This document shows, one piece after another, positions 1-45,966 of a stretch of DNA of 45,966 bases; position 1 is the stretch's first letter, and every line of letters starts with the position of its first letter. The DNA lies in NCBI GenBank assembly GCA_002841785.1, contig PHAW01000005.1, forward strand, positions 1 to 45,966, in the 5' to 3' direction. The notes under the pieces were generated by a model, which made no database searches, was not told the origin of the DNA, and saw nothing but the letters and a program-made list of their open reading frames with translations. The DNA is from Deltaproteobacteria bacterium HGW-Deltaproteobacteria-3. Lineage in GTDB: Bacteria > Desulfobacterota > Desulfobulbia > Desulfobulbales > Desulfurivibrionaceae. The translations under genes were made by a program, and so were the position numbers.

Positions 1-75
1 GGCGGCGTAGCCAAGTGGTAAGGCAGTGGTCTGCAAAACCATTATTCAGCGGTTCAAATCCGCTCGCCGCCTCCA
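1..75 (+). tRNA. tRNA-Cys (anticodon GCA)
   Basis: A complete cloverleaf can be drawn. The acceptor stem is GGCGGCG (1-7) paired with CGCCGCC (65-71), followed by discriminator T72 and an encoded CCA at 73-75. The anticodon loop CTGCAAA gives anticodon GCA, which reads UGC/UGU cysteine codons. The T arm is AGCGG, loop TTCAAAT, CCGCT (48-64). The gene begins at the first base of the window, so other tRNA genes could lie just upstream. A strong terminator follows at once, so this is the end of its transcript. Confidence 0.97.
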
Positions 76-87
76 GTAAAAATCAGA

Positions 88-121
88 AAGGGTCAGCCGT
101 ATTCGGCTGACCCTTTTTTTT
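88..121 (+). terminator. Rho-independent terminator after tRNA-Cys
   Basis: A 12-bp perfect stem, AAGGGTCAGCCG (88-99) against CGGCTGACCCTT (104-115), has a 4-nt loop and runs into a T tract. It ends the tRNA transcript and isolates it from the peptide locus downstream. Confidence 0.93.
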
Positions 122-407
122 GTGAATATTCCCCTCATCATCCATGCCAAAAAGGCGATCACTTTTCACCCTAACCCGCCGTCTTGAAAGAATAAACTCC
201 TTGTGTTGCTCCTTATTGTCAGGATATAACGATCTCAGAATAAACAAATCTCCTGATTGGGGCGTGGCAACAGCACCGCTCTCCCTCAGCTTGCCGTTAC
301 CTGCTCAATGTGGGCAGGACCAAATATAAGATGGAACACTGCTGCCTAAGGAAGATACAGGGACACAGAAAAAAATGAGGACTGAACCCGGTGGAAGCAG
401 AGTCGAC
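122..407. other. Non-coding leader region of the peptide locus
   Basis: About 290 bases without a convincing gene. A 61-codon open frame at 144-329 has no ribosome binding site and a low-complexity composition, and I reject it. The stretch is AT-richer than the genes further right and presumably holds the promoter of the peptide/radical SAM locus. I could not identify a confident -35/-10 pair. Confidence 0.4.
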
Positions 408-422
408 ACAGGAGGCATATTT

Positions 423-584
423 ATGCAATGGAATCCAACTGGTAGAAAACCCCTAACCTTAGTGCTTATCCTATTGGTAGGCTTTGCCGTAATGACTGAG
501 CCCGCAATGGCGTGTGAAGGAGAAGAGCAAGAGGCGGCTCTGGAGTTAATCTATCGTTCTCTTATGACTGGATATATGCGATGA
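423..584 (+). CDS. Short exported peptide (signal peptide plus small acidic segment), possibly the 5' half of a frameshifted gene
   Basis: This encodes 53 residues. The start at 423 is chosen because AGGAGG lies just upstream (about 410-415). Residues 8-30 form a typical signal peptide: Arg-Lys, then a Leu/Val-rich core, then an AMA cleavage site before Cys31. The mature part would be only about 23 residues, acidic and helical. The stop overlaps the next start as ATGA (581-584). The next frame continues a plausible helical segment (GRPWEALTRLNELS), so the two may be one secreted protein of about 117 residues split by a single-base frameshift. The alternative is two translationally coupled peptides. 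No known family is recognised. The radical SAM gene about 540 bases downstream suggests a link to peptide modification, by inference only. Confidence 0.55.
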   Translation: MQWNPTGRKPLTLVLILLVGFAVMTEPAMACEGEEQEAALELIYRSLMTGYMR

Positions 585-778
585 TAAGTGGAAGGCCTTG
601 GGAGGCGCTTACCAGGTTGAACGAGCTTTCACAAGAGCAGCAGAACATGTCCGAATCCTGTCAGATATTTATTCAGGATGTTGTTGGTGCCTTGTCTGGA
701 ATATTTTCACCAAAAAACTCCACACCTAGCTGTTATGGCGTAACGTGCTGCGACGGTTCCGGCTGTTATATCAATTAA
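581..778 (+). CDS. Cys-rich small peptide with C-x4-CC-x4-C tail
   Basis: This encodes 65 residues. It starts inside the stop of the preceding peptide (ATGA overlap) and has no clear ribosome binding site of its own. That fits translational coupling, or being the 3' half of a frameshifted exported protein. It has a helical middle (WEALTRLNELSQEQQ) and Cys27. The C-terminal tail has Cys51, Cys56, Cys57 and Cys62 in the pattern C-x4-CC-x4-C, with Gly and Ser between. The tail resembles the C terminus of the 890-1123 peptide (C-x6-CC), which suggests a related peptide or second substrate of the radical SAM enzyme. The family is unknown. Confidence 0.5.
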   Translation: MISGRPWEALTRLNELSQEQQNMSESCQIFIQDVVGALSGIFSPKNSTPSCYGVTCCDGSGCYIN

Positions 779-889
779 CCGCCTAACCCCAAGCCAGCAA
801 ATCGCTTTTATTTTTTATTTGGTTACACATGGCTAATCAACACGTTAGCGGAAAACAATGTGCAAAACAACTAAAGGAGGTGCCAGTCA

Positions 890-1123
890 ATGAAAAGAAA
901 CAGGAGCAAAGAGCTAAGAGAAATTGCCGGTGCTTTAATGAATCGTCCTGAGCTTCTTGACGCAGTAAACGCTGAGATTCAAAAGATGTTTGAGGTGTTG
1001 GGGTTTGCACTCACACCCGAAGAAAAAGCTTTTGTCCTAAAATTTTTGCTAGAAGAACAGAAAAAAGCAAAAAATTTCCAGTTTTGTGCTGGTGATGGTG
1101 CAAGATGCTGCAGTCAACGGTAA
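890..1123 (+). CDS. Candidate RiPP precursor peptide (77 aa, Cys-rich C terminus)
   Basis: A very strong ribosome binding site (AAAGGAGGTG) precedes the ATG. Residues 1-62 are charged and predicted helical (LREIAGALMNRPELL, ALTPEEKAFVLKFLLEE), as expected for a leader peptide. The last 12 residues (CAGDGARCCSQR) carry the only cysteines, C66, C73 and C74, with small residues between them, as expected for a core. The stop overlaps the start of the radical SAM/SPASM gene as TAATG at 1121-1125, so the two are translationally coupled. A short leader-plus-core peptide coupled to a SPASM protein is the classic layout of a radical-SAM RiPP such as a sactipeptide or ranthipeptide. The exact class is not recognisable, and no export or protease gene lies next to it. 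Confidence 0.72.
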   Translation: MKRNRSKELREIAGALMNRPELLDAVNAEIQKMFEVLGFALTPEEKAFVLKFLLEEQKKAKNFQFCAGDGARCCSQR

Positions 1124-2226
1124 TGGAGCAGGAAAAAATAATCGGACATTTCCCTGTCTCGCTGCGGTGGTTTGCTACGAATGATTGCAATCTGAATTGT
1201 AGTCATTGCTTTTTTCGGAATGGAAATCTACACTCGTCATCAACCATGTCGGGCCAGAAATTTCTCGACATGGTTGATCACACTCAATCTGTCAGGAAAA
1301 TTAGTGCCATACAGATTTTGGGTGGAGAGCCATTTATCAGGGAAGACCTCATGCAAATCCTTCGGGGACTTAGCAAGAGGAAAATCCAGGTTAGCATTAT
1401 TACCAATGGCACTATTATTCCTAATGAATTCTACAACTGCATTGACAAATTATCTGTTTCTGAATTGGTGTTCAGCATAGATGGCTCATGCGAAACGACA
1501 TATTCCAAGATTCGCGGCAGCAATCACTTTAACGATGTAATATCAAATCTTTTAAGATATAGAGAGGTTAAACCAAAAAAATCAAATTTAAAAGTAAACT
1601 ATGTGCTGACTAAAATTAATTCTTCTTCCCCAGAGGAGATAGTAGCTTTTTTTAATAATATGTCCATCGATGTTCTTTCCTTCAATTTTTTTGAGGAAAG
1701 AGGGAATGGCGCCATTAACAAAAAAACATTACGTATTTCAGATAAGGAGAAACTTGACTTCGTTGAATCAGTCTATAAGTACAGACCAAAGGGAAAGACC
1801 AAGATCCAGTTCCCCTTACATCCATTAGTACTGAAGTATCTAAGCCTAAAGTACAAATTTTCGGCTCCCATGGAATTCAGAGGTTGTACGGCAATTGTGA
1901 AGGAAATATTGATACTCGCCGATGGACGGATAAGCCCATGTGCGTCATTTATCAACAAAAAATGGGTTCAAAAAGCGCTTGGTTTCTCCCTGCTTTCCGT
2001 CCATGACAAAAGGCTTCCAGGCATTCTTATGTCGCCTGAGTACGATCTCTTTATAAAAAACAGGTTTCCAAAATCTTACAAAAATTACTACCCGTGCCAG
2101 TCATGTGAGTATCTCGGAAACTGGTGTAATCCATGTTTTTTTGAATCCTATTGCGGGCGCCCTTTTGTTGCCGACTTGTGCAAAGAAGTTCTCAGGCGAA
2201 TGCCTTCTTTGATCAGAAAATCGTGA
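1123..2226 (+). CDS. Radical SAM/SPASM peptide maturase
   Basis: This encodes 367 residues from ATG 1123; an in-frame ATG at 1105 inside the precursor gene is the alternative. The radical SAM motif CNLNCSHC (C-x3-C-x2-C, residues 22-29) binds the SAM-cleaving [4Fe-4S] cluster, and GGEP follows at about residue 73. The C-terminal quarter carries a SPASM pattern: C-x12-G-x4-C near residues 251-269, then CQSC, C-x2-C and a final Cys near residue 345, for auxiliary Fe-S clusters. Such enzymes install thioether or C-C crosslinks in ribosomal peptides. The 1-nt overlap with the 77-residue peptide makes that its likely substrate. The gene is clearly AT-richer than the rest of the window, a sign of horizontal acquisition. 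The chemistry and product are unknown. Confidence 0.88.
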   Translation: MEQEKIIGHFPVSLRWFATNDCNLNCSHCFFRNGNLHSSSTMSGQKFLDMVDHTQSVRKISAIQILGGEPFIREDLMQILRGLSKRKIQVSIITNGTIIPNEFYNCIDKLSVSELVFSIDGSCETTYSKIRGSNHFNDVISNLLRYREVKPKKSNLKVNYVLTKINSSSPEEIVAFFNNMSIDVLSFNFFEERGNGAINKKTLRISDKEKLDFVESVYKYRPKGKTKIQFPLHPLVLKYLSLKYKFSAPMEFRGCTAIVKEILILADGRISPCASFINKKWVQKALGFSLLSVHDKRLPGILMSPEYDLFIKNRFPKSYKNYYPCQSCEYLGNWCNPCFFESYCGRPFVADLCKEVLRRMPSLIRKS

Positions 2227-2319
2227 ATGGAAACCGGAAAAGAGGAACGGAGCCCGATTTCTTGCGAGTGGATTGAGAAAAAAATTGCCTGTAATCGCCG
2301 CATGCCATGGAGGTGTTTT

Positions 2320-2482
2320 ATGACCATGATCGAGATCAAAGACGTCCTTCTCTGGTGCGCAGGGCTCAACTACGCAGTTCTACTCCTCTGGTCCGGGGCA
2401 TTATGCGGGTCTTGCTGCGTACAAAATTGGCATAATCCTGCTCAACCTTGTGCCATGGCTTGCGCTCTGTTTAATTTCTTGA
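2320..2482 (+). pseudogene. Internally deleted DUF6868-type small membrane protein gene
   Basis: ATG 2320 has a good ribosome binding site (GGAGGTG) and encodes MTMIEIKDVLLWCAGLNYAV plus LLLW, the first helix of DUF6868-like small membrane proteins. From about 2399 a different frame encodes HYAGLAAYKIGIILLNLVPW and LALCLIS before a TGA at 2480-2482, which matches the C-terminal helix of the same family. The middle section (roughly 30 residues in my recollection of the family) is missing and the two halves are out of frame. The gene therefore appears broken by an internal deletion. The family assignment is by pattern from memory. Confidence 0.68.
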
Positions 2483-2524
2483 CGCGGGAAATGGCGACGG
2501 CGCCCGGCCAACCAACGATAGAAC

Positions 2525-2947
2525 TTACTCGCAGTTGCCCACCACGCAGGAATATTCCCCGCCCTCCAAGACAAGACGCGCCGTGCCGCCCTTGTCCCAG
2601 ATCATGATGTTTTCCCCTTCATATCGGGCACCGGAAGCGGAAAGAGCCTGCGCCAAGCGGTACCTTTTGCCCTGCGCCAGAATGGAAGCACCACCGCCGG
2701 GGTAGTACTCGACCATGATTTTTCCGAGCCCGGCACAGTCATAGCAGGCCGTGACCGTCTCCTCCGGGCGACACGGTTCTTCCCATGCCCGGATGCATTT
2801 TTGCTTTGCCTCGCACCAGGTATACCCCGCCGAACCGATACAGCCATGGGCATCCCTGTCGCTACCGAGAAGCCCTGCCGTGCTTCCGGCGCAGCCACCC
2901 AACACGAGGACAACGAAAAACAAGAGGGGCAAAATCCGTAGTTCCAT
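2525..2947 (-). CDS. Lipoprotein with MliC-like (C-type lysozyme inhibitor) domain
   Basis: This encodes 140 residues. The ATG at 2947 is preferred over an upstream GTG because AAAGG sits eight bases before it. It has a lipoprotein signal peptide with lipobox LGGC. A Cys-rich segment (HGCIGSAGYTWC, then KCIRAWEEPC) resembles the small peptidase-inhibitor-like motif often found in proteobacterial envelope proteins. The C-terminal half (ACYDC to the closing YSCVVGNC) contains SASGARYEGENIMIWDKGG, the conserved core of MliC/PliC periplasmic inhibitors of C-type lysozyme. The likely role is an outer-membrane-anchored inhibitor protecting peptidoglycan. It is transcribed towards the DUF6868 remnant and is probably monocistronic. 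Confidence 0.78.
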   Translation of the reverse strand: MELRILPLLFFVVLVLGGCAGSTAGLLGSDRDAHGCIGSAGYTWCEAKQKCIRAWEEPCRPEETVTACYDCAGLGKIMVEYYPGGGASILAQGKRYRLAQALSASGARYEGENIMIWDKGGTARLVLEGGEYSCVVGNCE

Positions 2948-3081
2948 CACAAACACCTTTGCCGGAAAGTTATGGTTAACTGACTGATTTCATGAGACAA
3001 GAGGCAAGTCCGGGCAAAAACGAGAAGACATGCTCCCATCATTACACGCACCCACCTAAGCTCACGCGCACCCTGCGCTCC

Positions 3082-3957
3082 TCATCCTCCCTCCTCACCA
3101 TTCTTTCCCTCGGCAGCAGGGGCCTCGGGCTTGAGGCTGCCAAAGGCCAAGGCATACTGCCGGGTGAACTCCGCGCCCAGAAAAAAAATCTGCGCCGAAT
3201 AGTAGACCCACAGCAGCAAGGCGATCAACGATCCGGCCGCGCCGAAGCTGGAAGCCACTCCGGTCTTGCTCAGATACAGGCCGACCGCGTACTTGCCGAG
3301 GCCGAACAAAACCGCCGTGACCACCGCGCCGACACAAACATCGCGCCAGGAGGGGGGCGCTTCCGGCAGCATCTTGTAGATCACCGCGAACAGCGAGGCG
3401 GTGATGCCGAAGGAGAAGATCGAGGCCAAGAGGGAGAAAACCGGGGCGGACCTGCTCCAGATCCCCCCCACGAAATTGGCAAGCACGGCAAGCGCCGCAC
3501 CGCCGACAAGGGAGACAAGCAGCAAAAAGGTGAGGACCATCACCAAGCCGAAGGCGAGCAATCTGGAGCGCAGGAGAACCACAAAAACGGGATGCCGCGC
3601 CGGCGGCACACCCCATATTTCATCCAGGCTCTCTTTGAGTTCGGCAAAGACGCTGGTGGCGACGACCAGCAGAATGACACTGGCCGCAATGCTTGCAAGC
3701 CGGCCGGAAACTGGATCCCGGGCCGCGGACAAAAACGCCTGGATCGCCCGGGTACCATTGGGTCCGACCGTTTTCGGAAGCTGGGCGATGATTTCTCCCT
3801 GGGCCGCTTCGGCGCCGAAGAAATACCCGGCCACGGCGATGGCCAGCATCAGGATGGGGGCCATGGAGAACAGGGCGTAAAAGGCCAGAGCCGCGCCCTT
3901 GCTGGCGCCGCGGTGGTCGATCCAGGCCTGTAATGATGCGAGCAGAACTTTTTTCAT
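3082..3957 (-). CDS. YihY/BrkB family inner-membrane protein
   Basis: This encodes 291 residues from ATG 3957 with GGGAGG upstream; a GTG 21 bases earlier is less likely. It has about six hydrophobic segments. The family signature near the N terminus (GASKGAALAFYALFSMAPIL) and the C-terminal GVASSFGAAGSLIALLLWVYYSAQIFFLGAEFTRQYA region identify YihY/virulence factor BrkB. The molecular function of this family is unsettled: it was once mistaken for RNase BN and is now usually described as a putative transporter. The tail is short and charged (EGKNGEEGG). It diverges from the DUF6178 gene across a roughly 230-base gap. Confidence 0.92.
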   Translation of the reverse strand: MKKVLLASLQAWIDHRGASKGAALAFYALFSMAPILMLAIAVAGYFFGAEAAQGEIIAQLPKTVGPNGTRAIQAFLSAARDPVSGRLASIAASVILLVVATSVFAELKESLDEIWGVPPARHPVFVVLLRSRLLAFGLVMVLTFLLLVSLVGGAALAVLANFVGGIWSRSAPVFSLLASIFSFGITASLFAVIYKMLPEAPPSWRDVCVGAVVTAVLFGLGKYAVGLYLSKTGVASSFGAAGSLIALLLWVYYSAQIFFLGAEFTRQYALAFGSLKPEAPAAEGKNGEEGG

Positions 3958-4185
3958 GCGCCTCCCGGTGGTGACCACTCTAAAATAACCGGGGAAAAAT
4001 GCATTGATTTTCCCTGGTCCGTGCTTAGTTTTAACGCGGCTGACAGAGTATCCGGCACAGTGGCCTCAAAAATAAAAATGCCCGGCCGACCTTCTTGCAG
4101 TATGGTACAGATGTTCAATTCCGGCTTTGCGACACACTTCCCCGGACGGCAATCCCTTTCACAGACCCTCAACGGACACATACAC

Positions 4186-5526
4186 ATGAGCGACAGCAAC
4201 ATCATCGAACTCACCCCCTTTCGCGCCGGTCTGGCCCGCGCCCTGACCCGCCGGGGCGAACGGCTTCTGGCTGCCGCCGATCTGGCCGAGGAGGTCGCAG
4301 CCCTGGAACCTCTCGAAGCATACTACATCGTCCGGGAGTTGGGAATGGATCAAGCCCTGCCCATCCTCCGGGAGCTGGACCACGAACAGATGCAGGCCTG
4401 CCTGGATCTGGACTGCTGGAACCGCTATGATTTCTCCGCCGAAAATTTTGAGGAATGGCTGGCGCCCTTTGCTGCCGTCGACGCGGAAACCCTGGCCCAG
4501 ACCTTCCTCTCCCTGGATTATGTGCTCCAGCTCCTCTTCCTGACCAAGAACGTCACGGTGTACGACCCGGATACGGATCAGGTGGAGCCGGAGGACGAGG
4601 AACGCGAGACCACGGCCAGGGCCATGACCCCGGACGGCTTCTATCTGCTTGAGCTGAAGAATCCCGACCTGGCATTCAAGGTCCACCCCTTTGCCCTGCT
4701 GGATGCCATGTACCAATACGACCCAACCGCAACGCACCGGCTGCTGAGCGAGGTCCGAGTGGACCTGCCCACCCAGATCGAGGAGGAAGCCCTGCGCTTC
4801 CGCAGCGGCCGCATGGAGGATCTGGGCTTTGCCACCCCGGTCGAGGCAACCGCTCTTTTTTCCAAACCGCCCAGCCGTCAACCCATGCCCAGGCCCCAGG
4901 AGCCGCTGGACAGCGCGGTCACCCGCCTGCCCTCGGTGTATGCCGCGCCCTTGCTCGAAACCACCCTGCTGCAGCAAGCTCTCTCCCTGGTTACCGACCC
5001 AAAAAACCTCTCCCGCCTCCAGCAGGAACTGGTCTGGACCATCAACAGCGCGATCATGGCCTACGGGGAAAAGCCGCAGGATATCGAACACATCACCGCC
5101 ATTGTCACCCGGGTGCGGGATACCATCTCGCTGGGGTTGGAGTCCCTGCTGGCCCAAGGGGAACCGCCCTGCCAACCGGACGAGGCCCAAGCCGCCGCCA
5201 AGGCAGCCGAGCTGCTGGAGGTCTGGCCCATGAGCGATCTCTTCCGGCACGGCTATGGCGCGACCATGGTCCTGCAGGAAGCGGTGCGGCAGGCCCTGGC
5301 CGAGCCCGGCTTCGCGACCTGGTACAATCTGCCGGACACCGAACAGTCGGATGAACCGGCGGACCGGCAGGAGCGCGCCTTTGTCGCCGCCCTCCTGGGC
5401 CGTCACCCCCTGCGCGGCGGTTTTGATCCGGGCAACGCCGAGACGGTAAGGGCCTTTGCCGGCCTTGCCGAGATCGCGGCGGCCCAGGCCCGGCTAAAAC
5501 GGCTTGTTGGACACTTTAAAGGGTAA
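4186..5526 (+). CDS. DUF6178 family protein
   Basis: This encodes 446 residues from ATG 4186. The open frame extends further upstream, but composition and the MSDSNIIELTPFRAG start favour 4186. The N-terminal part (EPLEAYYIVRELGMDQALPILRELDHEQMQACLDLDCW) is the repeated helical pattern of DUF6178, a family seen mainly in Deltaproteobacteria with no assigned reaction. It is soluble, acidic and helical, with no signal peptide or obvious catalytic motif. The operon context gives no clue: it stands alone and is followed by a terminator-like hairpin. Confidence 0.8.
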   Translation: MSDSNIIELTPFRAGLARALTRRGERLLAAADLAEEVAALEPLEAYYIVRELGMDQALPILRELDHEQMQACLDLDCWNRYDFSAENFEEWLAPFAAVDAETLAQTFLSLDYVLQLLFLTKNVTVYDPDTDQVEPEDEERETTARAMTPDGFYLLELKNPDLAFKVHPFALLDAMYQYDPTATHRLLSEVRVDLPTQIEEEALRFRSGRMEDLGFATPVEATALFSKPPSRQPMPRPQEPLDSAVTRLPSVYAAPLLETTLLQQALSLVTDPKNLSRLQQELVWTINSAIMAYGEKPQDIEHITAIVTRVRDTISLGLESLLAQGEPPCQPDEAQAAAKAAELLEVWPMSDLFRHGYGATMVLQEAVRQALAEPGFATWYNLPDTEQSDEPADRQERAFVAALLGRHPLRGGFDPGNAETVRAFAGLAEIAAAQARLKRLVGHFKG

Positions 5527-5535
5527 AACGGAACC

Positions 5536-5566
5536 GGACCCCGGTTTTCACCGGGGCGACGTTTTT
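5536..5566 (+). terminator. Probable terminator of the DUF6178 gene
   Basis: CCCCGG (5539-5544) pairs with CCGGGG (5551-5556) around a 6-nt loop, with a short T run at 5562-5566. It lies directly after the stop at 5526. The T tract is modest, so this is a moderate call. Confidence 0.5.
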
Positions 5567-5623
5567 GGGAGACCACTCCAGTTGATGATCTCACCGCAAC
5601 TCGGAAGTTGATTCAAACAAGTG

Positions 5624-5659
5624 CTTCGACAGGCTCAGCTCAGGAGAGCCCTGTCGAAG
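5624..5659. repeat. REP-like inverted repeat (CTTCGACAGG / CCTGTCGAAG)
   Basis: Perfect 10-bp arms, CTTCGACAGG (5624-5633) and CCTGTCGAAG (5650-5659), surround CTCAGCTCAGG. The sequence closely resembles the CTTCGACAGGCTCAG interspersed repeat seen in many bacterial genomes. It sits nine bases past the stop of the lipoprotein gene on the minus strand, where a hairpin could protect the mRNA 3' end. It has no good T tract, so it is not a standard terminator. Confidence 0.65.
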
Positions 5660-5667
5660 GGCTGTTG

Positions 5668-6294
5668 TTATAAGTTCCCCAGCTCCAGCGTCAATGCCTG
5701 GGCAATCTCCCGGCAAAAACTCCCCAACGCCGCGTTCAGGGCTGCAACCTTCCCTTCCTGATCCCGGCTTGCCGCCGGAGCCGAATGACTGCTCCGTTTT
5801 TCCGGCAGCACGATTGCGCCGTCCTTCCCCTTGACCGACCACAGGGCAACCAACCGGGCGGCCCCGTCGCTTTCGTTCTCAAAGTGAAGCACTTGAACCA
5901 TCACCTGGTAATCCGCGGTTCTGAAAACAGGCCAGGGGTGGAGCAGGATTCGGTCGGTGCCCAGCAGGGCCGAGAGGTTTTCCCCCACCACCCTGGGGAT
6001 GTTTTCACCGAGCGGCTCGGCCCAGCGGTGGCTGTCTGACAGGTGCAGCCGGTTGGGCGTCATTCGGGTGACCAACTGGGGCCGGTCAAGGTATTCCGGC
6101 AGCCGCACCGGGCCGATGCCGAGCACCATCTTGCCCGCCTCGACAGAGACCGGGGTGTTCCTCCTGGCAATGTCCAAGGGTGAGAGCTGGTAATAACTGA
6201 CCGGGGCAGACGTGCGGACGCAGCCAGCCAGCAGCGAAGCGCCGATGAGAAAAACCAGGAGGCTGCCCTGCCATGTGCCGGGTATGTTTTTCAT
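5668..6294 (-). CDS. PqiC/YmbA-type ABC transport auxiliary lipoprotein
   Basis: This encodes 208 residues with a lipoprotein signal and lipobox LLAGC (Cys25). The mature part begins with SYYQLSPLD, then GIGPVRLPEYLDRPQLVTR and the RLHLSDSHRWAEPLGENIPRVVGENLSALLG motif. These are diagnostic of the ABC-type transport auxiliary lipoprotein (PqiC/YmbA) family, which anchors in the outer membrane and works with MCE proteins in lipid traffic. The start overlaps the end of the MCE gene by 4 nt (ATGA). It is the last gene of the operon. It replaces MlaC/MlaA-like partners here, so the system is closer to a Pqi or Mla hybrid. Confidence 0.9.
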   Translation of the reverse strand: MKNIPGTWQGSLLVFLIGASLLAGCVRTSAPVSYYQLSPLDIARRNTPVSVEAGKMVLGIGPVRLPEYLDRPQLVTRMTPNRLHLSDSHRWAEPLGENIPRVVGENLSALLGTDRILLHPWPVFRTADYQVMVQVLHFENESDGAARLVALWSVKGKDGAIVLPEKRSSHSAPAASRDQEGKVAALNAALGSFCREIAQALTLELGNL

Positions 6295-7268
6295 TTTCCT
6301 TCCCCTTGAATCCGTTTTCCCTGCACAACAGCCTCGGGCTGCTGCTCCAGGGTTTCCGCCAAAAGCCGCAAAGCACGGGCCGCACGGCTGATTTCCCGGA
6401 GCGCCGTATCAAGATGCTGTACGGTGGGCGACTCTTCCCCGGCCAGCTCTTGCAATGCCTGCGCCGTCTTGGCCAGTTCCTCTCCGGCCTTGCCCAAGGT
6501 CACAACCACGGGGGAACCGGCCTCGGCCACCCCGCCGATCTTGACCATCGCCGCCTGTGCCGCCTCAAGCGCCTTGCGCATCTCGGCAAGCACCGGATCG
6601 CCATCGCGGTCGAGCTTGGCGCTTAAAGATTGCAGGTGCGCCAGCGTCGTCTCCAGCCGCACCGGAATCATCTTCGTTGCCTCCGAGGAAAGAATTGCGT
6701 TGAGCGATCGGCTGATCGCGGCAAGATCGGTGAGGAAATCCTCCATGGGAAACCCCTCCAGCGTGGTGGTAAACTCTTCCACCGCCGTCGGAATGGTGGG
6801 AATTTCGCTCTCCTCCGAGTCGCCGGCGATGAAGCGGGCCGGTTTGTCGGGATGAAAATCCAAATCGACGTAGAGCTGACCGGTGAGCAGACTCTGCATC
6901 TTGAGCTGGGCGCGCAACCCCTGCTCCACCAACTGCCGGAGGATGTCGCGGTCCTGCAGATCGACCTGATCACCGCGGAGGGATTGAACCATGTTGGCTT
7001 CGACCTCAATGATGACCGGCACCATGAAACGGCGGCTTTCCGCATCCAACCCGAGCTGAATGCGCTTGACCGTACCCACCTTTACCCCGAGAAAAACCAC
7101 CGGCGCCCCTACTTGCAGCCCTTGGGCCGCGCCTTCAAAATAGAGGACATGCTGGCGCCGTTCCTGAAACCACTTCCCCCCGGCCAGAAGCATGGTGGTC
7201 ACAATTCCGAGGATGACGGCGCCGAGCACAAAGGCCCCGATAAGCGTTGGGTTTGCTTGCTTGCTCAT
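6291..7268 (-). CDS. mlaD: MCE/MlaD family substrate-binding protein
   Basis: This encodes 325 residues. One N-terminal transmembrane helix (about residues 8-28, LIGAFVLGAVILGIVTTMLL) anchors a single MCE domain (LYFEGAAQGLQVGAPVVFLGVKVGTVKRIQL). A long helical C-terminal part follows (residues about 170-315, rich in Ala/Leu/Glu) that could form a tunnel or needle. This is longer than enterobacterial MlaD (about 180 residues) and resembles single-MCE proteins of other phyla. It carries lipid between inner and outer membranes with the ATPase and permease encoded upstream. Both ends overlap neighbours by 4 nt. Confidence 0.92.
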   Translation of the reverse strand: MSKQANPTLIGAFVLGAVILGIVTTMLLAGGKWFQERRQHVLYFEGAAQGLQVGAPVVFLGVKVGTVKRIQLGLDAESRRFMVPVIIEVEANMVQSLRGDQVDLQDRDILRQLVEQGLRAQLKMQSLLTGQLYVDLDFHPDKPARFIAGDSEESEIPTIPTAVEEFTTTLEGFPMEDFLTDLAAISRSLNAILSSEATKMIPVRLETTLAHLQSLSAKLDRDGDPVLAEMRKALEAAQAAMVKIGGVAEAGSPVVVTLGKAGEELAKTAQALQELAGEESPTVQHLDTALREISRAARALRLLAETLEQQPEAVVQGKRIQGEGK

Positions 7269-8014
7269 TCCGCCCCCCTGGTGAGAAAATGGCGCACTTT
7301 CGGATCTCCGGAGGCGACCGCCTCCTTGGGTTTACCGGTATTGATCATGGTGTGGGTCTCGGCGTCCAGAAAAATCGAGTTGGTGCCGATGGCAAGAATG
7401 CTGGCCAAATCGTGGGATATAACCACAATGGTCGTTTCCAGGCTGTCCCGCAGTTCGAGGATCAGATCGTCGAGGCGTCTGGCGGTGGGAGGGTCAAGAC
7501 CGGAAGAGGGTTCGTCGATCACCAGGATATCCGGATCAAGGGCCATGGCCCTGGCCAGACCCGCCCGTTTTTTCATGCCGCCGCTCAGCTCGGAGGGGTA
7601 AAACTCCTCGAACCCGGCCAGCCCCACCAGGGCCAGCTTGAAGGAAACGATCTCGGCACGTTGGCGCGACGAAAGCGCGGTGTACTCCTTGAGCGGCAAG
7701 GCGATGTTTTCCCCCAAGGTCATCGAACTCCACAGGGCGCCGCCCTGGAACATGATGCCGAGACGCCGCTTGAGCCGCTCCTGCTCCTCATGCTCGACAC
7801 TCCAGAAATCCTCGCCGCCGTAAAAAACAGCGCCCTTGGCCGGGCGTTGCAACCCGATCATGGCCCGCATCACCGTCGTCTTGCCGCAGCCGCTCCCGCC
7901 CATGATGACAAAGATATCCCCCTTGCTGACCACGAAATTAAGATCGCGCTGGATGACAAACTCGCCATAGGCCATGGTCAGGTCGCGGACCTCGATATGG
8001 GCCGCCTCGTGCAT
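7265..8014 (-). CDS. mlaF: Mla-type ABC transporter ATP-binding protein
   Basis: This encodes 249 residues with a complete ABC ATPase: Walker A GGSGCGKTT, signature LSGGMKKR, and Walker B ILVIDEPSSGLDP followed by the switch His in VVISHD. GGMKKR and SGLDPPTARRLDDLI are typical of the MlaF/Ttg2A branch. It powers phospholipid transport with the MlaE permease (4-nt gap upstream) and the MCE protein (4-nt overlap downstream). Confidence 0.95.
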   Translation of the reverse strand: MHEAAHIEVRDLTMAYGEFVIQRDLNFVVSKGDIFVIMGGSGCGKTTVMRAMIGLQRPAKGAVFYGGEDFWSVEHEEQERLKRRLGIMFQGGALWSSMTLGENIALPLKEYTALSSRQRAEIVSFKLALVGLAGFEEFYPSELSGGMKKRAGLARAMALDPDILVIDEPSSGLDPPTARRLDDLILELRDSLETTIVVISHDLASILAIGTNSIFLDAETHTMINTGKPKEAVASGDPKVRHFLTRGAE

Positions 8015-8018
8015 GATT

Positions 8019-9158
8019 TTAAATCCCCAACCGGTAGAAGATGATGGTCATGAGCGAAGCCGAGATGGTGATCAGCAGGATGCCGGTGACCACCGCCGAA
8101 GTTGCCGCCTCGCCCACCGATTCGGCGCTTCTGCCGCACTGCATCCCGCGCAGACATCCGGCATAGGCAACCATGGCCCCGTAGACGCTGCCCTTGGAGA
8201 GGCCCACCAGGAAATGCTTCAGCTCCAAAGCCCGCAGGGTTTCGATATAGTACTCGAACATGCCGATGTCGAAGATGGTGGCCGAAACCAGCAACCCGGC
8301 CAGCATGCCGACAAAGCCGGCGTACAGGGTAAGCAACGGCACCATCAGCATCAGGGCCAGCATCCGGGGCAGAACCAGGAAATCCACCGGCGAGACCCCC
8401 AGAGTCTTGAAGGCGTCGATCTCTTCGTTGACCTGCATGGTGCCGAGCTGGGCGGCGAACGCCGCGCCGGTGCGGCCGGCGATGATGATCCCGGTCATCA
8501 GCGCCCCCACCTCGCGCACCATGCCGATGGCCACCAGATCGGCAATGAAGATCTGCGCCCCGACCAAGCGAAGCTGATCCGCCCCCAGATAGGCGAGGAT
8601 AAGCCCGACGAGAAAGCTGATCACCGAAACGATGCCCAAAGCCCTGGGCCCGACCTCTTCGATTTCCCACCAGAGATCGCTCAAGCGGAACCGGGCCCGG
8701 CCGCGAAACAGCCGGCCGAAGGAAAGGGTGATCTCACCAAGAAAACGGAGCATCTCGGGAGCGCCGCGAAAGAAGGCGACCGTTGCCGCGCCCACCTGAA
8801 AAAGCATGCTCTGCTGAGTGCTGCTCCGCCGGGCCGCCTTCTGTTCGGGAACGGCAGCGGCCATGGCCAGAAGATGGCGGACACCCTTGGGCAATCCTTC
8901 TTGATCAATGCTGACCCCGCGTTCAGCGCAGAGGGCGAACAACGCACGGAGAAAGGCGAGGAAGCCGGTATCCCAGGCGGAGAGCTGCGCGGTGTTGAAG
9001 GAGAGACGGAGACCATCTCCCAGCTCGGGCAGGATCACCCCGGCTGCGGGCAGATCCTGGTCCTGGCGCCAGCGGCCACCGCACGATACCTCCAGCAGAT
9101 CGTCACCGATGCGGCGCGTATCGAGCTGCCATTGCCTTTCGTTGCTGTTCCGGACCAT
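8019..9158 (-). CDS. mlaE: MlaE permease with N-terminal STAS-like domain
   Basis: This encodes 379 residues, about 120 more than classical MlaE. Residues 1-110 form a soluble STAS-like region (LPELGDGLRLSFNTAQLSAWDTGFLAFLRALFALC). In Escherichia coli that role is played by the separate MlaB protein, so MlaB and MlaE appear fused. Residues 120-379 carry the permease, with the conserved GREVGALMTGIIIAGRTGAAFAA-type loop (here MVREVGALMTGIIIAGRTGA) and NEEIDAFKTLGVSPVDFLVLPR. It is the first gene of the minus-strand operon. No strong ribosome binding site is visible at the start, so a slightly different start is possible. Confidence 0.92.
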   Translation of the reverse strand: MVRNSNERQWQLDTRRIGDDLLEVSCGGRWRQDQDLPAAGVILPELGDGLRLSFNTAQLSAWDTGFLAFLRALFALCAERGVSIDQEGLPKGVRHLLAMAAAVPEQKAARRSSTQQSMLFQVGAATVAFFRGAPEMLRFLGEITLSFGRLFRGRARFRLSDLWWEIEEVGPRALGIVSVISFLVGLILAYLGADQLRLVGAQIFIADLVAIGMVREVGALMTGIIIAGRTGAAFAAQLGTMQVNEEIDAFKTLGVSPVDFLVLPRMLALMLMVPLLTLYAGFVGMLAGLLVSATIFDIGMFEYYIETLRALELKHFLVGLSKGSVYGAMVAYAGCLRGMQCGRSAESVGEAATSAVVTGILLITISASLMTIIFYRLGI

Positions 9159-9370
9159 GGGACACGACCAGTGTATTCATTCCCGATTCGGGAACTCAAG
9201 GGGAATACCTCGTTACGGGCTGTTGCGCGAGGGATTTCCCGGCACAACCATCGGGAATCCATGGGGCAACCCATACCCTCAACAATATCATGGAGAATCG
9301 CCCCGACGCTGTCAACCGGAAAACAGGCAGCCCGCCCCGGCCCTGGCAGGAATTGCCCGCCTGCGCAATT

Positions 9371-9405
9371 AAAAAAGGACGGCCGCCCATGGGGACGGCC
9401 ATCCT
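9371..9405 (-). terminator. Rho-independent terminator of the cytochrome gene (minus strand)
   Basis: Read on the minus strand, AAGGATGGCCGTCCC pairs with GGGCGGCCGTCCTT with one mismatch and runs into TTTTTT (9376-9371). It lies 33 bases past the cytochrome stop at 9438. The interval from here to the mlaE start at 9158 shows no gene and must hold the mlaE promoter. Confidence 0.8.
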
Positions 9406-9437
9406 TGCTTTTTCCGCGCCGTTTGCAACAGGCGAGG

Positions 9438-11130
9438 TTATTTCTTTTGCAGCATCTTCCTGGCCATGGCCAGGTTGTGATAGGCAATTACCCGGATCTT
9501 GCCGGCATTCGGATTATCCGATTGCCTGTCCAGCTCAGCCAGGAAACGCTCCAGCTCCGTGCGGGCCTTGGCGGTCTTTTTGTCGTTAAAGGGGATGGAG
9601 AGATCGACCCCTTTGACATCCCAGGCATCCTTGGGGAGCACCGCAAAGGGAGCAATATCCTCCACCTTGCGATTGGCGGCCAGGGCGGGCTCCTCCCAGG
9701 CCAGATCGCTGAAACGGAGGCCGTTCTTGTCGGCGGCGGGTGCCAACCACGATGAAGGCGTCGTTCACGTCGGTGGCCTTGCGCGCCACCTCGAAGGTGA
9801 GCGGTTCGCCGATCTGCGGGTTGCCGGGGATATTCCGTTTGGGAATGGCGCGGAAGAGCAGCTTGGTCGGACCAAGCTCCCTGGTCTGGTTCATGACCGC
9901 CATGGGATAAGGCTTGACCGGAATCCATCGGCCAGCGGCGTTTTTGATGATGGTCGGCAAGTCGCGGGTGCCGTAGTACTCCTTGTGCTTGCCGTAGGGG
10001 GTCTCCACGCCAAAGGTGTTCCCCTGGCCCCAGAAGGTGTATTGGTAGGCGCCGGAAACGGTGATGTGACAGGAGGTGCAATCCACCTTGCCGTGGGGCG
10101 AGCTGTTGACCGCCTTGACGATCTCGCCGTGGCACTCGGCGCAGGACTTGCGCGCATCATCGGCGGCGAGATGGCCGAACTGATGGTTGACCGGCTTGTG
10201 GCAGTCGAGGCACTGGATTCCCGCCTTGACGTGGGCGCCCTGCGGGAGATTGGCCGGGAAGGAATATTCACCCCGCATGTAGCCGGCGCCGCGCCGACGG
10301 TCCATGGGTCCGGCATGGCAGATGCTCGCCCGGCCGCCGCCATAGCAACTTGGGGTATCGGGCTTGCCGAAGGCGTGCGTCCCCTTGTTGGCCACCGGCT
10401 TGAAGTGGCAGTCGTTGCAGGTGGCGTGGCACATGTTGCAGGACCGGTCGGAGGCCGCATTCTGCGCCGGACTGTAGGGCACGGCGGTGCCGGCCTTGAG
10501 GGCTTCTTCGTTCTGGCCGAACCACATCCCGCAGTTCTGCGGCCCGGGAAGCTTTTCGCTCCAATCGCGGTAGGCCCTCTGGTGCTTCATCAGCCCCTTG
10601 GCCGAACGGTTGTAATCCTTGACCTCCTTGGCATGACAACGGCCGCAGGTTTTCTCGGCCACCTGCGGGGCATAGGCCATGGTCTCCCGGTCACGGTCGT
10701 GCCACTCTATGCCGACGATCTTTTTGACTCCGGCCTGTTCCAGTTTTTGAGGGTCGCCCTTGGGAAGCATGCTGTTCATGCCCTCCCCCTTGGGCTTCAA
10801 GGGTTGCAGGGCGCCTGCAGCCTCACGGGAGATCGCCTCGCCCTTCAGCTTCTTGCCCGCCCCCACCAGGAAAGGACGGAGCACCCCCTGGTGGGCCGCC
10901 TCCTTGTCCAAGGCCCTGGGGTCGCCCAAGTGGCAGTCCACGCAGGTGGGCTTGCCTTGCATGTTCACCTCCTGGTCCACCCGGGCCGGGTCCAGGTACA
11001 TCGCCTCAGCCCCCAGTTCCCTCATCTTCCCCTGGTTGCCGTGACAGGCAACACAGCCCGACCCGGGGTCAAAACCCCAGGCCGTCCCGGCCGTCACCAG
11101 CAGCAGTACAACCGCAATCACAGTTCTCAT
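9438..11130 (-). CDS. Periplasmic octaheme cytochrome c, apparently frameshifted near its 3' end
   Basis: The ATG at 11130 has AAAGGAGGAA upstream. A signal peptide (TVIAVVLLLVTAGTAWG) precedes eight CXXCH heme sites: CVACH, CVDCH, CGRCH, CNMCH, CNDCH, CLDCH, CAECH and CTSCH. An extra C-x8-CH (CYGGGRASICH) may be a non-standard site. The spacing and the RAYRDWSEKLPGPQNCGMW region recall the HAO/octaheme and ExtKL-like multiheme group. I cannot name a precise family. The reading frame breaks near 9736-9746: IVVGT continues one base later as PAADKNGLRFSDLAWEEP and runs to 9438. A single extra C in a CCCGCCGCC run would explain it. All heme sites precede the break. The likely role is periplasmic electron transfer, controlled by the divergent two-component pair. 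Confidence 0.82.
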
Positions 11131-11188
11131 GGCTTCCTCCTTTGGCACCTCTTGACCTCATATGGCCTGACCTCAACCATTATAGCAT

Positions 11189-11204
11189 TACACAAACCGT
11201 GCCA
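11189..11204 (-). promoter_or_regulatory. Sigma-54-like promoter for the cytochrome gene
   Basis: On the minus strand TGGCACG-GTTT-GTGTA resembles the sigma-54 consensus TGGCACG-N4-TTGCW. The -24 element is perfect; the -12 element deviates at two bases, including C to T in the TGC core. A start near 11177 would give a 5' leader of about 45 bases. The divergent operon encodes a sigma-54 activator, and palindromes lie about 120-165 bases upstream, the usual place for enhancer sites. Confidence 0.55.
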
Positions 11205-11254
11205 GGTCACGACCCGAGCCGGACCAGGCAGAAACAGCCAACAATAAAAACAGG

Positions 11255-11283
11255 TTGACCCGCGGCACTCAGCAACGTACGGT
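11255..11283 (+). promoter_or_regulatory. Possible sigma-70 promoter of the kinase-regulator operon
   Basis: TTGACC (11255-11260), a 17-base spacer and TACGGT (11278-11283). The -35 is good and the -10 poor. The first GGTGCA palindrome starts eight bases later, so bound regulator would sit at the transcription start, suggesting autoregulation. Confidence 0.35.
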
Positions 11284-11290
11284 GATACTG

Positions 11291-11348
11291 GGTGCATTTT
11301 GCACCGCGCATGGGTGCAATGGTCATCCGGATTGGTGCAGAATGCACC
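11291..11348. promoter_or_regulatory. Array of GGTGCA-N3-TGCACC palindromes (probable regulator binding sites)
   Basis: Two perfect palindromes occur: GGTGCA-TTT-TGCACC (11291-11305) and GGTGCA-GAA-TGCACC (11334-11348). Between them is a half site, GGTGCA at 11313-11318, with a degenerate partner. The starts are 22 and 21 bases apart, about two helical turns, so all three face the same side of the helix. The array sits between the divergent cytochrome and kinase/regulator genes. It is the likely site for the NtrC-type regulator encoded at 13291-14625. Confidence 0.78.
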
Positions 11349-11359
11349 GCGAGGTCATC

Positions 11360-13294
11360 ATGAAACGTTTGGGTATACGCCGCAAGACGCTGGTTACTCT
11401 GCTGGGGGTGGCGGTCCCGTCGCTGCTCGCCTTTTCGGCGCTGATCATCGCCTCCACCGCCCTCATCCTCCAGCAGAACGCCTCCCGCCAAGTCAGTTCG
11501 CTGGCCGAGCGGTCGGCAACCAGCCTGGCCGAGATGGTGGGCCGCTCGCAGGCCACTCTGACGACCATGGCGGCCTCCCCGGAGGTGGACGATTATCTGG
11601 CCGTGCTGGCCTCGGGCGACCAAGCCCGGCTGGTCGAGGCGCTCCGGCGCCTGGAACGCACCTTCCTCGGCTGGCAGAAGCTGGACACAACCATCCAGGC
11701 GATTCGCCTGATCGACCCCGCCGGCAATGTGCTGGTCAAGATCAAGGAAGGAAAGCTCGTGCCCGCCACCGGTCCGGCCCGTCCTCCCTTCGCCCTGCCC
11801 GCGGTCCATTCGGTGGCGGGCCGCGATTTCTTCCAGGCCGCGCTCCGGCTGCCCCGCAAAGGCGTGATCATCTCCAATCTGGAACGGGGCAAGGTCGAGG
11901 AAGAGGAGACCTTCTGCCCGGCCATGGTACGTTTTGCCACGCCGCTGATCGGAGCGGATAACGCCGAGGTCGGGGTGCTGGTGATCAATGTTTGGGGCGA
12001 GCAGGCCGGCCGGTTGATCAACCGCCTGATCGCCGAGGCCGAGGGAAGTGCCTTCCTGATCGAACGCAACCCTGCAGACCCGCAGCGAAACGGCATTTAT
12101 CTCTTCCATCGGGACGAGACATGCGAGTTCGGCGACCAGACCGGCAGCCACCGCACCATCTTCGACGATTATCCCCGCGAAATCACCAGCACCTGGCTCA
12201 ACCGCGACCGCGGCATCGCTTACGACCCGCGCACCAAGGATATCCTGGCCCATGCCTACTATTCACCCTACGGACTGCGGGACCGGGGCTGGGTGGTGGT
12301 GGTCAATGCCCGGCGGGACTTCTTCCTGGGGCCATTGACCACCATCGGCCGCCGGACCGCACTCTGGGCCGCGGTGGTGCTGATCCTCGCCCTGGCGGCT
12401 TCTCTCTTTTTCGCCCGCTCCCTGACCCGCCCGATCCAGGACGTGGTGGAGGGCATCCGCAGAATGGAAAAAAACACGGACGAACGGATACCGGAAGGAT
12501 CGCAGGACGAAATCGGTTTTCTGGCCGGGGAGATCAACCGGATGGCTGATGCCATCCAGCACAACGCCGAAGAGCAGTTGCGGGTGGAGGAACACATCCG
12601 GGATACGGAAAAACTTGCCTCCATCGGGGAGATGGCAGCCGGACTGGCGCATGAACTCAATACCCCGCTCGGCAACATCAAGGCCCTGGCGATCCTGGCC
12701 AGGAAGGGGATCGAGCGGGGCGAGTGCGACCGGCGCTCACTGACCGGCGATCTGGACGACATCGTCGATCAGGCCGGGAAGTGCAGTGATATCATCACCG
12801 GGCTGCTGAGCTTTGCCCGGCGCTCCGAAGCAAGGCCGACGCCCCAAGACCCGACAAGCCTCATGGGCGAGGCCTTGGCCCTGGTCAGGATGCGGGCCGA
12901 AAAGAAAGCGGTCCGGCTCACCTGCAACGACCCCGGCCTGCTTCCGTCCCTGCTGGTCGACGGCGACCAGTTGCGCCAAGTCTTTGTCAACATCCTGCTC
13001 AACGGGATTGATGCCGCGCCGGGCGGCGAGGTGAGCGTAACGCTTCATCAACAGGAGGGCGGGGTGCGGATCGATTTCCGGGACAACGGCAGCGGCATCG
13101 CCCCGGAACATCTGGGCCGGATCTTCGACCCTTTTTTCACCACCAAGGAGGTGGGCCAGGGCACCGGCCTCGGCCTTTCGGTGAGCTACGGCATGATCAA
13201 CGCCATGGGCGGAAGCATCACCGTGGAGTCGCAACCAGGCGAGGGCGCCTGCTTCACGGTGTTCCTCCCCAAGACACAGGAGACAGGAGCATGA
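11360..13294 (+). CDS. Membrane sensor histidine kinase (dCache-like sensor, HAMP, HisKA, HATPase)
   Basis: This encodes 644 residues. ATG 11360 is chosen over an earlier in-frame ATG at 11255 because GAGG (11351-11354) precedes it and the membrane anchor begins right after it. TM1 spans about residues 12-36. A periplasmic dCache-like sensor (about 37-330) includes AERSATSLAEMVGRSQATLTTMA and the VVVVNARRDFF end. TM2 spans about 333-355, and a HAMP domain follows. The HisKA box has His431 in GLAHELNTPLGNI. The ATPase domain has N box NILLNGIDAA, G1 DNGSGI, F box FDPFFTTK and G2 GTGLGLS. Its 3' end overlaps the regulator gene by 4 nt. The ligand is unknown; the divergent cytochrome suggests a redox or respiratory substrate. 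Confidence 0.94.
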   Translation: MKRLGIRRKTLVTLLGVAVPSLLAFSALIIASTALILQQNASRQVSSLAERSATSLAEMVGRSQATLTTMAASPEVDDYLAVLASGDQARLVEALRRLERTFLGWQKLDTTIQAIRLIDPAGNVLVKIKEGKLVPATGPARPPFALPAVHSVAGRDFFQAALRLPRKGVIISNLERGKVEEEETFCPAMVRFATPLIGADNAEVGVLVINVWGEQAGRLINRLIAEAEGSAFLIERNPADPQRNGIYLFHRDETCEFGDQTGSHRTIFDDYPREITSTWLNRDRGIAYDPRTKDILAHAYYSPYGLRDRGWVVVVNARRDFFLGPLTTIGRRTALWAAVVLILALAASLFFARSLTRPIQDVVEGIRRMEKNTDERIPEGSQDEIGFLAGEINRMADAIQHNAEEQLRVEEHIRDTEKLASIGEMAAGLAHELNTPLGNIKALAILARKGIERGECDRRSLTGDLDDIVDQAGKCSDIITGLLSFARRSEARPTPQDPTSLMGEALALVRMRAEKKAVRLTCNDPGLLPSLLVDGDQLRQVFVNILLNGIDAAPGGEVSVTLHQQEGGVRIDFRDNGSGIAPEHLGRIFDPFFTTKEVGQGTGLGLSVSYGMINAMGGSITVESQPGEGACFTVFLPKTQETGA

Positions 13295-14625
13295 GCCGAG
13301 TGATTGTGGTGGACGACGATCCGCTGGCCTGCCGCATTCTTACGCGGATGCTGGGGCCGGACCATCAGGTGGCCGCCTTCGGCAACGGGGAGGAGGCCCT
13401 GGCCCACTTCCGCCGTTACGGCGCGGAGATCATCCTGAGCGATCTGAAGATGCCGCGCTTGGGGGGGATGGAGCTGCTGGCCAGGGTGAAGGAGATCAAC
13501 CCGGAGGTTCCGGTGTTCATCATCACCGGCCACTCCTCCCTGGACGGCGCGGTGTCGGCGGTAAAGAACGGGGCCTACGATTACATCGCCAAACCCTTCG
13601 ACCCGGACGACGTCCTGGTGCGGATCAACCGAGCCCTCAAGGAACGGCGGCTGGAGGAGACGGTGGCCCTCTATCGCCAGGAACGGGAGCTGGAGCAGGA
13701 ACGCCATACCCCGCTCACCCGCAGCCGCGGCATGGAAGAGGTTCTGGAACTGGGCCGCCGGGCCGCCCGCAGCGACAGCAGCGTCTTGATCCAGGGGGAA
13801 ACCGGGGTCGGCAAGGAACTGGTGGCGCGGATGATCCACCATTGTTCCCCGCGGCGCGACCGGCCCTTTGTCCCGCTCAATTGCGGCGCCCTGGCCGAGG
13901 GGGTGCTGGAAAGCGAGCTGTTCGGCCATGAACGGGGCGCCTTTACCGGAGCCGTGGCCCGCAGGGCCGGCTACTTCGAACTGGCCAACCACGGCACCCT
14001 GTTTCTCGATGAGATCGGCACCGCAGGCAACCCCTTCCAGATCAAGCTGTTGCGCGTCCTGCAGGACCGCACCGTGACCCGGGTCGGCAGCGGCACGCCC
14101 ATCGGAGTCGATACCCGCATCCTCGCCGCCACCAACCAGAACCTGGAGGAGGCGGTCCGGCGCGGCACCTTTCGCAACGATCTCTACTACCGGTTGAGCG
14201 TCGTTACCCTGATGATCCCCCCCCTGCGCGAACGACCGGAGGATATCCCGCTCCTGGTCGAGCACTTCATGCAACGCTACAGTCAGATTAATCCGCGGAT
14301 CAGCGGCATGTCCGAGGCGGGTCGACGTCTGCTGCAAGGGTACGACTATCCGGGGAATGTCCGTGAACTGGAGAACATCATCGAACGGGCCATGATCCTG
14401 GAGACCTCGGAACTGCTCACCCCCCAGAGCCTGCTGGTGGAGGGGGGAGACACGGCGGGATCGGCGGAGGAGGAACCACTCCGCATGGAGGAGGCCGAGC
14501 GGGACCACATCCTGCGGGTTCTGCATTCCTGTCGGGGCAGAAAGTTGGAGGCGGCGCGGCTTTTGGGAATCAACAAGACCACGCTCTGGCGCAAGATGAA
14601 ACGGTACGGACTGGAAGGGGAATAG
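13291..14625 (+). CDS. NtrC-family sigma-54 response regulator
   Basis: This encodes 444 residues in three domains. The receiver has the acidic pair after VIVVDDD, phospho-acceptor Asp51 in IILSDLKMP and Lys in IAKPFDP. The AAA+ domain has Walker A GETGVGKE, the sigma-54 contact loop GAFTGA (about residues 216-221) and Walker B LFLDEI. The C-terminal Fis-type helix-turn-helix is LEAARLLGINKTTLWRKMKRYGL. It is cognate to the upstream kinase (ATGA overlap). The GAFTGA loop means it activates sigma-54 promoters. The palindrome array and the sigma-54-like promoter of the cytochrome gene make that gene the probable target. Confidence 0.95.
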   Translation: MSRVIVVDDDPLACRILTRMLGPDHQVAAFGNGEEALAHFRRYGAEIILSDLKMPRLGGMELLARVKEINPEVPVFIITGHSSLDGAVSAVKNGAYDYIAKPFDPDDVLVRINRALKERRLEETVALYRQERELEQERHTPLTRSRGMEEVLELGRRAARSDSSVLIQGETGVGKELVARMIHHCSPRRDRPFVPLNCGALAEGVLESELFGHERGAFTGAVARRAGYFELANHGTLFLDEIGTAGNPFQIKLLRVLQDRTVTRVGSGTPIGVDTRILAATNQNLEEAVRRGTFRNDLYYRLSVVTLMIPPLRERPEDIPLLVEHFMQRYSQINPRISGMSEAGRRLLQGYDYPGNVRELENIIERAMILETSELLTPQSLLVEGGDTAGSAEEEPLRMEEAERDHILRVLHSCRGRKLEAARLLGINKTTLWRKMKRYGLEGE

Positions 14626-14710
14626 AAGATGGCCTGAGCAGTCGGCGGCGTCAAGAAAGAACACGGAAAAGATCTTTTTTAAATCTCCCCGGAATCAGCG
14701 GATGAATCAC

Positions 14711-14745
14711 GAAAAAAGGCCACCCCCCCCAGGGCCGGCCTTTTC
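14711..14745. terminator. Hairpin terminator between convergent regulator and CheZ genes
   Basis: AAAAAAGGCC (14713-14722) and GGCCTTTT (14737-14744) flank a C-rich loop. T tracts lie on both strands, strongest for the minus-strand cheZ transcript. It lies between two convergent genes. Confidence 0.65.
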
Positions 14746-14788
14746 TCCATTTCGTTTCTCTCCGGCTTGCGCCAGCCCGCAGCGGCTC

Positions 14789-16402
14789 CTAAAAACCCAA
14801 CCCCTTCAGGAGATCGTTCACCGCCTCCTGATCAAGGGAGCCATCGCCGCCGACCTCCCCGGTGGTCATGGAGTTAAGATATTTGTCCACATCCGCCTGG
14901 GCGATCCGTTTGCTCTCCTCCACGGTGATCCCGGCGTTCTTCTCCTTCATCTTCAACTGGGAGCCGAAGGACACCACGATGGCCAGGAGCTGCACCTGGA
15001 AATCGGTGAGCAGCTTGATGATCTTCAGAATCTGCTGGCCGGAGAGATCCTGAAAACTCAAGGCCTCGGTAATCCGGGAGATGTCGTCGGTGATGGAGGA
15101 AGCCACGTTGAAGGCATCTTCAATCTTCTGAAAGATATCGTTCTGGTCTTCGATGGTCATCAGGCTCATGCCGGGAACCGCCCCGGCATGCATCTGTTCC
15201 AGGTTTCCGGTCAACTCCCCGGCCAGGGCCATGCTTTCCGCCAGCATGCCCGCGACCTCGGCAACCCGCGGATCTGCCCCTTGCGCAGACACCACCGGAG
15301 CGGCCGAGCCTGCTTCCGGCGGCGTTGCGGCAGCAGGCGCGGCTTCCTCAATCTCTTCAGTGGGCGGCACCTCCAGAGGCAGGCTCTGGTCCAGGAAGAT
15401 TTCGGCCTGGTTGAGATCCATTTTCTTCAGGAGATTCTGGGTCTTCTGGTCGGAGCAGGACGCCAGCAGGGCCGACAGGACATCGCTCAGGGGCACGGTA
15501 AAAAAATTATCGCTGTCCGGGGCGAGATTCTCGATCTTCTCTCCCAGGGCATCGACAAAACCATTGTGATCAAAAATATCCTCGGCTTTTTTGCGGGCCG
15601 CGGTGATATGGGTTTTCACCGTCTCGTTGGTGCACAGCTCGTACATGGTCTGAAAAATCGTATCCAGCGCAAAAAGGTAGCGGGTCCGCGTCACCGTTTC
15701 CGGCGCAGCCTCAGCCAGATCAAGCACCTCCTCCGCGGCAGCCTCCTCACCCGCCCCGCCGCCTTCTTCTTGCAGGGCAAAAATCAGGGCGTTGGCCTGA
15801 CCGATCTTCTCCTGAAGGTTCTGCAGGGTTACAGAGGCGGATTGCGCCCCTTCCTCTCCGGCCGCAACGGCGGCGGCCTGGAAAGCGCTATGGGTTTTAA
15901 GCGAAAGCAACAGATCTTTTACGCCATCGGTTTGATTCTGGACCTTTTCCACCTGATCCATGATCTCCATGGTGGCCCGTTCGGTCATGGAGACGATGTC
16001 GTGCAACTGATTCTTGGCATCCTCGATCTTTTCCCCGGCCTCGTCCAGCTCCACCCGTTTCATGCGCCGGTCTTCCATGGGAATTTCCCCCATGGTCGAG
16101 CTGAGGCTCTTTGCCAGTTTCCCGATATCATTAAATATATCGGTGGAGACTTTTTTGTAGTAATCGTCATCCAGGGCCTCACCGGCCATCCGGGCAAGGT
16201 CAAAATCCCCAGCTTCCGGCGCGGGCGCGGCAAGGGAGGGAACCGGCGATTTTTCCTCGGCCAGGATATGCCGCACCACCTGGGCGGCCCCTGTTTCCGA
16301 ACCGCCAAGAACGGTGATGTTATACACCACCGTATCCGTGGATATCCTGAAAAAACCGGCACTTATCTCAAGATTAACTTCCGACTTTCCCGCTGTGGAC
16401 AT
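14789..16402 (-). CDS. Long CheZ-family protein phosphatase
   Basis: This encodes 537 residues from ATG 16402, which has GGGAGG six bases upstream. The C-terminal third contains ALSFQDLSGQQILKIIKLL. This matches the CheZ active-site helix, with the Asp and Gln that dephosphorylate CheY-P (Asp143/Gln147 in E. coli numbering). It ends with DQEAVNDLLKGLGF, the CheZ CheY-docking tail. Enteric CheZ is only about 214 residues. Here the N-terminal part adds another CheZ-like helical region (KIEDAKNQLHDIVSMTERATMEIMDQVEKVQ) and a long acidic linker (about residues 330-400, rich in Ala/Pro/Glu). No chemotaxis gene lies nearby. It acts in the cytoplasm on a CheY-like protein. Confidence 0.88.
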   Translation of the reverse strand: MSTAGKSEVNLEISAGFFRISTDTVVYNITVLGGSETGAAQVVRHILAEEKSPVPSLAAPAPEAGDFDLARMAGEALDDDYYKKVSTDIFNDIGKLAKSLSSTMGEIPMEDRRMKRVELDEAGEKIEDAKNQLHDIVSMTERATMEIMDQVEKVQNQTDGVKDLLLSLKTHSAFQAAAVAAGEEGAQSASVTLQNLQEKIGQANALIFALQEEGGGAGEEAAAEEVLDLAEAAPETVTRTRYLFALDTIFQTMYELCTNETVKTHITAARKKAEDIFDHNGFVDALGEKIENLAPDSDNFFTVPLSDVLSALLASCSDQKTQNLLKKMDLNQAEIFLDQSLPLEVPPTEEIEEAAPAAATPPEAGSAAPVVSAQGADPRVAEVAGMLAESMALAGELTGNLEQMHAGAVPGMSLMTIEDQNDIFQKIEDAFNVASSITDDISRITEALSFQDLSGQQILKIIKLLTDFQVQLLAIVVSFGSQLKMKEKNAGITVEESKRIAQADVDKYLNSMTTGEVGGDGSLDQEAVNDLLKGLGF

Positions 16403-16523
16403 ACTCAGCCTCCCGCTGCCGTTCGTTGCCTGCTTCCCTGCCTGCGCCACAAGGGGCGTACTCCTTCCCCATCGGCAACCTGCCAATTTTCTTAAATATT
16501 TTACAAATCAAAAAAATAGCCGC

Positions 16524-16895
16524 TCAGGCCGTGACCCTGCCGGAAAAACAGACCCCTGTTTCATACTTGTCCGGCGTGGTCCGGCTGATAGCCACCCAGG
16601 AGACCATCCCAACCGCGCGCAGCACCCCGACATCCTCCTCCACCTTGGTGGCGACCCATTTGCCGTCCGCCACCGCCTGCCAGCCGGGAAACTCCAAAAC
16701 CATCACCAGTTGACTGCCCAAAGGCAGCGCGTCGTCCGTCAAAAAGCAGAGGCCGCCACCGCTGATATCCAGCAATTCCCCATCCCGGTAGGGGACATCG
16801 GACAGCAGATCTTCAAGTCTGGTGAAACGGACAACCAGGTTTTTGGCAACCCGTTCCTCCCGGCGCCGCTCCTCACCGGAATCCTCTTTCTTCAT
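16524..16895 (-). CDS. PilZ domain protein
   Basis: This encodes 123 residues from ATG 16895. The PilZ c-di-GMP motif is complete: RRREER near the N terminus, then LDISGGGLCF (the D-x-S-x-x-G part). It is a single-domain protein, suggesting an adaptor that senses c-di-GMP. It lies about 120 bases upstream of cheZ on the same strand, which would link c-di-GMP to motility control, by inference only. Confidence 0.9.
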   Translation of the reverse strand: MKKEDSGEERRREERVAKNLVVRFTRLEDLLSDVPYRDGELLDISGGGLCFLTDDALPLGSQLVMVLEFPGWQAVADGKWVATKVEEDVGVLRAVGMVSWVAISRTTPDKYETGVCFSGRVTA

Positions 16896-16984
16896 TATGG
16901 CTTGCCCCTTCCTTTGCACTGTGATTTTCGATCAACCACGGCCATTTATTGTGTTCTACCTGTTTTTTCCGGAAAGAAGCAACA

Positions 16985-17548
16985 TCATTTGATAAAGGGC
17001 AGAATGGCCTTGAATGCCGGAGTCCCTGCCTTGTGCAGCCATTCGTAGATGATCATCTCCGTATTGGCGACAATGCCGCCGGCCTCGCTGATCCGCGCAA
17101 GTCCGGTCTGGTAGTTCTTTTCCGCCCGTGAGGCCACACCGTCGGCGGGCACCCACATCCGGTAGCCCTGGTGGAGGCCGCCCAGCACCGTCTGGTAGAT
17201 GCAGATATGGGTTTCCACCCCGCAGACCACGATGGTGTTGATCGTTTTCGGCAATTTTTTCGCCGCCTCGGCTATGGCGCCATTGTCAAAACAGCCGAAT
17301 TCCAGCTTATCGAGCGGAACAACCCCGCCCAGCTCCGCCTGAATCTCCGGAAGCAAGGCGCCGATCCGCGCCGCATACTGGGTGGTGGCGAGCACCGGAA
17401 CCTGGAGGATGTTCGCCGCTTTCATCAGCAGCACCGCGTTTTTCACCACCTCGTCTTTGGCCGGGATGGCCTGCATCATCCTCTCCTGGATATCCACCAC
17501 CAGCAAGGCGCACTGTTCCGGCGCCAGACGGTACAATTTTTCGCTCAT
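16985..17548 (-). CDS. Isochorismatase-family cysteine hydrolase
   Basis: This encodes 187 residues from ATG 17548, preceded by AAAGGAG. The fold is recognised from [11 protein letters not shown] with catalytic Asp19, Lys81 in [10 protein letters not shown], and [13 protein letters not shown] with the nucleophile Cys116. Members hydrolyse amides such as nicotinamide or related substrates. The substrate here cannot be read from sequence. The closest pattern is the YcaC-like/hydrolase group rather than true isochorismatase. It diverges from asnS with about 140 bases between, and is probably a single gene. Confidence 0.9.
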
Positions 17549-17688
17549 CGCTTTCTCCTTTCTCAACCACGAATCAGTCTGTGTATTTCCTTGTACCTGG
17601 AAAAATGTATTGCAAAGAACCATTATTTATTCATACTTTGAAAAATTCTCAAGAACTCTTCCATGCACCCACCCGGATACCACTGCCC

Positions 17689-19077
<1,389 letters not shown>

Positions 19078-19088
19078 GCCGGGAAAAC

Positions 19089-19883
19089 ATGCCCCAGGAT
19101 CTCAAGCCCGGCCGCATTTACGGCCATGCGCGGTACACCGCCCTCTACGATCTGGAATTGGGCGATTTCTCCGCGGACCTTCCCTTTTATCGCAAACACC
19201 TGCCAGAACAGCCCTGCGCCATTCTGGAGCTTGGCTGCGGCACCGGGAGGGTCAGCCGGGCCCTGGCCGCGGACGGCCACCAACTGACCGGCATCGATCT
19301 CTCCTTCCCCATGCTTGCCGTTGCAAGCCGCGCCGCATCAACCGTTGCGCCGCGTTACGCCTGCATGGACATGGCCGCCCTGGCCTTTCGCGCCGCCTTT
19401 GGAGCGATCATCGCCCCGTACAACACCCTGAACCTGCTCACCGGCCCCGAAACCTTGCGCTCCTGCCTGACCCAGGTCCGCCACCTTCTTAGTGAAGAGG
19501 GCATCCTGCTGCTGCAACTCTATCTCCCGGACCAAGACCTCCGCGCCCTGGCAGGCAAAAAACGCTTCCAGTTCCGGATCTTCGACTGTCCGGACGGTTC
19601 CAAGGTCATCAAGGAGATCCTGAAAAACACCGCGCCGCACTCGGACTTAGTGGAAATCACGGAACGATACCGGTTGCGCTTCAGGAAAGACTTGCCCAAC
19701 GAGGACTGGGAGTACACCTATCAGATTCTCGGCTACGATTTTGCGCAATGGCTGGAGATTTTCGCCGGGCATGGCTTTCGCCTGGATGCGGCCTACGGCG
19801 GCTACGATCTTGCCCCCTTTGTTCCCGAAGCGCATACCACCCTGTTGCTGGCGCTCAAAAAGGACGCCTGTGGCCCCAAATAA
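19089..19883 (+). CDS. Class I SAM-dependent methyltransferase
   Basis: This encodes 264 residues. Motif I is ILELGCGTGRVSRALAADGHQLTGIDLS (SAM binding), and motif II/III regions include CMDMAALAFRAAFGAIIAPYNTLNLL. The substrate is not predictable: this is the methyltransferase-25/11 type acting on small molecules or side chains. It follows asnS by 11 bases and is probably in the same transcript. It ends before a strong hairpin at 19967. Confidence 0.88.
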   Translation: MPQDLKPGRIYGHARYTALYDLELGDFSADLPFYRKHLPEQPCAILELGCGTGRVSRALAADGHQLTGIDLSFPMLAVASRAASTVAPRYACMDMAALAFRAAFGAIIAPYNTLNLLTGPETLRSCLTQVRHLLSEEGILLLQLYLPDQDLRALAGKKRFQFRIFDCPDGSKVIKEILKNTAPHSDLVEITERYRLRFRKDLPNEDWEYTYQILGYDFAQWLEIFAGHGFRLDAAYGGYDLAPFVPEAHTTLLLALKKDACGPK

Positions 19884-19931
19884 TTTATTTGCTATTCCAA
19901 ATCCTTTTTGGTATCAAAATTTCAGTAGGTA

Positions 19932-19960
19932 TTGTGCAGTATTTTTTAGCTCTGTTAAAA
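19932..19960 (+). promoter_or_regulatory. Possible promoter of the cold-shock gene
   Basis: TTGTGC (19932-19937), a 17-base spacer and TTAAAA (19955-19960). Both boxes are imperfect. If used, the transcript would cross the hairpin at 19967-20001, so an alternative promoter after the hairpin cannot be excluded. Confidence 0.3.
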
Positions 19961-19966
19961 AGTCTA

Positions 19967-20003
19967 CCGCACAAACCCGAGGATGGGTGTGCGGTATTTT
20001 TCT
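19967..20003 (+). terminator. Terminator-like hairpin between methyltransferase and cold-shock genes
   Basis: CCGCACA (19967-19973) pairs with TGTGCGG (19988-19994), with an inner CCC/GGG extension, followed by TATTTTTCTTT. It most simply ends the asnS-methyltransferase transcript. If the 19932-19960 promoter is real, it would act as an attenuator in the csp leader. Confidence 0.7.
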
Positions 20004-20066
20004 TTAACATGCCGGAAATACTGCGAGTTTCAAGTTAGGGTTCCAAGCAAGGAACGGAGGATTATC

Positions 20067-20267
20067 ATGTTTGAAGGCACAGTGAAGTGGTTTAACGAAT
20101 CAAAGGGCTTTGGGTTTATCGCACAGGATAATGGCAAGGATGTTTTTGTGCATTACTCCGCAATCAACAAGACCGGCTTCAAAACTTTGCAGGAAGGTGA
20201 ACGCGTCCGCTTCGATATTGTCGACGGCCAGAAAGGCCCTGCCGCGGCCAACGTGGAACCGCTGTAA
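20067..20267 (+). CDS. CspA-family cold-shock protein
   Basis: This encodes 66 residues, a full-length single cold-shock domain. Both RNA-binding motifs are intact: RNP1 KGFGFI and RNP2 VFVHYSAI. The [13 protein letters not shown] start is canonical. GGAACGGAGG precedes the ATG. It is an RNA chaperone acting on single-stranded nucleic acid, and is monocistronic between two hairpins. Confidence 0.97.
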
Positions 20268-20294
20268 CGTTCCACTCCGACATGTGACCACCCC

Positions 20295-20328
20295 AAGGGC
20301 TCTCGCGAAAGCGGGGGCCCTTTTTTTT
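20295..20328 (+). terminator. Rho-independent terminator of the cold-shock gene
   Basis: AAGGGCTCTCGC pairs imperfectly with GCGGGGGCCC around GAAA, followed by eight T residues (20321-20328). It is 28 bases after the csp stop. Confidence 0.9.
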
Positions 20329-20330
20329 GG

Positions 20331-20745
20331 TTCATCCGGGAATTCCCCCTGGCGCGCAGCCGAGCGCCGGAAAAGTTGCCACAATGCGATATCCGCCCCC
20401 CTCTTCGCGCCTGGCTGACTACATCAACAAATTGGATATGATGGCGTCTGCTTGTTCGGAATATTCGATTTGACTTTAGGCCTGCCCTTCGCTAGGTTTC
20501 TTCAGTTCACACGTTCCATCCCTTTTCAAGGAGAGCTGTTTTGAAGCGTATATTGCCCCACATTTGAGCAATACCCCGGCGTAAGCCGGCCGGCCTGGTT
20601 CGGGCCGGACGATATTGCGGCTCTTCCTGCCTTTCGCACGTTCCAAGGCGTCAACTCGGATAGCACTCTCCTTGTTCGCTGACGTTGTCCGTGGCTGGTT
20701 GCAGAGAGCCGCGGCATTTCCGGAATGATTTTCCGGCAACGTACA
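20331..20745. other. Non-coding region upstream of the HdrA operon
   Basis: About 415 bases without a credible gene; short open frames here lack ribosome binding sites and family sequence. It has an AT-richer patch at 20430-20480 and a CCGGCC/GGCCGG hairpin near 20588-20609. It should contain the promoter of the 20760-28193 operon, but I cannot define a clear -35/-10 or sigma-54 site. Confidence 0.4.
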
Positions 20746-20759
20746 GTGAAGGAGAATGT

Positions 20760-23700
20760 ATGCATACCCCTGTTTCCACCCCGTCTGCTCCTCAGACGGT
20801 CGGTTCGGTCATGGTAGTCGGCGGCGGGGTGGCCGGCGTCCAGGCCGCCCTTGATCTCACCGAACTGGGCTACAAGGTTCATCTGGTCGAAAAGTCCGGC
20901 GCCATCGGCGGCGTCATGGCCCGGCTGGACAAGACCTTTCCCACCAACGACTGCTCCCTCTGCATCCTGGCCCCCAAGCTGGTGGAGGCGGGGCGCGACC
21001 CCAACATCGAAATCCTGACCCTGTCCGAACTCGTCGATCTTACGGGCGAGCCGGGCAACTTTACGGCCACCATCCGCAAACAGCCCCGCTACATCGACGA
21101 GGAGGTCTGTACCGGCTGCGGCCAGTGCACCCTCTACTGTCTCAAGCAGATCGGCAACGACTTCAACGAGAACCTGGAAACAAGCCACGCGGCCCACATT
21201 GATTACTCCCAGGCCGTGCCCGCCTCCTACCATATCGACCCCAAGGCCTGCCTCAAGCTGAATTACGATACCTGCGGCCTCTGCGCCGTGGCCTGTCAGG
21301 CAGGGGCCATCCGCTTCGACGACAAGGAAAAAATCCTTTCGCTCCAAGTGGGCGCGGTTATTCTGGCGCCGGGCTTCGGCCGGATCAGCGACGAGGTCAT
21401 GGCCCGCTACGGACTGGGTCAATTCCAGGATGTGATCACCGCCTTCGAGCACGAGCGGTTGATGTGCGCCTCCGGACCCACCGGCGGGGAGATCCTGCGC
21501 CTCTCCGACCGCAAGCATCCCAAGAAGATCGCCTTTTTGCAGTGCATCGGCTCCCGCGATGAAAACTGCGGCAACAACTACTGCTCATCGGTCTGTTGCA
21601 TGTACGCGATCAAGCAGGCCTCTCTGGCCCGCGAGCACGACCCTGAATGCGAGATCACCCTCTTTTTCATGGATATTCGCACCCACGGCAAGGGCTTCGA
21701 CGCCGCCCGCGAGCGGGCTGTGCGCGAAGGCAATTTCCGGGTGATCTACGCCCGGCCGCCCAAGGTGGAGGATGTCTTCGACGGCGGATTGCTGCTCACC
21801 TGGGCCACCGAGGACGGCAAGCACCACAACGAGAAATTCGACCTGGTGGTCCTCTCGCAAGGACTGGAAGCGCCGGATGACGCGGCAGGGTTGGCCCGTT
21901 CCGCCGGCATCGACCTCAATCCATACCTTTTCGCTCAAACCAGCACCTACACGCCGCTGGCCGCCAGCCGGCCCGGCGTCTATGTCATCGGCGCCTTCCA
22001 GGGTCCCAAGGACATCCCCGACTCGGTGACCCAGGCCGGCGGCGCCGCAGCCCTCTGTGCCGGGCAACTGGTCAGCGGCCGGGGCAGCGAGACGGTCACG
22101 GCCAGTTTCCCGGACGAACGGGACATCAGCGCCGAAGAACCGCGGATCGGGGTCTTTGTCTGCCACTGCGGGATCAACATCGGCGGGGTGGTCAAGGTCC
22201 CTGCGGTCGCGGAGTACGCCCGAAGCCTGCCGGGGGTGGTCTATGCCACCGACAACCTCTATTCCTGCTCTCAGGATACCCAGAAGCTTCTGGTTGAGAC
22301 CATCCACCAGCACCGGCTCAACCGGCTGGTGGTGGCGGCCTGCACCCCCCGGACCCATGAGCCGCTCTTCCAGGCCACCCTGCGCGAGGCCGGACTCAAC
22401 CGCTCCCTTTTCGAAATGGCCAACATCCGCGACCAGTGTTCCTGGGTGCACATGCACGAGCCCGAGGCGGCCACCGAAAAGGCGAAAGACGCGGTGCGGA
22501 TGTCTGTGGCCAAGGCTCGTTATCTCACCGCCCTTGAAGAACAGCAGTTGCCGGTGACTCCCTCGGCCCTGGTGGTGGGCGGAGGGCTGGCCGGCATGAC
22601 CTCGGCCCTGGCCATCGCCGAACAGGGCTTCGAGGTGACCCTGGTGGAACGGGAACAGGAGCTGGGCGGCAGGACTTTGCTGCTTACACGGGATCGCTTC
22701 GGGAATGATCCACGCACGACCATTGCTGAACTGGTCTCCACCATCCGGCAGCATCCTAAAATCATCGTCCATACCAAGGCGGAAATCGCCGCGGTCTCAG
22801 GCTATGTGGGCAATTTCACCACCACCGTGGACACGGACAAGGCAAGCGTCGTGGTCAACCACGGGGTCATGCTGCTGGCCACCGGCGGCAGGCCGTACCA
22901 GCCGAGCCAGTATCATTACGGCGAGTCGCCCAAGATTCTCACCCAGCTTGAGCTGGAAAAGAAGCTTGCCGGCAAACAGCCGTTGGCGAAGGCCGCCAAG
23001 CAGGTGGTGATGATCCAGTGCGTCGGTTCGCGGGGCGAGGATCTTGCTTACTGCAGCCGGGTCTGCTGCGGCCAGGCTCTGAAGAACAGCCTGCGCCTCA
23101 AGAACCTGCGGCCGGACCTCGGCATCACCGTGCTCTACCGCGACATGCGGGCCTATGGCTTTCTGGAAGACAACTACCGCGCGGCCCGGGAAGCGGGGGT
23201 GATCTTTACCCGCTATCAGGTGGAACAAAAACCGGAGGTCATTCCCGACAAGGGCGGCGCGGTCAGAGTCCGTTACCACGACCCCCTGCTGGCCGAGACC
23301 GTGGAGCTTACCGCCGATCTGCTGGTCCTCTCCGTGGGAATCGTGCCGGAAGACCCCACCACCCTGGCCCGGATGCTCAAGGTGCCGGTGACGGCGAAAA
23401 AATTCTTCCTCGAAGCCCATGTCAAGCTGCAGCCGGTGGACCTGCCGGTGGACGGCACCTATGTCTGCGGCCTGGCCCATTCGCCGCGCTCCATGGACGA
23501 GACCATCGCCCAGGCCCAGGCGGCGGCGGGCCGTGCCTGCCATCCCCTGGCCCGCGGCTCCATCACCCCGGCGCCCATCGTCTCGAAGGTTGATCCGGAA
23601 AAGTGCATCGGCTGCGGCGCCTGCGAGGCCTTTTGTCCGTATAAGGCGATCACCATTTACAAGGAAGACAAAAGCCGCAAGGCACGGACCCTCACCGCCT

Positions 23701-23822
23701 CATGCAAGGGCTGCGGGGTGTGCGCGGCCCGCTGCCCCACCATGGCCATCGACATGGGCCGCTTTACCCTGGAGGGCATCATGGCCCAGATCAAAGCCTT
23801 TGGCGAAGGAGCACGACAATGA
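20760..23822 (+). CDS. Double-module HdrA-like flavoprotein (QmoA/HdrA fused to HdrA)
   Basis: This encodes 1020 residues; AAGGAG precedes ATG 20760. Module 1 (about residues 17-450) has a Rossmann FAD site VMVVGGGVAGVQAALDL, the HdrA/QmoA motif NDCSLCILAPKLVEAG, and Fe-S cysteines CTGCGQCTLYC (about 116) and CGLCAVAC (about 172). Module 2 begins with IGVFVCHCGINIGGVV (about 461) and carries a second FAD site (about 602, ALVVGGGLAGMTSALAI). It closes with two ferredoxin clusters, CIGCGACEAFC (about 943) and CKGCGVCAARC (about 981). HdrA is the flavin subunit that performs electron bifurcation or confurcation in heterodisulfide-reductase complexes. No HdrB/C gene is present here, so the double-cubane reductase downstream may be the acceptor. 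It overlaps mvhD by 4 nt. Confidence 0.93.
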   Translation: MHTPVSTPSAPQTVGSVMVVGGGVAGVQAALDLTELGYKVHLVEKSGAIGGVMARLDKTFPTNDCSLCILAPKLVEAGRDPNIEILTLSELVDLTGEPGNFTATIRKQPRYIDEEVCTGCGQCTLYCLKQIGNDFNENLETSHAAHIDYSQAVPASYHIDPKACLKLNYDTCGLCAVACQAGAIRFDDKEKILSLQVGAVILAPGFGRISDEVMARYGLGQFQDVITAFEHERLMCASGPTGGEILRLSDRKHPKKIAFLQCIGSRDENCGNNYCSSVCCMYAIKQASLAREHDPECEITLFFMDIRTHGKGFDAARERAVREGNFRVIYARPPKVEDVFDGGLLLTWATEDGKHHNEKFDLVVLSQGLEAPDDAAGLARSAGIDLNPYLFAQTSTYTPLAASRPGVYVIGAFQGPKDIPDSVTQAGGAAALCAGQLVSGRGSETVTASFPDERDISAEEPRIGVFVCHCGINIGGVVKVPAVAEYARSLPGVVYATDNLYSCSQDTQKLLVETIHQHRLNRLVVAACTPRTHEPLFQATLREAGLNRSLFEMANIRDQCSWVHMHEPEAATEKAKDAVRMSVAKARYLTALEEQQLPVTPSALVVGGGLAGMTSALAIAEQGFEVTLVEREQELGGRTLLLTRDRFGNDPRTTIAELVSTIRQHPKIIVHTKAEIAAVSGYVGNFTTTVDTDKASVVVNHGVMLLATGGRPYQPSQYHYGESPKILTQLELEKKLAGKQPLAKAAKQVVMIQCVGSRGEDLAYCSRVCCGQALKNSLRLKNLRPDLGITVLYRDMRAYGFLEDNYRAAREAGVIFTRYQVEQKPEVIPDKGGAVRVRYHDPLLAETVELTADLLVLSVGIVPEDPTTLARMLKVPVTAKKFFLEAHVKLQPVDLPVDGTYVCGLAHSPRSMDETIAQAQAAAGRACHPLARGSITPAPIVSKVDPEKCIGCGACEAFCPYKAITIYKEDKSRKARTLTASCKGCGVCAARCPTMAIDMGRFTLEGIMAQIKAFGEGARQ

Positions 23823-24418
23823 GTGATTCATATCAACCGAAAATCCTTGGCTTCCTCTGCAACTGGTGCTGCTACACCGCCGCCGATTCGGCTGGGGTGG
23901 GCCGCTACCAGTATCCCCCCAATCTGCGGGTCATCCGGATGATGTGCACCGGCAGGCTAGATCCTTCTTTTCCCCTGGAAGGGCTGGCCACGGGAGCGGA
24001 CGCTATCTTTGTCGGCGGCTGTCATCCCGGCGAATGCCACTACATCGACGGCAATTACCACGCCCTGGTTTCCGCCTCCTTGGTTCACGAGGCCCTGGAC
24101 CGGCTGGGGGTGAACCGGGAACGTTTCCTCATCGACTGGGCCTCGGCTGCCGAAGGCCCCAACTTCGTAAAGATCATCACCGCCTTTACCAAACGGGTGG
24201 CAGCCCTCGGTCCGCTGGGTTCCTCGGAGGGGCTGGATCAGGCGGCGTTGCGAACCCGTCTTGCCGAAGCCGCCGAAGCGGTTCGCGGCCGCAAGATCCG
24301 CACCGGGCTGATCAACGCCTCCCGCGAAATGATGAAGGGAGGGGATTTTTCCAGAAAGACCGTTGCCGGGCTGGTGGCGGAAAAATGCGAAAAGGCTCTG
24401 AACGAGCTGTTTGTCTGA
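23819..24418 (+). CDS. MvhD-type iron-sulfur electron-transfer subunit
   Basis: This encodes 199 residues and overlaps the HdrA gene by 4 nt. It has the MvhD/FrhD pattern: FLCNWCCYTAADSAGVGR, then MMCTGRLDP and GGCHPGECHY, whose cysteines hold a [2Fe-2S] cluster. A C-terminal helical extension (about residues 145-199) is also present. In HdrA-MvhD complexes it passes electrons from a donor (hydrogenase, formate dehydrogenase or other) to HdrA. No hydrogenase gene is in the window, so the donor must be encoded elsewhere. Confidence 0.95.
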   Translation: MSDSYQPKILGFLCNWCCYTAADSAGVGRYQYPPNLRVIRMMCTGRLDPSFPLEGLATGADAIFVGGCHPGECHYIDGNYHALVSASLVHEALDRLGVNRERFLIDWASAAEGPNFVKIITAFTKRVAALGPLGSSEGLDQAALRTRLAEAAEAVRGRKIRTGLINASREMMKGGDFSRKTVAGLVAEKCEKALNELFV

Positions 24419-24457
24419 AATCTCAACGGGCAGTTCAACCCACACAAGGAGAAGATC

Positions 24458-24811
24458 ATGCTTGAAGTAACGGAATCAGCAATAACCAATCTCAAGGAGC
24501 ATTTTGCAAAAAACAACCTCGACTCGGCTATCCGGGTGGTCATGCAGAGCAGTTGCTCCGGGGTGGGCCTGGGCCTTGGCCTGGACGCAAAAAAGGACTC
24601 GGACAAGGTATTTGAGGAAGGGGGATTCACCTTTCTTGTGGATGGCGGGATGTTTGCCACCACCGGGGCCATCAAGGTCGATTTCGTCAAATCCAGTGCG
24701 AGCTGCGGCTGCAGCGGGGGCGGCGGCTTCGCGGTGAGTTCCGAAAAGAAGCTTACCTCGGGCGGCGGCTGCGGCGGTGGCTCTTGCTCGTCCGGTTCGT
24801 GCGGCTGTTAA
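24458..24811 (+). CDS. IscA/HesB-like protein with Cys/Gly/Ser-rich tail
   Basis: This encodes 117 residues; AGGAGAAG precedes the ATG. The N-terminal part (MLEVTESAITNLKEHFAKNN, RVVMQSSCSGVGLGLGLD) and SASCGCSG resemble the A-type Fe-S carrier fold (IscA/HesB), with one Cys in the first half and a C-x-C later. The last 25 residues are an unusual glycine/serine/cysteine tail (GGGCGGGSCSSGSCGC) with five cysteines. A role in carrying Fe-S clusters or sulfur to the clusters of the neighbouring HdrA or double-cubane protein is plausible, by inference. Confidence 0.78.
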   Translation: MLEVTESAITNLKEHFAKNNLDSAIRVVMQSSCSGVGLGLGLDAKKDSDKVFEEGGFTFLVDGGMFATTGAIKVDFVKSSASCGCSGGGGFAVSSEKKLTSGGGCGGGSCSSGSCGC

Positions 24812-24846
24812 AAATTTGCCCAATCATTTATCAGAAGAATCTAATC

Positions 24847-25026
24847 ATGAAAAGATACCCAGGACAAAGCGGCCATGAGGTAGTGATTATCTGCCCCCGG
24901 GGCGGCGGCGCAAAAAAGACCTTCAGTTACCTTAAAAGCCAGGGAGTGGCGGAGACAAAGTTTTTCATCCTGACCGGGGGCGAGGAGAAATGGCCGCACC
25001 GTGTGATGCTGGTGACCGGTAAATGA
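24847..25026 (+). CDS. Half-size rhodanese-like protein (59 aa)
   Basis: This tiny protein matches only the C-terminal half of a rhodanese domain. It has VVIICPRGGGAKKTFSYLKSQGV, where CPRGGGAK is the active-site loop with a single Cys. FFILTGGEEKWP follows, matching the usual LxGGxxxW close of the fold. The first half, including the usual D-R/E motif, is absent, and no upstream frame continues it. It could be a degenerate fragment or a stand-alone sulfur carrier. Its position between two sulfur-related genes and intact reading frame argue against random decay. The ribosome binding site is weak (AGAAG). Confidence 0.6.
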   Translation: MKRYPGQSGHEVVIICPRGGGAKKTFSYLKSQGVAETKFFILTGGEEKWPHRVMLVTGK

Positions 25027-25081
25027 TCCGTCGGTTCAGCGCCCCTGTTTATTGATCAATCCGAAACAAAAGAGGAACACC

Positions 25082-25864
25082 GTGAAAAAACAAATCATTT
25101 TGCTGCTGTTATCCATTGTGACATTCATCGCCTTGCCGGCTTTTGCCGGCTCGCCATCCACCACTACCCCGGCGAAGAATGAATTTAGCCGGATCGACAC
25201 CGAAGAGCTGAAGAAGATGCTGGACACCAAGGAGTCGATGACGGTGATTGACGCCCGTAATCCTGAAGAGTACCAGGAGGTCCACATCAAGGGGGCGATC
25301 AGCATCCCGGAACCGAAATTCGCCGAGTATGCCGGCCTGCTTCCGGCCGACAAATCGACGACCCTGGTTTTCTACTGCAACGGGGTCAAGTGCGGCAAAA
25401 GCAAGAAGGCGGCGGTCAAGGCTCAGGCTCTGGGCTTTCAAAAAATCCTGATCTATGCCGAGGGAATGCCGGTCTGGGAGGAGAAGGGTCTGCCGATCTA
25501 CGCCGGGCCGGATTACGAAAAAAAGATCGAAACCACCAAGATTTCCCCAAGGGAGCTTGACGTCCTGATCAAGACCGGGGCCGGCTCCTATACCCTGGTG
25601 GACGTCCGCGATCCGGAGGAGTTTGCCGCAGGCCATATCCCCAGCGCGATCAACCTGCCTCTGGCCTCCTTTGCCTCGCAGTCCGGGGTGCTCGACAAAG
25701 AGAAAAAAATCATCGTCTATTGCAACTCCGGCGGCCGCAGCTACAACGCCTACCGCAAGCTGAAAAAGCTTGGCTACGAGAAGAACAATCAGGCGATCTT
25801 TGCCGACTGGAAGGAAGCGGGGCTGCAGGTGGAAAAAACAGCGAAACAGGAGGACCGGATATGA
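25082..25864 (+). CDS. Exported tandem rhodanese-domain sulfurtransferase
   Basis: This encodes 260 residues from GTG 25082; the upstream TTG at 25052 has no signal-like start. A signal peptide (KKQIILLLLSIVTFIALPAFA) is followed by two rhodanese domains. Domain 1 has VIDARNPEEY and loop FYCNGVKCGKS. Domain 2 has LVDVRDPEEFAAGHIPSAINLP and loop VYCNSGGRSYNA. Both keep the persulfide Cys. It should act in the periplasm, relaying sulfane sulfur from thiosulfate, polysulfide or similar. Its stop overlaps the reductase start (ATGA), which ties periplasmic sulfur handling to the cytoplasmic reductase. The compartments differ, so the link is indirect. Confidence 0.93.
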   Translation: MKKQIILLLLSIVTFIALPAFAGSPSTTTPAKNEFSRIDTEELKKMLDTKESMTVIDARNPEEYQEVHIKGAISIPEPKFAEYAGLLPADKSTTLVFYCNGVKCGKSKKAAVKAQALGFQKILIYAEGMPVWEEKGLPIYAGPDYEKKIETTKISPRELDVLIKTGAGSYTLVDVRDPEEFAAGHIPSAINLPLASFASQSGVLDKEKKIIVYCNSGGRSYNAYRKLKKLGYEKNNQAIFADWKEAGLQVEKTAKQEDRI

Positions 25865-27156
25865 GTGCGGAAAATTTTACGGTCAGGCCTTACCCGGAGA
25901 TGTGGGCGGCCCTGGACATGGATGTGCCCCGTTTTGACAAGGCCCGCCAGATGCTGGGTGAGGTTTATGGCAAGATGTTTCTCGGCCAGGTGAACCGTCC
26001 AGATCGGATGGCCTATTTCGATGAGATGATCGCCGAGATCTTCGGTCGCCGGGTCGAAGAGTTGCTGGCTGCCAAAAAAGAGGGCAAGCCGGTGGTGGGC
26101 ACCTTCTGTGTGTATATTCCCGAAGAGATCGTCGTCGCGGCGGGCGGGATCTGCGTCGGCCTGTGCGGCGGCTCGCAGGGCTCGGTGCCGGATGCGGAAA
26201 AGGTGCTTCCCCGCAACATCTGCCCGATGGTGAAGTCGGCATACGGCTTCAAGGCGGGCCGGATCTGCCCCTACTTCCAGGCGGTGGATTTCGTCTATGG
26301 CGAAACCACCTGCGATGCCAAGAAAAAGACCTGGGAGCTCCTCGACCGGCTGGTGCCCACCCATGTCATGGAAATTCCCCAGATGAAGCGGGCGCGGGAC
26401 AAAACCTTGTGGCTGGAAGAGGTCCGGGATTTCAAGGCCAAAGTTGAGGAGGTTTGCCACACAAGCATTTCCGCGAACGAACTGGCCGGGGCCATCCGGG
26501 TCATCAACGACAAACGCCGGGCCCTCCAGCGGCTCACCGCCCTCAGGGCCGCGAGTCCGGCGCCGATCAGCGGCAAGGACGCACTGCTCATCGAGCAAAT
26601 CGCCTTTTACGACGAACCGGTCCGCTTTGCCAGGGAGGTCAACCTCCTTTGCGACGAACTGGATGAACGGATCGGCAACGGAGTGGGAGTAGTCCCGGCT
26701 TCGGCCCCGCGGGTGATGGTTTCCGGCGTTCCCATGGCCCTGCCCAACTGGAAGGTCCATAACCTGGTGGAGACCGCAGGCGCGGTGGTGGTGGGCGAGG
26801 AGTCCTGCATCGGCAGCCGCTATTTCAAGGATCTGATCGACGAAAGCCATACCGCCATGGAGGCCCAGCTCGAGGCCCTCACCGATCGTTACATGCAGAT
26901 CGACTGCTCCTGTTTTACCCCCAACGACGAACGGGTCGACCAGGTGCTCAAGGAATACCGCGCTTCCGGAGCACAGGGGCTGCTCCATTACTCGCTCCAG
27001 TTCTGCCACACCTACAACATTGAGGAGATCAAGATCCGCGAGGCCTGCGAGAAAGAAGGCATTCCCTACCTGGCCATCGAGTCTGATTACTCGCCCGAGG
27101 ACGTGGGGCAGTTGCAGACCAGGGTCGAGGCCTTTCTCGAACAGATCCGGGGCTGA
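25861..27156 (+). CDS. Double-cubane-cluster anaerobic reductase (DCCP; HgdB/BcrB superfamily)
   Basis: This encodes 431 residues. The conserved landmarks are FCVYIPEEIVVAAGGICVGLCGGSQG, NICPMVKSAYGFK, the CDAKKK signature (residue 157 region), SCFTPNDERVDQVL, a late Cys in LQFCHTYNIEEIK, and the closing DYSPEDVGQLQTRVEAFLEQI. This set fits the double-cubane-cluster branch rather than the plain 2-hydroxyacyl-CoA dehydratases, which need two different subunits; only one is encoded here. The double [8Fe-9S] cluster works at very low potential after ATP-driven injection by an activase, encoded next at 27160. DCCP homologues are known to reduce small molecules such as acetylene in vitro; the physiological substrate is generally unknown. 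Confidence 0.93.
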   Translation: MSAENFTVRPYPEMWAALDMDVPRFDKARQMLGEVYGKMFLGQVNRPDRMAYFDEMIAEIFGRRVEELLAAKKEGKPVVGTFCVYIPEEIVVAAGGICVGLCGGSQGSVPDAEKVLPRNICPMVKSAYGFKAGRICPYFQAVDFVYGETTCDAKKKTWELLDRLVPTHVMEIPQMKRARDKTLWLEEVRDFKAKVEEVCHTSISANELAGAIRVINDKRRALQRLTALRAASPAPISGKDALLIEQIAFYDEPVRFAREVNLLCDELDERIGNGVGVVPASAPRVMVSGVPMALPNWKVHNLVETAGAVVVGEESCIGSRYFKDLIDESHTAMEAQLEALTDRYMQIDCSCFTPNDERVDQVLKEYRASGAQGLLHYSLQFCHTYNIEEIKIREACEKEGIPYLAIESDYSPEDVGQLQTRVEAFLEQIRG

Positions 27157-27159
27157 GCC

Positions 27160-27924
27160 ATGTTCATCGGCATCGATCTCGGTTCACGGACCATCAAGCT
27201 GGCGGTGGTCGAAGAGGGCAAGATGATGGCTTCGGCCATTGCCGAGAGCGGCTTCGATCCGGCCAGTCAGGCTCTGGCGATGCTCGCCCCGTACGGCAGG
27301 CCGAGGCGGCTGGTGGCCACCGGTTATGGCCGCCATCTTGCCAGGCAGCATTTTGCCGACGGGGTGATCACCGAAATCAAGGCCCATGCCCTGGGGGTAC
27401 GGCATCACTTTCCGGAATGCCGCTGCATCGTTGATGTCGGCGGCCAGGACGCCAAGGTCATTGCCCTCGATGCCTCCGGCCGGGTGAGCAATTTCCAGAT
27501 GAACGACAAGTGCGCTGCCGGCACCGGCCGTTTTCTGGAGATCATGGCCCTCACCCTGGGATTTTCTTTAAGCGAATTCGGCGGGGCGGCCCTGGCCGCG
27601 GGGGGCGAAACCGTGCTCAACAGCATGTGCACGGTCTTTGCCGAGTCGGAGGTGATCTCCCTCAAAAACCAGGGAATGCCGGCCGACCGGATCGCCAGGG
27701 GGGTGCATCTTGCGGTGATCAACCGACTTGCCGCCATGCTCGGTCGCCTTGGCTGCGACGGCACCCTTGCTTTCACCGGCGGGGTGGCAAAAAACCCGGC
27801 GATGGTCGCCCTGCTAGGCGAGAGGCTGGGAGAAGGGATACGGCTTCTGGTGCCGGACGCCCCCGATCTTGCCGGCGCCCTCGGCGCGGCCCTGGAAGCG
27901 GCCCGGTCGGCGGAGGCGCGCTGA
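27160..27924 (+). CDS. ASKHA-type ATP-dependent activase of the double-cubane reductase
   Basis: This encodes 254 residues, starting three bases after the reductase stop. It is a member of the BcrA/BadF/BadG/HgdC ATPase family: phosphate 1 loop MFIGIDLGSRTIKLAVVEEG, IVDVGGQDAKVI, and the cluster loop KCAAGTGRFLE whose Cys ligates the shared [4Fe-4S] cluster of the homodimer, then LAFTGGVAKNP (adenosine site). It transfers single low-potential electrons to the DCCP with ATP hydrolysis. Its reductant is probably ferredoxin or the HdrA/MvhD module, by inference. Confidence 0.95.
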   Translation: MFIGIDLGSRTIKLAVVEEGKMMASAIAESGFDPASQALAMLAPYGRPRRLVATGYGRHLARQHFADGVITEIKAHALGVRHHFPECRCIVDVGGQDAKVIALDASGRVSNFQMNDKCAAGTGRFLEIMALTLGFSLSEFGGAALAAGGETVLNSMCTVFAESEVISLKNQGMPADRIARGVHLAVINRLAAMLGRLGCDGTLAFTGGVAKNPAMVALLGERLGEGIRLLVPDAPDLAGALGAALEAARSAEAR

Positions 27925-28193
27925 TGCCCACCTGGAAAAAGAAGGAGGAGGAAGGGGCAAGCCGATTTGCCCATCTCTGCGAAGCATGCGATGGGCGGCA
28001 GCGTCCGGCGTTAAAAAGGGATGGCTGGGAGTTGCTGCGCGAGGGGGAGCCCGCAGCGTGCAGTGAGTGCGCTCTCAACTGCCGCTTGACCGCCCAAGGC
28101 CTGTGGGGGGCGGACGAGCAAACCAGGCTTGCCGTTTGCCGAGAATGCCCCGATCTAGCCGCCTGCGCTCTTAAGGGGCGATATTACTGCTGA
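27924..28193 (+). CDS. Small Cys-rich protein of the double-cubane operon
   Basis: This encodes 89 residues. Its ATG overlaps the activase stop as TGATG. It has ten cysteines, including paired or grouped sites CEAC, CSECALNC, CRECPDLAAC and a final Cys. They could bind an Fe-S cluster or zinc. No family is recognised. Tight coupling to the activase suggests an electron carrier or scaffold dedicated to the reductase. Confidence 0.75.
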   Translation: MPTWKKKEEEGASRFAHLCEACDGRQRPALKRDGWELLREGEPAACSECALNCRLTAQGLWGADEQTRLAVCRECPDLAACALKGRYYC

Positions 28194-28266
28194 TCGGGGC
28201 AGGTGATCGGAATTGCCGGTCTTAATGGGGATCATGGGGCACCATGTCCAATACAGGAGTTTGACC

Positions 28267-28791
28267 ATGGAAAAGGTTCTTCTGGAAATCCATCAAACCC
28301 GCCGCTTTGCCAAACGACTGCTGGAAATGACCAAGATCGGGAAAAACGAACGGATTGTCGCCGAGCGGGCGAGGAGGATCCTTGCCGATCTCATGGGCAA
28401 TCCCCTGCACGAGGAGGCGGAATGCAAGCGCACCCGCCACGGCGAGTTGCGCCTCAATGATTGCCGCAAGTACGATCTTTCCTGCGGCTTTCGGCTCATC
28501 GCCCTGAAGAGGGAAAGACGGCTGATCTTCACCCATATCGGCAGCCACGACGACTGCCAGCGCTGGATAGAAAACAATCGTGACTATCAGGACGAAATCG
28601 ACTCCGTGCCCGTTCCTTTAGTCGGGGTGAACTATAATCTCCAACCGGAACCGTCCGCTACGGCGGAACCAGAGCATGCTGTGCCGGAAAAAGATGAATA
28701 TGAAGAACAGTTGATGGCAAGAATTAATGAACGATTGTTGCGTGAAATCTTTGCGGGACTCTATAAAAATGCCGACGCCCGGCAAGGGTGA
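28267..28791 (+). CDS. RelE/ParE-fold toxin-like protein with C-terminal extension
   Basis: This encodes 174 residues; AGGAG lies upstream of ATG 28267. Residues 1-100 (LEIHQTRRFAKRLLEM to FRLIALKRERRLIFTHIGSHDDCQRWIE) follow the compact alpha/beta layout of RelE-type ribosome-dependent toxins, with a basic strand and closing His/Asp/Cys. Residues 115-174 form an acidic, helical tail (EPEHAVPEKDEYEEQLMARINERLL) not seen in minimal toxins, which might act as a built-in antitoxin or interaction domain. No antitoxin gene is adjacent. The assignment is by pattern only. Confidence 0.55.
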   Translation: MEKVLLEIHQTRRFAKRLLEMTKIGKNERIVAERARRILADLMGNPLHEEAECKRTRHGELRLNDCRKYDLSCGFRLIALKRERRLIFTHIGSHDDCQRWIENNRDYQDEIDSVPVPLVGVNYNLQPEPSATAEPEHAVPEKDEYEEQLMARINERLLREIFAGLYKNADARQG

Positions 28792-28944
28792 AGAGCCAAT
28801 CATGCATGCCAAGGAAATGAACATATTGACGTAACGCCACCTTTTCCGAAATTTCCGGACTGACCTTTCATCTCCCTCTATTCTTCTCTTTTTCCCTTAA
28901 AGCCATCTCCCTGTTTGCACTGAACCTCTTTCCCCTATACAATG

Positions 28945-28973
28945 AAAAAAAGCCTCCCGGCACCATCGCCGGG
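28945..28973 (-). terminator. Orphan minus-strand terminator-like hairpin
   Basis: On the minus strand CCCGGC-loop-GCCGGG is followed by AGGC and a run of seven T residues (28951-28945). No minus-strand gene reads into it, so it may be a relic, or the end of an unannotated small RNA. The rest of 28792-29011 appears non-coding and must contain the marC promoter. Confidence 0.45.
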
Positions 28974-29011
28974 AAAGCCTGCCGAACACAATCCGCACAG
29001 GATTTAACTCC

Positions 29012-29644
29012 ATGTTCGATTTCTCGGATCACATAAAGTTCATCATCTCCCTCTTCGCCATCGTCAACCCCATCGGCGCCATCCCCATCTACATCAGCCT
29101 CACCGACGGCTACCGTCCGGAAGACCGGGCCAGGATCGTCCGGATCACGCCGGTGGCCGTGGTGGCCATTCTCCTGGTGACCCTGGTCAGCGGCGAGTTC
29201 ATGCTCCGTTTTTTCGGGATCTCCGTCGGCTCCTTCCGGGTGGGCGGCGGCATCCTCCTCTTGCTCATGGCCATCTCCATGCTCCAGGCCAAGACGAGCC
29301 GCACCGCCCATACCAGCGATGAAGCCGAAGAAACCGCGGATCGCGAAACCATCGCCGTGGTGCCCCTGGCCATCCCCCTGCTCTCCGGGCCGGGCGCCAT
29401 CAGCACGGTTATCGTTTACGCCTACAAGGCAAAAGGACCCTTGGCCTATCTGATCACCAGTGCGGGCATTCTCCTCATCGGCCTGGCAATTTATCTTTCC
29501 CTGCTGGCCGCGCCCTACATTGCCAAAAAGCTCGGCAGAACCGGGATCAATATCATCACCCGGATCATGGGGCTTATTCTGGCCGCCATCTCCGTGGAAT
29601 TCATCACCACCGGGCTGAAAAATATCTTCCAGACCCTGAGCTGA
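29012..29644 (+). CDS. MarC/YchE family membrane protein
   Basis: This encodes 210 residues with six predicted helices. NPIGAIPIYISLTDG, the central FRVGGGILLLLMAISML, and the PLAIPLLSGPGAIST motif identify the MarC (UPF0056) family. The family is a membrane protein of uncertain transport function; the old link to multiple antibiotic resistance was not confirmed. The USP gene follows 39 bases later on the same strand. Confidence 0.93.
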   Translation: MFDFSDHIKFIISLFAIVNPIGAIPIYISLTDGYRPEDRARIVRITPVAVVAILLVTLVSGEFMLRFFGISVGSFRVGGGILLLLMAISMLQAKTSRTAHTSDEAEETADRETIAVVPLAIPLLSGPGAISTVIVYAYKAKGPLAYLITSAGILLIGLAIYLSLLAAPYIAKKLGRTGINIITRIMGLILAAISVEFITTGLKNIFQTLS

Positions 29645-29683
29645 TCCCGGCCCCCCCCGGCCGCACACAGGAGATCTCCGGCC

Positions 29684-30505
29684 ATGAAAGTCATTGCTGC
29701 CATGAACGGCCTTGTTTCCTCGGATGTCGCGGCGCTCTATGCCCTGCGCTACGCCGCGCTCTTTGACTACACCCTCTGCCTGCTCCATGTGCTCAACCCC
29801 GCCGACCGCAGGGAGGAGGTGGAACTGAGCATGACCGCCGCCGAAGAAGCGGCCACCCATTACGGAGTCAAGACCGAACGGGTTTTTCTGACCGGGGAAC
29901 CGGCCCACGCCATCCGCACATACCTTGCCGCCGCCAGAACCGATACCCTCTTCTGCAGCACCCGGATGCACCGGCGGTTTTTTGAGAACTCGCTCAGCGA
30001 AAAACTGAGCCGGTTGTCCCTGCCCGCCAATCTGGCCGTGGTCCGGGTCGCCCATGTGCATGCGGTTTTCGTCACCGAGAACATCCTGCTTCCCATCCGG
30101 AAAGATCGGCTCTCCGCCCAGAAATTCGCCTTTTTCAGCTCCATGGCCAAGGCCTTTGGCGCCGCGACGGAGATCTACAGCATCCATCCCGTGGACAGAC
30201 GCAGGCTGGCCGCCCTGGATACCCGCACCGCCAGGATGCTGTTCCAGAAAATCAACACCCGCCTGAGCCACTACGCCAACACCATGAAGCTCCTGGATAT
30301 CCCCCTGACCATCAAGCACGCCCTGACCGGCGGGGAGATAGACCAGATCCTCCACCATGTGGCCCGCCATGATTTCCAGCTCATGATCATCGGAGGTAGA
30401 AGGGGTTCACCCTTCTCCTGGTTCTTGAAGGAAAACCCCATGGAGCGGCTCTTCTGGCACACGCCGGTGAACACCATCGCCTTCTATGCCAGGGACAGAA
30501 AATGA
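29684..30505 (+). CDS. Tandem universal stress protein domain protein
   Basis: This encodes 273 residues in two USP-like halves: residues 1-130 (MKVIAAMNGLVSSDVAALYALRYAALFDYTLCLLHVLNP) and 140-273 (LMIIGGRRGSP near the end). The last half ends with MIIGGRRGSPFSWFLKENPMERLFWHTPVNTIA, which resembles the nucleotide loop G-x2-G-x9-G region of USP proteins in degraded form. It overlaps the P-type ATPase start by 4 nt, suggesting it modulates or senses the pump. Confidence 0.82.
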   Translation: MKVIAAMNGLVSSDVAALYALRYAALFDYTLCLLHVLNPADRREEVELSMTAAEEAATHYGVKTERVFLTGEPAHAIRTYLAAARTDTLFCSTRMHRRFFENSLSEKLSRLSLPANLAVVRVAHVHAVFVTENILLPIRKDRLSAQKFAFFSSMAKAFGAATEIYSIHPVDRRRLAALDTRTARMLFQKINTRLSHYANTMKLLDIPLTIKHALTGGEIDQILHHVARHDFQLMIIGGRRGSPFSWFLKENPMERLFWHTPVNTIAFYARDRK

Positions 30506-33213
30506 TCCAGCTTTTCTCCCTTGACCGCCGGACCCTGCTCCAACGGCTGAAGACCTCGGAAAAGGGCCTGCCCGCCGATCAGGTGGCCCGGCGGCTTGTG
30601 GAGTTCGGCCCCAACCAACTGGCAGTCGCGGCGAAGAAAAACTATTCTCTCGCCTATCTGGGCCAGTACACCAATTTTTTCTCCATCCTGCTCCAGGCAG
30701 CCGCCCTTCTCTCCTTTGTTGCCGCCCATTATGACCCGGGCCAGGACTACGATGTTCTGGGCTACGCCATCCTCGGCGCGGTGATCATCAACGCCACCTT
30801 CACCTTCTGGCAGGAATACCGGGCGGACAAGGCCATGGAAGAGCTGCTCAAGCTGATGCCCGCCACGGTTTCCCTGCGCCGGGAGGGAAAGATTGTCTCC
30901 GCCACGGCCCAGGAAATTGTTCCCGGCGACATCATGCTTCTGGAGGAAGGCGACAAGGTGGCGGCGGACGCAATTCTCATCGAGACAAACTCCCTCTATC
31001 TCAACCTCTCCTCCCTCACCGGCGAATCCGCCCCCGTGGCCCGCGACCTCCTGCCGGGCGAGGCAAAACGATCGTTGGACGCCAAAAACATGGTCTTTGC
31101 CGGAACCACCGTGCTTTCCGGCAGCGGGGTCGCGGTGGCCAGCGCCACGGGCAATGCCACGGAGTTCGGCAAGATCGCCAGCCTGACCAAGAACGTGCGC
31201 AAGGCCGTCACCCCCATGCAGCGGGAGATCATCCATCTCACCCGCACCTTTACGGTTATCGCCCTGGGCATGGGCTGCGTCTTTTTCGCCCTTGGCCTCT
31301 TCTCCGGCAAGGGATTCATGCTCGCCTCGATCTTTGCCCTTGCCCTCATCGTCGCCAACATTCCGGAAGGATTGCTGCCGACCATCAGCCTGTCTCTCTC
31401 CCTGGCCAGCCAGCGCATGGCCCGGCGCAACGCCCTGATCAAGAACCTCGACTCCGTGGAAACCCTGGGCAGCGCCACGGTCATTTGCACCGATAAAACC
31501 GGCACCCTGACCAGAAACGAGATGACCCTACAGCACCTCTGGCTGGCCGGCGGCGAGCAGGTGAGCATTTCCGGGGAGGGGTACCGCGAGCCGGGGGAAT
31601 TCTCCTGTGCCCGGCGGAATGAAAGCACCGAGAGCCGCCTCGCCGCCCTGCTCACGGCGGGGCGGCTCAACTGCCGCGCCACAATCGATGCGGAAGGGTT
31701 GCACGGCGACCCCACCGAACTGGCCATTGTCGCGGCGGCCCATAAAATGGGAATTGCCCCACCGGAGATGAAAAAGATCCGGGAGTTCATCTTCACCAGC
31801 GAGCGCAAGATGATGTCCTCCGTGTATCAGGAGGGAGAAAAAACCCTCCTTTTTGCCAAGGGCGCGGTGGAGGCGCTGTTGCCCAAATGCACTTCCTATC
31901 TGGCCGATGACGGCTCGGAGCAGCCCCTGGACGAAGTCAAGCGGCAAGAGGCCCTGGCCCGGGCAAACGATCTCGAGGATCAGGCCTTCCGGGTTCTGAT
32001 GATCGGTCGCAACGGCAAGGAGGAGGAAAACGGCCTGACCCTGCTGGGGCTGGTCGCCATCATGGACCTGCCGCGCCAGGGTGTGGCCGAGGCGATGGCG
32101 ACCTGCAAGAATGCCGGCATCCGGGCCATGATGATCACCGGCGACAATCCCCGCACCGCCGCCGCCATTGCCAGCCAGATCGGCATGGAGCACGACCGGG
32201 TTATCACCGGCCCGGAGCTGGAAGGGTTGAGCGACGACCAACTGGAGGAAATCCTGGCCAGCCAAACCGTCCTCTTTGCCCGCATGGCCAGCAGCCAGAA
32301 ACTGCGCATCGCCACGGCCCTGCAAAACAATGGCGAGGTGGTGGCCATGACCGGCGACGGGGTCAACGATGCCCCTGCCCTCAAAAAGGCGGACATCGGC
32401 ATCGCCATGGGCCTCTCCGGCACCGAGGTGGCCAAGGAGGCGGCGGACATGGTGCTGCTCGACGACAACTTCGCCTCCATCGTCATTGCCATCGAGGAAG
32501 GGAGGACCGTCTATTTCAACGTCAAGAAGTTCGTCACCTATGTGCTCGCCTCGAACGTCCCGGAGATCGTCCCCTATATCCTGCAGTTCTTCCTGAAGAT
32601 TCCCCTGCCGCTTTCGGTGATCCAGATCCTCTTCATCGACCTGGGCACGGACATCCTCCCTGGCGTGGCCCTGGGCAGCGAACGGCCGGAAAAGAACATC
32701 ATGAACCGGCCGCCGGTGGGGAGAAACGAAAAGATCCTCGACTGGGAGGTGTTCAAGCGGGGGTATTTCTTTCTGGGGATCATCGAGGCAACCGCGGCCA
32801 TGACCGCTTTTATCTCCTTTCTCCTGCTGCACGGCTGGCAGTACGGCACCGTCACCCTGGCCGATCCGCTTCTGCACCGGCAGGCCATGACCATGACCCT
32901 GCTGGGCGCGGTCACCTGCCAGATGCTCAACGGCCTCACCATGCGGAGCTGGGAATTTTCCGCCTTCAGCCTCGGGCTCTTCTCCAACCGCCTGATGGTG
33001 GCAGCCATGGCGGTGGAAGTGGTCTGGATCTGGGCCCTGCTCAACGTACCCCCGGTGCAGAAGGTGTTCAACACCGCCCATGTGCCGCTGAGCGATCTCT
33101 GGATCTTGCTGCCCTTCCCCGTGCTCCTTTTTCTGAGCCATGAAGGGTACAAATGGCTGCGCCGCCGCAGGAGCAGCCTGAACACCGCCCAACCGATTCG
33201 CCTCCACGCATAG
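30502..33213 (+). CDS. P2-type cation-translocating ATPase (Na+/K+- or Ca2+-type)
   Basis: This encodes 903 residues. N-terminal cation ATPase domain; phosphorylation site CTDKTGTLT; A-domain SLTGESAPV; hinge GDGVNDAPALKKADIGIAMG. The transmembrane ion motif LIVANIPEGLLPT differs from the SERCA-type AAIPEGLPA and resembles the P2C Na+/K+-type (VANVPEGLL). The specific ion cannot be assigned. About ten transmembrane helices, with NRPPVGRNEKIL before the last four, fit a P2 ATPase. It overlaps the USP gene by 4 nt. Confidence 0.93.
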   Translation: MIQLFSLDRRTLLQRLKTSEKGLPADQVARRLVEFGPNQLAVAAKKNYSLAYLGQYTNFFSILLQAAALLSFVAAHYDPGQDYDVLGYAILGAVIINATFTFWQEYRADKAMEELLKLMPATVSLRREGKIVSATAQEIVPGDIMLLEEGDKVAADAILIETNSLYLNLSSLTGESAPVARDLLPGEAKRSLDAKNMVFAGTTVLSGSGVAVASATGNATEFGKIASLTKNVRKAVTPMQREIIHLTRTFTVIALGMGCVFFALGLFSGKGFMLASIFALALIVANIPEGLLPTISLSLSLASQRMARRNALIKNLDSVETLGSATVICTDKTGTLTRNEMTLQHLWLAGGEQVSISGEGYREPGEFSCARRNESTESRLAALLTAGRLNCRATIDAEGLHGDPTELAIVAAAHKMGIAPPEMKKIREFIFTSERKMMSSVYQEGEKTLLFAKGAVEALLPKCTSYLADDGSEQPLDEVKRQEALARANDLEDQAFRVLMIGRNGKEEENGLTLLGLVAIMDLPRQGVAEAMATCKNAGIRAMMITGDNPRTAAAIASQIGMEHDRVITGPELEGLSDDQLEEILASQTVLFARMASSQKLRIATALQNNGEVVAMTGDGVNDAPALKKADIGIAMGLSGTEVAKEAADMVLLDDNFASIVIAIEEGRTVYFNVKKFVTYVLASNVPEIVPYILQFFLKIPLPLSVIQILFIDLGTDILPGVALGSERPEKNIMNRPPVGRNEKILDWEVFKRGYFFLGIIEATAAMTAFISFLLLHGWQYGTVTLADPLLHRQAMTMTLLGAVTCQMLNGLTMRSWEFSAFSLGLFSNRLMVAAMAVEVVWIWALLNVPPVQKVFNTAHVPLSDLWILLPFPVLLFLSHEGYKWLRRRRSSLNTAQPIRLHA

Positions 33214-33264
33214 CGCAAACAGCTCCATCATCACGCCCTGGCCGTTTTTTTCTTCGTAACCTTT

Positions 33265-33293
33265 TTGAAACGTGCTACCATTGCCCAGATAAA
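33265..33293 (+). promoter_or_regulatory. Sigma-70-like promoter of the HDOD gene
   Basis: TTGAAA (33265-33270), exactly 17 bases, then GATAAA (33288-33293). It lies 60 bases before the ATG of the HDOD gene in an AT-richer gap. Confidence 0.5.
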
Positions 33294-33352
33294 AAAATCG
33301 GCCTGCGGTCGGCTGCTGCCTTTTCCCCATCAATCGCACGGATGCGCACATC

Positions 33353-34210
33353 ATGACCACCATTGATTTCAACGCCCAGCGCCTTGATCACGCCAAGCAG
33401 ATCGTCAGCAAGATCAAGCTGCCGGCCCAGCCCACCATCGTCATCGAGATCATCGCCAGTCTGGTTACCCAGGACGCCTCCATAAGCGCCAAGGTCATCA
33501 ACGTCATCAACTCCCCGTTTTTCGGCCTGGCCAACAAGTGCGAGTCCATTGTCAAGGCCCTCACCTACATGGGGCTGGAAAATTTCCGTAAGGTGGTTCT
33601 CACCGCCTGCCTGCAGGATGCCTTGGGCGGCGGCACCGCATCGGACAAGATTTTCTGGGATCATTCCCTGCACACCGCCGTGGCGGCGGAAGCCCTGGCC
33701 AAGACCATGCGCGGCATCCTGACCTCCGCGGACATCACCCCGGACATGGCCTACATGGCCGGGTTGTTCCACGACTGCGCCATCCCGATGCTGCTCAAGC
33801 GCAATTCGGCATATCAGACATTCACCCATGCCGCCCTCAGCCATAAGCGCGACATCATCCAGGAGGAAGATGCGCTGGTCGGCTCGGACCATTGCGTGGT
33901 GGGGGGGCTGCTGGCCAAGACCTGGTCGCTGCCCGAGGCGGTGTGCAAGACCATCATCCACCACCACACCTCCAACCTCGCCGGTCAGGGCGCCGTGCCG
34001 GAAAAGCTCATCGCCCTGATCAAGGTGGCCGACTTCATCGCCTACACCTTTGGCTATTCCATCGGCTTGATGGATCGGATCATCGACAACGAATGGGATC
34101 CGGAGGAATGGAGCGAACTCAACGAAGGGGTGATGCAGGAACTGCATCTGGGGCCGGACGACCTCATCGACATGAAGGATAGCATCTTCGACCAGCTCTG
34201 CGCTCAGTGA
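33353..34210 (+). CDS. HDOD domain signalling protein
   Basis: This encodes 285 residues. The HDOD core is recognised from LPAQPTIVIEIIASLVTQDASISAKVINVINSPFFGL, LTYMGLENFRKVVLTACL, and the metal-like GLFHDCAIPMLL (HD). A later HHHTSN and ALIKVADFIAY also fit HD-superfamily histidines. HDOD proteins regulate motility, c-di-GMP turnover or stress responses by protein contact. It converges on the YecA/SEC-C gene. Confidence 0.92.
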   Translation: MTTIDFNAQRLDHAKQIVSKIKLPAQPTIVIEIIASLVTQDASISAKVINVINSPFFGLANKCESIVKALTYMGLENFRKVVLTACLQDALGGGTASDKIFWDHSLHTAVAAEALAKTMRGILTSADITPDMAYMAGLFHDCAIPMLLKRNSAYQTFTHAALSHKRDIIQEEDALVGSDHCVVGGLLAKTWSLPEAVCKTIIHHHTSNLAGQGAVPEKLIALIKVADFIAYTFGYSIGLMDRIIDNEWDPEEWSELNEGVMQELHLGPDDLIDMKDSIFDQLCAQ

Positions 34211-34224
34211 TCCACGAGCGGGCG

Positions 34225-34252
34225 CTGCGTTTTTTTTCGAAAAAAAGCGCAG
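34225..34252. terminator. Bidirectional terminator between HDOD and SEC-C genes
   Basis: CTGCG followed by eight T (34225-34237) pairs through a short CG loop with seven A and GCGCAG (34240-34252). T runs lie on both strands between the convergent genes. Confidence 0.7.
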
Positions 34253-34295
34253 GCCGGCCAGGAAATCGATCCGGGCGGTGTCCCGCCCGCCCGTC

Positions 34296-35018
<723 letters not shown>

Positions 35019-35036
35019 GGTGTATTCCTCCTGATT

Positions 35037-36776
35037 TCAGGCAACCAGAAGCTGCTGGAACATGGCGTCGATCAGCTTTTCGCTCTGCTGCTGGGACTGG
35101 GTGAGTGTGGCCTTGAGCTGGTCGCAGAGGGCCATGAGTTCATCGATCTTGGCGACGATGCGGTGTTGTTCGGCGAGAGGGGGAATCGGAGCAGGATACT
35201 TCCTTAACATTCCTAATGACACAAATGATTGCACTCCACCAGCAGCCTCTGCTTTCATATTATTTGAAGCAATTGATAAAAACTTGCACAAATATTCTGG
35301 TACAGAAAATTGTTTCACATAGTACTTAAAAATGGCGACATTCTTAATGCTAAAATCATCTTCTATATCAACGATCACAGGATTACCAATACTACCTATC
35401 ATTGCAAACAAGATGTCAAATTTATCGACACCAGATCGCTCCTTAATTTGAAGGTGATCTTTTTCCGAAATGAATTTGATTTCTGTTAAGTCCAGTTTTC
35501 CAGAGGAAAGATTTTTGCTGGTTACTAAAGGGTACCCTTGGGGTACATACCTAGGAGTGTCATGGGTCCCGTCTCGGACATCATAAACGTCATTTAGCCT
35601 TGCCCAAACCCACCCTTCCGGCACTTCAAACAGCTTTTCCGCATCGCTAATTTCCGGCAAGGGCTTCTGCTTTTTAATCTTCCCTTCCTTGATGAGCCGA
35701 GCTTTTTCCTTGGCGATTTTTTCCAGCAACACGCTAGCCGGTTCGTCGTTGGGGTCTTGGGGCACGAGTTTACCCTGGACTGCGAGTTGGAGGATGCTCT
35801 GTTTGAGCTGGTCGATGGACTCTTCGGTTGTGAACAGGGTGTCGAAATGGCCGGCGATGCGGTGCCAGGCCTCGGCAAATTCCTGATGATCGGCGGCAGT
35901 GGTGAGGGTGGCGAGCAGGTTTTCCACCAGGGTTTGGTGGGTGGCGCTGCTGTCACCCTGTTGCTGTTCCAGCCGGTCGCAGAGGGCCATGAGTCCATCG
36001 ACCTTGGCGACGATGCGATGTTGTTCGGCAAGGGGGGGTAATGCAAAAACAATATTCTTGATTTGAACCGTGCTTAAATTTGGTATCGCACTCCCCATAG
36101 ATTTAGCTAAATTCTCAACAATTTTAGTTGTAAGAGGGTAGAAGAGATACTCAACATCCAAGCAGTATGGTGAAATTTTCCCAACGCGCTGATTTATATA
36201 AAAAATTTCATCAGTTCTGTTAAAGCCCAACTTTCCAGTTGTCGCACCAGACATTGCGATTAGCAAATCACCTTTGATAACTTTGAAAAAATCATCAAGG
36301 CCGGCAACAACATCTTCTTTGACTCGTGACATCGAACCATTTGTTAATTCACCGTTTTGAATATCTCCTATTTTGACAATACCTATCCCTGTCTCAACAA
36401 AATCACTACTTTTAAAGGCAAACCCATTTACAAAATCAGAAACTTCGCCAAGCCTTGCCCATTTCCACCCCGGCGGCAACTCAAACGGGTTTTCCTCTTC
36501 GCTGATCTTCGGCAACGGCTTCTGCTTTTTGATCTTCCCTTCCTTGATCAGCCGATTTTTCTCCTTTTCGATTTTCTCCAGCAGCACGCTGGCCGGTTCG
36601 TCGTTGGGGTCCTGGTCCACCAGCATGCCGCGCACGGCCAGTTCCAGAATCAGCTCCCGTAGCTTCTTGATTCCATAGGGGCTTCGATTCGCCGCACTGA
36701 CGCGGCCCCGGCCGCCATTGGCTTTGGTTACCGGGGCAGCGGTCCAGATATCGAGATGATCGGCAATCAAATGCAT
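35037..36776 (-). CDS. hsdS: Type I restriction-modification specificity subunit
   Basis: This encodes 579 residues with two target-recognition domains separated by conserved helices. The first conserved block is DQDPNDEPASVLLEKIEKEK, and it recurs as PQDPNDEPASVLLEKIAKEK. Each is followed by GKIKKQKPLP and a TRD opening with (F/L)E(L/V)P-x-GW. Both TRDs end with PPLAEQHRIVAK(V/I)D-LMALCD. The two halves are direct protein repeats. HsdS dictates the bipartite target sequence of the HsdR-HsdM-HsdS complex. The TRD segments (about 35190-35600 and 36050-36450) are AT-rich against a GC-rich frame, a mark of domain exchange. Confidence 0.95.
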   Translation of the reverse strand: MHLIADHLDIWTAAPVTKANGGRGRVSAANRSPYGIKKLRELILELAVRGMLVDQDPNDEPASVLLEKIEKEKNRLIKEGKIKKQKPLPKISEEENPFELPPGWKWARLGEVSDFVNGFAFKSSDFVETGIGIVKIGDIQNGELTNGSMSRVKEDVVAGLDDFFKVIKGDLLIAMSGATTGKLGFNRTDEIFYINQRVGKISPYCLDVEYLFYPLTTKIVENLAKSMGSAIPNLSTVQIKNIVFALPPLAEQHRIVAKVDGLMALCDRLEQQQGDSSATHQTLVENLLATLTTAADHQEFAEAWHRIAGHFDTLFTTEESIDQLKQSILQLAVQGKLVPQDPNDEPASVLLEKIAKEKARLIKEGKIKKQKPLPEISDAEKLFEVPEGWVWARLNDVYDVRDGTHDTPRYVPQGYPLVTSKNLSSGKLDLTEIKFISEKDHLQIKERSGVDKFDILFAMIGSIGNPVIVDIEDDFSIKNVAIFKYYVKQFSVPEYLCKFLSIASNNMKAEAAGGVQSFVSLGMLRKYPAPIPPLAEQHRIVAKIDELMALCDQLKATLTQSQQQSEKLIDAMFQQLLVA

Positions 36777-36802
36777 AATGATGAATGGAGAATGAAGAAT
36801 TG
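36777..36802 (+). repeat. Short interspersed repeat copy 1 (AATGGAGAATGAAGAAT type)
   Basis: AATGATGAATGGAGAATGAAG plus AATTG. Same family as the copies at 37815, 39303, 39404 and 39780. Here it lies on the plus strand between the hsdS start and the rhuM-fic stop. With copy 2 it forms an inverted pair around rhuM-fic. Confidence 0.75.
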
Positions 36803-36818
36803 TAAGTGTTGGGAAATC

Positions 36819-37844
36819 TCAGCCATTGCCCGCACCAGAAGCAAGAAGATTCAGGATCAGACGGACCAGCAGATCCTTCTGCCTGGGATCGCTTTCCGCG
36901 ATCAGCAGGGCCAGGGCGACCAGGCCGTTGTCGTTGATGCCGGATTGGTCGAGCAGGTTGTTTTCCCGCAGGAAGAGCAGAAAGAGAAAGGAGCCGATGC
37001 GTTTGTTGCCGTCGCTGAAGGGGTGGTCCTTGATGACGAAGTAGAGGAGATGGGCCGCCTTTTCCTCGACGCTGGGGTAAAGATCCCGGCCGCCGAAGGT
37101 CTGGTCGAGATTGCCGAGGATGGCCTGGAGAGCGTGCTCCCGCTCCCGGCCGAACAGGTCGGTGGCCTCGCCCCGGCCGGCCAGATCGGAATGCAGGGCG
37201 GTGATGGCTGCCCGGGCCTGGTGATAAGCAAGGGATTTCCCCGCGCCGTGCCGATCCTTGGGCAGCTCCAACCTGTCTTCATCGTATTGCAGAAGCAGCG
37301 ACCAGGACTTGGCATAGCGGCTCACCACCTCCAGAACCGCCTTGCCCTCGTCGGTTATCAAATCATGGCGCTGCAAGGTCCGGGAAAGAAGAGCAACCGC
37401 CTCTTCCATCTCGGCGAGCCCCTTCTCGGCCAGACGGCGCTGGTTCACCGTATAGCCCTGGACGAGATGCTGCTTCAAAACATTGGTGGCCCAGATGCGG
37501 AACTGGGTGCCGCGGAGCGATTTGACCCGGTAGCCGACGGAGATGACCACATCCAGATTGTAGTGCTTTGTGCGATAGCTCTTTCCATCCGCGGCAGTTG
37601 TCAAGCATTCCTTGACCACTGCCTGCTCGGGCAACTCTCCCTCTTTGAAGATATTGCGGATATGGAGGCTGATATTCTGTTTGGTCTTGTCGAACAGTTC
37701 CACCATCTGGGCTTGAGTCAGCCAGACCGTCTCATCGGCAATCTGGACATCCAGCCGTGTCTGCCCGTCATTCGTCTGATAGAGGATCACCTCGCCATGG
37801 GCGGGCTGCCCGAAATTCTGCATTCTCAATTCTTCATTCTTCAT
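36819..37844 (-). CDS. RhuM-Fic/Doc fusion protein inside the hsd operon
   Basis: This encodes 341 residues. The N-terminal part (ADETVWLTQAQMVELFDKTKQNISLHIRNIFKEGEL, HYNLDVVISVGYRVKS, GTQFRIWA) is the virulence RhuM domain. The C-terminal half has HPFSDGNKRIGSFLF, a Doc-type Fic motif with Lys in place of the second Gly. Fic proteins AMPylate and Doc phosphorylates target proteins (e.g. EF-Tu). It starts within a repeat copy, and its ATG overlaps the hsdM stop (ATGA), so it is translated as part of the operon. It probably is a toxin or phage-sensing partner of the R-M system. Confidence 0.9.
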   Translation of the reverse strand: MKNEELRMQNFGQPAHGEVILYQTNDGQTRLDVQIADETVWLTQAQMVELFDKTKQNISLHIRNIFKEGELPEQAVVKECLTTAADGKSYRTKHYNLDVVISVGYRVKSLRGTQFRIWATNVLKQHLVQGYTVNQRRLAEKGLAEMEEAVALLSRTLQRHDLITDEGKAVLEVVSRYAKSWSLLLQYDEDRLELPKDRHGAGKSLAYHQARAAITALHSDLAGRGEATDLFGREREHALQAILGNLDQTFGGRDLYPSVEEKAAHLLYFVIKDHPFSDGNKRIGSFLFLLFLRENNLLDQSGINDNGLVALALLIAESDPRQKDLLVRLILNLLASGAGNG

Positions 37845-37849
37845 TTTTC
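37815..37849 (-). repeat. Short interspersed repeat copy 2 (supplies the RhuM-Fic start)
   Basis: Minus-strand copy reading ATGAAGAATGAAGAATTGAG plus AATGCAGAAT. It supplies codons MKNEELRMQN of rhuM-fic and contains the hsdM stop. Confidence 0.8.
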
Positions 37850-39289
37850 CCTACCCAGACAACCCATGAGTTCCCTCTTCAAAGCCTCCCGAGTCTCTGT
37901 CACCTCAGCCTGAAGCTTGCGATATTTTCTCAGCAGCTCATCGGGATCGTGGCTCTCAATTTCGCCGACATGGGGGTTCTTGACATCCAGGTTGTAGCCG
38001 GAAGCCTTGATCTGCCCGATGTCCACCTTCCAGGCGTGTTCGTTTTCCTCCCGGTTTTCCCACCAACCCTTTTCCGGCCCGAACTCCTCGATGCGCATGG
38101 GCTTGGTCTTGGAGTAGGACTTGCAGCCTGCCGGATAGGGGTGCTCGTAGTACCAGATCTTCCTGGTCGGCGTGCCTTTGACAAAGAAGAGCAGGTTGGT
38201 CTTGATGCCGGTGTAGGGGCTGAACACCCCGTTGGGCAGCCGGACAATGGTGTGCAGGTTGCACTCGTCAAGCAGCTTTTCCTTGATCCTGGTCTTGACC
38301 CCCTCGCCGAACAGGGTGCCGTCCGGCAGGACGATGGCGGCCCGGCCGCCGTCCTTCAAGAGATGCATGATCAGGAGCAGGAAGAGATCGGCGGTTTCGC
38401 GGGTGCGGAAGGCGGCCGGGAAGTTCCCCTCGATGCCGTCCTCCTCCATGCCGCCGAAGGGCGGGTTGGTGATCACCACGTCCACCCGCTCCTTGGGGCT
38501 GTAGTCGCGCAGGGGCCGGGCCAGGGTATTGTTGTGGCGGATATTGGAAGGTACCTCGATGCCGTGCAACAGCATGTTGGTGGTGCACAACAGATGCGGC
38601 AGGGCCTTTTTCTCCACCCCATGAATCTGCTGCTGCAAGACCTGCTCGCCGGCCGCGGTGTTGACGTATTTGGCCCGAATGTGCTCGATGGTGCAGGTGA
38701 GAAAGCCGCCGGTGCCGCAGGCCGGGTCCAGCACCTTTTCGCCGAGCCTGGGGTCGATCATATCGACCATGAACCGGGTCACGGCGCGGGGGGTGTAGAA
38801 TTCCCCGGCGTTGCCGGCGGACTGCAAGTCTTTCAATATCTTTTCATAGATATCGCCGAACTGGTGACGGTCGGCGGAACGGTTGAAGCTGATCTCCTCG
38901 ATCTTGTTGATCACCTGCCGGATCAGGGTGCCGTTTTTCATGTAGTTGTAGGCATCCTCAAAGACGGTGCGCACCACCAGCCCCCGGCCGTTGGTGGTGG
39001 AGGTGATCGGGATATCCTTGAGCGCCTTGAACAATTCGTTGTTGATGAACTCCAGCAGCTCTTCACCGGTCATGCCCTCCGGGTCGGCGGCCCAGTTGCG
39101 CCAACGCAGCCGCTCGGGGATCGGCGACTTGTAACGGTCGCCCAGCAGTTCCAGCTCCTGTTCCTGATCGTCGAAGATCTTTAAAAAAAACATCCAGACC
39201 AGTTGCCCGATGCGCTGGGCGTCGCCGTCAACCCCGGCGTCCTTGCGCATGATGTCCTGGATGGATTTGATGACGTTACCGATTGACAT
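37841..39289 (-). CDS. hsdM: Type I restriction-modification methyltransferase subunit
   Basis: This encodes 482 residues. ATG 39289 (MSIGNVIKSIQDIMRKD) is chosen because AAAGG lies seven bases upstream; the frame continues upstream only through repeat-derived sequence. The HsdM N-terminal domain is followed by SAM motif I DPACGTGGFL and catalytic motif IV NPPFGG of an N6-adenine methyltransferase (gamma class). It modifies the host's own target to protect it. Its stop overlaps rhuM-fic by 4 nt. Confidence 0.96.
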   Translation of the reverse strand: MSIGNVIKSIQDIMRKDAGVDGDAQRIGQLVWMFFLKIFDDQEQELELLGDRYKSPIPERLRWRNWAADPEGMTGEELLEFINNELFKALKDIPITSTTNGRGLVVRTVFEDAYNYMKNGTLIRQVINKIEEISFNRSADRHQFGDIYEKILKDLQSAGNAGEFYTPRAVTRFMVDMIDPRLGEKVLDPACGTGGFLTCTIEHIRAKYVNTAAGEQVLQQQIHGVEKKALPHLLCTTNMLLHGIEVPSNIRHNNTLARPLRDYSPKERVDVVITNPPFGGMEEDGIEGNFPAAFRTRETADLFLLLIMHLLKDGGRAAIVLPDGTLFGEGVKTRIKEKLLDECNLHTIVRLPNGVFSPYTGIKTNLLFFVKGTPTRKIWYYEHPYPAGCKSYSKTKPMRIEEFGPEKGWWENREENEHAWKVDIGQIKASGYNLDVKNPHVGEIESHDPDELLRKYRKLQAEVTETREALKRELMGCLGREK

Positions 39290-39302
39290 GGGAAACCTTT
39301 GG

Positions 39303-39335
39303 GAATGGAGAATTATGAATGCAGAATGTAGAATT
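39303..39335 (+). repeat. Short interspersed repeat copy 3 (upstream of hsdM)
   Basis: Plus-strand copy GAATGGAGAATTATGAATGC plus AGAATGTAGAATT. It forms an inverted pair with copy 4, separated by about 70 bases that hold no gene. Confidence 0.7.
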
Positions 39336-39403
39336 AACTGCGGTTGAAAGAGATCTCGTGCATCAGAAGAAGTAAACTCCTTGGTGTGTCCTTCCTGTTT
39401 TTT

Positions 39404-39438
39404 CCATTCTGCATTCTCCATTCATCCTTCTTCATTTT
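39404..39438 (-). repeat. Short interspersed repeat copy 4 (3' boundary of the helix-bundle gene)
   Basis: CCATTCTGCATTCTCCATTC then ATCCTTCTTCATTTT on the plus strand. It contains the stop codon of the four-helix-bundle gene and is nearly identical to, and in the same orientation as, copy 5. Confidence 0.85.
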
Positions 39439-39812
39439 AAATTTGCCTCGGCATTCTTGATGATGGTCGTGAAAATGGCGATCAGTTCTTGGGTTTCCTG
39501 GTGAAGCTCCGCAAGCTTTTGGACAGGAACCGTACCGCTTTCACCTATCAGCTCCAACCAGTAGCTGGTTTCGTCGAGCTCTTTCAGGCAGTCGCCCATT
39601 TTGGCAATAAATTCGGCTTTCGACCGTGCCCGGTCAGCCTCCCGATAATTCGCCCCCACCGAGGTGCCGGAGCGGAGCACCTGTTTGCCCATGACCTGTG
39701 AAGCAGTAGACTTAGGAAGGGCCGAATACATCCGGATCACCCGCAGAGCAAAGCTCTTGGTCCGGTCTTTCAAGTTTTTCCCATTCTGCATTCTCCATTC
39801 AACCTTCTTCAT
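39432..39812 (-). CDS. Four-helix bundle protein (S23/IVP family) inside the hsd operon
   Basis: This encodes 126 residues. The pattern TKSFALRVIRMYSALPKSTASQVMGKQVLRSGTSVGANYREADRARSKAEFIAKMGDCLKELDETSYWLEL is the S23-like four-helix bundle family, often encoded in rRNA intervening sequences and near mobile or R-M genes. The function is unknown. ATG 39812 is provided by a repeat copy, giving MKKVEWRMQNGKN; the stop lies inside another copy. It sits between hsdR (5-base gap upstream) and hsdM. Confidence 0.9.
   Translation of the reverse strand: MKKVEWRMQNGKNLKDRTKSFALRVIRMYSALPKSTASQVMGKQVLRSGTSVGANYREADRARSKAEFIAKMGDCLKELDETSYWLELIGESGTVPVQKLAELHQETQELIAIFTTIIKNAEANLK
39780..39812 (-). repeat. 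Short interspersed repeat copy 5 (5' boundary of the helix-bundle gene)
   Basis: CCCATTCTGCATTCTCCATT then CAACCTTCTTCATT on the plus strand, differing from copy 4 by only a few bases. It supplies the first codons of the four-helix-bundle gene. Copies 4 and 5 make direct repeats about 376 bases apart around that gene. Confidence 0.85.
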
Positions 39813-39817
39813 TACTT

Positions 39818-42187
39818 CTATGCCACTTCGTATAACCGGCACTCCAGCTCGCGCAGGGCCTGCTCGTACCCGCTCTTGCTGCCGAAGCTGTCGATGATTT
39901 CCTTGGGGGTGCCGAAGCGGTCCAGGGGATGGATCTTGAGGATCTGAATATCCTCGATGGCGGTGATCCCTTCATCGGCGTACTTGTCGAGGAGGGCATC
40001 CAATACCGCCTGGGCCTTGGCTGCATATTTGGTAAAGTAGTTGCGCTTGCGGACCTGTTCGGCCCGCTCCCTGCGGGTCAAGGGCGGCTGGCCAAAGGCG
40101 ACATGGCAGATCAGGTCGAAGGGGCCGTAATCGCGGCCCACCTCCTCGGAAAGCGCTTCGAGCAGAACGCCCTGTTCTTCCAGCTCTTCGATGATCGCCC
40201 GCTTCTTCTCGGAGCCGCTCCATTCCCGCAGGAAGTCATCCAGGGAAGAATACTTCCGGCTGATCGCCTTGCGGGAGTAATCCTTGAGCGATTCAGTGAT
40301 CAGCTTTCCGTCCTGGCCGTAATACTGCACCCGTTCGGAAACCACCAGCACTTCCACGTCATTGATGACATATCGGACCCGGGTGGGATCACTCTCGCCA
40401 TCAGGGGGGAAGGGGCCACCAATAATGCCGCCCTCTGAGTCCGGCTCGAAACCACCGGCACCTGGTTCATCATCCGCTTCATCCGGCGGCACCGGAGAAT
40501 CATCCGGGCCGGGTTGGTAGATCTGAACCGGGTCGCCGTCGAAATCTGGGTCGGCGAAAAGCTCGGTGGCCTTCCTGAAATCCATGATCGTGAAGTAGAG
40601 CTTGCCGTAATCCTCGTTGATTCGGGTGCCCCGGCCGATGATCTGCTTAAACGAGGTCATGGACTGGATGGATTGGTCGAGGACGATGAGCTTGCAGGTC
40701 TGGGCGTCCACCCCGGTGGACATCAGGCGCGAGGTGGTGGCGATGACCGGATACCGGCTTTCCGGATCGATGAAGTTGTCCAGTTCTGCTTTGCCCTCGT
40801 CGTTATCGCCGGTGATCCGCATCACATACTTGCGGCTTTCCGCATTGAGATCCGGGCTTTGGTTGACCATGGCCTGGCGCATCCGCTCGGCGTGGTCGAT
40901 ATTTTCGCAGAAGATGATGGTCTTGTCGTAACGGTTGGTGGCCGTGAGGAACTCGCTGACCTTGCGGGCCACCAAGGCGGTGCGTTGCTCCAGAATCAGG
41001 TTCTTGTCAAAATCCTTCTGGTTGTAAATCCGGTCTTCAACCTCCCGGCCGTACTTGTCGAGCTTGCCCTTCTCCGGGCGGTAGCCGATGAGGTCCTTGT
41101 CCAGATCGATCCGCACCACTTTGTAGGGGGCGAGGAATCCGTCTTCGATCCCCTGCTTGAGCGAGTAGGTATAGACCGGCTCGCCGAAGTAATGGATGTT
41201 GGAGATTTCCTTGGTTTCCCTGGGGGTGGCGGTGAGGCCGATCTGGGTGGCGGCGTTGAAGTATTCGAGGATCTCCCGCCAGGCCGAATCATCGGCGGCG
41301 CTGCCGCGATGGCACTCGTCAACGATGATCAGGTCGAAGAAATCGGGGGAGAACTGCCGGTAGATATTCTTCTCCTCCTCGGTGCCGGAAACCGCCTGAT
41401 AGAGGGCGAGATAGATCTCGTAGGACTTGTCCACCATGCGGTGCTTGACCTTGGTCATGGCCGGGCCGAAGGGCTTGAAATCGTTGACCATGGTCTGATC
41501 GATGAGGATGTTGCGGTCGGCCAGGTAGAGGATGCGCTTTCTGCTGCGGGATTTCCACAGCCGCCAGATGATCTGAAAGGCGGTATAGGTTTTGCCGGTG
41601 CCGGTGGCCATGACCAGCAGGATGCGATCCCGGCCTGTGGCGATGGCCTCGATGGTGCGGTTGATGGCGTTCAACTGATAGTAGCGCGGGTTCTTGTCGG
41701 TGCCGTCGAAGTGGTAATCCTGGGTGACCAGGGGTTCGCTGCTTTCGCCTATGCCCTTCCAGACGCAATAGCGCTGCCAGAGTTCGGCAGGAGTCGGAAA
41801 CCCGTGCAGGGGCAGTTCCCGTTCCACCACCCCGGAAGTGACGGTGCGGTCATGCTCCAGAAAAGTATCGCCGTTGGAGCTGTAGACAAAAGGCACATCG
41901 GCCAGTTCACCATAGGCCAGGGCCTGCGGCATGCCGGCCCCGACGGAATGGGAATTGTCCTTGGCCTCGATGATGGCGATGGGAATGTTCGGCTTGTAAT
42001 GAAGGATGTAATCGGCCCGTTTGATGGAGCCGCGCTTGACCAGACGCCCCCGGACCATGACCCGCCCGGCGGTAAGGGGAAATTCCTCGCGAATCTGGGT
42101 GTGGATATCCCAGCCTGCATCATTGGTCAGCGCCGGGGTGATGTACTTGGTGCAGATATCACGTTCAGATAGTGCTTTTTTGTTCAT
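39818..42187 (-). CDS. hsdR: Type I restriction-modification restriction/translocase subunit
   Basis: This encodes 789 residues from ATG 42187. The N-terminal nuclease core has [21 protein letters not shown] (PD-(D/E)xK type). The SF2 motor has Walker [17 protein letters not shown]-like [10 protein letters not shown]-like LTATPRE and motif [13 protein letters not shown]. The long acidic, Pro/Gly-rich linker (about residues 590-640) precedes the C-terminal HsdM/S-binding domain. This is an EcoEI-type HsdR. It is the first gene of the operon. Confidence 0.96.
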
Positions 42188-42263
42188 AAGCAACCCACGG
42201 CCCGAGACGGTTTTGTCCTGACAAAAAGACGAAGAGGATCATCTCAGTGATATGGCAAAAAAT

Positions 42264-42278
42264 CAGTGGCGTCCACTG
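42264..42278. promoter_or_regulatory. 15-bp perfect palindrome upstream of hsdR
   Basis: CAGTGG-CGT-CCACTG has perfect 6-bp arms. It lies 77 bases before the hsdR start and 65 bases past the dus stop, on the side where the hsd promoter must be. It is a candidate operator. The whole gap 42188-42342 otherwise holds no gene. Confidence 0.45.
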
Positions 42279-42342
42279 GTTATTACCGTATTGCCCTCCA
42301 AATCACCTTTAAATTGCAAAAGGCTTAGAGTTTGCCCGCTGC

Positions 42343-43368
42343 TCAGTGATCCCCGGCAGACGCCTCGCTCTTGGCGAAAAAGGCGCAAGCCCTTTCCCTT
42401 GCTTGCGCCAGGGAACCGCTGGATTGCACACCCGAAGCAAAATGATGCCCAAAGGGATAGTTCTTGGCGAAATAATGGGTGAATTCCTTGAGGCGGCCCA
42501 GACGCCGTTCCGGCAGGAAGCTTTCCTCAAGCAGCTCGATGAAGCGCAGATACAGGGCCGGCTTGTTCACCGCCCCGACCTCAGGGCCAAGGTTGTACAG
42601 CCCGTGGGCCAGCTCGGCGAAGATCCAAGGTTGGATAGCCGCACCCCGGCCGATCATGAGGCCGTCCGCCCCTGATTGGGCCAGGCAGTTCCGGGCGTCC
42701 TCCACCGAAAAAATCCCGCCGTTGGCCACAACCGGGATGGTCACCCAGCTCTTCACCTTTCCAACCCACGGCCAGCGCGGCTTGCGCACGAACGGCTCAC
42801 CCCGGAGCCTGGCGTGGACGGAAAGCAGATCAATCCCCTCTCCCTCCAGCATCCGGCAGAAATCGCGCAGCTTGTCCTCATCCAGGGTCTCGCCCAGCCG
42901 GATTTTGGCGGTAAGCGGCAGCTCGGTCTGCTTTCTCGCCGCCGCCACCAGGGTCTGCACCAGCGCGGGCTCCTCCATGAGACGGCTGCCCGCCCCCATG
43001 CGGCGGACGGTGGGCGCCGGACAGCCCAGATTGAGGTCAATGACCTCTGCCTGCAATGCGTGCAGTTTGGCAATGGCAGGGGCGACCTCCTCCACCCGGC
43101 TGACCAGCAGTTGATACGACAGGGGGATTTCCTGGGGGGCACGGACCAGATAGGGGGAGAGGGCCGCGTTTTCCATGGGCAGCCGCTTGGCGGAGAGCAT
43201 CTCGGTGGACAACAGGCCGATGGGGCCCTGTTCCAGAATGAGCCGCCGCAGGGCAGAATGGGTCAAGCCGGCCATGGGCGCCAGAAAGAGCGGGGGGGAA
43301 ATCTCCAGCCCCTTCAGCCGGATGGACTGCACCTTATCCATGCAGGGCTTTCCGGTGGTATTTTTCAT
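42343..43368 (-). CDS. tRNA-dihydrouridine synthase family protein
   Basis: This encodes 341 residues. The Dus FMN-binding barrel is recognised from PLFLAPMAGLTHSALRRLI, DLNLGCPAPTVRRMGAGSRLM (catalytic Cys116), LTAKIRLG, LLSVHARLR, and VVANGGIFSVEDA with GADGLMIGRGAAIQPWIF. The enzyme reduces uridine to dihydrouridine in tRNA using FMN and NAD(P)H. DusB-type most closely by motif. It lies 16 bases after the C_GCAxxG gene and is probably co-transcribed. Confidence 0.93.
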   Translation of the reverse strand: MKNTTGKPCMDKVQSIRLKGLEISPPLFLAPMAGLTHSALRRLILEQGPIGLLSTEMLSAKRLPMENAALSPYLVRAPQEIPLSYQLLVSRVEEVAPAIAKLHALQAEVIDLNLGCPAPTVRRMGAGSRLMEEPALVQTLVAAARKQTELPLTAKIRLGETLDEDKLRDFCRMLEGEGIDLLSVHARLRGEPFVRKPRWPWVGKVKSWVTIPVVANGGIFSVEDARNCLAQSGADGLMIGRGAAIQPWIFAELAHGLYNLGPEVGAVNKPALYLRFIELLEESFLPERRLGRLKEFTHYFAKNYPFGHHFASGVQSSGSLAQARERACAFFAKSEASAGDH

Positions 43369-43384
43369 GCAAACATAACATGGC

Positions 43385-43930
43385 TTATTCCCGGCCCAGC
43401 AGTTTGCGGCCCAGCGCCCCTATTTTGGATTCCCGGTTCCCGAGAAAATCCAGATCAGCCTTGGCCTCCAGCTCCGGCCGCTGCGCAAGAATCAATTCGG
43501 CCGCGATTTCAGCCCCGCCCACGGTCAGCTCCTTGCAGGTGGCGCCGTTTTTTTCCTTGCGCCGCCTGAGCAGCACCCGGCAGCAGGTGGCGGAGAACCG
43601 GGCGCGGAAACGGTCGTGCATCTCCTTGGCAACCTTTTCAAACTCCTTGGCCTTCATCCCGCCTGGTTGCCGCGGCCCGAGAAAAAGGCTGATGGCAACC
43701 TCGGCCCCGGCCAGCGCGCCGCAAGTGCACCCGGCTCCCCCCATGCCGTGGCAGAAACCTGAGCCAAGGCGAACGGCCAGTTCAGGGCTGAGATCGCCGC
43801 GAAACCCCTGATTGATGACGACAATCACCGATTCGGAACAGCAGTAGCCCCGGGCCGAAAAGATATTGGCTGCCCGTTGGCCGATCAGCTCGATGATGCG
43901 GGGTGTGTTTTCTTGGTTTTTCATGTTCAT
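43385..43930 (-). CDS. C_GCAxxG_C_C family redox protein
   Basis: This encodes 181 residues from ATG 43930; ATG 43924 is equally possible. The pattern is YCCSESV, then GAGCTCGALAGAEVAISLFLG, then CC in FSATCCRVLL and NGATCKELT, which is the C_GCAxxG_C_C family (a metal- or redox-centre protein). It is followed by a charged C-terminal extension ending in LGRKLLGRE. It shares its strand with the dus gene and probably its transcript. Confidence 0.9.
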   Translation of the reverse strand: MNMKNQENTPRIIELIGQRAANIFSARGYCCSESVIVVINQGFRGDLSPELAVRLGSGFCHGMGGAGCTCGALAGAEVAISLFLGPRQPGGMKAKEFEKVAKEMHDRFRARFSATCCRVLLRRRKEKNGATCKELTVGGAEIAAELILAQRPELEAKADLDFLGNRESKIGALGRKLLGRE

Positions 43931-43976
43931 TCCAGTGTTGTTCGGTTGGGGAATTGCAGTATCAAACAAAACGTCC

Positions 43977-44088
43977 AAATCCCCCCTGGCCCCCCTTTGC
44001 CAAAGTGGGGAAATCAATCTTTCCCTTTGCGTTAAGTGGGGGGCACTTCATACTTCCCCCTTTAACAAAGGGGGATTGAGAGGGATTT
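43977..44088. repeat. MITE-like intergenic repeat with imperfect terminal inverted repeats
   Basis: The left end AAATCCCCCCTGGCCCCCCT and the right end, whose complement reads AAATCCCTCTCAATCCCCCT, form imperfect terminal inverted repeats of about 23 bases around 112 bases in total. The inner part also folds. This C/G-run repeat type occurs in many bacterial genomes between genes. It does not encode a protein. Confidence 0.7.
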
Positions 44089-44191
44089 ACCGAGCGACGA
44101 TGCAGCCCCGGACAATGACCATTTCATCCCGTTGCCAAAAAGACCAACCCAAAACTCATCCCGCCCCAGCCACGACCATCCCATATACCAC

Positions 44192-44228
44192 AAAAGGCCG
44201 GCCGGATCACCCACAATCCCGGCCGGCC
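44192..44228 (-). terminator. Terminator of clpB (minus strand)
   Basis: GGCCGGCCGG (44196-44205) pairs with CCGGCCGGCC (44219-44228). On the minus strand it runs into TTTT (44195-44192). It lies 34 bases past the clpB stop. Confidence 0.85.
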
Positions 44229-44261
44229 CTTAACCTTGCGCCTTTAACCTGTAACCTCTCT

Positions 44262-45966
44262 TCATCCCCTGCCGAAGGTAAGCCCTGCCTCGCCGCGGTC
44301 CACCACGATGGTATCGCCCTCACCAAAGGTGCCATCCAGGATCTTCATGGCCAGGCCGTCCTGGACATAGCGCTGGATGGCGCGCTTGAGCGGCCTTGCC
44401 CCGTAACTCGGGTCGTAGCCCACCTCGATCAGGTACTCCTTGGCCGCGCCGGTCAGGCTGACGGTGAACTTCTGCTCTGCCAGCCGCTGGGTGAGCAGCG
44501 CCACCTGGATGTCGATGATCCGGGCAAGATGCTCCTTGCCCAGGGAGTGGAAGATGATGATCTCGTCGATCCGGTTCAAGAACTCGGGCCGGAACTGGGC
44601 GTGGAGGATGGCGTCGATCTGGGTCTGCATCTCGGCCCGCCTCCCCTCGCCCATCTCCATGATCATCTGGCTGCCCAGGTTCGAGGTCATGATCAGGATG
44701 GTGTTCTTGAAATCCACGGTTCTGCCCTTGCCGTCGGTTAACCGGCCGTCGTCCAGAATCTGCAGCAGCACATTGAACACATCCGGATGCGCCTTTTCGA
44801 TCTCATCAAAGAGGATGACCGAATATGGCCTGCGCCGCACCGCCTCGGTGAGATAGCCGCCCTCCTCGTAGCCCACATAGCCCGGAGGCGCGCCGATCAG
44901 GCGGGAGACCGAATGTTTTTCCATGAACTCGGACATGTCAATCCGGACCATGGCCTTTTCCGTGTCAAAAAGAAAATGGGCCAGGCTCCGGGCCAGCTCG
45001 GTCTTGCCCACCCCGGTGGGGCCTAAAAAGATGAAGGAGCCCAGGGGCCGGTTGGGGTCCTGGAGCCCGGCCCGGGCACGGCGCACCGCGTTGGCCACGG
45101 CAGCAATGGCCTCCTGCTGGCCCACCACCCGGCGGGCCAGTTCGGTGTCGGCGTGGACCAGCTTTTCCTTTTCCCCGGAGAGCAAGCGGTCCACCGGGAT
45201 GCCGGTCCACTTGGCCACCACCTGGGCCACATCCTCCTCATCCACCTCTTCTTTCAGCATCTTGCGATCCTGCTGGATCTCGGCCAGATGGGCGTTCTCC
45301 GCAGCGAGCTGCTTTTCCAGCTCCACGATCTTGCCGTAGCGGATCTCCGCCACGCGGCTGAGATCGCCCTGGCGCTCGGCCTGCTGCTCGGCAACCCTCG
45401 CTTCGTCGATGCCGCTCTTGATGGTGCGGATCTTCTGGATGATGTCCCGCTCAAGATGCCAGTGCCCCTTCATACTGGTAAGGGTCTCGTTGAGTTCGGC
45501 CAGCTCGCCCTCGATCTTGGACAATCGCTCCTTGGAGGCAGCATCGCTTTCCTTTTTCAGCGCCTCCCGCTCGATCTCCAGCATGATCTTCTTGCGCTCC
45601 ACCTCGTCGATCTCGGTGGGCATGGAATCGATCTCGATCCGCAGCCGGGAGGCCGCCTCGTCGATGAGGTCGATGGCCTTGTCCGGCAGGAAGCGGTCGG
45701 TGATATAGCGGTTGGACAGGGTCGCCGCCGCGACGGTGGCCGAATCCTTGATCCGCACCCCGTGGTGGACCTCGTATTTTTCCTTGATCCCGCGCAGGAT
45801 GGCGATGGTATCGTCAAGGCTCGGCTCCTGCACCAGAACCTGCTGGAAGCGGCGCTCAAAGGCGGCATCCTTTTCGATGTACTTGCGGTATTCGTTCAGG
45901 GTGGTGGCGCCGACGCAGTGCAGCTCGCCCCGGGCCAGGGCGGGCTTGAGCATGTTGGAGGCGTCC
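44262..45966 (-). CDS. clpB: ClpB disaggregase, C-terminal part (cut by window edge)
   Basis: 568 codons are visible, ending at the window edge; the N-terminal domain and first Walker A are outside. What is visible is the end of NBD1 ([54 protein letters not shown]), then the coiled-coil middle domain typical of ClpB (about 130 residues). NBD2 follows with Walker [12 protein letters not shown], Walker [12 protein letters not shown] and sensor 2 [10 protein letters not shown]. The middle domain distinguishes it from ClpA. It disaggregates proteins with DnaK. Confidence 0.97.

Follow-up and report, generated by a model that had tools for sequence, protein, structure and literature searches.

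The closest described systems are radical SAM enzymes that modify short precursor peptides. In the streptide (KW-cyclase) system SuiA-SuiB, a radical SAM and SPASM peptide cyclase adjoins a short precursor, and Lys and Trp are joined around GDG (KGDGW) in the streptide-type core (PMC5491770). In ranthipeptides (radical non-alpha thioether peptides; PapB, CteB), Cys lies near Asp, and PapB accepts Cys-Xn-Asp with n=0-6 (PMC9413430). Sactipeptides (SkfB, AlbA) have a Cys-bearing core. An RRE is present in a large share of radical-SAM RiPP enzymes; the leader bound by SuiB is a helix that sits in the active site and hardly touches the RRE, PqqE works with a separate RRE protein (PqqD), and several enzymes act without a leader (PMC8326336). 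A number of RiPP pathways depend on host proteases whose genes lie outside the cluster (PMC10885120).

The locus compared here with these systems is a gene pair near the start of the window (the whole 45,966-nt stretch of DNA analysed), in which a 77-residue peptide (the 77-mer) is coupled to a radical SAM/SPASM enzyme. The gene pair is real and very likely a radical-SAM RiPP cassette. It shares with SuiA-SuiB the adjoining of cyclase-like enzyme and short precursor, and GDG is common to the streptide-type core and the 77-mer core (CAGDGARCC), but SuiB and the window enzyme are about 20% identical in the fold alignment, and the Lys and Trp that flank GDG in streptide do not flank it in the 77-mer tail FCAGDGARCCSQR. 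As in ranthipeptides, Cys is near Asp in the 77-mer (CAGD), but the window enzyme has no fused RRE and scores 59.5 bits with the PapB model (cutoff 340 bits); a second cassette, from sister genome G009, resembles the ranthipeptide type, although its enzyme (213 bits) is also below that cutoff. The sactipeptide maturase SkfB is the top fold match, and a Cys-bearing core is common to both systems, yet the sactipeptide maturase models give 57.8 bits (StsB, cutoff 625) and 49.6 bits (GggB, cutoff 650). The top NCBIfam model, among the 25 listed of 87 that match, is the tungsten cofactor oxidoreductase maturase TIGR04317, yet the window locus has no oxidoreductase. Many radical-SAM RiPP enzymes carry a fused RRE, which makes its absence here notable.

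Location and content of the slot

The window opens contig C280 of a 2.85-Mb assembly (G000; 388 contigs, 85% complete). The features are as follows.

1..75, + strand: tRNA-Cys (GCA), by ARAGORN and Rfam; left border of the variable slot and the contig's first bases
87..116: near-palindromic stem-loop followed by a T-run, terminator-like; 13-pair stem, 3' of the tRNA
120..223: left flank common to sister genomes G009, G010, G015 and G016; cassette-specific DNA from about 223 onward
423..584, + strand: ORF1, 53 aa, signal-peptide-like (LTLVLILLVGFAV...AMA/C), with a good Shine-Dalgarno site; frame differs from that of ORF2
581..778, + strand: ORF2, 65 aa, tail SCYGVTCCDGSGCYIN; ATGA overlap with ORF1
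890..1123, + strand: 77-aa putative precursor, predicted helical leader and disordered tail NFQFCAGDGARCCSQR; Cys 66, 73 and 74
1123..2226, + strand: radical SAM/SPASM enzyme, 367 aa, by Pfam and cysteine motifs; no N-terminal RRE domain
2246..2500, + strand: DUF6868 gene in the right flank common with G009 (95% over 2246-2402)
2525..2956, - strand: MliC-type lysozyme-inhibitor lipoprotein (Pfam PF09864); resident neighbour, also in G009 and G017
3082..3978, - strand: YihY/BrkB membrane protein (Pfam PF03631); resident gene that anchors the slot on its right in most of the genus

As judged by sequence comparison, the ~2-kb AT-rich block is the cargo of a slot between tRNA-Cys and MliC/YihY whose content varies across the genus. 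DNA matching placed 1-223 in G009 and part of 1-223 in G010, G015 and G016. Between tRNA-Cys and YihY, the slot holds a secreted esterase-like protein in G017, DUF5625 with a RelE/HTH pair in G022, a pyrimidine-dimer glycosylase in G010, and small unknown proteins in G015 and G023. GC is 46% in the window's first kilobase, falls to 39% in the next and is about 60% farther along. Acquisition of the block by the window genome, proposed in an earlier note from AT-richness, is supported by sequence comparison because none of the 16 other genomes in the genus has the 77-mer or the enzyme and the slot content is variable; the AT-richness fits. Both cassette flanks, which lie on the same contig, match G009 at about 95-96%, so the cassette truly sits in the slot of the window genome. 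An integrated element with a duplicated tRNA end was considered and is unsupported: the tRNA 3' end is not repeated within 1-3000, and there is no recognisable integrase. Nor did the interval from the tRNA to the MliC gene show a recognisable transporter or protease gene, as the earlier note had said; its further point, that this sets the locus apart from most clusters, is not diagnostic because a number of RiPP pathways use host proteases outside the cluster (PMC10885120).

On its right side, the slot of G009 (contig C4, L038:114-2026) holds a 456-aa radical SAM enzyme unrelated to the window enzyme. It scores 214 bits with the nif11-maturase model and 213 bits with the PapB model, both below the cutoffs, and matches CteB at 1.2e-34; no other copy was found in 194 order genomes at E<=1e-40. 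Upstream of it is a 145-aa ORF with the Cys tail RCYYAGCGTDDGWPTAK, ending APRCYYAGCGTDDGWPTAK, and the stretch read contains no transporter or protease. The enzyme genes of G009 and of the window both stop some 20 bases short of the shared right flank. The left side of the G009 slot is on a separate contig (C27), and we infer that the C4 and C27 ends belong to one slot. Since G009 has a peptide and radical SAM pair of its own, such cassettes recur at the slot. A 46-aa ORF (MKTEDFFKLMLVEEFGANGHNVEKYFKKFRRQFKNIPSVLRSLAGC) on the reverse strand of the left part (L039, C27), at most 150 bases from the contig start, is possibly another small peptide of the G009 cassette. Assemblies end in or at tRNA-Cys at window position 1, the end of G018:C107, the start of G020:C9 and the end of G021:C48; these breaks may arise because the populations sampled were mixed in what the slot contains.

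The 77-residue peptide and the coupled enzyme

The ORF at 890-1123 encodes MKRNRSKELREIAGALMNRPELLDAVNAEIQKMFEVLGFALTPEEKAFVLKFLLEEQKKAKNFQFCAGDGARCCSQR. This is the 77-residue peptide with CAGDGARCC near the C terminus that the earlier note described, and the TAATG coupling to a radical SAM/SPASM enzyme is likewise confirmed, with the stop of the 77-mer and the ATG of the enzyme overlapping by one base at 1123. A strong Shine-Dalgarno site (AAAGGAGGTG) ends seven bases 5' of the 77-mer ATG. A short ORF directly coupled to the enzyme gene is what is expected of a radical-SAM RiPP precursor. Of 3000 dinucleotide shuffles of the upstream DNA, 3.4% had an ORF of 60 aa or more whose end lay no further than 30 nt from the start of the enzyme gene; such an ORF came with a Shine-Dalgarno site in 2 shuffles (0.07%), and no shuffle gave one with three or more Cys among its final 15 residues, these criteria having been set after the sequence had been seen. 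Chance placement of the ORF is unlikely, with the post hoc nature of the criteria kept in mind. Codon-usage scoring of the short ORFs of the cassette was uninformative.

The single-sequence model of the 77-mer has helices at 4-18, 20-36 and 43-59 and is disordered from residue 60, with a mean pLDDT of 66.7. Three helices bear out the helical leader that had been proposed, at modest confidence, and the model is consistent with a leader and core layout. No Pfam or NCBIfam model, including the Nif11/NHLP-leader models, matched the 77-mer beyond a sub-threshold WHIM1 hit. Searches of 27 family genomes, 194 order genomes, plasmids and viral contigs, and a pattern scan of genome_contigs, gave no homologue of the 77-mer, and the weak matches among 395 phylum genomes lie inside frames of 264-925 aa. 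For the enzyme, no match reached E<=1e-22 among the 395 phylum genomes, and the matches in the sets searched (genome_contigs pattern scan; viral, plasmid, phage, and family, order, class and phylum sets) have the low identity of radical-SAM background, about 19-28%, with a background of 22-30% noted for the class. The genomes searched contain no second copy of either gene with which the precursor-enzyme pairing could be compared.

The enzyme belongs to the radical SAM/SPASM enzymes by its Pfam domains (Radical_SAM PF04055, E=3.5e-16; SPASM PF13186, E=2.4e-5), its CX3CX2C cluster motif (Cys 22/26/29) and its full SPASM set of eight Cys at 255-353, spaced C255-x12-G-x4-C273 and C325-x2-C328-x6-C335-x2-C338-x5-C344-x8-C353. 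An N-terminal winged-helix RRE is absent, with merely 21 residues before the first cluster Cys. The nearest solved sequence is the streptide maturase SuiB (E=5.9e-10); the alignment takes in SuiB only from residue 123 on, and the N-terminal region before it has no counterpart in the window enzyme. SkfB matches by sequence at E=6e-7 over the radical-SAM core only. The enzyme model, built with 17 distant homologues, has a pTM of 0.78, with pLDDT below 50 in the C-terminal 53 residues (315-367). Its nearest solved folds are two RiPP maturases, SkfB (2.6e-15) and SuiB (3.5e-15), followed by BlsE, CteB, anSME and viperin. As far as a predicted fold can show, this places the enzyme among peptide-modifying SPASM enzymes; the folds do not name the reaction. 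An inverted repeat of 16 nt (94% complementary, 14-nt loop) was noted at 1236-1281 within the enzyme gene.

None of the 25 NCBIfam models listed, out of the 87 matching the enzyme, reaches its cutoff. Named NCBIfam families were ruled out by these curated cutoffs, and the enzyme is, on these scores, outside the curated families tested. It is quite unlikely that the enzyme is not a peptide maturase at all, acting instead in metalloenzyme or cofactor maturation (TIGR04317-like) or on small molecules (viperin-like), with the 77-aa ORF incidental. TIGR04317 is the best-scoring model among those listed, and the prokaryotic viperin models reach 73-80 bits, but these scores are far under the cutoffs (94.4 bits over residues 19-331 against 380 for TIGR04317; 73.4 bits against 180 for NF038283). 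The enzyme also has the full SPASM cysteine set, RiPP maturases lead the fold matches with viperins lower, and the cassette has no recognisable oxidoreductase or cofactor gene. A viperin-type defence role as the primary reading was rejected on the same scores and fold ranking.

Upstream reading frames

A second Cys-rich exported peptide, reported in the earlier note just upstream of the 77-mer, did not survive inspection of the frames: the signal peptide is in ORF1 (423-584), and the C-x4-CC-x4-C tail (CYGVTCCDGSGC) is in ORF2 (581-778), in another frame. A single exported peptide made of ORF1 and ORF2 was rejected on these grounds, as it would need a frameshift, and a search for relatives of the joined ORFs gave none that were credible. 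ORF1 has no family match in Pfam or NCBIfam, and ORF2 lacks its own Shine-Dalgarno site. The two may be a pair of coupled genes, or their frames may differ through a true frameshift or an error in the sequence. ORF2 may be a second substrate, or else the 3' half of an exported peptide gene that has been broken and put out of frame. In the right flank, the DUF6868 membrane-protein gene (window 2299-2500) is intact in G009 and broken in the window by a deletion of about 80 bases; together with the frame break between ORF1 and ORF2, this suggests that parts of the region are decaying. In all three tails (77-mer, ORF2 and the 145-aa ORF of G009), a Cys comes shortly before Asp-Gly.

The main substrate could be ORF2, or an intact exported protein ancestral to ORF1/ORF2, with the 77-mer as a separate leader or chaperone-like partner or a regulator. 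The tail of ORF2 is richer in Cys than the 77-mer core, and the mostly helical 77-mer could be a recognition partner for an RRE-less enzyme, as PqqD is for PqqE (PMC8326336). We consider this arrangement unlikely: ORF2 lacks its own Shine-Dalgarno site and does not share the frame of the signal peptide, it is the 77-mer gene that is coupled to the enzyme, the 77-mer has a Cys/Asp tail of its own, and the 77-mer model has no strands, unlike a winged-helix RRE (PMC8326336).

The same signs of decay bear on whether the block is a remnant or an assembly artefact, that is, a decaying or mis-assembled fragment with no functional product. The assembly is fragmented and incomplete, the contig's first base is also that of the tRNA, ORF1 and ORF2 are out of frame, and DUF6868 carries its deletion. 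This explanation is nevertheless very improbable, as the flanks on both sides match G009 within one contig, the enzyme ORF is unbroken and has every cluster cysteine, and the precursor keeps its strong Shine-Dalgarno site and its coupling.

A candidate radical-SAM RiPP cassette

The reading preferred here, with a probability of roughly 0.7, takes the block for a minimal orphan radical-SAM RiPP cassette, in which an enzyme that has no fused RRE modifies the Cys/Asp tail of the 77-mer. Block 224-2246 would be a horizontally exchanged minimal RiPP cassette in the variable slot downstream of tRNA-Cys. The 77-mer would be the substrate, with residues from 1 to about 60 as helical leader and the last ~16 residues as core, and the translationally coupled enzyme would bind the leader with no RRE domain of its own. 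SAM would be cleaved reductively at the CX3CX2C cluster, a hydrogen would be abstracted from a core residue, and a cross-link would be closed with the auxiliary SPASM clusters. The cross-link would most likely be a thioether from Cys66, Cys73 or Cys74, or a C-C bond across the GDG turn; the tail offers both Cys-x2-Asp and GDG, so a thioether and a ring across the turn are both plausible. ORF2, with its similar Cys/Asp/Gly tail, may be a second substrate, and leader removal and export would probably fall to host proteins encoded elsewhere. The sequence itself establishes the ORFs, their coupling, the motifs, the predicted fold and the slot with its exchange, whereas the peptide's part as substrate, the type of bond, the maturation and the biological role are inferences.

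Counted against the RiPP reading are the lack of a peptide homologue in the sets searched, the NCBIfam scores below cutoff, the lack of an RRE, the poor C-terminal model of the enzyme and the signs of decay. A radical-SAM RiPP locus, as the earlier note called it, is still the best reading of the block, although its exported peptide was wrong and its missing transporter over-read.

A bolder version, which is doubtful but deserves mention, is that this is a new RiPP family in which an RRE-less enzyme reads a three-helix leader directly and makes a cross-link of unrecorded connectivity in CAGDGARCC. The cassette would then be one of a pool of unrelated peptide-plus-radical-SAM cassettes that replace each other from one sister species to the next at this tRNA-Cys slot, as would be expected under diversifying selection, for example at a bacteriocin locus.

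If the pair works, its radical-SAM peptide maturase would fit none of the curated families tested, and its compact two-gene layout, with a leader read without a fused RRE, would be handy for enzymology. The most interesting addition is that two sister species have unrelated peptide-plus-radical-SAM cassettes at one tRNA-Cys slot. With different cargo at this one tRNA-Cys and a second radical-SAM cassette among it, sequencing the slot in more strains would be a cheap enzyme search.
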